DNA from: Dysidea avara
Taxonomy: Eukaryota > Porifera > Demospongiae > Dictyoceratida > Dysideidae
Assembly (NCBI RefSeq): GCF_963678975.1
Contig: NC_089279.1
Location: 34,043,297 to 34,107,296 of the forward strand
Length of the DNA: 64,000 bases
Direction: 5' to 3'
Both the position numbers and the translations under genes were made by a program. The notes below the pieces were generated by a model. That model was not told the origin of the DNA. It did no database searches and saw only the letters and a list, made by a program, of their open reading frames with translations. Below are positions 1-64,000 of this stretch, piece by piece (the stretch's first letter is position 1; each line of letters begins with the position of its first letter).

Positions 1-1
1 T

Positions 2-2140
2 AAGGATGACCTCAATAGCTGGAGGCCAATTTGCCTTCAGAACACGGTGTATAAGGTATACGCCGCCTGCATTGCAAAGCGAATTGCAGCCTGGGCAATG
101 GAGGTTGGTGCCATTAACAAGGCACAAAAGGGGTTCCTCCCATTCGAAGGCTGCTTTGAGCATACATTCTTGCTACAGTCATGCCTACAAGATGCCAGAC
201 GGAGGCGTAGGCGGATATACGTTGCTTGGTTGGATCTGAAGAACGCCTTTGGATCGGTGCCTACCAACCACCTCCTGAAGTCCATACAAGATCTTGGCCT
301 TACTGGGACAACGCTCAATGTGGTAAGAGACATCTACACTGGATCTACAACGCAGGTAAGAATAGGCAAGCGAACCAGTGAAGAGATACGATGCGAGAAA
401 GGGGTCAAGCAGGGCTGTCCACTCAGTCCCATTCTGTTTGACCTAGCGCTGGAACAGCTAGTTGACGGAGTCGACAAAGAGGGCTACGATTTCACTGCTG
501 GTAGAGTAGCGGTCCTGGCATACGCTGACGACCTCTGCTTTATCGCTGAGACACCTGAACAACTGCAGGAAATGCTGGACCAAGCGCAGGAGTATGCAGA
601 CTGGACAGGCCTGCAGTTCAAGGCACCCAAGTGTGCAACCCTTGCCATTAATAACCGGGCTCCACGCCACTTTGTGGAAAGCACGAAGTTCTACATTAAT
701 GGGGAGGAACTGCCAGCTATGGCCTATGAGGACCATTACCGTTACCTAGGATGTGAGCTAGGATCCAACCCCAGAACGGAGGCAACAGCAGCAGGTGACC
801 GGTATATAAGAGAAGCAAAGACCATTTTTGCCAGCCAGCTTACAGACTGGCAGAAATTGAATGCCATGCACCGGTTTGTGAAACCCAAGCTCGACTATGT
901 CATTAGGACCATGCTGCCCACGAAAGGGTGGGCCCAGAATCTGGACAACCAGATAAGGTCTATGGCAAAGAAAGCATTCCGGCTCCCCAGAAGAACAACC
1001 ACCTCGTACTTCTATACCCACTGGAGAGCAGGGGGCTTGGGACTGCCAAATATTGAGGATGAGCTACAGGTCGCCTGGGCATCCCAAGCCTTCAAACATC
1101 TCATTAGTAAGGATAGGTTGATTGTGGCTATGACTGCAAAACGTATCACCGACACTATTGAAGCGAGAACCAGCACGAGAAGCCCAACTGTACAAGAGGT
1201 TATTGACTTCCTAAATACCCGACCAGACATATCTGAAGGGCATGTGAGTAGAGACATCAGATCGCTATATAGTGTGGTGAGAGGATGCTACCACAGACTT
1301 GGTGCCAAATTAATCTTTACTGATGAGGAAGAAGTCAAGTTACAGATTGGCAACACCATCATCCCCGCAGATAAAGCACGGACAGCATCGTCAATGCTCC
1401 GTAACCAAAGGCACACTTACCACTTGGAATGTCTGATTAAGTGCCCCGATCAGGGTAAGTGCTTCAGTTCAGTAGCGAAGCACCCAAGCAGCAACAGCTG
1501 GATTCCTGATGGTAAGTATGTTTCTTTCTCGGCATACCGCTTTGCCAGTAAGGCAAGGTTGAACTTGCTTCCCACTCGCACTGTCCTCAAGCGATCCAAA
1601 CAGCTTCGCGGTACAATCAACTGTAGAAAGTGTGGAGCACACCCAGAGACCTTACCCCATGTACTAAACCACTGTCACTACCACATGGGATTGATTAGAG
1701 TAAGACACGGAGAAATCCTGAAAAGAATAAAGCGAGCAATCCCAAGAGACATGGGGGATGTGTTTCTAGAACAACAGATTCCAGGAGACCCGGAGCACAA
1801 CCGCCCAGATCTGGTAGTGGTAAACAGAGACAGAACCAAAATCATAGTGGTGGACGTCACAATGCCCTTTGAAGCCGACTCGGACAGCCTAGCAGTGGCC
1901 AGACAGACCAAAGTACAAAAGTACAATAACCTGAAAACCTGGCTGCAAGGCAAGTATGAGGAAGTGGAGTTAGAGGCATTTGTTGTTGGAGCACTAGGAT
2001 CCTGGGATCCAGCAAATGAACCAGTACTACGCTTGTTACATATTGGCAGAAACTATTCCAAATTGTTTAGGAGGCTGTGTTGTATATCAGCCATATCAGG
2101 AAGCTATGATATATGGAAAGCTTTCTGCCACAGTTCATAA
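2..2140 (+). CDS. RLE-type non-LTR retrotransposon polyprotein, 5' end outside window
   Basis: The frame is open from the left edge to a TAA at 2138-2140 (712 codons seen), so the start lies upstream. Visible in order: a WRPI segment at about residues 7-10; RT motif A with LDLKNAF (Asp codon at 233); GVKQGCPLSPILF; the catalytic YADD at 521-532; a thumb region; a CX2C...HX4H zinc motif at about 1621-1677; and a C-terminal RPDL...VVDVT stretch (about 1802-1862) typical of a restriction-enzyme-like endonuclease. RT followed by zinc knuckle and endonuclease is the R2/R4/NeSL/CRE arrangement, in which the endonuclease nicks a target and the RT primes from it. There is no stop or frameshift, so insertion is probably recent. 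A T16 run and an A18 run follow the stop. The exact clade is not assigned. Confidence 0.9.
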   Translation, partial: KDDLNSWRPICLQNTVYKVYAACIAKRIAAWAMEVGAINKAQKGFLPFEGCFEHTFLLQSCLQDARRRRRRIYVAWLDLKNAFGSVPTNHLLKSIQDLGLTGTTLNVVRDIYTGSTTQVRIGKRTSEEIRCEKGVKQGCPLSPILFDLALEQLVDGVDKEGYDFTAGRVAVLAYADDLCFIAETPEQLQEMLDQAQEYADWTGLQFKAPKCATLAINNRAPRHFVESTKFYINGEELPAMAYEDHYRYLGCELGSNPRTEATAAGDRYIREAKTIFASQLTDWQKLNAMHRFVKPKLDYVIRTMLPTKGWAQNLDNQIRSMAKKAFRLPRRTTTSYFYTHWRAGGLGLPNIEDELQVAWASQAFKHLISKDRLIVAMTAKRITDTIEARTSTRSPTVQEVIDFLNTRPDISEGHVSRDIRSLYSVVRGCYHRLGAKLIFTDEEEVKLQIGNTIIPADKARTASSMLRNQRHTYHLECLIKCPDQGKCFSSVAKHPSSNSWIPDGKYVSFSAYRFASKARLNLLPTRTVLKRSKQLRGTINCRKCGAHPETLPHVLNHCHYHMGLIRVRHGEILKRIKRAIPRDMGDVFLEQQIPGDPEHNRPDLVVVNRDRTKIIVVDVTMPFEADSDSLAVARQTKVQKYNNLKTWLQGKYEEVELEAFVVGALGSWDPANEPVLRLLHIGRNYSKLFRRLCCISAISGSYDIWKAFCHSS

Positions 2141-3275
2141 GTTTAATTTTTTTTTTTTTTTTAAATACAAAAAAAAAAAAAAAAAATACAAATACTTTTA
2201 AAAATAGGTCACTTTAAGTTATTAGGCAAAAATCTGTTATTGCAAGACAATAGGTGCAAAATTAGTATTAGGTTTTTTAAATTTATTTTACTTGCTGTCT
2301 AATGCTGTGTGTCATTATCTTTTCAGGAAGCTCTGGCAGTACGCCTACGAAATACACACAGACATTACCAACTATTTGCACAGGAGGGTCTTACCTCTAC
2401 TAAGAGACAGATCCGTCTGTGCACCATCTCTATTGTTTAACGATGTGTGTGACTCCCCCATAGGAACACTACGACATACACACGTAAATACAGGAGAGAT
2501 TCGACCTGGCACCACCATTGTTGTCTAACACTGTGTACCAATTCCCCCTCAGAAACCAGCAAAGCCTGCCTAGGAGGGTCTTACCTTTACCAAAAAATAG
2601 ACCCCTCCGGGTGTTGACTGAATAATGATCTTACTTGACATGTATTTCCATTTCAGGACCTACTAAAAGCATACCTGAAACAATTACATACACTCGTCAT
2701 CAGCCCTACCCAGGGTGGCCTCAACTTCACACTAAGCCAGACTCACCCTGGTTAGTATCCAAATCACTGTAGACCACTATCTCACCACATGAGTTGTGGC
2801 CGGCAGTACCAGAGAGATCGTAGGAAAGTTGACTGACGTACATACCTACTACACATACATCAGAGCCACCAGGTCTCCTGTCCAGGGTGGTTGGTCTCCA
2901 CGAAGCCAACACATTCTGGGACAACAGGAAGACAACATGTAAATTTTTACACTTCAGTGTTAGAGCACCTCTGTCTCTACATTGAACTTCTACCACCTTC
3001 CAGTCCTCGTGGCTGAGGGGCCCACCAGCGATGGTGCATTAGGGACACCTTCCCTAATGAAGGCCCTCCTTCAGCTTTTTGCTGAATGGGAACTTCCAAC
3101 TGTTCTTGTCAGTGTAATATCTGACACATAGGCTATTAGCCTATTCGATATTACTCTAATTTGTGGAACTCGGAGAGGAGTTTGAAGCTTGCTTCACCCT
3201 CTCCACGAGTTACCCAGGTATTGCAGTACCTCCTGGGTGGCTCACTCCCCCTTGGGGGACTTTAATGAATAAAAC
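2141..3275 (+). mobile_element. Probable 3' untranslated tail of the retrotransposon (or of a second element)
   Basis: T16 (about 2147-2162) and A18 (about 2169-2186) runs come directly after the stop. Beyond them is GC-richer DNA with short self-complementary blocks (for example CCCAGGTATT...CCTGGG near 3210-3240 and TCCCCCTTGGGGGA near 3245), ending near 3275 with TTAATGAATAAAAC. A phrase 'aggagggtcttacct' is repeated near 2382 and 2572. No protein-coding signal was recognised. The structured 3' tail and polyA-signal-like end suggest retroelement UTR, but the boundary with host DNA is not proven. Confidence 0.45.
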
Positions 3276-4357
3276 AATTTTCGTGATAGAGTTGCTTAAA
3301 TCCCAGCCAGGTACCCTTACACTGGGTACAGATCACTGTAAAACTATGGAGTAAATACGCTGAATGTGTATGCAACTTACAAACAAAAAGATCTACAGTC
3401 TAATGATACGTCTAAATACCACACGCCCTTGCTCATGTCTCCCAAAATATTACACTACATATCAACATAACACATTCACACATCCAGTGCAACATCCTCG
3501 GCCTTGTCCTCGGCAGCATCAAAGCATGAAGTGTTGCGTACTTCTATCAGCCACGAGTCAGATGAGTCAAACAATTGTACTGTATTAGCTAATGCCAATC
3601 ACGGACATATAGCGCCATACATGCTGTCACAAAAAAAATAACACAGCGTCATTGCTCTATCCACACCTGCTTTGTCAAGGCAGTTGTAGGGTTTCATAAT
3701 TGTTTCACTGTAGCTAAATATTAAAATCTTGCTTGCTTATCAGCAGATTTATGTTGTCCTCCGTAGCTAGTGTATTTTCTGCAGCTGAACATGGTGAATT
3801 AAAAAATAGCCTCCTTTCAGTTGTGATGGCCGTGGGTAGCTAGCTACACACATGCTAAATTAGCAACTGGGAAGGTTTGCCAATTGTAAGCATTTTCTCT
3901 TAGACAGACTACCTCTCCACCCACCCTGGATATGTGGTGATGGTTGTAAGCTGTGGTGGCGATAATGGATCCTTAACTATGTTCTCAGGCAACTGGACAG
4001 AAGGGGAGCTTTTCAAAATGCATACATTTACAATTGTTTTTTTTTTTTCCCGTGTTGTGTGTAGTGAGGGTGGTGTGTACTTAATCCTAGCAGGCAAACA
4101 AACAAAAAAAGAGAGGGAAGTCTGTTGGGCATTTTTCCCAGATCTGTTTGGGCACAGCAGATCTAAAATAGTGTATTGAGCAGCCCCCATTCTCTGTGTA
4201 GCTTTTTTGGGTGTAGGGTTCATGGATGGGCATTGTAATGAGTAGTATTAAAATATCGTATGTGTGCTAGTGGTTGTATTAATGAGTACGGGAGACCTAT
4301 AGACAATAGCATAATATGGTAGTTCATTTATTGTAAGAAACCATATAATATAAGCAT
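3276..4357. other. No gene recognised
   Basis: AT-rich DNA with only short accidental open frames and a T-run near 4030. No domain, repeat family or RNA gene was recognised. Confidence 0.5.
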
Positions 4358-4603
4358 AGAAATTTTCGTGGGATTCAGATTTTCACAAATTTAGCAGATG
4401 TCTTATCCATGAAATTAAATATTTTACAACCCATTAAGTAGATCGATGTCTCAACCACAAAAATTTGTTCCATAATTTTGGCATTCCACAATGATTTCTT
4501 GCCCTAGGCTAAACTTGTAGATGGGCTGTATCAGTAATATTTAAAATTTCATGGATAAGCCATCCACAAAATTCATGAAAATTTGTATCCTACGAAAATT
4601 TCT
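4358..4603. mobile_element. MITE-like inverted-repeat element (246 bp)
   Basis: The ends agaaattttcgt and acgaaaatttct are perfect complements, and inner blocks also pair (cttatccatgaaatt with aatttcatggataag). No open frame is present, so it is non-autonomous. Family not assigned. Confidence 0.7.
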
Positions 4604-4619
4604 TACATTGCTAAGTCTA

Positions 4620-5030
4620 CAAGCTGTGAAATGGGAACCAGGTAACCTGGTGCTAACTGCCAGTAACTGGGGAGGGGAAGCAAATGCCAGTTGTCCATAT
4701 ATCACATAGTGGGTGAAGGATCAGGTGGGACTTCAGGTGCACACACCCTCATCTGTGTGTGTGTGTGTACGTGTGTGTGTGTATAGTGCGTTCTTGTGTG
4801 TGTGTGTTCTGAGGCAGCATAGTGAAGTAGTTAGAACACCATGCAGTCTGGTAATTGAATGGTTCCAGGTCCAATTGCTGTTATTTTCTTGACAGCTGTT
4901 GAATGGGAACCTGATAACATGGTGCTAACTGGGGAAGCAAATGCGAATTGCCTATGTATCACATAATTAAGGTGAAGGTTCAGGTGAGATTTCAGGCAGG
5001 AGCCCATAAGTGTTGCAAGCATGGCTTCAT
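4620..5030 (+). repeat. tRNA-derived SINE with a duplicated body
   Basis: A pol III A-box-like stretch (agtgaagtagttaga, about 4821-4835) and a B-box-like stretch (ggttccaggtcca, about 4861-4873) precede a body ending in ggtgctaactggggaagcaaatgc-like sequence. The same body lacking the tRNA head occurs at 4622-4740, giving a near-tandem duplication about 270 bp apart separated by a GT-rich tract (4757-4805). A SINE rather than a tRNA gene, because no cloverleaf or acceptor stem can be formed. Confidence 0.6.
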
Positions 5031-5424
5031 TGGTTATTACACTGAGTTGGTGTATTTTTATCATCTGTAAGTGCAACTCCATAGTAACTTCAGAGCACTT
5101 CAAGGTGTAGCATTCTGTATCCACACCATTGTTACTAGTTGATTTGTTCCGATAAAATCATACTCATTGTGAAGATTGGTTCACAGTTTTATCAAGAAGC
5201 CATAACATATATACCTTGGTCATTGAGCCAAGATGTGATTTACTAGCTAAACACTCTTTTGTGCCTTGCGGCGCTTATGGGCTCCTGCTTCAGATGCCCA
5301 CACCTTCACCTGTGAGATATGGTACAACCACGAGTTCTGTCCCCAAAGGATTTGACTTTGCAGAGTCACTGCACTGAGTAGTACACTGCTAGTTTACTGA
5401 GCACGGAAGCTGAAGGCTTTGCAG

Positions 5425-5546
<122 letters not shown>

Positions 5547-8500
5547 TATTTACTCTAATATTACAGTCATTTCAAGGAGGTGTAATGGTTTAAACTCCAC
5601 CACAAGTAGGATATCATTGTTATGAAGCCAAGGTTGAAGTGTTGATAACAGATATCAGGCATGGTTAACTGGACATTTTCAAATTGACTACATGAATAAA
5701 ATTGAGGTGTTGACAATGTGTTATGACATGCCTTCTATCCTATACTTTGAAGCATTTAGCTTCAGATAGTGTGGATAGATAAACATGTGAAGTGTAGTTT
5801 CAATTTTGCTGTTGTTGTGTTTGTAGTTTTGAATATGATGTGGCTTCATCTTGCATTGACTCAACTGAATGTGTAAATCTATACTGCTTTTTACTTTGAT
5901 GTACGGCTTCTCAGTGAGATAGAAATAATTACACTGAATAAAAACATGGGAGAGGCAATCCACACCATATATAACACAGGAGATAGCCAATTCAACAGCT
6001 CATTGTATAGAGGAACAGCCACAAGGGTGCCTCCTGTGTTCTCTGCTTATTCTCTGTGAATCACTCCATGAACTAGATTATGAATAACTTCACTGCTACT
6101 CTTACACTGACTAGTGTGCTATACTGGTGGCCAGGGTTGCTCTTTTCAAAGGCACGTTCACTTCCTCTTAATTAATAATGATCGGTCTAATTTTTTCTTC
6201 TGTTCTCACTGGCTAACACTCCCAGCAGTTACGCTTATTATATGTATGGTTTTTCACCAAAAGTGAACCACAGAATAGTAGCTATATTTGATATAATATG
6301 TAATTTACTGTGGTCTGTATAATATAGCTATCTAAACTTTTGTCTGTGCAGTTTGACCAACTGGCATTAGTGAAAATAATGCATATAAAGGAGCCCTACC
6401 TATAACATCACCCAAAAACTAATGAATGATTGTTTGGCCTGTGGTGACATGAGTGTTCTATTAGAGTGTTTTACAAGTTGATTAAAATGAAATACTTATA
6501 AATAATGATGTTTTACTACCTCTTCTTGTCAGTATATTAATAATTGGGAGCTTTTCAGATCACCAGGATGACTCTACAAACTCTAAAAGTGCTCCTTAAA
6601 GCTATTTGTGCAGTAGCACAATATTCATGAGATATTGTTCTATTAAGTGAACATGTATGTAGGCTCAAGCATGTAGATGTATTAAGTGTTAAATTATTTT
6701 AACATGTGGAACTATGTATGTGGTCATAATATCTGTAACTTACAATTATGAGATAACATGAGTTTCTTTTTAAATTAAATACATGGAGTGAAGCTAGTTA
6801 GTCGTGGCATAAGGCGATCATGTTTTATTCTTTGTTTCCTATCACTGCTCATATTTTGATCATTTGATCTAGATCACCTGACTACATTATTTCATGACAT
6901 AGGGAAGCACAGTGTTAAGGTATATGTATTAACTGTGCATATAAAGAGTAACTAAAGGGTTGAAGACCTTCCACTTTTGTTCAACAGGGTGCCTTTTTGC
7001 ACCTATTGAAATACTCTAATAGAGCAGTCACATACTCTAACAGCAAGAGTCAACTGTATAATCACCTCCCGCCCGCATCAGATTTTGTTCTACTAGATGA
7101 CGGGAAACAGGTAATATAATAGTGATGGCCTAATATGGTGATCACTTTTTCGATGTACAACTTATTGAATTATGCTTAGTTATGCCTGCACCATGCATAT
7201 CTGATTACCAGTAGTCAGATATGCATTGAACACGTGTATGCTAGTGTGTGCATGTGCATGCAGGTTGTGGGTGTAGTGTGATAAACTTTGATACAGACAC
7301 CCAAAGATCTAGAATAAACGGAATTCTTATTGTATGTTTCTTGTTACTCAAGCTGGTTTTGTGAAGCTGATCATATAAATGTGTGAAATGCTGGCGATCA
7401 CAAAATCTGGCAATGGATATGCTATCATTAGTTATATCAATAGACTCTAATAGTGCAATTATGTCATAATTATAATGATATAATGCAGCAATATTTCACC
7501 AAGCTCATATAAAAACAAGTGGCATAAAAGGTTTGGCTACACCCCATGCATCCTACAAATATTGTAGCTGTTTAAGATTTTTGTTCATTTGAAACATAAT
7601 TTCAACATCTTTTCAACATCTTTGCCCCACAGAATGGGTGACTAGGTCTAGTCTGTGGTTGAAATATTTCAAGCAAAAGCATGTTAGTGTGATAGTTATA
7701 CAATCACTCAGCAGGATAGTCCTATAGTGTTTATTCAGTGAGTATAGGTGGTCACTTGTGATTCTAAAATCTTTGCATGTTAGGAAGCCCCATGCATGGA
7801 TATCCTCCTCAATCATTGGACAACTCTAGTAGTATTGTACTCGACCAAGCAGAAACACTTTTTTGCCAACATAGACTGTTCAGTATGGGATTCCCTCACT
7901 AAGTCAAATGTTCCTCCTATGCCCATTCATACCTCTGGGAACTATGTTAACACAATTATATCAAAAGTACAAAAATGGCAGCATAAAATGTGAGTGGCAT
8001 TTGTACAAATGTGTTGGACACGCTATATAGATGTAACAACGGACTTCGTGACTCTTGGTAATAACTGTATACTAGATTACTACATACACTTAGTGCAGTA
8101 CATTATAATACTGTTTTATGCTTACATACCCAATAAGGATACACATAATCATAGTGGATTCTAAACAACTCTGTTCTCAACTTGAAAAGAGCAGTTCAGC
8201 TGCCAGATTTGTGTTGATTTACCTAGGTCAAGTACTCTAACAGAACATACACATCTAAACAAAATACTCTCTAATAGAACAGTCACTTCTTCTGTTTAGT
8301 GAGGATCCACTGAGTCACAGGTGATGAGTGGAAACGGAATTTGAAGGAAGAATGCACTGTTATGGACTATATGTATGTTGAAGCTTTTTTGGATACTAAG
8401 ACATGCAGTTTGAAGCTTTATAATAAGTCACCATGGCTGATCTGTGTGATCCAATGGCAAACGCAAGCGGCACCAACTCTTGGAAATTTTTACTTCGGGG

Positions 8501-9200
8501 ACATAGAAAGGGAGAAATTTATAGACTTCAGGGGAGTATGAAGGGGTAGAAATAAACATCTTGTAAAGATGTACCCTTCTCAGATTAATAACTGGCTCTG
8601 TTTTCAGTTATCATGCAGGCTTCATGGTAATCTCAGCCACACCCACTTATTGGGATTGCATGTTACTACTTACAAGCAAACAAAGAACAATGTTCACTTT
8701 TTATTGAAATTGTTGGTGTTTGTAGGCTCTTCAGTTCAGTTATATCATATGGGAAATCCAGTATAGCTACAAATAATCATGGCGGTGGTCTGTATATGAT
8801 CACTTTACTGGAACACTATAGTTGTGTATATTATGAGACATAAGATTATGGGGACACTGTTCTGGTAAGTTGACTATTCCATATCAGTTTAATTTTATAT
8901 GGAAAGAGTAACTGGGATACTGTAGACAGCTAGCTAAAACAGATTAGTTGACTTTGTATATACATGTCATATCTTCTTACTCTTTACTGTATTGTGAGTA
9001 TGCAAATTTAAGGAGGATATTATAAATTTGTGCCAGTTTCATGATCTGGATAGATATTATCCCTTATTGCAGGTTTAACCCACTGACTTGTTTTACCCAA
9101 ATTACCCATGCAGCTTAATTCTTGTAACATCACCTCTACTAGTGCTACAGTACAGGTTTGCAGTGTATATTCACAGCTACGTAGCACGGTGAATGCCATT
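5547..9200. other. No gene recognised; AT-rich intergenic DNA
   Basis: Only short open frames without homology that I recognise. Contains copies of the dispersed ctctaatagarcagtca motif near 6463 (reverse), 7013, 8229 and 8264. Nothing else supportable. Confidence 0.5.
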
Positions 9201-9664
9201 TTATCAAAGTATACCTAGAAGTATACGTAGAGTAACTTACCTAAAATCGGACAGGATTACTCGAGCTACAACAGGAATTTTTAAACAACTTATATGTCTT
9301 TAGATAGTTCAAAGCTGTGGGACTTAACTTTCTCGGCTTCTTTGTCTGGTGGCAGCAGCCTGCAAAGTCATTTCTGATTAATACGTATATTCTGGAAAAA
9401 ACAGTTAATTCACGGACACCCACAGTTTATAAATAACACTTACATCCCAATCAACAGTTTTAAATGTTCACCTGTTAGATCAACTCATCTACTTTCTAAA
9501 TATCCCCAGTTTATTTAATCAGATCCTTTAAATCGCAAATTACAAATCAAATAAAATGAGACGTCACTGGAGTAATAATCGCACCATAAATTTAAGTATA
9601 CGGAAACTTGATCAAGTATAATATTATGTTGTTTGAGATAACTTACGGGAAATGTGTACTGTAT
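9201..9664 (-). repeat. Left arm of a large inverted duplication carrying an exon-like block
   Basis: Read on the minus strand it matches 10046-10440 over about 390 bp with substitutions and small indels. It keeps an AG|G-type acceptor at 9360/9361 and a donor AG|GTAAGT at 9241/9240, so 9241-9359 looks like an internal exon (119 nt). It lacks 23 nt present in the right-hand copy. Product not recognised; the encoded stretch includes PPDKEAEK-like residues. Confidence 0.6.
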
Positions 9665-9672
9665 ACTTTTAC

Positions 9673-10037
9673 CAGTGTTGCCATGCTGTGAATAAAGTTC
9701 ATAGATTTATGAACTTTTTGTCTTGTTTGTGAACCTGAAATAATCTATGAACTTTTTATGAACTTTTGGCTGGTTTGTGAACCTGAAATAATCTATGAAC
9801 TTTTTTATGAACCTGGAGTAATCTGTGAACTTTTTATGAACTTTTGGCAATTTTAGGTGGTAACCTTTTTTTTTTTTTTTTTTTTTTTTTTGCTCTTCAG
9901 TACCCTACTAACCCAGAGATCCACCTATTTATAATGTGTAGGCTAGTTTTCGGAAAGTGACTATGGATTTATGAACTTTTTATGAACAAATTTATTTTTT
10001 CACATGAACATTTGGAGCAAATCATCTGGCAACACTG
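9673..10037. mobile_element. Non-autonomous hAT transposon (MITE, 365 bp)
   Basis: Terminal inverted repeats CAGTGTTGCCA (9673-9683) and TGGCAACACTG (10027-10037) are perfect complements. They are flanked on both sides by the identical 8-bp target duplication ACTTTTAC (9665-9672 and 10038-10045). The 8-bp duplication and CAG-type terminus are diagnostic of the hAT superfamily. The interior has several copies of tatgaactttt and a long T-run (about 9867-9891), with no transposase. It sits in the loop between two inverted duplicate arms. Confidence 0.93.
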
Positions 10038-10045
10038 ACTTTTAC

Positions 10046-10445
10046 ATACACCATATACTTCCGTACACTTAAACTCATGCTACGATTTTTACTCCAGTGA
10101 TGTCTCATTTCATTTGGTTTGTGCTTTGTGATTTAAATGATTTGATTAAACAAACTGGTGATATTTAGAAAGTAGATGAGTTGATCTAACAAGTGAACAT
10201 GTAAAACTGTTGATTGGATGTAAGTGTTATTTATAAACTGTGGATCGACTTTTTCCCAGAATATACGTATTTATCGGAAATGACTTTGCAGGGCTGCTGC
10301 CACCAGACAAAGAAGCCGAGAAAGCTGATACTTGGTGTCCAAAGTTCCACAGCCTTGAACTATCTCAGTTGTTCAAAAATTCCTGTCGTAGCTGGAGTAA
10401 TCCCGTCCGATTTTGGAGCCCATCCGATGTTAGGTGAGTTACTCT
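10046..10445 (+). repeat. Right arm of the inverted duplication; exon-like block 10292-10433
   Basis: Mirror copy of 9201-9664. The sequence gactttgcag|GG gives an acceptor at 10291/10292 and TTAG|GTGAGT a donor at 10433/10434, bounding 142 nt that is open in at least one frame (a frame with LPPDKEAEKADTW). Splice-site quality suggests an exon captured from, or belonging to, a host gene. I do not recognise the protein and found no neighbouring exons in the correct order. Confidence 0.5.
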
Positions 10446-10862
10446 ACTATAGGGAGCATATCTAGCTTAAACAAGTCTGGTACCTGTCAAGAAAAGCGGT
10501 ATATATCCTGTGTATAGATCCGCCCCTGCTGTTAGCAGTTTTCCATTTACAGTTTCAGTTTTAATTTCCACTGTTTCCAATGTCCTGTATATACTAGGTA
10601 TCAGTGGAATTTAAGGAGAAGGGTGATGGTTAAAATTGCACGCACAAGTGTACTGGCTATTTTGTATCCCATATAGGCATTAGCACCATTATACCATGTG
10701 TTCTATCTTATTTATACAAGCAGTGTGTCTTACTGTATAATGTGTGTACTATACATCTCTTAAAGTTACTGTAACTTGTATAGAGAGGTGGTCTCCTAGC
10801 ATAGCACTACAATAAAGTGTGTGTTTGTGCATGTATGTGATGTGTAGGAAATGATAGTTCAC
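10446..10862. other. No gene recognised
   Basis: AT-rich spacer with no recognisable coding or repeat content. Confidence 0.5.
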
Positions 10863-11198
10863 ACTATAGTCTGTTCGCGTTCACCTAGCTGAGCCCTCGT
10901 TTCTTGTTAATAACTCTTGTTACATGGGCCAGCTGCCCAAACATTTAGTAGCGCTGTGAATCCCTTTAAATGCCGGAACTGCTAATCAAAACAGTGCTTT
11001 GATGTGGCCAAGAACAAGTGAGTTGTGATGCTTTAAAAATATCCAATACATTTAGTATGGACGATTCAGGCGCGCAAACATGTTTACAACATGAAAACAT
11101 GCTTGTTCCTGTACAAAACCATTGGAAGTGAACACATGTTCACTTCTTTGACATTACCATATTTGGCGGGGGCTCAGGTGAACGCGTACCGACTATAA
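10863..11198. mobile_element. Inverted-repeat DNA element (about 336 bp)
   Basis: The left end actatagtctgttcgcgttc pairs with the right end gaacgcgtaccgactata with few mismatches, and the complementarity continues inward (cacct...gagccc). No transposase frame. Unclassified MITE. Confidence 0.65.
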
Positions 11199-12368
11199 TA
11201 ATTAATGAGGAAAATCTGAACTACCCCTCCTGCACATAGCTATATAGTTACACCACAAGAGTGCATGCTATGCACAACACATTTAGAACATACCTCATTT
11301 GCACAAATGGTCATTAACTTTTTATTGTAGTGTAGAAGACAGTTTCCACTGTACAATTGTAAATGATATCATGTATCTACTGAGTATCTAATAATTTTGT
11401 TGACAATACAACCTGTCGTATGTATAAATATTATATTGCATGATGTGTGTGGGAATGGAAAGTTTCATGTTTTTGTCCAAACCCTAACTATTAATTATAG
11501 TCCAGACATTGTTACAGTAAACAATGGGAGCTCTATAATATTATGCTGTATACTGAGTGTGACTCGAGCTTGTACTATACTCATCTATTTACACAGTAAT
11601 AGACATGGGGATAGATAGACCTCTTGTGTTTATATCACGTGAGTGTACAAGATGAATCCTTGACTCAAATAAGAGTACAGTGATTATTTGATTGTTAATA
11701 AGTCATTCCATTTTGTCAATGAACTCATGTATGTATGTGAAGCCCCACTAAGCTATAGTAACAAGTAACAACTGATACACTATCACACACATGTATCAGT
11801 TGTTACAAGTAACATACAAGTAACAACCGACACACTATTACACATGAAATGTAGCAATCCTTTGAGTTTTGAATCATATAAGGCTTCACCCCAGAGCTTT
11901 CTTCTATAGACATCAGCTTTTACTTGTCTTGGTTGAAAGCATAATGAAAATTTCTTGGAGTAACATATATACTACTCAATGCTAAAAAAATATTTCAAGT
12001 CACTGCAATGAAGAGATTTAACCATGCAGGTTTAACACATATTTGTACAATGTCATGTAACATTATATACCAGCAAGAGTATCCCTCCCCATTACGTACT
12101 CTTGATACCAGTAATGTTTAATATAGCAGTTGCATTTCAATTTCAATTTCATCTGCCATTCATAATGATTCCAAAAGAAGCTATACATAACTATCCACCA
12201 TTTGTACTCCATTCAGCATCAACCCATCACAATACCTACTGTAAATGTTACAGTTATTAAATCAGGTTGTCTAAGCTACTTGAGCCTCAATTGTTTAGTA
12301 AGATTTTGGCTGTATTGCACAAGTGTTTAGCATACCACAAGGGATTAATATTCATTATATCTTTATAG
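11199..12368. other. No gene recognised; one short hairpin
   Basis: Contains a 14-bp perfect stem (taacaactgataca at 11766-11779 and its complement at 11792-11805) followed by a partial third copy near 11820. The rest is AT-rich and unassigned. Confidence 0.5.
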
Positions 12369-12785
12369 TTATGGAACTTGGGTCTCTTTACCCATTACAA
12401 TCCAAGGTAACGTATGCAACCAACATGTACTGCAAAGCTATATTGGAGTCTACTTTGCTTACGATGTAGAAGACCATTACTTATTTGAAAGTCTCCAAGA
12501 ATGGGTAGATGACTTTGACCATTACGCCGATAGCAAGTCAATTATTCAGGTAATGATTGGCAACAAATGTGATCTATATTTTGAAGTAGACTCAAAACAA
12601 ATTAGGGTACACTGTGAAGATCTTCAGATAAAACTACATTATTTTGTGTTGGCGAAAATGTTGTGAAGGTTTTTAAAAGCTTGATAACTGCTATCCATTG
12701 TTGCAACACTATTAAGGAGTACAATTCAGATATACACTTATCTCTCACAGATCCTGAAAAATCATCAAAGTGCGTTTGCTGCTAG
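12369..12785 (+). pseudogene. Rab-like small GTPase, decayed second-exon copy
   Basis: Follows an intron-acceptor-like tctttatag. Residues matching the Rab fold are readable in pieces: LWNLG (G3 region), VEDHYLFESLQEWVDDF, the G4 motif NKCD, a DLQIKLHYFV stretch, then ENVVKVFKSLITAIH, ending KSSKCVCC and TAG at 12783-12785. At least two frame breaks exist, including an apparent 10-nt loss across the G5 SAK motif. No first exon (P-loop) was found upstream on this strand. The double-cysteine C-terminus is a Rab geranylgeranylation signal, preserved although the rest is broken. Confidence 0.8.
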
Positions 12786-13349
12786 TGGGCATTTTTATGT
12801 GGCATATTAACACTACACATTGTGCATGTAATACAATTGTATTCATACTAAATGTAGAACAAAATTATATATTGCTTTAGGGGCAACAATTAAAGTCTGT
12901 TGGTTGTTGCTGTTTGGTCCTGTGAAAGTCGGTGTAGATATTCTCCCAAGTATAACGTTGCATCTGGTATGTATATGCATCTTGTATGATACTGCAAACA
13001 GTGTACTGTACCATACCCCTTGGTAAAACCTTAGACTTAGTCCATCACAGATTAAAGGCAGAGTTCATAGTGAATGTTAATATGTTAGGAGCCTAAAAGG
13101 GTACTGTACCTTGAAAGTTGTATGTGTAAACTGATCTCAGAACTGAAAGTAGAAGTCATTGTGATTGTGTGTATACTGTCAGCTGGATATGTTTACCTGG
13201 TTGGGTGACATCATCATGCACCCTAATTTACTGCATTGCACTATACCTTTGAATTACTAGCTACATATACATAGTAAAATCTAGGAAATGGATGATACAC
13301 CTAGTAAATTCACTGCCTAGCATCAGCATGCATAGCTCAATCCTCAGAT
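12786..13349. repeat. Spacer holding a repeat shared with 19.7 kb
   Basis: The stretch 13137-13250 closely matches 19707-19820; a shared core reads agctggatatgtttacctgg and continues. No gene is visible. Confidence 0.55.
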
Positions 13350-14040
13350 TTGTCAGTTGTGAGGAAATTTTGGAGTGAACAGTTGTTTTCTTCTAACATT
13401 TATTATGGAGAAGTTTATATATTCTTCTATGGGACATATTTCAGGGCGATATATAGCTTGTCACCACTGTTGTTTATTATTACTCTTATGCCCTTGTCCA
13501 CCATCCTTAATGCTTCTGGTAAAGGGTTTTGATAAGGATAGCCTCATTTTGGACCATCTTTTGTATTTAGATGATCTGAAACTTTTTGCTAAAACTGGGC
13601 CACTTTTATCGACAGTTAAGCAGTTTAGCAACTCTAATAAATGTTTTAGTAAGATGGATAATGTTGACAGAGTATATGTCCCCCGAAAAGTGGAGGGCGT
13701 GGATTACTATCAGTAGAGGATGAGTCTCTGTCACTAGCAAAGTATTTAGCTACTAATGAAGAGTCTCTGTTACAAGCAGTGTTTCGAAGAATCCCCATCT
13801 AAATTTAAAAATAGACACACAAATGAACACCTTGAAGCATGGAAAGACAATCCATTGTATGGTCAATTCTTTGACCTGCAACAGCAGTGGTCATGGTTAT
13901 TTAACAGTAACCTAAAAGGAAACTGAAGGGCTTGTTATGGCTGCACAAAACCAAGCAATAGTTATCTTCACTAGTGTAATATTTACCATCAAGCATGCTC
14001 TGCTCAATGTCGGTTGTGTGGGAGTAATATTGAGGCGGTT
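13350..14040 (+). pseudogene. Decayed non-LTR reverse transcriptase fragment
   Basis: SPLLFIITLMPLSTIL (RT motif B-like) is read in one frame, then after a frameshift HLLYLDDLKLFAKT with the catalytic YLDD at about 13567. Further on, in changing frames, come SLAKYLATNEESLL, WKDNPLYGQF, EGLVMAAQNQAI and a Cys-rich CRLCG near 14020. These blocks are collinear with the C-terminal half of an RT-type element. Several frameshifts and stops make it inactive. Confidence 0.75.
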
Positions 14041-14049
14041 GATCACAGT

Positions 14050-14620
14050 TGTACTGTGATCTCACGATCATAGGTAAGTTAAACTTGCTTGATATTCTCA
14101 AGCACTCACAATTAGTAGGATTAAATTTCATTTCTTGGCCCACTGGAATGAATAAAGCATTTAAAATCCGAAGTTCTTGTAAAATAGTGATGTCTTCTTC
14201 TGAATTAATATTTCTGTATAATAAAGCATCATCAGCATACAGCTTGATCTTAGACTTAACCACTGTTGGAATATCATTAATGTAACAAAAAAATAGTAAT
14301 GGTCCCAGGACAGAGCCCTATGGAACCCAGATATCACTGATTGTGATTGACTGATTTCTCCGTTGAGAACACTAATTTGTCATTTTCTATCAGTTGCAAA
14401 GGCACTGATCCAATTGGCCACGTACTGATACCATAAGAGGATAATTTACTGTATGACATAATTTGCTGTGCATGGGGGGAACAGTATCAAAAGCCTTAGA
14501 TAAATCCAACAAAATTACATGTGTTATTCAAAGCAGTAGCAAAGTCACGTATGGTTGATATCAGCTGGGTTTCACAGAAGCACCACTTACAGAAGCTGTG
14601 TTGTTGTCTACATAAAATGT
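14050..14620 (-). pseudogene. CR1/jockey-type LINE reverse transcriptase fragment, opposite orientation
   Basis: On the minus strand: GSVLGPLLFF, YINDIPTVVKSKIKLYADD (catalytic YADD at about 14235-14246), then MKFNPTNCECLRI. Upstream (14400-14600) there is an SKAFDTVPH-like block interrupted by stops. This order (LSKAFDTVPH, QGSVLGPLLF, YADD, KCE) is that of jockey/CR1 RTs. Multiple stops and frameshifts; 5' and 3' truncated. It abuts the plus-strand RT fragment, suggesting nested or successive insertions. Confidence 0.75.
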
Positions 14621-15910
14621 GATTATCTTCTAGATGTTATACATAGTAGTAGAAATTATATGTTATATTTTGTATACTATACAAGTTACGAGATTGGTCT
14701 ATAGTTAGATGCCTGAGTACTGGACAGATTTCATATAGGTGGGTGAATACGCAGATGCTTAATTTAGATCTTTAAAAGTTTTGCCATGTTATCTCACTGA
14801 TGCCATGTTATCTCACTGATGCCATTGCCACTAAGTTGTTTCATTTTAGCTATTAGGATTTTTAACAAAAACATAGGCAATCAAAACAAATATTTTTCAG
14901 AGGCTGAAAGAAATTATCATTGAGAGTGTGTACATGTGTAACGCTGCACTGGGAAAGTAACCAATGGTGGAGTATGATCTTCAGTAGGCATATGGTTAGG
15001 AAACAATGCAAATACTTGTGCAACTGCAAACTACAGCAGGTATCTATATATTATTGTGACATTTAGTCATTTTATTGGAGGAGGAATTAGTTCTACACTA
15101 CTGAATGACTTCATTTAATGTCTTACATGACATGGCTACATCGGTGCTAGAACATTTGTACTATCAAATCATTAATCTCTGTTTTTGTTGTTCTTGTTTT
15201 TCCTGGTTGTTCAGAGGTTAAAATAATAATCAATCAATCATGGCCTTATGTGCATGATGTGGCATAGTGGCTTAATATGTGAAATTTCTTACCAAAAATG
15301 AAAGTGTTAGCCACACAATTGCAAGTCAGCTACTGTAAATAAGATTGTATACAATACTACGTGGTTCTCTGTGCTCAGTTAAGATGAACATGTCAAGCTA
15401 CTTATAATTAAAGCCGTTTGATTTATCAAGGTAATTGTGGTCAAAGCAGATAAGAGAGTAAGTGTTAATTATTATGTAATAGTGAGTGATCATTACAGCT
15501 AATGTCATTAGTATTCATGGTATAGTGCATCAAAGTGACACTGGCATTTGTTTGCAGTGCTGGAATTTTGGTGGTGTGGTTTTGCCTATTTGTTTGTTGA
15601 TTGCACTATTATACATGGCATGTGCTGTGAGTTTATGTATGTGCCATTGTGGTTTAATAGGTAGAATCTTTTACTGAGATATATAATTAGCTATGTAGCT
15701 AGCTGTGTAGCCACATAAGAATTCAGCTACAAAGGTAGAAGGGAATTTAACTGATTTTTGTGAAGCGCATTTTGTAAATTCCATACATATGTTGTATATA
15801 ACATAGCTGGTACCGGTACTTCATTTCAAGATATTTTGCACATATGAAAACACTATGATCAACTATACATCAATATAATGAAAATTCCAGCTATGTGTAG
15901 CTTTTATGCA
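14621..15910. other. No gene recognised
   Basis: AT-rich spacer downstream of the TGF-beta gene (which is on the minus strand). Only short unsupported frames. Confidence 0.5.
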
Positions 15911-17147
15911 TCACATGCAGCTACATGCCTTGGCTTTAATTGGACCATTCTTCAAGATGCTCTCCTGAGTTAATTCATTGTAGAACACCATCGATATTGC
16001 CTCAAAATTAGTTGGTACACAACACCTCTTTGGTGCCCCTGCATGGCCTCTGGTCTGGTAGTAGTGGAGGGAAAGAATACTTGCATAATCAGTTAATGAT
16101 TCTACTGGTAGTCTTGGACAGTGACCCACACACACTCCAACATCAAACAACTTGGGGATCATCAGATGGATGTTACCTTCCCTTATGGCAGTGTTGTTAA
16201 CCTCCATCTTTTGGAGGTGACATGCCACATGTGATGTCTCAATAGAAATAGTGGTTTGACGTTTTTCTTTTTTGTGCTTTATATCTGACAGCTTTTTTTG
16301 TTTCATTACTTCACTCAAGAATTTGTTAGTGTTATCATGAGTGAACACAACTAACAAAGGTTCAGTGTTCAGTATATCTTCTTGTTCCCCAGAAGAGTAA
16401 ACACCTTCACGTGATAGTTGTTGTTCTCCTTTAGTCAGTGTAACTTTCAAGCCATAGTTAACCCATCCTTGTTTCCAGCCCTCAACTATTGGAGTGACAT
16501 CAAATGTTTTCCATCCTGGACTAGAGTCAGTGTGTTTGAAGGTGAGCTTTAGAGGTGAGTCAATGTTGTTGTCATTGAGCACATAATAAATATTGACCGC
16601 ATAGTAGTCTCCTGGTATTGAGATCTTCTGTAGTAGACGTAGTTCAGCATGAATTATTTCCTCTCCATCAATACTGGCCTTGGCAATGTCAAATTTATAA
16701 TATCCACAACCAGCATCTGTAAAGAGCAATAACTTATATTAGCTATGTACATACTTTAACTTCATGATTGATAATGTAAGTTCATCAGTATATCATTAGC
16801 TATAGTATGCATGCACTCAACTTACTGTTTACTTGGTTCTCATATGATCGTATTGTGTTTGCTGCAATGATTTTTTGGTCTTTCAATGGATTGGTAGGTC
16901 CACTGAAAAAGCTAAAGTTGACATATAGATCTTTCAGGTAGTTGGACAGAGATGCGTTGGCTAGTTCATGAGCAAATTCATTTGCTTTTAAAATGCTATC
17001 ATCAGTTTTCTTTGTGTCTAAATTGGTTTTCCTTCTAATCACCTTCACTGATTGATGCTCCTCTACCATATGTCTGATGGGAACTGAGTGAACTGTAAAA
17101 TGACTGATAGTTAGTAGTAGTACAAACAAGTACACTGAGAACTTCAT
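15911..17147 (-). CDS. TGF-beta-superfamily ligand precursor, two exons
   Basis: Exon 1 is 17147-16826 and exon 2 is 16716-15911, joined across a 109-bp GT-AG intron (GTAAGT donor, ctctttacag acceptor) in phase 1; total 375 residues. I chose the ATG at 17147 because it opens directly into a signal peptide (MKFSVYLFVLLLTISHF). A propeptide of about 240 residues ends in the dibasic KKEKR furin site. The 115-residue mature part has seven cysteines in the family order: one, CVGHC, CC, and CSC one residue from the end, i.e. the cystine knot plus dimer cysteine. The usual WIIAP segment reads LMIP, so the ligand is divergent. Secreted dimeric signal acting on receptor serine kinases by family knowledge; the subfamily (BMP versus activin/TGF-beta) cannot be told by eye. 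Confidence 0.92.
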
Positions 17148-17221
17148 ATCTTGTTTTGTCCTTCTTCTTTGTAAAGCCAATTCAAATCACTTGATAAAAC
17201 AAGTGCTATATACCCAGACAG

Positions 17222-17230
17222 CTTTTATAG
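17222..17230 (-). promoter_or_regulatory. TATA box of the TGF-beta ligand gene
   Basis: CTATAAAAG on the minus strand lies about 80 bp upstream of the chosen ATG, a suitable distance for a short 5' UTR. It supports the start at 17147. Confidence 0.6.
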
Positions 17231-17590
17231 TGGATTTTAGTAATGTAACCTGCCCTCACATGCAGAGATGCAATATACATGTACTGATTTGGTAAGCCTT
17301 TGTGTGTTACATTATGCTTACTACGCAGGTTTCAAGTATGCAACACAATATAGTGTGTGGTTTTCAACATACACCGCTTTGTACTGTCACGTAATAATAT
17401 ACATTCATATGATATTAAACACCTATCTGTGCTCAACACTGATGTGTGCTGTGTGAACATGTCTAGCTGCTAAGAGCAGTTTGATTTGTCAAAGCAATTG
17501 TGGTCAAAGCAGACAGCTCATGATGGCATAGGTCAAAGTAAGCAGTTATACTACGTAGAAACTATTATTGTATAATAACATAAATTTTAA

Positions 17591-17824
17591 TCATTCTAGC
17601 AAAATGTTTGAATGGCACAATGTGTTGTTGAAAAATTCACTTGGATATTCACCATCCTTAATCCTTTTATGGTGTGTGTCCATCTTAGTTCTCTCTTTTG
17701 CCAGTCTTGGATTCTTCCTTTCCTCGTCTTCGTTTGTGGCATGATGACTCACTTTTAATGGTTGGCTGCAGCTAAAGCTAGACATGCTGTTCATGCTAGG
17801 AGGCACGTATTGAACACTGTTCAT
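17591..17824 (-). CDS. Small hypothetical frame (77 residues)
   Basis: ATG-initiated, polar, rich in Lys/Glu/Ser, with no signal peptide, membrane segment or domain I recognise. It lies about 450 bp upstream of the TGF-beta gene on the same strand. Possibly chance; no splice or conservation support. Confidence 0.15.
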   Translation of the reverse strand: MNSVQYVPPSMNSMSSFSCSQPLKVSHHATNEDEERKNPRLAKERTKMDTHHKRIKDGEYPSEFFNNTLCHSNILLE

Positions 17825-19030
17825 GTGTAAACTGCCAGTTAATGCTCAATAATCTTTCTAATTGCTAGTTCCTACTTTAAATGTACATGTAAACATGCAA
17901 ACTTCATTGTACTTGTTATGAATAGACTGATTATGAGATGAGTACTTGCGTTGCTTTTCTTGCAAATTCACAAAAAGGGCATTACATTGATAAAAGGCAT
18001 GTGTAAGATCTATCTAGTCTAGGTATCACAAAGTGGTTCAAGTTGTGTAGACATAATATTTTGAACCTTCATGCATGCCAGCTCTGCCCATTCCTCTATT
18101 TTAATTTGTATGTTGATATATTTAATCCATCCCAATGTCACCATGTGCTGTTCTCTCATTGATGATGTGTCACATAGTCTTCTACCTCTTTCAGATAATA
18201 CATTTCAACTGGAACCTTTACATTTGCAACATTAATACTAACTCTTTACAGGGTACCCTTTTTGTCAATACATCCTTTGTGCATGTTGGCTTCTTGGGCT
18301 GCACGACGGTAGTGTGCCCTGTTACAAATTGTATCAACTGGTCACTCCCCTTCACTTAATATTTTGCTACGCTCCTGAGAAATGCTAAACTTGATTTTCT
18401 CTTAATGCAGCATACACCTGCCCACACAATTAAATTGTAATGAATCAAATCAAGGCATTTTCAGTATCAAAAGTCCATATGTAAGTGCTGAAAGCCCTTC
18501 AGTCACCCAGGTTCTGATATCATCATGTAGAAGCCAGCATATTGCACATACTCCACTGCTGTTTCAGTAAACTATTATTATGAGATAATTTTGATAATAG
18601 AGTAGAGAGAAAGTCATACGGCATGTAACAAAATAGACTGTATACCTTAATTTGATTTAATTACTATTAATTTCCTATTGCCTGAGAACTGTTGGTGTCA
18701 GTATAAACAGTTCTTCATGTATCCCCAACACTCTAATAGATACTACATGGATGTAGTCTGGTATCACAATGCACTCTACATCTTCTACCGTATGTGTAAA
18801 GCTGTCTGATCAATCAATGATGCATACAAATGTGTGCATGGATAGTGCCACACAGGTATCTATTATTCTGATGTGCTCAGAACAGTTCTATCACTATAAA
18901 TTATGTATGTACATATACGTAACTACAATATAAAATAGTCATTGCATATGTATGTGATGTCATGGATACTGTAAAACAGTGGTAAACAACTGACAATTAG
19001 AAATCTACCAATACTGCTAACTGAAAATAG
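17825..19030. other. No gene recognised
   Basis: AT-rich DNA; nothing supportable beyond one ctctaatag half-motif near 18730. Confidence 0.5.
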
Positions 19031-19278
19031 CTATATCCTTAGTATTGATAGGGTATCAGGGCTATATCCTTAGTATTGATAGGGTATCAGGGCTATATCC
19101 TTAGTATTGATAGGGTATCAGGGCTATATCCTTAGTATTGATAGGGTATCAGGGCTATATCCTTAGTATTGATAGGGTATCAGGGCTATATCCTTAGTAT
19201 TGATAGGGTATCAGGGCTATATCCTTAGTATTGATAGGGTATCAGGGCTATATCCTTAGTATTGATAGGGTATCAGGA
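19031..19278 (+). repeat. 31-bp tandem repeat, 8 copies
   Basis: The unit begins ctatatccttagtattgat and ends gggtatcaggg. Eight units are identical apart from the last base or two, starting at 19031, 19062, 19093, 19124, 19155, 19186, 19217 and 19248. There are no spacers, so it is a minisatellite, not a CRISPR array. Confidence 0.97.
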
Positions 19279-20529
19279 CCTGTTAATAATCAGAGCGGTT
19301 ATAACTTGACTCAGTGCCTGCATCCGCATCATGATGCATGAATATTAATTTTTGTGTAGATGTGGTTGTGAACACACACAGCATGCACCATACTAATACA
19401 AGCACATACTATATACTCTCTTTTGGTGTACTACTGACACATATATACATATTTCACCCTAAATTTTTTTTAGAAAGCCTTCACACAAGTATCAATTAAG
19501 AAGTACTTTCTCTACAGCACTAAAAACAGGGCAACCATAAATTCCATTAGAACAAAATTAATACAGCCTTTCAAATGCATACGTATGCAACATACACCTA
19601 TGACCTCACACTACTCAATCATGAAAGAATAATCATATATGTAGAATAGCAATTAATAGCATATATTCCTGACAGGTAACTGTATGCACTGGAATTCACT
19701 GATAATCAGAACTGAAAGTACAAGGCATTGTATTGTAGTGGATAAGATAGAAATGCCAGCTGGATATGTTTACCTGGTTGGGTGACATCATCACCCTAAT
19801 GTATTTGGCTGCATTGTACTACTGATTCTTCCTAGCTGCAAGCTTGTTTGTACGTATGTATGTATGTATGTAGTCCGATACACCCACATAGTTTAATGGC
19901 CTGCATAGAAATATGATAGTATTCATATGTTTTTAAAAGTAATGATACCCACATAGCTATAGCTTGATCCCAGAGGAAGGTAATTTTATATGTATGTAAT
20001 CATTAACAGTACAAGAAGAGACATGACTTAGTAGCCTCTTCTATTCATTGGAATTCTATGCTTAGGTGGAAACATGTGCCTGCGAATGTTCTTGATAACC
20101 CAGACTGGAAGATTCTATGGGACTATACAATTCAGATAGGAAGCTCTTTATAAGATAATTGGCTTGAATCACAAGCAAAAGACTGAAATAAAGTTTATTG
20201 ATGTTGCAATACCAGGGGAATACTGCATGGATTTCCCAGACGTCTTTAGAGAAGAAAGACAGGTACTGTGACTCGATTTGATAGTGATATTAAGTAGGTT
20301 TTGGAACTGATACCCCTACATCTGTTGTTCCAGTTATTGCTGCACGGGGCTCTTGGATCAATTCCAATTAATTTATCTACCAGTTTAAACTTGATTACCC
20401 TACCATCAACTGTCATCCCAGTAATACAGAAGTCTGTGATTCTCAGCACCTCTAGAATTCTGAAACAATATTAAATTTATTTTAATGGTTTGTAGCAGAA
20501 ATTTATTATTGTATTGTTAGTTTGCATTT

Positions 20530-20530
<1 letters not shown>
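19279..20530. other. Mostly unassigned; repeat shared with 13.1 kb and an exon-like frame
   Basis: 19707-19820 repeats 13137-13250. A (GTAT)n run lies near 19853-19873. On the minus strand 20449-20246 is a 67-codon open frame preceded by an acceptor-like ttgtttcag. On the plus strand a frame with KFIDVAIPGEYCMDF ends at a possible donor near 20262. I recognise neither and give them no function. Confidence 0.35.

Positions 20531-20570
<40 letters not shown>
20531..20570. repeat. (TA)n microsatellite
   Basis: About 20 alternating TA dinucleotides. Confidence 0.95.
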
Positions 20571-20574
<4 letters not shown>

Positions 20575-21574
20575 AAGAATGATGAGTAACACATTTCAAG
20601 TAAATTTACTGGTTTCTTTTGTCTTCGTATACTCAACTTGTGGACCATACATTTTGCAAAATATCATAAGAGGCTCTTTTGAGATTTTAAATGCTTCCTA
20701 AGTAGCACTTAAGTTCATCACACACATTCATGAAGTGGAAGTGATTTAAGAATACTTTTTGAATGTCAAATTTGTGTTCACAGCCTCAGTGAATACTATG
20801 AGGAGCATTGTATGTGTTGCACACATTGTGTTAGTACTCTAGAATGTATTCTACGACTTGACAATACCACTTCAGGTGTAGGTGTCGTGACCTCCCTTGT
20901 TTCACTACTATGATCCCTAATCAAGCTTAAAATTCCTTATACTTATGTTGTAGAGTTATGACAAGATCTCACACAAAGCATACATTTTTAACATGCACAC
21001 ACTACATAAATATACAAATGGTAATTATTTTTTCTGACATTTATTAATAATCTAATGATGTCTTCCTCTTACTGTAACATTGCTGTTAGTAATTTAATTT
21101 TTTTGTGGTCAGTTGGAAAACCAAGAGGCTATCAAAAATTTTAACTTATGTAGCATTCCAGCTGTAGTCCTTCTAATGTATAGGAACTTTGAGCTCATAT
21201 ACGTACATTAAGTGCATAGTGTTCACACAAATATTCATATATGGTGGCCTGTATATAGCTATTCCAGGAGGGACCATGTGTATAATTTATACCATGCAAG
21301 TTTAAGTTATGATTTCGAATGAGTTAAATAACAGTGTACATCTGTGATCATGCATATTGTGAATATGATCCTTTTGCATCATACAGTGGGCTAGCATGAC
21401 ACAGTATTACACAATACAGTAAATGTATGGTATGGTTTCATGCATGTCAAATTACCTTCTTCTGTTCTCAAGTAATGTGGGTGTCATTATATTAAAAGCA
21501 TATAATTAGGCAAATACCATCACATTTTTGTTGACAGAGTTAAGCAGCTACTTTCAAACATTGTACTACATAAA
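20571..21574. other. No gene recognised
   Basis: AT-rich spacer. A phrase gacctcccttgtttcac near 20890 resembles the end of the dispersed 0.8-kb repeat described at 30.1 and 36.2 kb (reverse orientation). Confidence 0.4.
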
Positions 21575-21690
21575 TCTATACTGGACCAGATCAGATCCCA
21601 GGTAGATTGTTAAAGCTAATGGCAAATGAAATTGCTCCATCACTCTCCGTAATCTATCAAGACTGTCATACAGAAAGTGTACCATATCCA
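21575..21690 (+). pseudogene. Small CR1/jockey LINE RT fragment
   Basis: Reads TGPDQIPGRLLKLMANEIAP followed by SLSVIYQ, the conserved N-terminal RT block (GPDgIp..llk..a..ia..l..iy) of jockey/CR1 elements. Truncated at both ends. Confidence 0.7.
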
Positions 21691-21893
21691 TTGAGTATAG
21701 AGATCTGTGAGTTTCTAGGCTTTTTTGATTTCTAGATTTTGTATGCTCAACTGTAGTTCTGGAATGGTTTGACTTGTTGACTCATTTGACTCTTGTTTCT
21801 TTTTAGTTTTATACTGTGTATAGAGATATCTATTCCCACCATTCTTAAATAAAAGTAGTAGCTATGCAGCTGTCCAGTTAACTGCCCTCAGGG

Positions 21894-22290
21894 TGTGACA
21901 TTGTTGATATATAGTATTGTGGCCTTACCAGCTGACAGCGGTTGGAGGGGTATTGTCAATATATACCAGTTAACTGCTGCTGGTGGGTACCGTTGTTTGT
22001 TGAAAGTAAAAGTAAATTTACCAGCAGACTGCTGGCTGATAGTAGAATATTTATATTGTTGTGACCTTACCAGCTAATAGAGTATTATCTTGGTATTATT
22101 GATAGTATATAATGCGACCTTACCAGTTAACTGTTGCTAATGGAGTATTGTTGATAGAAGTGTAAAGTGACCTTACCAGCTATAACTGCTTTTGATGAGT
22201 GGAGTATCATCACAGCATGTGTGACCTTACCAGCTGCATCTTGTTTAGTGTGAGGCAGCTGTTGGTGACCTTAGCTTACCAGCTGATTGA
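21894..22290. repeat. Degenerate minisatellite with repeated gaccttaccagct
   Basis: Units of about 50-75 bp contain gtgaccttaccagctaactg and a variant of gagtattgttgatag. Copies of cttaccag are at about 21923, 22066, 22120, 22172, 22226 and 22274, with an outlier near 22746. On the minus strand each reads CTGGTAAG, a consensus 5' splice site. Confidence 0.75.
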
Positions 22291-24269
22291 CACTCAATTA
22301 ATGGTTGATAGTAAATAATCAGTGGCAGCCATCCAAGCTTACAACTGTAGGCATACTCTTGCAAACCAAACGCTAGCTAGCTACTGATTATGTCAATGAC
22401 ACACATCCACTATTATGAATGGATTTGCAACAAGGGGTCATCAACACACACAACACACACACACAAAATGACACAATCCTATGAACTCAGAGGACAACTT
22501 AGTGTTCAAAAATCTGTAATTCACTGCATCCATATTAGACTATGTTGGTGCTCACAACTGACCAAATTATTAGGTCAATATAGCTCAGTTTTTCCCAGTT
22601 AAATTTATGAATCATCAAAGCTGGTAAATTGATTGCATGTTGAAGACCCCTATTTACAAATTTGGTCATGCACTGAGACAAGTAAATCCTGATTCACTGA
22701 ATTCAAAACTATAGGTCCTGTTTGTAGAGTATTATTGATCTTGATCTTACCAGCCAAGTGGATGCTCTTGAAGGGGTATTGCAGATATAGTCTGTGTTCA
22801 ACTGAGCTTTGTAATAACTCTGCACCGTCAGACCTCCAGTTTAAATTCTGGTACTGTTTACCACGAAAATGCTTTAAAATCAACAAGTGATTTACATAAA
22901 AGGAAGACATAGATACTTGTAAATAATTATACAGTGCTTGTGCCAAAATATTTTAAGAGAGGACACATGTTCATGTTCATGCAGATATATAATTATATTA
23001 CATAGTTGACTATTGTTGGTGGTGTCACCATGGTTACTTGTGGTTGCCCTATAACTATGTAGAGTATCACCATTGTTTGAATGAGATTTACCAAGTCAGT
23101 ATTTTTGTGCAACCTGTAAAATAATCATGTACATGCTATAAACTGTTGTAATTTTGTGTGTTGAAAATAAATGAAGCTGCTAAGAGCATCAGCCACAATA
23201 CAGTAAAACCATGCACCACTGATATTACATATTTCACACTAACCATTCATAAGGGATGCATACATCTCTACACAGGTCAGCCAATATTAAAGGCTTATTA
23301 TGTAATATTTCTTTTTTGCCACAGGTTAGAGAAAAAAACATTGAGCATCAAACTAATTATGATAATAATGTGTACTAGTCCCAAATGTGGCATGTCATCT
23401 TCAAAAGATGGAGGTCAGTAACACAGGCAATGTCCATTAATTTTAATGATCCCTGAGTTGTTTGATGTTGCAGTGTGTGTGGATCACTATACCCGTAGGA
23501 CAGATTGAGTATTCTTAGCTACCTATTGATCTTACCTATTATACAGTTGAGATTGAGAAACCATTGCATTATGTACAAAGTATGACATCATGTGTATAAA
23601 CTTATAATCATGATTTGCTTTGTTTTCGCACAATAAAAATCTGTGAGTTTCATGATTAAAATTTTCATGTTAAGATGATTATTATTGCATAATCATAAGC
23701 GAATCACGGTAACTGGTTATTTCAAAAATAGAGATACACACTCACTTACAGCTTTTCATAATCTAGCTACATCTATAAGGTCAATCTGAAACCTCAACAA
23801 AACCTTTCTACAGTAACACTGGGTCAAGTATCAAGATGAGATGAAGAGTTTAAAACCCACAATTGAAAATATACAATATAAAATCAACTTCACAGAATTA
23901 TATCTAACTCAAAAAACATAAGAATCTCCAACAAAATGTTTGAAAGCTCCAGCAGACATTTCATTGTGATTGTAAAGATTTTTTTCTCTCAAATTTTGGT
24001 AGCATCCACCAAGAAGTTATTGTACCATGTTACAAGCACAAATGTGCATTGAAAAATAAGGCAGTCTGCATTCCAACGTGCAAGATGTAATTATTATCTT
24101 ATGAAATTAATTACATCATATCTTATTAAAATGCAATTGCTTCATTATTCGTACACTTCACATAACCACATTTTCATATAAATACTAGGGACCCGCCGAT
24201 TATGCTGGCATAATAATGAGCATAATAGGTGCCTGAAAGCATTGAGCATAATGCTAGCATAATAGGAAG
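22291..24269. other. No gene recognised
   Basis: AT-rich spacer with short frames only; no domain or repeat boundary could be supported apart from the minisatellite outlier near 22746. Confidence 0.5.
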
Positions 24270-24465
24270 AAAATTTGTGCAATGCTATAAATTCTTGCTT
24301 ATCAAAATACATATCCGACAAAAAGATCGATATACTCTAATAGAACAGTCAGTAACTCTAATAAAATTATCAGAAAGCTGACTGTTCTATTAGAGTATAT
24401 CGATCTTTTCTGTGACATGCATTTTGACAAACAAGGATTTACAGTCTGTGCTTACTGTTTTCCAT
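24270..24465. mobile_element. Foldback element with a perfect 32-bp inner hairpin stem
   Basis: 24321-24352 and 24378-24409 are perfect 32-bp inverted repeats separated by 25 nt. The stems contain the window's recurrent motif actctaatagaacagtca. Outside them the complementarity continues imperfectly (aaattcttgcttatcaaaat against the complement of attttgacaaacaaggattt). The flanks carry repeated gagcataat/aagcataatagg words (24215-24260 and 24515-24565). Probably a MITE or foldback transposon. Confidence 0.8.
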
Positions 24466-24569
24466 AAAGTGCAAAGTTATTAGAAAAACATGGGAACTGA
24501 GGTAAAAATATTGAGCATAATTTAAGCATAATAGGTAAATATTGAGCATTAATTTAAGCATAATAGATA

Positions 24570-25340
24570 CGCTTTACAATAGTTTATTTGAACAAGTAAT
24601 TCAAACCCATACTGTTTGTTACAAATAGCAGATGATGAAGTTTAAGAAGCATATACATGGAACAAGAGACTAGATTCAAATTTTGTAGAGTTGTACAAAT
24701 ATTTGGCCTCAAACATTTTTACTGCTAACTTGAGATGATGTCTTACAGTAAGTAGCGCAAGCACATCTGATAGAAAAGGGAGTGGAAAGCAAGCAGAGAT
24801 CAATGAAAACCATCATTATGAAGCCATAGGAATTAGTAACATGACTCCTATATTAAAAGATGCTATAAGTTCAGTTTGGTGAAGTGTGTGAATTTTGCAG
24901 TTAACGATGCACCCACTCCAAAATTTTACTATGCATGTGCTAGCTAGAAAGCTATTAGAAGCTACAGTACAAGTGCAGTTGCATCTAAAGTACACATGGG
25001 CAAACAGAGCAAGAAGGGGAAAAGCTAGTCTCTTCTAGGAATCAACAAGAGGGTAAAAATTGTATTTGAAGTGTATAAAACTGGTAATACTGCTAAAAAT
25101 ATCTAACAGAACAGTCAACTATTCTTTAATAGAACATAGTCATCAAAACTCTTCTACACTATAAGGAGCAGTGTGCACATAATAGAGTCCATGGCCATGT
25201 GAATGTTTGTAAATTAGCTGTTAACCTCAATAGCTGCAGTTCCCATAGATCTTTTGCCAGCATATAGAATCACATATAATAAACTAAAGTTATTGGCTGT
25301 ATCCATGCTGTTTTATACAAACATGACAAACAGCTGTCAG
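24570..25340. other. No gene recognised
   Basis: AT-rich spacer; motif copies near 25103 and 25125. Confidence 0.5.
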
Positions 25341-27320
<1,980 letters not shown>

Positions 27321-27338
27321 TATTCACGTATAGTCAGA

Positions 27339-27346
27339 TGACGTCA
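27339..27346. promoter_or_regulatory. CRE/ATF palindrome upstream of Rab-like gene B
   Basis: Perfect TGACGTCA 18 bp upstream of the ATG at 27320. Consensus bZIP (CREB/ATF) site; occupancy is inference. Confidence 0.5.
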
Positions 27347-27360
27347 CTATGTTAGCCAGA

Positions 27361-27899
27361 GTCCTACGCAAAGAAAAAAAACTCCAGGCAATTAGTGACC
27401 TTAACCCTCGTCTCAAAGAAGTCATGCTGTTCAGGTACCCATATAGCTAGCGGGTTTTGAGATACGTACGTTATGACATACATTGTATTGCTCCTCTGTA
27501 TTGCTCCAAAGAACAGTGAAGTCTTACAAGAGGAACGACATAATTGTCTGTGGAGTACCAAACCGCAAATTAACTAAATACAGCTAGTCACGTGTTCCAA
27601 ACATGCCAACCAGTCACAAAGGCACTGCACATGGCACTCCATATAAAGTCCAGATAAATAAATTCAGCAGTTTATAAGCGTCTTCCATCAGACTTTTAAA
27701 TCTCTACATCTATAAAACCCTGGTGTACAACACATAGCAGGCCACCACACAGATAGACACTGCATGTACCTTAAAGTACTCTCCATACAAAATGATAGCG
27801 GCAGCCTTAATTTGGAACAAGCTAATGTGTGTATTGAAAATCCAATAAAAACTCAGCTTTTAATACAGGAAATCAACAATAAATTACAGAAATACATGG
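27361..27899. other. No gene recognised between the two Rab-like genes
   Basis: Upstream region of gene B and 3' flank of gene A. No clear AATAAA on the gene A strand close to its stop. Confidence 0.45.
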
Positions 27900-30800
27900 T
27901 TAACAGCAACCTCCTTTGCTTGGCTTTTTGCCAGTACTGGAGCCTACACTGTCAACCTGCACTTTGTCACTTCTGTGTGCTTGTGTATGAGGCTGCTGTC
28001 TGGTGTGTTGTTTCTTGTGGATAGCACTGATCAGGTCATTGAAAGACTTCATTACGTTATGACCAGTCTTAGCTGAGACAGAATAAAACAACTTTGTCTG
28101 CAGCTGCTCACAGCGTGCCTCCACTCTTGATTTCTCTACTTCATTGGGTAGGTCACACTTGTTCCCAATTAGAGCCCACTTGAAGGAATCCATATTAACG
28201 TGTTGAGATGCATCATCAATCCACTCCTGAAGGTTTTCAAATGTATAATTGTCTTCCAAGCAGTAGACCAAGAAAGCTCCATCAGCATTTCGGTAGAAAT
28301 TGTTGGTCAATGTTCTAAATCTTTCACCACCGCCTGTGTCCCAAAGTGATACCTGTTAACAAAATCATAATGTGACAAACTGAGCAGATATTATGACTTT
28401 AGTGCACACACACACACACACACACAGATCTGAATGTTCTATTAGAGTATTATTGCGACTATATCACCAACTGTTCTATTACAGTACTCAGTGTTTACAG
28501 AGCATTGGTAGGAACCACCCACTGTAGCAACTGCAAATTTCTGGTGTACTTTACAACTACAGAACCTTAGTGGAAAAAAAGTTGGAAGTGTAATTAAACT
28601 GTCCCAACAATAAAGCAAAATGTTTTCAAATCCAAACACTTGTAAGCTACCACCACGGAGTGAAAAGTAAGATTGATGATAACAAAAAGACCACCCAGAT
28701 CCTCCGAAGGCACATGGCAGTCTCCCCCAAGCCTTGCAAGCACAGTTCTGAGTGACTTGCAACCCATGGAGATATGAAGAAAAACTTCTCACTTTTTGTA
28801 GACAGTTGGCCTAATGGCCAATGTAATGGTAGTTACTGAAATGTACTTATAACCTCACCAACCACATGAAGTTTTAATTGTGGGTTTGAATTTAAATAGC
28901 TAATCTTGAAAATGTGTTTTCTAGATGGATACTTGTTACTTTGCCTGAAAAATAGTACATAAGCACATGTGGGCGCATCTGTGTAACTTGTTAGTGGTAG
29001 TGTGTACATGTACGCATATGTGCGTGTGCGTGTGCGTGTGTGTGTGTGTGTGGCATGACTAATGGCAGCACCCCTGTTCCTGACAAACTTTAGGCCATCT
29101 AAACTGTGCAATACATGTTTCAGCTATCAGTTTACAGCTCACATCCCCTCAATTACAATTACAAATACAATGGTATAATAAGCTCACAGCTTATATTTGA
29201 CTAAACGACAAGCATCACTGGAAAATACAATGCCAGCCCCAGAATCTGGAGAAGTACTTTCATACTAGGACAATAAATGGATTAATATGGGTTCGAATTA
29301 TGACATCACACATTTCACAAGAGCCCATCAGTGCATCTATAAGTCAACCATGTGTGAGATACTCAGCACATTCTACACTTAAACAATGAATGTAAATGAA
29401 TGTAAATGAATGTAAATGAATGTATATTTTTACCATTCACCAAGGTACATAACATCATGATCAATGCTACGGGCCAAAATATGATCAGATATTATATGGT
29501 TTTGGGGCAGCATTAATTGCTTTAGCCTTTGTGCTGGATAGATACATACCATGTTGATCAATGATGGCTGCTAAGTGACAACTTGCTGTGCTCACTTTTA
29601 TTCTGTTTAGAGTGGACTGTACCAGTTATGTTGAACAGCTAAGAAATGCGATTTGTACAGCAACTATATGGCAAATAAATTATGGGCACTTTTATCATAA
29701 CTCATGACTGAAACAGACTATGAAGACAGACACTTTACTCGGTGTGGTCACCATGAACAGGTGGGTTCATCCATCAACATTCCTACATCCATCTGTCACA
29801 CAACCAGAAAGTAACTCCAGTAAAGAAACAACGAAACTATATTACCCTTCAGTATACAGCAAGTGAATCTAATGATGCACTTTTTATCATGCGATATTTC
29901 AATGTGTTTCATTAGTAAACAAATGTCATGCGAAGTTCCAATGTCACATATTATGAACCTTCGAACATCATCTTTTGAAGCTAATTAATTGTTCAGGAGG
30001 CATGTAAGAATTTCAAGCTCATCATACAGTACAGTAGTACTGTATATTAGAGATCATGAAGGGTAGCACCTTTTCACTAAGCAGAAATCCCTCACAATAG
30101 CTTCATAGCGTCTTGACAGTATTAGTTTGGTAGAATGAAGCCCAAAAGTGTCTCCAGAATGGCCAAAAACGCTTCAGATAGGTCACTACGGAATTTTATA
30201 CTTTTTTATTCAGTGGAAGTTTCTTTTGACTACCTAACTGACTGACTGACTAATGCCTTCATACAAGTATAACTTGATAACGGCTAAGGCTACAAGCTTG
30301 ATTTTTTCAACATTCGACATCACTTTAACCCGACAGGTGCCTTTTGGCATGCCGCAATATGTACAGTGCACTCATCATGGACTCTCCTTTGTGTCTCATT
30401 CCTTTTTTCTGACAACCCAAGATGTCAATTTGTGGTAGCTTGATGACATTTGTAAATGGGAATTGTCCGCATTTTCTGGATTGACTACAGAGGTGCTTCT
30501 CCTACTGTTCTTCGTTTGTAACACTTTGAAACAGGCTGAACATAATTGAAAGCGAAGTGTAATGGCCACTTCACTTTCAAGTCGTCGAATCATCCATATT
30601 ATCCGTGGTGACTGGATCGATTGCAGAGGCCCTTCTCCTACTGTTCTTCGCCTGTAACACTGTGTAACAGGCTGAACATAGAGGCATATTGGCCACTTAA
30701 CTTTTTGAGTCAGTAATTATTAATAGTTGAGGTGCGTGTTCAGATAAATACACTAATAAACTCAGGTGCCATTCTTTCTTTGATGCGGTGTGCACGGGTT

Positions 30801-33043
30801 CACCAGTCACAATAATGTTACAAAAAACAAGGAAAATTATGAATTTCAAGTTCCAATTAGGGATCACGGGAAAAAAGTAGGGAAACAAGAGAGATTGCCT
30901 ACACTTGCAAATATACTAGTGGACTGCAGGTGTAGGTGAACTCCCTTCTTTTCATTGCTATATATCAGGTAACAGTAAAATGGGGGAAAAAATGGTTTCT
31001 TTTTCAGCATTAGCGATAGATGCATTTCTAGTTGCTATAAAAAAAATTTAAACCAACTCTCATTGCAACATATCTATAAAGCAGTTGCACAAATACTTAC
31101 ATTAGACACGCTTAGCAAAATGTGTGGCAACAATCCATTGTCAAATGGCGTATTCAATTCTACTGCCACAGCGCAAGGACAGATAGCTTAACCACTAAAG
31201 TGTTACATTCACCTATCATAAAGGTAATAATATACTAGAGGAATGAGGTCTGGTTTCTGAAAATTCCACCTTTTACTGGTTCATTCACAAAGCCAGATAC
31301 CTACCGTATAAGCAGAAAATTTGGCAAGGAATTAAATTTGGTAGTTGGCAAATTTTCACTGAAACAAATATAAATCCACCAAAAGAGATCGAAAACACAG
31401 AAGGGATGAGACTTGTGAACCTATGCAACTAATTCTGATAAAGATCTAGCCAACATTGAAATATATTATTACTAGCTACTAAGTATGGTCCCACAGCTAC
31501 AGCTAGTCATTTCCCTGCACGTTTCAGATTTTTCGTATGTAGGCTAGAGGCATCTGCAAGGCACATTCTCCCTACACCCGTTGATGTATCCTGTGTCAGA
31601 TAATTACTGTAGCTACCTTACTTGTGGTCTCGGCCTTGGATGCAGCTATAAAACTCAAAGCTATCACTCAAGCTCAGGCCTTAATTTAATTTTTAAGGTG
31701 CCAAGGACAAATGTCCTTACGTATTCACAAATGTACAGACATAGCGTCAAATTGTACAGACATGAGCTAGACGAGCACTTTTTATACACTGCTGGAATTG
31801 GAATAGAGAATTTCCATTGAGAGTTTTGAGGTTAAACACAACCACATAGCTGCAATATATCACCAGGCTGTGGGTCATTACAGCTGCTGGTGATAGCAGT
31901 ACACAAAGGGGAGGAGGCATTGGTAAATCCTTGGTTTGAGAAAGTGTAGTATCTCCTAGCAACCAAGTGACAGTTATTGTTAGCACTACAAACAGACATG
32001 TACACATCAGCTTTTATGGTACCACTATAGGTTTTGCAAGGTCATGTGTGTCCACCCAAAACTAATTATGTGCAGACATTGTGCTATTTGTTAGGATTTT
32101 GTCCGTTGACCGCACGTTAATTTAAGGCCTGCAAGCTGCTATGACTATCCTTTGGTTTCGTGATGCCATCTGAAATTTTCAATGTGGTCCGTGTATGATT
32201 AGCATGGGCCCAAACAAGCAAGACAGACCGTCAAATTTAAATAGACAAGTTGTTTAATTCGTCAAATATTGTTTCTGTCAAATTTTCTGTTTATACGGTA
32301 TCCATCTTTACTAAGAAAGAAAGCTCACCATACCAACTTACGGGTGGACCTGTTTCGAAAATGCATGGGAAAATACATGCTATTTTTGGCATGTAGCCAG
32401 AAAGCAAACAGGCCATGCTCTCGCTACTCTAGTACCCGATAACAGAAGATTATCAACACCAACATAGCTTGATTGTTAGTCACTCTACAATAGCAGGACA
32501 AGGAAACACGCAATTTTCCTAGAACCTGGCTGTACAAATGCCACACATTTTACCGTGTTTCAGTTGAACGCCACACCTGTGACATCACATGCAACCACTC
32601 TATAGCCAAACTCTAAATAACGTTATGTATACGCTGGCAAAAAATCCTAGACACACATACAAATACCACTATTTAGCACCAAATGTGATAGCTTCAAGCT
32701 CTTGCTACAGGACCCTTCAATGCCTCTCAGGTTGCAACAAGCAAGGAAACTGTATCACTTTAATGTTGATAATATTCATTGCTCGAATTACTACTCAAAT
32801 TGGATAAAGCGTATCGTATGATAGGGAGAATAACTCTTGTTACAAACTCTACAACAATGCTACTGGACTCACATTAACTTGGTCATCTCCTATAGTAGTG
32901 GTGTATGTGTGTCGGTCAGCGCCTTGAGTTGATTGGCCGTCATGAAATCTACCCGTCTTGATTCTGTTGAACAGCGATGTCTTGCCAACGCCTGCTTCAC
33001 CCAGCAATATTATCTTGTATTCGTATTGCTCACGGTTGGCCAT
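27900..33043 (-). CDS. Rab-like small GTPase with altered switch II, two exons
   Basis: Exon 1 is 33043-32873 and exon 2 is 28352-27900, phase 0, with a 4.5-kb GT-AG intron (GTGAGT donor, ttgttaacag acceptor); 207 residues, the usual Rab length. Visible: P-loop GEAGVGKTS (about 15-23), effector-region Thr in STQGAD, G3 WDTGGGE, G4 NKCD, G5 SAK, and a C-terminal GGCC for double geranylgeranylation. Normal Rabs have DTAGQE; here Ala and the catalytic Gln are both Gly, predicting weak intrinsic GTP hydrolysis. Role by family: membrane trafficking switch; the specific subfamily is not recognised. It is divergently paired with the YccV-domain gene, start codons 158 bp apart. Two decayed paralogues lie at 25.3-27.3 and 12.4 kb. 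Confidence 0.92.
30080..30960 (+). repeat. Dispersed 0.8-kb repeat, copy 1
   Basis: Matches 36170-36950 along its length: taattagtttggtagaatgaag-like start, agccttcataca, gacatcactttaac, aggtgccttttggcat, gattgactacagaggtgctt, ggctgaacata, ccattctttctttgatg, caccagtcac and a final cctacac...ctcccttc. A 130-bp internal piece (gattgactacagaggtgcttctcctactgttcttcg-like) is duplicated within this copy near 30478 and 30612. No coding potential. Confidence 0.7.
31302..32300. mobile_element. 999-bp terminal-inverted-repeat element
   Basis: The left end taccgtataagcagaaaatt and the right end aattttctgtttatacggta are near-perfect complements, with further pairing just inside. No transposase was recognised, so probably a non-autonomous DNA transposon, or two insertions sharing ends. 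Confidence 0.6.
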
Positions 33044-33201
33044 GTCTTGATCTTCCTACGACAAAAATGGCCGAAAAGTTGTCTCGTGCACCAGCGTTCA
33101 CGCCCCAGAGCAAAAAAATCACCGATCTTACGTCATATAAGTGTGACGTTATCATAACATTCAATTTTGTTTTGGTGCGCAATATTTAGAGTTCATTCAC
33201 C
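33044..33201. promoter_or_regulatory. Bidirectional promoter between Rab-like and YccV-domain genes
   Basis: 158 bp separate the divergent start codons at 33043 (minus) and 33202 (plus). The interval has the CRE-like sites TTACGTCA (about 33128-33135) and TGACGTTA (about 33144-33151) and a YY1-like aaaATGGCCG (33065-33074). There is no TATA box for either gene; the motif calls are by eye. Confidence 0.6.
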
Positions 33202-41591
<8,390 letters not shown>

Positions 41592-42940
41592 CAATAGTTG
41601 TCATCCATCAATATTATTTATGTACAAATTTCATGATCTTATATATGAACAATTTTATCACAATGTGTTTGTGACTGACATCTACTATTAGCCTGTATAG
41701 AGGATATACAGGAGGCGTGGCAGCATATCGTTTACCCATCATTAACTTGCATATGCACGTGCAGACGCAATTTTTTTTTTAATTGAAACTAAGAAAATAT
41801 GACTACAACTAAAACAAAAATTACCCTAGTACATAAGAGGCAATTGGAAACAGTGGGAATGGAGAACAGAATGGTCAAATAGTACAACCGAAAAGAATCT
41901 AAATGGTTGTTTAGATGGATTCTTTTCAGTTGGTAAGTAGCTTGTAATCAGCAATGCAGTTTAGCCACAAACATTGGGAGGGTCAGACAGAAGAATCTTG
42001 TTTTTGTCTGCTATTATAAGCATTCTCAAAGCTTATCACTGATGTGGGTAACTACTAAGAGACTGGAAATGTACATCAGTTGTACATGCATAGCTGGACT
42101 AGACGTGGCTTTGCTGTATATAGCTGTTGTGTTTTGCTGCCCAGACCTCAGTATAATATAGCTACATAGTGAACAGTCTGGTGCATCATAGAAACTTTAA
42201 GATGAACCCACTGTTGAAATTCTTCATTACTAGCCAGTGACACTAGTGCTGTTGGTGCCACATACAGTGACTATGACAATGATATAGCTACTTACCCTGG
42301 CACACTCAAAGTAGATTGCAAGTGCTTGATGGAGACAGTGATCAGGAGTCTATAAGAAGATGGTGCTATGTTGCCAACAGATTAACTAGTTGCATGGTTG
42401 TACCATCCCTGATTGAATGGTTTCCTTGAGTCTACAAGTAGCAGTCAGCCATTACTGAAAGATAAATGGTACTGTCTAAACTGCAACAAGTCAAGATGTC
42501 AGTCAAAGGGAGAATAAGTGTTTATTATAATCTGCACTTGAATCTTGTGTGTCAATTCAACTGGTCAGTATTTAGTTTTGATACAGTGGCATGGTCAGTG
42601 ACCACCATGCAGTGATGAGACTCACATCGAGATAGGCTAGATCCTCAGAATCAGGCCTTAGATTTTTGGTACTACTACAGGATACACGTAAACAATAATA
42701 ATTATTACTACAGGATCACAATGGTTAGCTACTATTATTATTATCTACAGAAAAATAATTTTGATTCTCTCACACATGATCTGATTCTCTGTATCAGTAA
42801 AATAGACTGAACAATTGTCTGCGCCATGCTCAACATGAACTCTGATGGTGGCATGGGTAGTTGGTGTGAAATATCATTACAATAACTCATTCGCAGCAGC
42901 AGCAGCAGCATCAACTAGTTAGTCATTTATGCCAGCTTGT
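41592..42940. other. No gene recognised
   Basis: Short hairpin gaaaagaatc...gattcttttc near 41893-41933 and a short (AGC)n near 42894-42912. No coding signal. Confidence 0.5.
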
Positions 42941-42944
42941 CTCC

Positions 42945-43035
42945 TTGATATCTTTAGTAAGGCTTTACAGCAAAGTGCTGAAGGTTTGCAGGACACCTGG
43001 TCCTGCAGGAGAGAGACATCTTGTTTTGTTAAGAC
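42945..43035 (-). repeat. SINE tail fragment related to the 62-kb SINEs
   Basis: The complement of ctttacagcaaagtgctgaa and gacacctggtcctgcag matches the 3' part of the two SINE copies at 62.4-62.8 kb (aggaccaggtgtcctacaga, ccttcagcacttatgctgta). Confidence 0.65.
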
Positions 43036-43061
43036 AATCCCCTCAAAAACACCTTTGGTGT

Positions 43062-43522
43062 AAAAAGGCACGTCCAAGAAACTACAAATATCTGACCCCA
43101 TGTGAAAACAGCTCAGCTGTAGAAAAAGACTCAATGAAATGAACTGGTAACTGAAAGAGCTGATATCTGAAGTGGCCAAGAACAATGTTACTACAACTGA
43201 CTATGATTACCAGATTTACCAAGAAAATGCAAGAATACCTTGGCTGTAAAACAGGCAAATAAAAGTAACTATAAATCAAAACAGCTGATATCTGAAGCGG
43301 CCAAGAATAAAAGTTAGGTTGATACAACTAACTACAATTATTAACTTGTAACATTAAATCATTCAACTATGTTCGGTAATCATAGTCAGTTGTAGTAACA
43401 TTGATTCTTGGCCGCTTCAGATATCAGCTCTTTCAGTTACCAGTTCATTTCATGGACTACAGCTGAGCTGTTTTTACATGCATGGGGTTACAGATACTTG
43501 TAGTTTCTTGGATGTGCCTTTT
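43062..43522. mobile_element. Large inverted-repeat element (about 460 bp)
   Basis: The left arm 43062-43220 pairs with 43374-43522 (aaaaggcacgtccaagaaac with the near-complement gtttcttggatgtgcctttt; gctgatatctgaag with cttcagatatcagc). A third partial copy sits at 43280-43330. No transposase frame. Confidence 0.75.
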
Positions 43523-45631
43523 GTATAATTTACAGACTCAATGTTCAAGCTATTGGGATGTATGATGAATTCTGCCTTGTGGTTACTATCTTGATATAGC
43601 AACTCTGGGATCTGGGATCTGGGAGTGGTTTCAGACAGAGATATAAATATTCAGCTATATTGTTTTGATGATTGTTCTATTAGAGTATTTTATTGCCTGA
43701 CTGTTCTATCAATCATTCTGTATTAATTTATCAATGAATAAAACCTGCTATGGCCACTAGTGGCCGTAATGTCCTGAGGAAATTGGTTTGCCACTCACAG
43801 CACATACAAGATGCTTTTTTGAGGATTTTGAAAGAGATCACAAACATTAACTATTATTTTTATTTTACTACATAGCTACAGGCACACACTTACATTAATA
43901 ACAAGCACAAGACAACACTAAATGTGACCGAATTTTGGAAAGTCACCCATATGGGCGTGCCTGAAATAATTAGAATTTTCATGTTTGGTGAGTTGCTATT
44001 AAGAGTAGGATACAGTTTTAAAAATATTTCAAGAATTTTCTGGTAATTCAAGGTATTGGCAATGGCTTACAATCGTTAACAAGTTGATTTGAACTATAAA
44101 GCTTGTTATTTGATCATTAAATACTTTAGGTGTCAAATGCACCCACATGGTTGATTTTCCAAAATTCTGTCACAAATGCGTAACACTGTACACACATGGA
44201 TATGTTCACATGCATACACCACATATTAGTTGTACTTCATGCAATATAAGTTCATATCACATCTGAAATATATGCTCTTATAGGTGAGCTGGTAGCGCCC
44301 TCACTAAGTGTTAGAAAGTTCTTGCAGTGCTCCAAACAGAGGTACTAAGGGGTGAAGAATTATCATTGACATCATATATATTCAATCACAATAATTGTTG
44401 AAATGTGAAATCAATATTAATTGCTTATGTACTGTATCAGCATTTTTATGTTGATGTGCATGATTTAGCTACTCACAATTATCATGAGTACGAGTAATTA
44501 ACTTTTTTGGTATGATGGTAGAGTGTAGTAATGTGTTACACTGAGAGGCAGAGGAGATAACTTTTAGAGGAAGGGCAGGGCCAGTGATCTGAGGGTACAT
44601 ACACATTATAATTAGTGCGCTTTTCATATGCAGAACATGCCAAATATGAGGATCTGCTGGGGGTATACAATATGCGTATGCCTCACAGGAAATTTATCCC
44701 TTTGAAAGAATTTGAGAATGACTTCAAACTTTCAGAATTCAGTCCATAATATTTGACTGTTGTTAAAATGGTGACTGCTCTATTAGGGTATCTATAGATT
44801 TTAAGCTCAAATCAGATCTTCCATATACAAGAGTATATGTAGCTAGTTAGAACAATTCATATTATTATAACTTTATATACCTAAGATGGAAAACTGGAGA
44901 ATGACAGACCACTCCAATACATTAACTGTGTACTACCTTTACACCCATATCTTCAGACGAAAACAAAAGTCTGAGTAGACGGTGAAAGTCAAACTGATTA
45001 GCTTAAGCATTTGGTCCAAGGACACACGGTCATGATGATCCATGGGTGAGCATTTTATGTACCACATTATTGTTGCAAGCACTGTTGAGAAATTAATATA
45101 CAGTAACAAGCTGACATTAATAGACTGTGTTTAGGGAAAGTCCTTTCACACCACCAGTAGATGGACATGAACTCTTGTGTGCTATTATAGATTGTCACTA
45201 GAGTTGTGTGCTGCCCAAATCTAACTAAAGCATTAATAGTTGGGCAGAAGTTGATGGTGGTCAGGCAAGGAACTGTGATGGCTCGGTAAATATGCCGGCT
45301 GATGCCCATTCTTAGTTACACCGCGACAGTAATATTGTTCAATATAATCTGTTTCATTAGCATTATGATAATTAATATAAATTAAGTCAGTAGTGAATTA
45401 GTTGACTATAGTGTCTTCTTCAGTTATATCGAGGTAGATGTTAGTGGCGTCTAAACAGATGGGAATATTAATTTAATAGACATTATAAATGAATTTCAGT
45501 ACCTTCTGTGGTCATGGAGCAAGTTGTACTGCAACTGATCAATCTTTTGATTTTAGCATATATCTTCGCCACCTGGTCTTCTTGTTGGTGGCACAACTAT
45601 CGAGCCGGGTCACCTCACCATCTTGCCCTTT
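43523..45631. other. No gene recognised
   Basis: AT-rich spacer; motif copies at 43674, 43702 and 44768. No domain or RNA gene recognised. Confidence 0.5.
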
Positions 45632-47331
45632 CTAATAGCTCATCTTCCAAATCTCCTTCACTCTTGTCTTACTGGATTCTAGTGCCTGTTGCATTGCTTG
45701 TAGCTGCTCTTGTAAAGTAGCCTTCTCTTGAGTTAGTGTATCTACTGTGGCTTGTAGCTCATCTCTCTCGTTACGAATTGTCTCCAGCTCATTGGATTTG
45801 TCAGTACAGCATAAAAATACTTATGAAATGGTTTAAAATGCAAAAACTACTGCTATAATCCCTAGCTCTAGCTTCATAATATGTTCTTACTTCAAATCCA
45901 GCCCAGAATCTATCTTGGTGGTACCCACTGACATACCAACCCAGCAGCAACAACACAAAGCAGATAATGATAACTGCCAAGATGTTCAACATTGCAACAG
46001 TCTTTAGCTTACAATACTGGGACAGTAAATAACACTGCAAGACCACTTGCGAGGTCACAAAATAGGTGTAATAGGACTGCCTACTTGTTCAGTATTGACA
46101 CCCTCCACTGTGAAGGAGGGAAAATTGTTTATAATAAAAATACTTACACTTTAACAATCCCAGGCTATAGGACATCAATCATAATACAGCCCATGTAGTG
46201 TGGTAAAACCTCCCTAATCTGACACCAAGAGTACATATTATGTACTCTTGCTGACACCTCTGTAAATAATAGAAGCTGACATTATTGTGATGTACCAAAA
46301 ACATTTTGTATGTACTATACTCAATCCTCTGACTCAATATTAATCGACACAATGAGTGTCGGATAATAGAGGTTTCATTGTACATAAGTGGTGACAATAC
46401 AAACCAGCAACTGAATAGCTACTACACAAAGTTGTTAAGCAGATAGGGTTACGCAGGAAACATAATAAAACACTTTCTACATGCAACTTTACAAAACAAC
46501 TAAGAAAGAAGCCAATCTCTTGAACCTGTCTGACATGGTCTTGGTAGGCATTTTAGAGACCTGAGGTAGGGTTTCCACTCAAAATACGAAAGTGCTCATT
46601 TATATTATTTGTAGCGATTTTCACATAGGCCAACCTTTAAGATACAACAAACAAGTGTTAATTTGTTGTTAAAATATCTTTAGCGCTTGGTAACAGCATA
46701 GTTTTAGAATGCGTAAATGATCAAAAAGTGGTCACGTGACCAAAGATCCCACAATAGTTCGAGTTACACACTTTGTGCATGCTACGGAACTACAAGATGT
46801 AGAAAATGTTACTGAGGTAAGAAACATGACAATTGTGTCCTAGTTCACCCTATGAACTGGTTTTAGCCATAATTATTGTTTGAATATCACCTATTGAATT
46901 GCTGGTCACGTGACCACTTTTTGAGTATTTACGCATGCTAAAAACTACACTGATACCAAGTGCTAAAGCATTTTAACAACAAATAAATGGTTGTTTGTTA
47001 TATCTTAAAGGTCAGCCTGTGTGAAAATCGCCAAAAACAACAAAAAGAGACACTTTCATATTTTGAGTTGGAAACCCTACCTGAGGAATGGCACAATAAT
47101 CACGGGAGATTAAGCTGAAGGTCTCTATAAATAGCACAAAGATAGCTGGATTAGTGAATAACTGATGGCTCGTGCAACTCTGGTCACTGCCAGTAATGGC
47201 AGCTTCCTGATTATATTAGTGCTAAAATAACTTACTGGTATATAGGCTCCCCAGATGAATACAATCATCTTTGATCCAGCTTTGCACTTCTGATGGATGT
47301 TGTGACTGGAATCCAGCAAAGTACATGACAT
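45632..47331 (-). CDS. Candidate three-exon membrane/coiled-coil protein
   Basis: Proposed exons: 47331-47236, 46034-45891 and 45787-45632, phase 0 throughout, with donors GTAAGT and GTAAGA and acceptors gtcttgcag and tccaatgag (a weak acceptor, but preceded by a tactgac branch-like site); 131 residues. Exon 2 encodes MLNILAVIIICFVLLLLGW, a clear membrane helix, followed by YVSGYHQDRFWAGFE. Exon 3 encodes a heptad-like coiled coil (LETIRNERDELQATVD..., LQEQLQAMQQALE) ending KMSY and a stop. An alternative join (phase 1, acceptor cctcgcaag) would use another frame of exon 1 (AGFQSQHPSEVQSW). No family recognised. The membrane and coiled-coil exons are firmer than exon 1. Confidence 0.42.
46197..46382. 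mobile_element. Pogo-like MITE (about 185 bp)
   Basis: The ends aacctccctaatctgacac and gtgtcggataatagaggttt are imperfect inverted repeats resembling the AACCTC..TTATCC.GA ends of the element at 35513. In intron 1 of the candidate membrane protein gene. Confidence 0.55.
46567..47079. mobile_element. hAT-like MITE (513 bp) with long inverted repeats
   Basis: Ends tagggtttccactcaaaata and the near-complement tattttgagttggaaaccct; arms of about 175 bp each; identical 7-bp flanks CCTGAGG (46560-46566 and 47080-47086). TAGGG-type termini fit hAT. The centre carries the palindrome gtcacgtgac in both arms. Confidence 0.8.
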
Positions 47332-47809
47332 GTAGATGTAAAGCAAAAGTCTTCGTCCACCGGTCTATTATAAACGAAACTGCATCTTTGGCACGTCCCA
47401 CAGTCTTATAGTTTTATTCGCACACTTCTTCTCTTCGTCTTTAAGTTCAGGGAAATACGTACTTAGAATACTCGCATGCCGCTGAAGACTACTCCACTAG
47501 AACGAGAACGTCACTTTCTACTCAAAATGGCGTCCACACGCGTATGCGAGTTAATGATACGAAAACGTGATGCTGCCACGCCCCCATGCCTAGTATATTG
47601 AGTAAAAAAAAATGATCACCTTTGGCACTGATAGAGAAGCTGCATTCTTAATGCTGACAGGCAATCGACACTTCTTTTCACATCAAACTTTTCACATCAA
47701 AGAAATCAGTTAGCTACAATGTACTTATTAAACTGACCTGAAAATTCTTGTCCAGCAAAATATGCACATCTGTCTAAATTGTCAGCAGTTTTAAACTCAG
47801 TATAAATAC
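47332..47809. promoter_or_regulatory. CpG-containing putative promoter region
   Basis: 47400-47590 is unusually rich in CG dinucleotides for this window, with a YY1-like caaAATGGCG at about 47525-47534 and aacgtcac near 47500. It would serve the minus-strand membrane/coiled-coil gene. No TATA box. Assignment is inference. Confidence 0.35.
47800..47808 (+). promoter_or_regulatory. TATA box of the ancestral TRIM-NHL promoter
   Basis: gtataaata here aligns with ctataaata upstream of the TRIM pseudogene (about 54886-54894, minus), both followed by cctggaat. In the pseudogene the box is about 100 bp from the ATG; here a 393-bp insertion pushes it to about 490 bp. Confidence 0.6.
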
Positions 47810-47817
47810 CCTGGAAT

Positions 47818-48210
47818 CAGGGGGGGTAGGACATAACGTCACAATAATTGCGTGACGTATGCGTACTGTACATTTTGCCATAGGGTTAAGTTCTAGTAAA
47901 CCGTGAAGATTAGCGTTGTATTTATAGTCAGAAATAGTAATTCAATAGTGAAGAAATCGTTTTATCTACTAAGCCCCAGCGATATTACGGTGAATTTTGT
48001 AATAGAGCGTTATTTAGAATAAATTCTGATCTTAGTTTCAGGTATCTGTGTATATGTTCGCTGTATTCTTAGTTGTTAGTAGTAAATGCAATCGACTTCG
48101 GCGTCTACAATGATGCAACTAGCTGATAGATTAAGTTTTTCATCTCATAATTATCATTGGAATTCAATTAAATTACGCAAAATTGTACGTGTTATGACAT
48201 CATGTCCTAC
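47818..48210. mobile_element. MITE inserted in the TRIM-NHL promoter (393 bp)
   Basis: Inverted ends ggtaggacataacgtca and the near-complement tgacatcatgtcctacc. Flanks cctggaat (47810-47817) and cctgaaat (48211-48218) look like an 8-bp target duplication with one change. The pseudogene at 54.8-54.9 kb has the uninterrupted cctggaatagcagtcac, i.e. the empty site. The ends carry CRE-like acgtcac and gcgtgacg. Probably hAT-type. Confidence 0.8.
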
Positions 48211-48299
48211 CCTGAAATAGCAGTTGTATCACATTTTGAACATTGTTTTGTTGTAAATTATAATCTTAGAAAGAGTGACTAGCTATTGCAATATTGATA

Positions 48300-49847
48300 A
48301 TGGCTGCCAAACAACTAAAGGAAATTGTCAATACTCTCTCCTGCCCAATATGTAGCAAGTTGTTCAAGAAGCCCAAGTATCTACCTTGTCACCATTCCTA
48401 CTGTGAACAATGTCTAGAGCAGTGGAAGAAAGACTCTTGGATCACATGCCCTGAGTGTAGAAAGGAATGGAAAGTTCCTACAGGAGGAGTAAAGGATTTT
48501 GATAATGCTTTTATCATCAATCATATGATGGACCAGTTAGTAGTAAAGTATACTCCTCAAAATGTTAAACCAGAAGTTGAATGCAATGAATGCCTCAGGT
48601 ATAATCCAATAAAAGCATTTTGTCCCAAGTGCAGTTTGTTCCTTTGTAATGGTTGTAGTGACTATCACAAGGGCAGTAGAATACTTCAAGATCATCATTT
48701 AGTAGATTTAATGGAGATCACTGTATCAACTGAAGCACCAGATCCTCAACAGTGTCGAGTTATAGATATTCCCAAGAACACCATTATTGGTCAGAAGGTA
48801 GAGTTCACCATCATCACAAGGGACAGCAATGGTGATCGTTGTTATAGAGAGAGTGAAGATCAAGTGAGTGTTCGGATAAAAGAAATCAATAACACTATAG
48901 TCTCCGAAAATAATGATGGTGTTTATGTGGCTTGTTTTAAATTACACCAAGTTGGAGAAGTGAAGGTGTCAGTATGCGTCAATGAAGAACACATAAAGGG
49001 AAGCCCTTATAGCATTGTGGCTCCCCACGATTACACCTCACTATGCAAGCCCAGTAAAATAGTTAACAATGATGGTAAGATGGGTGGACCTCATGGGATT
49101 AGGTTTAGTAATAATGGCACATGGGCAATAGTTGACTGGTCCAATGACTGTGTATGTCTGTATGACGGTGAAGATAAGTTGATCAAGGAAATTACATGTA
49201 TATCCAGTGATGGTCGGTATTGTTATCCACCTAATAGAGTTGCATTTGATGATGAGGGTCAATTGTATGTTACTACCGAAGCAGGAGTGTGGAAGTTTTC
49301 TAGTGAAGGTAACTACTTGACTCATATCAGCAAATGTGGATCTAAGGATGGTGAAACAAAGTGTCCACATGGTCTCATGGTACACAATAGCAAAGTATAT
49401 GTTGCTGACTTTGGTAACAATCGCATTGCTGTTTTCCTTGTCAGTGGTAAATTTCAAAAAAACATTGGAATAGGACAGTTGGGCAATCCATATGATGTAG
49501 CAGTTACTAGTAATGATGAGTTACTGGTGGCTGATGATAAACACAATTGCATTTACAAGTTTACACTAGATGGCATTTACACTGGCAAGTTTACAACAGA
49601 TGATGATGGACTAAAATTTCCCAGAGGCATCGCGGTTGACCCACATGGATGTGTTTTAGTGACTTATACTTATAACCATCAAGTTGTGATAATTGACCAA
49701 CAGGGAAAGCTTATACACAAGTTTGGATCTTGTGGATCTGGTGATGGTGAATTTTCATGTCCTGATGGGATAGCTGTTAATAAGAATGGTGACATCTATG
49801 TTGCTGATAGTGACAACAACAGAATTCAAATTTTCTCCAATTATTAA
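48300..49847 (+). CDS. TRIM-NHL protein (RING, B-box-like, filamin, NHL repeats), single exon
   Basis: 515 residues from the ATG at 48300; the upstream TTG codon in frame is not used because the paralogous pseudogene also starts MAAK. A C3HC4 RING at C15, C18, C30, H32, C35, C38, C50 and C53 predicts E3 ubiquitin ligase activity. A B-box-like zinc region with CNEC, CPKC, CNGC and DYH spans about 95-135. A filamin/ABP280 immunoglobulin-like repeat (DIPKNTIIGQ to GSPYSIV) covers about 150-243. NHL repeats (GGPHGIRFS, PHGLMVHN, GNPYDVAVT, KFPRGIAVD, CPDGIAVNKNGDIYVADSDN) fill 250-515 as a beta-propeller for RNA or protein binding. No long coiled coil is seen between B-box and filamin. Likely cytoplasmic, in the TRIM2/3/71 class; no orthology is claimed. 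Confidence 0.95.
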   Translation: MAAKQLKEIVNTLSCPICSKLFKKPKYLPCHHSYCEQCLEQWKKDSWITCPECRKEWKVPTGGVKDFDNAFIINHMMDQLVVKYTPQNVKPEVECNECLRYNPIKAFCPKCSLFLCNGCSDYHKGSRILQDHHLVDLMEITVSTEAPDPQQCRVIDIPKNTIIGQKVEFTIITRDSNGDRCYRESEDQVSVRIKEINNTIVSENNDGVYVACFKLHQVGEVKVSVCVNEEHIKGSPYSIVAPHDYTSLCKPSKIVNNDGKMGGPHGIRFSNNGTWAIVDWSNDCVCLYDGEDKLIKEITCISSDGRYCYPPNRVAFDDEGQLYVTTEAGVWKFSSEGNYLTHISKCGSKDGETKCPHGLMVHNSKVYVADFGNNRIAVFLVSGKFQKNIGIGQLGNPYDVAVTSNDELLVADDKHNCIYKFTLDGIYTGKFTTDDDGLKFPRGIAVDPHGCVLVTYTYNHQVVIIDQQGKLIHKFGSCGSGDGEFSCPDGIAVNKNGDIYVADSDNNRIQIFSNY

Positions 49848-51150
49848 CAATATCTGATTTGTAAGAGTTTTCTGGATTGTAGAATTTAAAATGTACAACA
49901 GCTCATAATTAATTTCTTAGTGAAGTACATATTGTGTACAGCAAGTTTCTATTTTAGTATAAAGAATATATTATTTGTAAGGATTGTTGTTAACTTTGTG
50001 ATCATATGACATCAATTCTTGAAAGGCTATTGAATAGAATAGGTGTAGCTATAAACTTGATACTTGGGTTGAAATACTTCCTTAAACAGTAATTCTATAG
50101 TGAAAGTTAAGCATTTGTAAAGTTAACAGAGCTACAGTGTCTGGGGTAATTGATGATGCAAGCTTCATGTTATCCTATTCTAAGTTTCTTTAGAACAAGC
50201 AAATTACGTTATCTCTATATTTTGCATTTGAAAATGAGAAGAAGCTGTGTAATATAGGGTTGTAGTTTCATCTTTTAGTGTTACTATATCTTACAGCTTC
50301 TGGAGGTTGCACTGCTAGACTCCTTGAAATCAACTTTGAGCTCTTAATAATACTGCAGCATTTTTTATAATGTGCCCTTTTATGACAGCTATACCACCGC
50401 CAGCTAAAAAATATTGATAAAGTCACTTAGCGGCTTACATTAATGCTTACGCTTGTTCAATCAAGTTTAGTCAAAATTATTGTTAAATTAAATCTCAGCT
50501 GGCTGGTCTATAGGCAAAATTTGCAAACATTTTCTGCTCTCTGCATGCATGCTGTGTTCACACACTGTATGGATACTATAGTAGTTGCCACTTTACTTAG
50601 CCCCATGCACCATATAGATTCTCCTAGCTATAGCTTAGCGCACACACCCCCCTTAGGTAATGTCACCCCTGCTGATGGCGCTACAATATGTTTGGTAATT
50701 TAATGCCATTCACTCTACTAATGTATGGATCAAGCAATTCAAAGCAAATATTTTACCAAGTTTGGTGCTTTATCATTTTTTGTTTAATCTCTACTATTTG
50801 TAACACATCTATCTATATAAAGCTGTCCGTAAACTTTGCAAAGAAACTGGCAACTCAGTTTGTTGTTGTAGCTCACTACACATGACACTTTTCAATCATT
50901 ATTCTCTATACAGCACAAGGGGTGTTGTGCCAAAGCTTGTTTAATTAAGGTTGCAAGTAAACACCTATATATGCCATTCAGTTTACATACCCATTCCTTT
51001 ATAGCAACTTTTTCCAATGTAGACCTTGAATATTTATCAAATAGCTGATCTAAAACATGTTCCAAACTAAATAAAGAGCCAAAACTAAGTTTTTCTCAAA
51101 ACACAGTAAATTAATTTTCTGTGATATGCCAAATTTACCCTTATGTGATG
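49848..51150. other. No gene recognised
   Basis: 3' flank of the TRIM gene and AT-rich spacer; no clear AATAAA near the stop. Confidence 0.5.
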
Positions 51151-51152
51151 TG

Positions 51153-51333
51153 CCACACTGTTGAATTTTGTAAGAAAGATTCCTACACATGACATAATGT
51201 GTAGGAATATAGAATAATTCCCACACTTGAAGGAATGATTATTCCTACACTTGTAGGAATTATTCCTATACCAGCTGCAAGAAGATGATTGTGCCATGTG
51301 TAGGAATCTTTCTCACAAAATTTAACAGTGTGG
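51153..51333. mobile_element. Inverted-repeat MITE (about 180 bp)
   Basis: cacactgttgaattttgtaa...agattcctacacatg pairs with catgtgtaggaatcttt...aaatttaacagtgtg. Several ttcctacacttg words inside and just downstream (to 51400). Confidence 0.75.
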
Positions 51334-52042
51334 CAAAATTCCACAAAAATTCTCAATAGAGCTCTATACACATGTAGGAACCATGCTTCCTACACAAGTG
51401 TAAAATTCCTTCCAGGATTTTACCCCAAGATTATATGATTTGTTATTTAATCTGGAACATGTTCTAACAAGAATATGCATGTTTTGGGTGCTCTTCAGCA
51501 TTCCTTACCATTGATATAGTTTCACTTGTACTAGTAATCTAGTTCAGCTATAATTGCCTGGTATACCTATATTACTGTTTTGGAAACTGCACAACAAGCT
51601 GATAAAAAAGTAAAGATGCACATATAGCTTAACTACATTCTATATAGGTGCATCATAAACTTTGTGAAATATTCACTTACGGTTATGATTTTGCTCAGTA
51701 AAGTCTCGCAGCTCTAGTTATACTCATCTTTCCTTAGACTATTATTTGCACAATGTCAATAGCCATGCAAGTCAGCTGTTCTTATAGTATTACAGTAGAT
51801 GCATACAGTGTGTATTATAAAGAAGTTGTCACTTACCACCAAAGGGACATGGTTATAAGGCTTCTCAATTTAGGCAAACAAAAGATTGAAATTTTCCAAT
51901 AAAGCAGTCAGCTGCAGATTGTAATAGATAAGTCAAACTATCCTATAAAAGGGCTACCATTCTTTCTGACTATATGACACTCTTTTCAGAGGATGCATGG
52001 CTTCCACAGACTCCCCGATCTACCTTTGTAACCCGTGGATCT
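51334..52042. other. No gene recognised
   Basis: AT-rich spacer. Confidence 0.5.
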
Positions 52043-52130
52043 GTCATGGGTGTTCATGTGTCTTGTTTTGTAGCACACAAAGTTGGTGAAGATGTCGGTG
52101 TGTGTCAATGGAGATCACATTCAAGGTATA
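52043..52130 (+). pseudogene. Filamin-domain remnant of a TRIM-NHL gene
   Basis: gtcatgggtgttcatgtgtc followed by ttgttttgtagcacac and gtgtgtgtcaatggagatca aligns with the GVYVACFKLHQVGEVKVSVCVNEEHIKG region of the intact gene, with a frameshift at GEDVGVCQWRSH. Nothing of the RING or NHL parts is recognisable next to it. Confidence 0.7.
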
Positions 52131-54017
52131 TAGCTCACATAGCATTTGCACGATCATGTGCATGGATCAGAAGTCATGCAGTTATTGCTCATAGATGTAC
52201 ACCACTTGACCAGCCATGAAGTAAAGTGACAGAAGTAAATTAATTAGTCATATAATGTGATCATCATAATGTAAGTGCATGAGCTATTACTCAAAGGTAT
52301 AAAAAATCATGTGCCACTGGACCAAGCCATACACATATGGTGTGTATGATGTGGTTTGTAACATGTTTGTTCTCCTATTACATTTACATCAGCTATTAAA
52401 TACATTATATACAAGTTCATTAAGTTTCTTTGTATCACTAATACAATCAATATTAATGCTTAAAATCTGTCAGCATCTGGGCCTCTGGATGCATCCATTC
52501 ACTGGACTGGACTACTCAACTCACATAAATTTACCACTAACTCAACACATGTAAATGCACAACCAGTTAACTGGGTTTGCAAAATGGTATGTATACCTTT
52601 TCTACACATTACATGCCAGCAACCAGAATGTTAACCCCTTGTACTGATAATAATGTCTGTAGCTTCACCCATGTAAAATTTCAGAAATTAAATGCAATAA
52701 TAAAAAAGTAATGAAGTTTCAAAAGTTCTCAAAGTTATTGTGTGATCTGAATAAGTACCTTTTTGCAAACCTGGCCACATGCCACATATGTAAGCTGCTA
52801 CAGTGTGTTAGTATATTTTGTGTAGCTACTGGCTTCAATGCACTAACACATTATATTACCACATAGGGCGGTTGAAGGGGGGGCTAAACTGGACAGGGAC
52901 ATAGGTAATCAGCCAGACAGATACAAAGCCTTCTCACAAGCCCTTAGTGGTAAGATTCATGTAGTATCCATAGTTAAATTAGTTATTTGACTATATTAGT
53001 GTGCAAAGCACACTATCATGCAAAGCACACTATCATGCAAAGCATGCCAATGTAGGGAATCTGGGGGTATGCCCCCAGGACATTTTTGAAAATTAGGCCC
53101 TCTAAACATAGGTGGCTCCAGGATTTTTGGTGACTGAACAAGATCATAGCTAGATTTTTGGGTGAAGACCAAAAAAAAAGGTAATCACCTGTTGAGAATA
53201 ATTTGCCTTCACTAACTATATAAAATATCACTGATAAAGTATAAAGCTTGCTAAACTGCTGCTCTGAATACTGTCACTGCTTTATTAGAGTGATTGACTG
53301 CTCAATTAGAGTATCTCGATCTGAACTTGACTGATTTCTGGAAACCTCAGAAACCCCCCTTGAAACGCCCCTGCTAAAGGTGAATCTGAGTGTTTTTTAG
53401 CAGTTTTTCAGTGGAAAATAATCAATTTTCATTTTATATTATTATTTTTTCCATTAAATCAAGACAATTGCAATATGCATTGAGTAGCTATCATGCATGC
53501 ATGATAATTTTTTCATTTGTAGCTACCAAGCATTTAGATATATAGCTAGTTATCTCCTCTTAGCCATGCTCTAATCAGCTGAATCTGTGAGACAGAAACA
53601 TATATAGCTAAGTTGTAGTAGTGTTGAACGTAAATGAGTTCACAATCATTAGTATGCTTGCTCCTTAGCCTAGTGACACTTTGTCAGCCTTAACACCAAA
53701 ATTAATAATAATAAAGCGTAGCTACTGAAAAGCAGAAGAATGCAGTGAAGGGTACTTAGAAAGGAAAGGCTACAGTCCCCTTAGTCCCTCCCTCCTCCCA
53801 TCCTAAATCCACCCCTGCCTTTTGCATGTTATACAAATAAGTTGCACTACTCATGCTTTATTAGCAATGCTTTAATCCATCATTACTATACTGGACCATC
53901 ACATATATGCATTGTGTTAAGTGTAACTATACAAATAGTAACTCATTATAACAGTGCAAGTAACTATACTTGACAATAAGAAATCAATTACCATGCAGCT
54001 ATAATTGTACACTTTTA
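52131..54017. other. No gene recognised; repeats
   Basis: Contains an imperfect repeat gcaaagcacactatcat (53003-53045), a CG-poor 'gggggtatgccccca' block (53063-53077) and a motif-bearing module 53283-53375 shared with 40143-40245. Confidence 0.5.
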
Positions 54018-54787
54018 TGTTACAATCAAGCTAGAGGACTACCAAAATCACTACTAGTCACAACACTGTAAGGGCTTCCCTTGATGTGTTCTCCATTGAC
54101 ACACACTGACACCTTCACCTCTCCAACTTGTTGTGATTCAAAACAAGTCATATAAACACCATCATTATTATCAGAGACTAGTATTGTGTTATTGACTCCT
54201 CCTAACTGGACACTCACTTGATCTGCACCTTCTCTGAAACAACAATCACCATTGTTGTCCCTTGTGATGATGGGAACTCCACCTTCTTACCAATAATGGC
54301 ACTCTTGGGAACATCTATAATTTGACACTGTTGAGGATCTGGTACATGGTGCTTCAGTTGATACTGTGATCTCCATTAAATCTACTAAACGATGACCTCG
54401 AAGTATTCTACTGTACTTGTGATAGTCACTACAACCATTACAAAGGAACAAACTGCACTTGGGACAGAAAACCTTTATTGGATTATACCTGAGGCATTCA
54501 TTACATTCAACTTCAGCTACATTTTGAGCATGCTTTAGCACTAACTGATCCACCAAATGATTGATGATAAAGGCATCGTCAAACTCCTTCACTCCTCCTC
54601 CAGGAAGTATCACTTTCTGTCTACATTGGGGACATGTGATGTGATCATAAGAGTTTTTCTTTAACTCCTCCAGACACTATTCACAGTAGGAATGGTGACA
54701 AGGTAGATACTTGGGCTTCTTGAATAACTTGTGACATATTGAACAGCTAAGAGTATTGACAATCTTCTTTAGGTGTTTGGCAGCCAT
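54018..54787 (-). pseudogene. TRIM-NHL pseudogene lacking the NHL propeller
   Basis: Starts ATGGCTGCC (54787-54779) and follows the intact gene closely through RING, B-box region and most of the filamin repeat. Three lesions are visible: a TAG replacing the Gln after YCE in the RING, a 7-nt insertion (near 54340) after STEAP, and a 1-nt deletion in the filamin repeat near VEF (about 54273). Homology stops after GSPYSVV and the NHL repeats are absent. About 100 bp of promoter, including the TATA box, is conserved upstream to about 54930. Confidence 0.92.
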
Positions 54788-54930
54788 CATCAATATTGCA
54801 GTAGTCACTCCACTCAACAATAGTTCACAACAATTCTAATGATCACAATGTTCAAAAGTTATGTGACTGCTATTCCAGGATATTTATAGCTTTAAAGTGC
54901 TGACAATTCAGATAGGCCTGTGTATTTTAT

Positions 54931-56875
54931 CAGACAAGACTTTTCAGGCCTGTAAGTGTTTATTGCAGCACAGTAACTGATTTGTGTGAAGGTGAAGATG
55001 TGTTGATTATTGCCTGTCAGAAAAGGTAAACATATAATTTTTTTTCAAAACACATTCTGAGTCAACTGAGGTAATGTATTAACTTCATTCATAAAAATGG
55101 CTTTACTTTATCATCATCAACCAACTTTTACCAGTTCAAATATGCCTTCTGGGTGCTGAAGAACCCCCTCAATATTCTCATTGTGTGACAGCCAGGAGGG
55201 AAGCGATATAGTAGATGCAATTACATATTAAGAGTATAATGGGAAAAATGGAAAGAGCAACGTATGGGTGTAGTGTTAATTTCTTCTAAGCATCACTGTT
55301 AGTGTAAAGGTAGTCAAAATATATTTTGTAACTGTTAAACGAACAAAATACTCTATAATATTCCAAAAATTATTTTGAAAACCATGCATAGGCAGAGCAA
55401 CAAGGGGCTACGGGGACTAGAGCCCCTCCACTTGAGATACTCTAGTAGAGCAGTTTCAGCTTTAATTATGATTGTAGAAGGACACACAACAAAACACACC
55501 ATGAAAAATAACTAAGAGTTCAACATGATCTCAGGCCGGGTTTATACAGCCCCTAGGCATCCCTCCTCCAGTACTAAGTCGACTGAAGCTGGAACATGAC
55601 CCTTACAGGATTGACCAGAGGAGGAATGAAAATCCCTTATGCACATGATGGCAGAATTAATGCAGTAAGGAGAAGCTGAGACAACAGCGGAACCAACTCA
55701 TTACTTTGCAATAAGGTGTCTTCCACTTGCAAGACAAGAGGAATGCCAAGCATTTATAAGCAACAGTAGTTGAGGCGGAAGTGGAGAAGACAAGTGGGCT
55801 GAAGTTACCATGCATATGCTCAATCTCATGAACCCTCTCCTCATATTGATGGCACTTTGCAAACTCATGCTGGTGGTAGGCATTGGATTGTGTAGAAGGG
55901 GCAAAAGGATTATATAAAAATTCTGACATCAAAAAATGGATTGAAACCTACAGCCCCAAAAACCAGAAGCCTTAATGTCCAAACACCAACATCTCAATCA
56001 GTTACTCTAATAGAGCAGTCAGTTACTCAAGTAGAGCAGTCAGTTACTCTTATAGAGCAGTTGTGTACTCAAATAGAATATTCAGAAGCATAGAATTAAG
56101 TCAACAAATTCAATTTCAGAAAAATAACCACTTTTCAAAGATTTCCTAGACCTGTGGCCAGACACCCCAAATACAGCTCACTGAGTGCATGTACTTTTGA
56201 CACTGTGTAAATTCTAAATTCTATCAATCAGCCACCCTTTTTAGCCCCCTCACTTAAAATTTTGCTGCTACGCCCAAAACTGTAGCTAACACTAATGAAA
56301 AATGACTAGTGGCCATGTGGATTCCTCTTGACCCATGTATCATTGTGTTAAACATCTCAGCCTGCCAAAGTATACATACCTCATAAACATGCACTGAATC
56401 ATAAAATCAATCATGCTTTTTAAAGACTACTTTCTTTGTGACTAAATAAAAGTGGGCATATTTTCAGCTATAAAGTACATAAAGTACAAAAACTTGATGC
56501 TTAAATTGAAATACATAGCAGTTTATATTATAGTAAAAGTTTTAAGCACCTTTTAAAGTTACCATTGATACTTTAGGCCCAAACCTTACTGCTACCAGAG
56601 ATTCTATACTTGATAATATATATTATATCTAAATTTTTGTTTTAAACTAAGTAAACTAACACAATGTGATCATGACAATGTAGGTTTACATCAAGTTTCA
56701 TGTCAAACATAGAATTAATCTAATTATAAATTACACCATCTCTTTACTCCCAACTTTCAAAGAAAGTTGCTTTTGATTGAGTCAAAAAATCAAAAAAGAA
56801 TTCCTACCTTAAGTGATATATTGTACTGGCCCTGGTGAAAATTCTTCTAGCTATGAACAGTACAACTGCTTTGTT
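54931..56875. other. No gene recognised
   Basis: AT-rich spacer; a cluster of four motif copies at 56003-56095 (ctctaatagagcagtcagtt-like) and one at 55437. Confidence 0.5.
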
Positions 56876-57150
56876 GTTGAGGTAACAGTAATGATGAGTT
56901 ACTTGTTGTTGACAGCAGTTACAAAAGTATAATACAGGTTTACAATGGATGGTAATGATATTGAAAAGTTTGCAAAAAAGTTGATGAATTATTATAAAAA
57001 TTACCAACCAACATCACTGCTGACTCACATGGCTTTATTTTATAGTGATGGATACTCACAATCACCAGGTTATAGTTATTTTCAGGGTGACCACATTGAG
57101 ATCTTGTACAAATCTTGACATTTGTAGCTGATAGTGACAACAACAGGTAT
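56876..57150 (+). pseudogene. NHL-repeat remnant of a TRIM-NHL gene
   Basis: agtaatgatgagttacttgt and gctgatagtgacaacaacag match the SNDELLVAD and ADSDNNR segments of the intact TRIM-NHL gene; the intervening acaggtttacaatggatgg matches YKFTLDG. Frame is not maintained. This could be the missing NHL half of the truncated pseudogene or another copy. Confidence 0.7.
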
Positions 57151-58234
57151 TATGTAAATCTTTATGTCTGTAGTCTTGAAGCTTAGCATGTAGCTATTAG
57201 AGGTGATTCAGGCATATTAGCATAACTAACACATCACCTACAAAATTTAATATTAATGCATATGTATATACATGATCAGTAGTAAAAGAAATTAGAAATC
57301 ATAATATAGAAATAAAAAGCAATGAAATAAAGGGAGGTCATGATCGACTACACCTGCAGCTATACTAGTTCCTACTTTGGTCACATACGTACATCCAGCA
57401 TGTCAATAATGTTATAGCAATCACTGAGGTAGAGATTGAATATCGACTGGTGTGACATGACCTTTTATGCTATGATCCCTCAAATGTAAAATTTCTAATA
57501 TCCATCTACTTGCTTGTTTACTTTTTGTAATACCATAATTCATTACTGATGAACCATCACATACTGCATCCTAGGAAAGAATGGTGCCAGACACATTATA
57601 AAGATTAGTTGCATGTATGAAATCCCCTCCCCCTCAACAATTACTGGTGTATGAAAATGGCCATTTACCTTCTTTTTCAGCTATGTTTCACTTATTATAC
57701 AGCATTACAAATAAAGAGTAGTAAAACGAAATGCCTCTGCAATCAACCTAGTAACTACAGCAATTATGACTGCATGAACACACACCCCATTGCCAACTAT
57801 CGATTACTGAATTGTGAAGTGGCCATTTTACTTCAGATTCACCTATACCATTACAAAACAAAGAACTGTATGAGAAACATCTCTGTAATGGGCACACTGG
57901 GGAAAATAAAATACTGAAGCCACGTTGTGCTTTACCACAAATTATATGTACACAAAGGTATACAGGTCCTTGATGCATGCACATTGTGGTTGCTGTGCTG
58001 GTTGGCAAAAAGGCATGTCTCGGGCCAAATTAAAGCAATGTTGAACAGTGACTAAATAAAGCTCATAGCCTTAACCATAGTGATTGGCTGAAGTTAGTTA
58101 GTAGAAAACAAAAAAATTTAAACTTCATAGAAACTTGTAGAAAGGGTTTGGAGTTACACTGAAGGCATTGTGGGCTTGATTATGTCTAACTAATCCTTCC
58201 AAGCTAACTACATAACTTGTGTTGTATATGATAG
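57151..58234. repeat. Unassigned DNA with an inverted partial copy of the 0.8-kb repeat
   Basis: gggaggtcatgatcgactac (57332), atgatccct (57472), actttttgtaata (57518) and gaagtggccattttacttc (57816) correspond, in reverse order and strand, to parts of the repeat at 36170-36950. Boundaries are uncertain. Confidence 0.4.
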
Positions 58235-58655
58235 GGTTGTCATTGGGTACTGTGGTCTTGAAAGTCTGAGGTTCAATTCTCCTAGTATTCGATGGAACAG
58301 GTGTTTTTTCTCTTTTATTTGTTTTGTCCATAGTGTTTTATTTGTAATTTCAAACAACAATTAGACATACTCTTTATTTTTGCAATAAATTAATTGATCA
58401 TTCGCTTATGACTATATAATCTTTCATGCTTGCAATATACAATTGCAGTGCCAGCTTGTAAGAACAGTCACAAGAACCGTCACTTGTTTGAATTAGTCAT
58501 GATCAAGGTATAAGTAACAAAATTCTAAAGCCAGTACTAGTAGATTAAAACTGAGAATTGATTACCACATCACCATAGCATGTCGACATTGCTTCGATGT
58601 AACATGCAATGTGTCTTCCAACATTGCTATTGCAATAATATGTAATACATTAACA
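58235..58655 (+). repeat. tRNA-like repeat family, copy 1
   Basis: Has a B-box-like gaggttcaattctcct (58268-58283), then catagtgttttattt, cagtgccagcttgtaagaa and agcatgtcgacattgcttc. Parallels 60020-60445 along its length. Confidence 0.65.
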
Positions 58656-59272
58656 TGTTATAGTGTAAATAATTATTTGTTTAAACTTTAAAGGATTTGT
58701 GCATATTAACTTCAAAGTTATTGGTTTATCTTTAGCCAACTCTTATTTTATTACAATTTCTGTACAACTATGATAATAAATCATTTAACATGAAAGTAGT
58801 ATCATAATCCTACCACTTAAAAAACAGTATCCAATGATTTTAGCGTCCTTGTGTCCTATATACCTACTAGTAGGCGCTACCAGTACACTTCTTGGTCCAA
58901 AGATCTATCTCAGTTTTCATCAGGCAGTTTCGATTTCCTCATTGTTTATATCATGTATGTAACTATGTACTTCAAAGTCAAGCTTTTAGATAGTCAGAGT
59001 TCTGTAACAAATACAACAAAGCATATTCTCAGTACCAGTACCATAACTAATACTTATAGCAATACTAACTTTTAAACAATGAATAATAACATTATTACTG
59101 GCAATTCAACTAGATGTCTGCACTAGAAAAACACTATGAAAGTCTGATTCATGTTTAAATTATAGGATATTGGTAATCTATATGTAATAGTTATACCATG
59201 GGCAAAGCACGAGTGCCCATGGTATAAGTAATATGTTCTACTTTAGCATGTAGACTCACCTAATTGGAAAAT
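58656..59272. other. No gene recognised
   Basis: AT-rich; a short palindromic ataccatgggca...tgcccatggtat at about 59195-59225. Confidence 0.5.
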
Positions 59273-59571
59273 CTTACCCTTCTCTTATATAGGGAACCAA
59301 GTAAGCTGTGATTGTGGGATTGAATTTTGCCAAATTGTGATTGTGGGATTCAATTTTAATACATCAAACAGTAGTTTGATTTTATTATTGCTAATATAGC
59401 AATTTTAAGAGACTAGTGTTAATTATGGTACTTTAATTGCTACATTTACAAAAGTAAACAACAAACTACCGTTAATGTATTAAAATTGAATCCCACAATC
59501 ACAGGTTGTTTGGCAGAATTCAATCCCACAATCACAGCTTGCTTGATTCACTATATAAGAGAAGAGGATAA
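59273..59571. mobile_element. MITE with about 85-bp inverted repeats (about 290 bp)
   Basis: cttctcttatatag (59279-59292) and its perfect complement (59551-59564) begin long arms. Each arm holds two copies of tgattgtgggattsaatttt or its complement. Confidence 0.85.
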
Positions 59572-59640
59572 CAGTATAACATCAAAGAAATCTGATGATT
59601 TCTGGATATAATGTGCGCACACCTATTAGGTATGCAGTGT

Positions 59641-59770
59641 CTCAAATTAACGAGATATACGCACTGGTGGTGCGTATATCTTGTTAAGGCAGTATGTAAT
59701 GAGATATATGCACTGCCTTAACAAGATATATGCACTAGTAGCAGTGCGTATATCTCGTTAACATTTTGAG
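59641..59770. repeat. Compound palindrome of agatatacgcac words
   Basis: Outer arms ctcaaattaacgagatatac...gcactg and the near-complement cagtgcgtatatctcgttaa...; inner arms tatcttgttaaggcag and ctgccttaacaagata. Four copies of a gagatatayg-cac word in alternating orientation. Confidence 0.8.
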
Positions 59771-60019
59771 TTAGTGCGATATGTGATATATATGCACTGG
59801 CTTTCCTTTGATCTAAGGTGTGAAAGTGGTACATAAAATGTTTATAATTGTCACAGATTGCAAACTGAATAATTTATACCATTAATTATCAATCATGATA
59901 TTTTAACTTTGGTTTAAGATACATAAGTTACTTAACTTTAGTCTGATAATGTTAGCTGTGGGTGGTATAAATGGTGCATTAAAACTCAGTGTGATGTAGT
60001 GGTACTGCTGGTGGCTGGG

Positions 60020-60445
60020 TGGTCAAGACTGCAGTACTATTATATCCATCAAGTCCTACAGTACTCAGTTCAATTCTCCTAGTCTCTGGTGGGATGACTG
60101 TTTTTCTTTTCCTTGTTTTTTTCCATAGTGTTTTATTCACAACTTTAAACAGCACTAGAAGTATTTAAATTAATTGACCGTTCTCTAATGACCTTTCATA
60201 TTCAATAGTAATACACTTGTAGTGCCAGCTTGTAAGAATGTAGTTGCAAGAACAGTCACTTGACACTTTGATAGATGTTAAAACTAGCACAATTTCTTCA
60301 AAACTAGTGCATGATATAACAATTTCTTGATTTCCAAGTCAAACTTCTAGATTGAGGTTAAAAGTATTGGTTACCAAATCTTCTTAGCATGTTGGTATTG
60401 CTTCCATGTAACAGTTAATTGTGTTACTATTGCAATACATGTTGT
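60020..60445 (+). repeat. tRNA-like repeat family, copy 2
   Basis: B-box-like cagttcaattctcctagt (60065-60082) followed by catagtgttttattcac, gtgccagcttgtaagaatg, agcatgttggtattgcttcc. Same order as 58235-58655. Confidence 0.65.
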
Positions 60446-60567
60446 AGGTGAAAAATGAGATGAAATATATGCAATAATTGACAATGTAGTAAAGTAGCAT
60501 TTTTGGATGTTGTTGCCATTCCACAATCAGGGAAAAACAGTGGGAAGTATACCATTCTGTGAGATTA

Positions 60568-61090
60568 TTATTATTTGTTGTATTGTGCAGACATCAAGAA
60601 GAGTACGGTACACAAAAGAAACAATAGTACAATTACAATCATACATAATTACTAATTAATTAAATAGTCTCTAGACCAGCTAGGTTGTGCTGGAATTGTT
60701 CAATCTCTGTAGAGTTGATCATGTGTTGGAGTAAGGAATTCCAAGTTTTAATAGTGGATGGAAAAAAAGAACATTTGTAAGAGTCAATCCTTGTCATTGG
60801 TATCGTAAATCTTTTATTGTGTCCTCTGGTGTGGTAGATGTCAGGGTTAGGAATAAGGAGATTGTCAGCATTTATATCAACCTGGTAGTTTATGATCTTA
60901 TATAACATTGTAGCCTTCTGTTCATTTCTACATCTGATTAACGTGGGCCAGCTCAGGTTGGATAACATTTCAGTCACACTTGTGTACCAGGAATAATTGT
61001 TAGTTTCAAATCTCACTGCACACCTTTGAACATTTTCAATGGTATTGATGTCTCCCTGCGTGTGGGGTGACCGAGATCTCAGGAATGCTC
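60568..61090 (-). pseudogene. 3'-end fragment of a CR1/jockey LINE
   Basis: The minus-strand frame (118 codons from 61016 and open further upstream) reads NYSWYTSVTEMLSNLSWPTL, RNEQKATMLYKIIN, TRGHNKRFTIPMTRIDSYKC and SFFPSTIKTWNSL, the conserved C-terminal tail of these RTs, ending in a stop at 60660. The 3' flank ends in an (AAT)n-like tail near 60568. 5' truncated, as LINE copies usually are. Confidence 0.85.
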
Positions 61091-61487
61091 CTAGAAATGA
61101 TTTCTCACTGTGTTGTTACACCTATAGCTGCTTATATAGTTTTATAAAACATATAAATGTAACCGTTCTCTATTAGAGTGATTGACTGTTCTATCTCTAT
61201 TAGAGTACAATATCTTGTTACAAGTATTGAACAATTACAAACAGTTGTTACAACTACTACAAACCCCAACCCCAAGAGAATAAATGTCTGTATATAGGTG
61301 CCCATATTAAGATATACTTTAGGTATTTGAGCTTATAGTTCATCTAGAACACATTTCATTTTCACAGTCATTGTGGCACATATTACAGTCAGGTGACGTG
61401 TAATTGTCTCTAATGCAAAAAAATTGCCAATTGACATTACTGTATTAATCACTGTGCACTTCAGTGTATGCTATAAGATAAATAAAA
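61091..61487. other. No gene recognised
   Basis: AT-rich; two motif copies (61167 and 61190). Confidence 0.5.
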
Positions 61488-61714
61488 AATTGAAAACTTT
61501 AAAAGGGGAATAGGGATCATTGAAAAAAACCATGAAACAAGAAAGGATTGCTGGGGTGATATTTTGACTGTCTCATCAATCTTAGTTACATGCTGTGTCA
61601 TTTTGAGATGAGTCAAAATAGGGATTTATGGTTTACATTACCACCCCAGCAATCCCTTCTTGTTCCATGGCTTTTTTCAGCGATCCTTATTCTCCTTTTT
61701 AAAATTTTCAATTT
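61488..61714. mobile_element. Inverted-repeat MITE (about 227 bp)
   Basis: aattgaaaactttaaaaggg... pairs with ...ccttttt aaaattttcaatt, and inner gattgctggggtg with caccccagcaatc (arms about 75 bp). Confidence 0.75.
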
Positions 61715-61974
61715 TATATTCATTCATTTAGTTTCTGTACTTTTTAATAATCCAGTAATGGATTTGTTTTATTGACAATGATAATTAGTGGCTGTCAAGT
61801 TCAGTGCAAGCTTTGTTGACACTTGACTGCATTATTAGAGTATTTACATGACTGTTCTTGGCTGCTGAGACTATACATGTACAATATACACATTCCTGCA
61901 GCTGTTGTCTTGCTAAATGTGTCAGGACACTTAGTCATTGCATAGTATCTCCATGCAGTGCTTATTATTATTTT

Positions 61975-62335
61975 TTATTATTAGCACTTTACAGTGACCA
62001 GCACTGAAGGTCTGACAGCAACATGTGCTGCAGCCTTAGGATTACCTAACCTAATTTCAGGGACTTAGACCTACTGACTTGACTTACTGACTGATAAGGT
62101 GTAATAGAAAAGGGGCCAAAGTAAGGAAAAAAATCCCTCCAACCCCAGGATTCGAACTGCAGGTCACCCAATGTCTAGTCGGGGCCACACTCAGTCTTCC
62201 TGCAGGAGGGATGGATTTTCTTCCTTAAACTTAAAGTATTCATTATTAGCACTTTACAGTGACCTGCACTGAAGGTCTGACAGCAACATGTGCTGCAGCC
62301 TTAGGATTACCTAACCTAATTTCAGGGACTTATGA
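61975..62335 (-). repeat. Direct repeat flanking a tRNA-derived SINE head
   Basis: A 90-bp segment (tagcactttacagtgacc... to ...atttcagggactta) occurs at 61980-62069 and 62246-62332. Between them the minus strand has a B-box-like cagttcgaatcctgggg (about 62140-62156) and A-box-like upstream sequence, i.e. a tRNA-type promoter on the reverse strand. Confidence 0.65.
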
Positions 62336-62384
62336 ACACTCACCAGATGGTATGATATTGAGCTAGTCATACTTGCCACAAGAC

Positions 62385-62835
62385 ATATGCTGCCTAGGTC
62401 CAGTCATGGATTTTTTCTCCTTCCTCCACCTTTTCAAACACACTTTATGTAACAACTTTAAACAGGCTGTAGGACCAGGTGTCCTACAGACCTTCAGCAC
62501 TTATGCTGTAAAGTCTTAATAAATAAACAAATATCCATTTGGTTCCACATGGGGTACTTTGAGATAATAAGTCACTCTCTAGAGTTCCTTGGATACATAT
62601 ACATGAAATTGACAAGGAGAAAACATCCTGACCACTTGCCTGACTCCTGTTAAGCGTTCGAGTGTTAATTGGATAGCTGCAGGTTCAAGGCTACCTAGGT
62701 CTGGTCATGAATTTTATCTCCTTTCTCCACCTTTTCAAACACACTTTCTGTAACAACTTTAAACAGGCTTAAGACCAAGTGTCCTACAGACCTTCAGCAC
62801 TTGTGCTGTAATGTCTTAATAAAAAAATAAAATAA
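62385..62835. repeat. Two SINE tail copies
   Basis: ccaccttttcaaacacactt, aacaactttaaacaggct, gtgtcctacagaccttcagc and a cttaataaa-type tail occur at about 62395-62530 and again at 62690-62835. A reverse-strand relative lies at 42945-43035. Confidence 0.75.
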
Positions 62836-63184
62836 AAACACTGACAAGGATATAATTATAAGTTAAACGTTCAGTGTTTGTGCATTTATATCAGCCGAGA
62901 CCATACACAAAAAGAATCATATGCAGATTTTCCAAGGGTGCATGGACTATAAGAGAATATTACACAGTAGATACGTATGTCATGCTGCAAGGCTTAAAGG
63001 TATGTAATATGACAAGGCTCCAAAAATCAACTTGTCTGGACAAATTAGTTCACCTTTTCTACAAACTATAATGCATAATAAAACACATATTACATATAAA
63101 TTATTTGTATCTAAAGTGAAGCTTTTTTTAATATTGCAGTGTTTGTAAAAAATACAAAACAATTATATTGTCTATATTGAATTC

Positions 63185-63459
63185 TTATCTTGATACTATA
63201 TCTTTCACTGCTTCGATTGCACTATTGTGGTTGTACTGCTCTAAAGCACAGATAAGTTTGCAGTAACAAGGAGAGCTATCAGCATCCAACCACTTGGAAC
63301 ACACTTTAAAATATCTGTCTTCAATGCTTCTTTGGTTAACTGAAATGATTTCAACTATTCTGGGATTTAACATCTCCATCCCTATTTCTCTCCAAAAACA
63401 ACACAAGTTATACTGCAGTTGTACAAGTATCCTAAGAGAAGGCTTTTTGCAGTATTCAT
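63185..63459 (-). CDS. Death-domain C-terminal exon of a partial gene
   Basis: The exon starts after the acceptor tatttccacag (AG at 63461-63460), phase 2, and ends at TAA (63187-63185): 91 full codons including the stop. KPSLRILVQL leads into FWREIGMEMLNPRIVEIIS, then RYFKVCSKWLD, CYCKLICALEQY and NSAIEAVKDI. The W..IG, I, C..(K)WL, W/Y.C.LI.AL.. pattern is that of death domains, six-helix bundles that self-associate in apoptotic or innate immune signalling. Upstream exons were not identified and probably lie at or beyond the right edge. Which receptor or adaptor it belongs to is unknown. Confidence 0.72.
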
Positions 63460-64000
63460 CTGTGGAAATACGTATACATGTATATATAACCTAAAATTTA
63501 AAAAAAAATTTAACCATGTAATTTGTACAGTCAAACTTTCAAACAGGAAGTATTAGAAACACTGTAATATGCCAGTATACAAATTTTTTACATTTGAGTA
63601 TAATATAGATCTCACAGATAAAAAAGCAATGTGAAGAAATCAAGCCCATAGCCTTATTCTGACTGCATGTCAGTTAACAGAAAAAATTTCATAAGAACTG
63701 GTTGGGGATCACTTTGAGGATATTTATGGACTTAGTTATGCCTAACTATAGTACTGACAGGAGAAGTGCATGAGGTTGTTTTTTAGTGATATTTTTGGGC
63801 AGGAAAGTCCAAACCTTTACGATCCCTATACTATACAGTACTATACTCAGTATACTGTACTGTGTGATATACGTAACAGAAGAATATAGGCAGACATCCT
63901 GCCTACGTCCTTTCCAATCATGAGTGTCAGAGTAAAAGGTGTAAGTTGTAAGACTCAGTCCTAATGCTGCCGAAGGCAGGGGGCCTGGGGGCACGCTCTC
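63460..64000. other. No gene recognised; right edge
   Basis: Presumed intron or upstream DNA of the death-domain gene. The last 60 bp (gccgaaggcagggggcctgg) resemble a G-rich repeat end and are cut by the window. Confidence 0.4.

Follow-up and report, generated by a model that had tools for sequence, protein, structure and literature searches.

Rab24 and Rab25 are Rab GTPases without the glutamine of the canonical G3 box, DTAGQE, and the corresponding box of Rab24 reads DTAGSE. Very low intrinsic GTPase activity has been reported for Rab24 (PMC4756281). Trypanosoma brucei encodes RabX1 and RabX2, a divergent pair from a tandem duplication that has been described as restricted to trypanosomatids. 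RabX2 showed no detectable GTPase activity, which was attributed to an Ala-to-Ser change in its WD box, and knock-outs of RabX1 and RabX2 were reported to cause no major trafficking defect (PMC2748683). The C. elegans protein K02E10.1 is Rab-like and carries Q70M; its authors suspect a pseudogene or a mis-annotation (PMC3504004). Many Rab expansions have been described (Klopper et al., 2012; PMC3425129). The available part of that paper mentions neither a Gln-less family of this kind nor the glutamine, and the available part of a Tetrahymena Rab paper holds nothing on the point (PMC2954822). Literature searches with the motif strings DTGGGE and DTGGQE returned no papers, and such a family was not found in the titles and abstract openings of the sponge or early-animal Rab literature among the matches listed.

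The G3 glutamine enters the GTPase cycle in several ways. In Ras, Gln61 and the arginine of the GTPase-activating protein (GAP) act jointly; in the Rab33 and Rab1 complexes the TBC GAP brings both the arginine and the catalytic glutamine (PMC3919270). The Rab5 Gln mutant is reported to retain its GAP response with basal hydrolysis down over five-fold, and the same pattern is stated for the Rab33B Gln mutant with RUTBC1. The Rab1 and Rab35 Gln mutants lose most GAP-stimulated hydrolysis, with a basal change under about 1.5-fold. In cells, Rab35 Q67A is inactive because its exchange factor (GEF) requires the glutamine, and Rab1 Q67A is still activated by TRAPP (PMC3919270). Simulations of HRas A59G described hydrolysis as impaired (PMC7567374). 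Loss of the glutamine would thus alter timing and partner choice in a direction that depends on the Rab, and does not by itself imply constitutive activity. The wide use of Gln mutants as 'dominant active' Rabs has been argued to be unsafe (PMC3919270).

The window analysed here is a 64,000-nucleotide stretch of the Dysidea avara genome (C8:34043297-34107296 of a 550.8-Mb assembly in 108 contigs). The window also includes an exon for a TGF-beta ligand and a gene for a RING-filamin-NHL protein, both in keeping with an animal genome. On the minus strand, the two-exon gene g4 encodes a Rab-like GTPase of 207 amino acids. Exon 1 (32873..33043) is an open frame that carries the start codon, the G1 P-loop and switch I (residues 1-57) and ends at a GTGAGT donor. 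The predicted intron (28353..32872; 4,520 bases) is in phase 0 and has GT-AG ends with the acceptor TTAACAG. Exon 2 (27900..28352, stop included) encodes G3, G4, G5 and the C-terminal tail. The Pfam Ras model matches the product with 135.5 bits, against a cut-off of 21.6, over model positions 1-161 of 162. G1 (GEAGVGKT), G4 (NKCD), G5 (SAKTG) and the C-terminal GGCC, by sequence a double-Cys prenylation-type tail, are intact. The G3 codons (28323..28340, counted from the exon 2 start at 28352 as V S L W and then D) are GAC ACA GGC GGT GGT GAA. They give DTGGGE, with Gly at both the Ala and the Gln positions, and it would take three base changes to turn the second GGT, that of the Gln position, into either Gln codon. 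The initial annotation had described intact G1, G4, G5 and CC motifs, glycines in place of the switch II Ala and Gln, an intact gene with a complete intron model, and paralogues nearby; each of these points stands, the last two also through the cluster of copies described next.

We searched 234 kb of C8 surrounding g4 (200 of these bases are N) with both exons. On the minus strand this search located seven copies of the family, from about 34023486 to 34190317 of C8, of which five are intact and two broken. The five intact two-exon paralogues, g4 included, span a cluster of ~167 kb and have a common phase-0 intron position. Their G3 boxes differ from copy to copy: g1 (34.190-34.188 Mb) has DTGGSE, g2 (34.180-34.172 Mb) DTAGAE, g3 (34.155-34.150 Mb) DTGGGGG and g6 (34.025-34.023 Mb) DMGKPQ. 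The glutamine is missing from all five. By the alignment used, which is uncertain across the extra glycines of g3, its site holds Gly twice, Ser, Ala and Pro. The Ala site is Gly in 4/5 members, and in g6 the T, G and E of the box are gone along with Gln. G1, G4 and G5 are invariant across the five, and the four paralogues of g4 have the tails SCCS, CSC, SCC and ICC. Exon 1 identity to g4 is 55-65% in these four genes and in the broken copy g5. Gln loss is a property of the tandem family and not of one odd gene. A private base error in g4 was ruled out, since the four other intact paralogues are also without Gln.

The intact genes have diverged far from one another. Across the ten pairs, pS ranges over 0.66-0.81 and pN over 0.22-0.38; the dN/dS set omits the g1 and g6 start codons. 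The dN/dS ratio is 0.11-0.17 in half of the pairs, a rough estimate because dS there is 1.6-4.9; in the remaining five dS is infinite by the method used, and synonymous divergence is near saturation. Since dS is near saturation and dN/dS is low, the five genes are old and under purifying selection. Exon 2 of the five members was also compared with nine Rabs that have the glutamine, six from loci of this genome and three from PDB chains. Twenty-four columns are conserved in at least eight of these nine; 11 of them are kept in all five members, among them W61, D62, G120, N121, K122, D124, S150 and A151, and the other 13 differ in one or more. None of the six columns of T-A-G-Q-E-R is canonical in every member, and the Q column is canonical in none. 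The canonical residue is gone from all five members at Gln, D88, A138, E148 and T149. By this comparison G3 is the most changed block, though other columns were lost too. Because D88, A138, E148 and T149 are also altered throughout, the partners of these proteins may differ as well.

The Ras model match and the presence of G1, G4 and G5 in order place g4 in the Ras superfamily. Of three NCBIfam models listed, only the general small_GTP domain scored above its cut-off. Among the best 60 of 900 PDB matches to the g4 sequence the top one was RABA1a (104.2 bits), and among the best 60 of 912 matches to the family profile the top score was 127.5 bits. In both sets all were named Rab, Ypt, Sec4 or alike, with a few under gene names such as GH01619p. 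They are spread over Rab11/Ypt31, Ypt6, Rab1, Rab10, Rab30, Rab43 and Rab8 types with no clear best among the matches listed, and the profile is nearer to Rab11/Rab1 types than to Rab5. The canonical Rabs Rab1A, Ypt31 and RABA1a are 34-37% identical to g4 over exon 2. Of the RabF motifs, RFRTLT and FYRNA resemble RabF3/F4, and QGADR (switch I) and LVYCLE depart from RabF1/F5. Canonical Rab11/Ypt31, Rab1 and Rab8 types differ from the family in G3 and in the conserved Asp after LVY, which every one of the five members replaces by Cys or Ser. The G3 of g4, WDTGGGE, departs from the canonical WDTAGQE. Because Rab24 and Rab25 are also without the glutamine, we treat WDTAGQE as typical and not defining, and call g4 Rab-like.

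Phylogenetic trees firmly group the five cluster genes as one clade, with support of 96/94 in the first tree and 99/96, 98/94 and 100/99 in three later trees, in which the Gln column was masked and four rows were added. The first tree also placed L026 (DTAGVE), L027 (DTAGIE) and L040 (DTAGGE) together with the five genes at 96/95 and left L036 (DTAGTE) apart. A single Gln-less clade was given up, since with the glutamine masked and the rows added it was lost in all three later trees. There the larger grouping also included L003 (DTAGQE) and a Rho row, L003, or L002 (DTAGQE), at 83/90, 90/89 and 67/88, respectively. In these trees the five-gene clade is the only firm grouping. With hand-entered Rab24 and Rab25 reference sequences, Rab24 groups with Rab5 and Rab25 with Ypt31/RABA1a, and the five genes stand apart. 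Rab24 is an atypical Gln-less Rab like the g4 family, but it falls with Rab5 and the g4 family does not. RabX1 and RabX2, likened by description only, share divergence and tandem origin with the g4 family, and the change in RabX2 is Ala to Ser; K02E10.1, also likened by description only, has Met at the Gln site. The five genes are likely to be a divergent orphan Rab-like family whose GTP timing is altered.

Gln-less boxes are found elsewhere in this genome. A genomic search with the exon 2 protein found 59 matches, of which the best six are cluster copies. A DNA pattern for WDTGGxE had five exact matches: DTGGQE twice on C1, DTGGDE at C8:9.2 Mb, DTGGSE (g1) and DTGGGE, the last in g4 only. A lone match of this kind is weak evidence for a gene because the reversed control matched three times. 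We surveyed the G3 boxes of loci drawn from Ras-model and query hits, which are not a random sample. Loci judged by eye to be Ras-, Rho- or Arf-like were left out (L001, L004, L006, L007, L028, L032, L033, L035, L049, L050, L052, L060), as were L008, L038 and L041, where G3 lies outside the stretch or was not read, and the pseudogenes g5, g7 and L042. Of the 33 Rab-like boxes that remained, 19 have the glutamine (L002, L003, L005, L029, L030, L031, L034, L037, L039, L047, L048, L051, L053, L054, L055, L057, L058, L059, L061) and 14 do not, namely the five cluster genes and nine others. In the latter it is replaced by Thr (L036, L043, L044, L045), Val (L026), Ile (L027), Gly (L040), Ser (L056) or Asn (L046). 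These counts include the near copies L029/L030, L037/L048 and L043/L044. By labels assigned by eye, two Rab1-like (L058, L059) and two Rab7-like (L047, L061) loci keep the glutamine, and a third Rab7-like stretch (L046) is without it. Gln loss is frequent among the divergent Rab-like genes of this genome. Searches with the family alignment gave 153 pattern matches in viral contigs and 141 in bacterial and archaeal contigs, with no relatives among them and no bearing on animal orthologues. An Rfam scan of a separate locus, L001, gave 0 matches and is uninformative for g4.

We consider it somewhat probable (about 0.55) that g4 is a working member of this divergent Rab-like family whose own hydrolysis is slow and whose GTP state is timed mainly by a TBC GAP or by turnover. 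The protein would bind GTP, be anchored to the membrane by prenylation, and be activated by a GEF able to work without the switch II glutamine. Slow intrinsic hydrolysis is plausible by analogy with Rab24 and RabX2. As with the Gln mutants of Rab5 and Rab33B, a TBC-domain GAP with its own Arg and Gln could then be the main means of ending the GTP state; turnover is the alternative. We favor this reading because the five intact genes share an intron position, have low dN/dS and keep the nucleotide-binding motifs, and because a TBC GAP supplies the glutamine, with the Rab5 and Rab33B mutants, Rab24 and RabX2 as precedents. Our confidence is lowered because the Rab1 and Rab35 results, together with the nearness of the profile to Rab11/Rab1 types, oppose the kinetic step. 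The RabX1 and RabX2 knock-outs without a major trafficking defect and the losses beyond G3 also count against it.

An unlikely alternative is that hydrolysis is so slow, GAP or not, that g4 stays active until it is degraded, as was proposed for RabX2. The undetectable activity of RabX2, attributed to a change at the Ala site (PMC2748683), and the impaired hydrolysis in the HRas A59G simulations (PMC7567374) fit a family in which Ala became Gly in 4/5 members and Gln was lost in 5/5. Against this, TBC GAPs bring their own glutamine (PMC3919270), and Gly at the Ala site occurs together with Gln in Arf-like genes of this genome (DVGGQ) and in L037 (DTGGQE). Of the two options in the initial annotation, a naturally slow or a constitutively active GTPase, the second is not supported as stated, given the same property of TBC GAPs and the inactivity of Rab35 Q67A (PMC3919270). 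That mutant, which is inactive and not dominant active, would fit a switch that its exchange factor cannot activate without the glutamine, or a membrane scaffold that does not cycle. The G3 of g6, also without T, G and E, and the altered box of g3 agree with such an uncoupled or inert protein. We find it doubtful, since nucleotide binding seems to be selected, with G1, G4 and G5 invariant in all five genes at low dN/dS, and since TRAPP still activates Rab1 Gln mutants (PMC3919270). Gene decay or a sequencing mistake is very improbable as the source of DTGGGE and was rejected for g4. Although 2/7 minus-strand cluster copies (g5, g7) are broken, the g4 frame runs open through 207 codons, its synonymous divergence from the paralogues is near saturation at a low dN/dS, and all five intact G3 boxes are without Gln.

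Five intact natural Gln-less paralogues under purifying selection, with four different residues at the site, make a comparative set for the role of the glutamine in the Rab cycle. The g4 family adds a variant to the known Gln-less atypical Rabs. It is not a new kind of protein, and the class is not overturned because Gln-less Rabs were already known. As a speculation to which we give little credence, G3 might be the diversifying part (GGG, GGS, AGA, GGGGG, GKP) on an otherwise conserved frame and give each copy its own GTP timing or partner surface; taken together with the Gln-less loci elsewhere in the genome (Val, Ile, Gly, Thr, Ser), this would be a lineage where GAPs have largely taken over Rab timing.

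The broken copies lie in duplicated DNA. Blocks of 74-91% DNA identity link positions from about 23790 to 29543 of the window with C8:34022305-34027452. Chief among them are 27834-28926 (82%), 25086-26111 (82%), 27048-27376 (86%) and 29133-29543 (79%), and two further blocks are inverted (24568-25067 and 23951-24140). The match stops within the g4 intron and no g7 exon 1 was found in the 234-kb search of C8; hence g7, which copies g4 exon 2 and carries stops, seems to have formed with no exon 1. The g5 copy, on the minus strand of the window, has an open exon 1 (27108..27320) with a GTGAGT donor and an exon 2 (25419..25771) that is broken by stops and a frameshift and has the G3 WDMSKPQ. After the duplication g7 decayed but g4 did not, and g5 decayed but g6 did not. 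A further relic of the family, covering the G4 part with two stops, is on the plus strand of the window at 12433..12684, and L042 at C8:36.54 Mb is a rearranged copy of g2 with its halves on opposite strands.

The Gln equivalent to Ras Gln61 is also missing in other Rab-like or Ras-like exons of the Dysidea avara genome. Their G3 boxes read DTAGGE (L040, contig C13 at 7.51 Mb), DTAGVE (L026, at 33.77 Mb of C8, the contig that holds the window), DTAGIE (L027, C8 at 0.86 Mb), DTAGTE (L036 and L043-L045) and DTAGSE (L056). A Rab-like gene with DTGGQE, in which Ala is replaced by Gly and the Gln is retained, is found in two near-identical copies on contig C1 (L037 at 37.06 Mb and L048 at 31.92 Mb).

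The broken paralogue of the GTPase gene, g5, harbors an uninterrupted CTG/CAG array at 26418-26954, between its exon 1 and its broken exon 2. The array comprises approximately 178-179 units with 100% matches, whereas the duplicated copy at C8:34024810 contains only 4. It is either a strong trinucleotide expansion or an effect of the assembly.

The window also encodes a TGF-beta ligand on the minus strand (15911-17186). The mature domain (46.6 bits) and the propeptide (35.4 bits) both match inside 15911-16738; the open frame at 16800-17186 may be an upstream exon of this ligand. On the plus strand, a single exon at 48279-49847 encodes a TRIM-like RING-filamin-NHL protein of up to 522 aa; a related B-box fragment lies on the minus strand (54287-54676) and scores below Pfam cut-offs. 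The plus-strand exon at 37531-37728 scores 40.6 bits as the beginning of a YccV-like domain, a type that binds hemimethylated DNA.

At the start of the window, a plus-strand open frame of 712 aa (2-2140) resembles, by eye, a non-LTR retrotransposon reverse transcriptase. With a G+C fraction of 0.495, the 2-kb bin of this frame is the most G+C-rich in the window.
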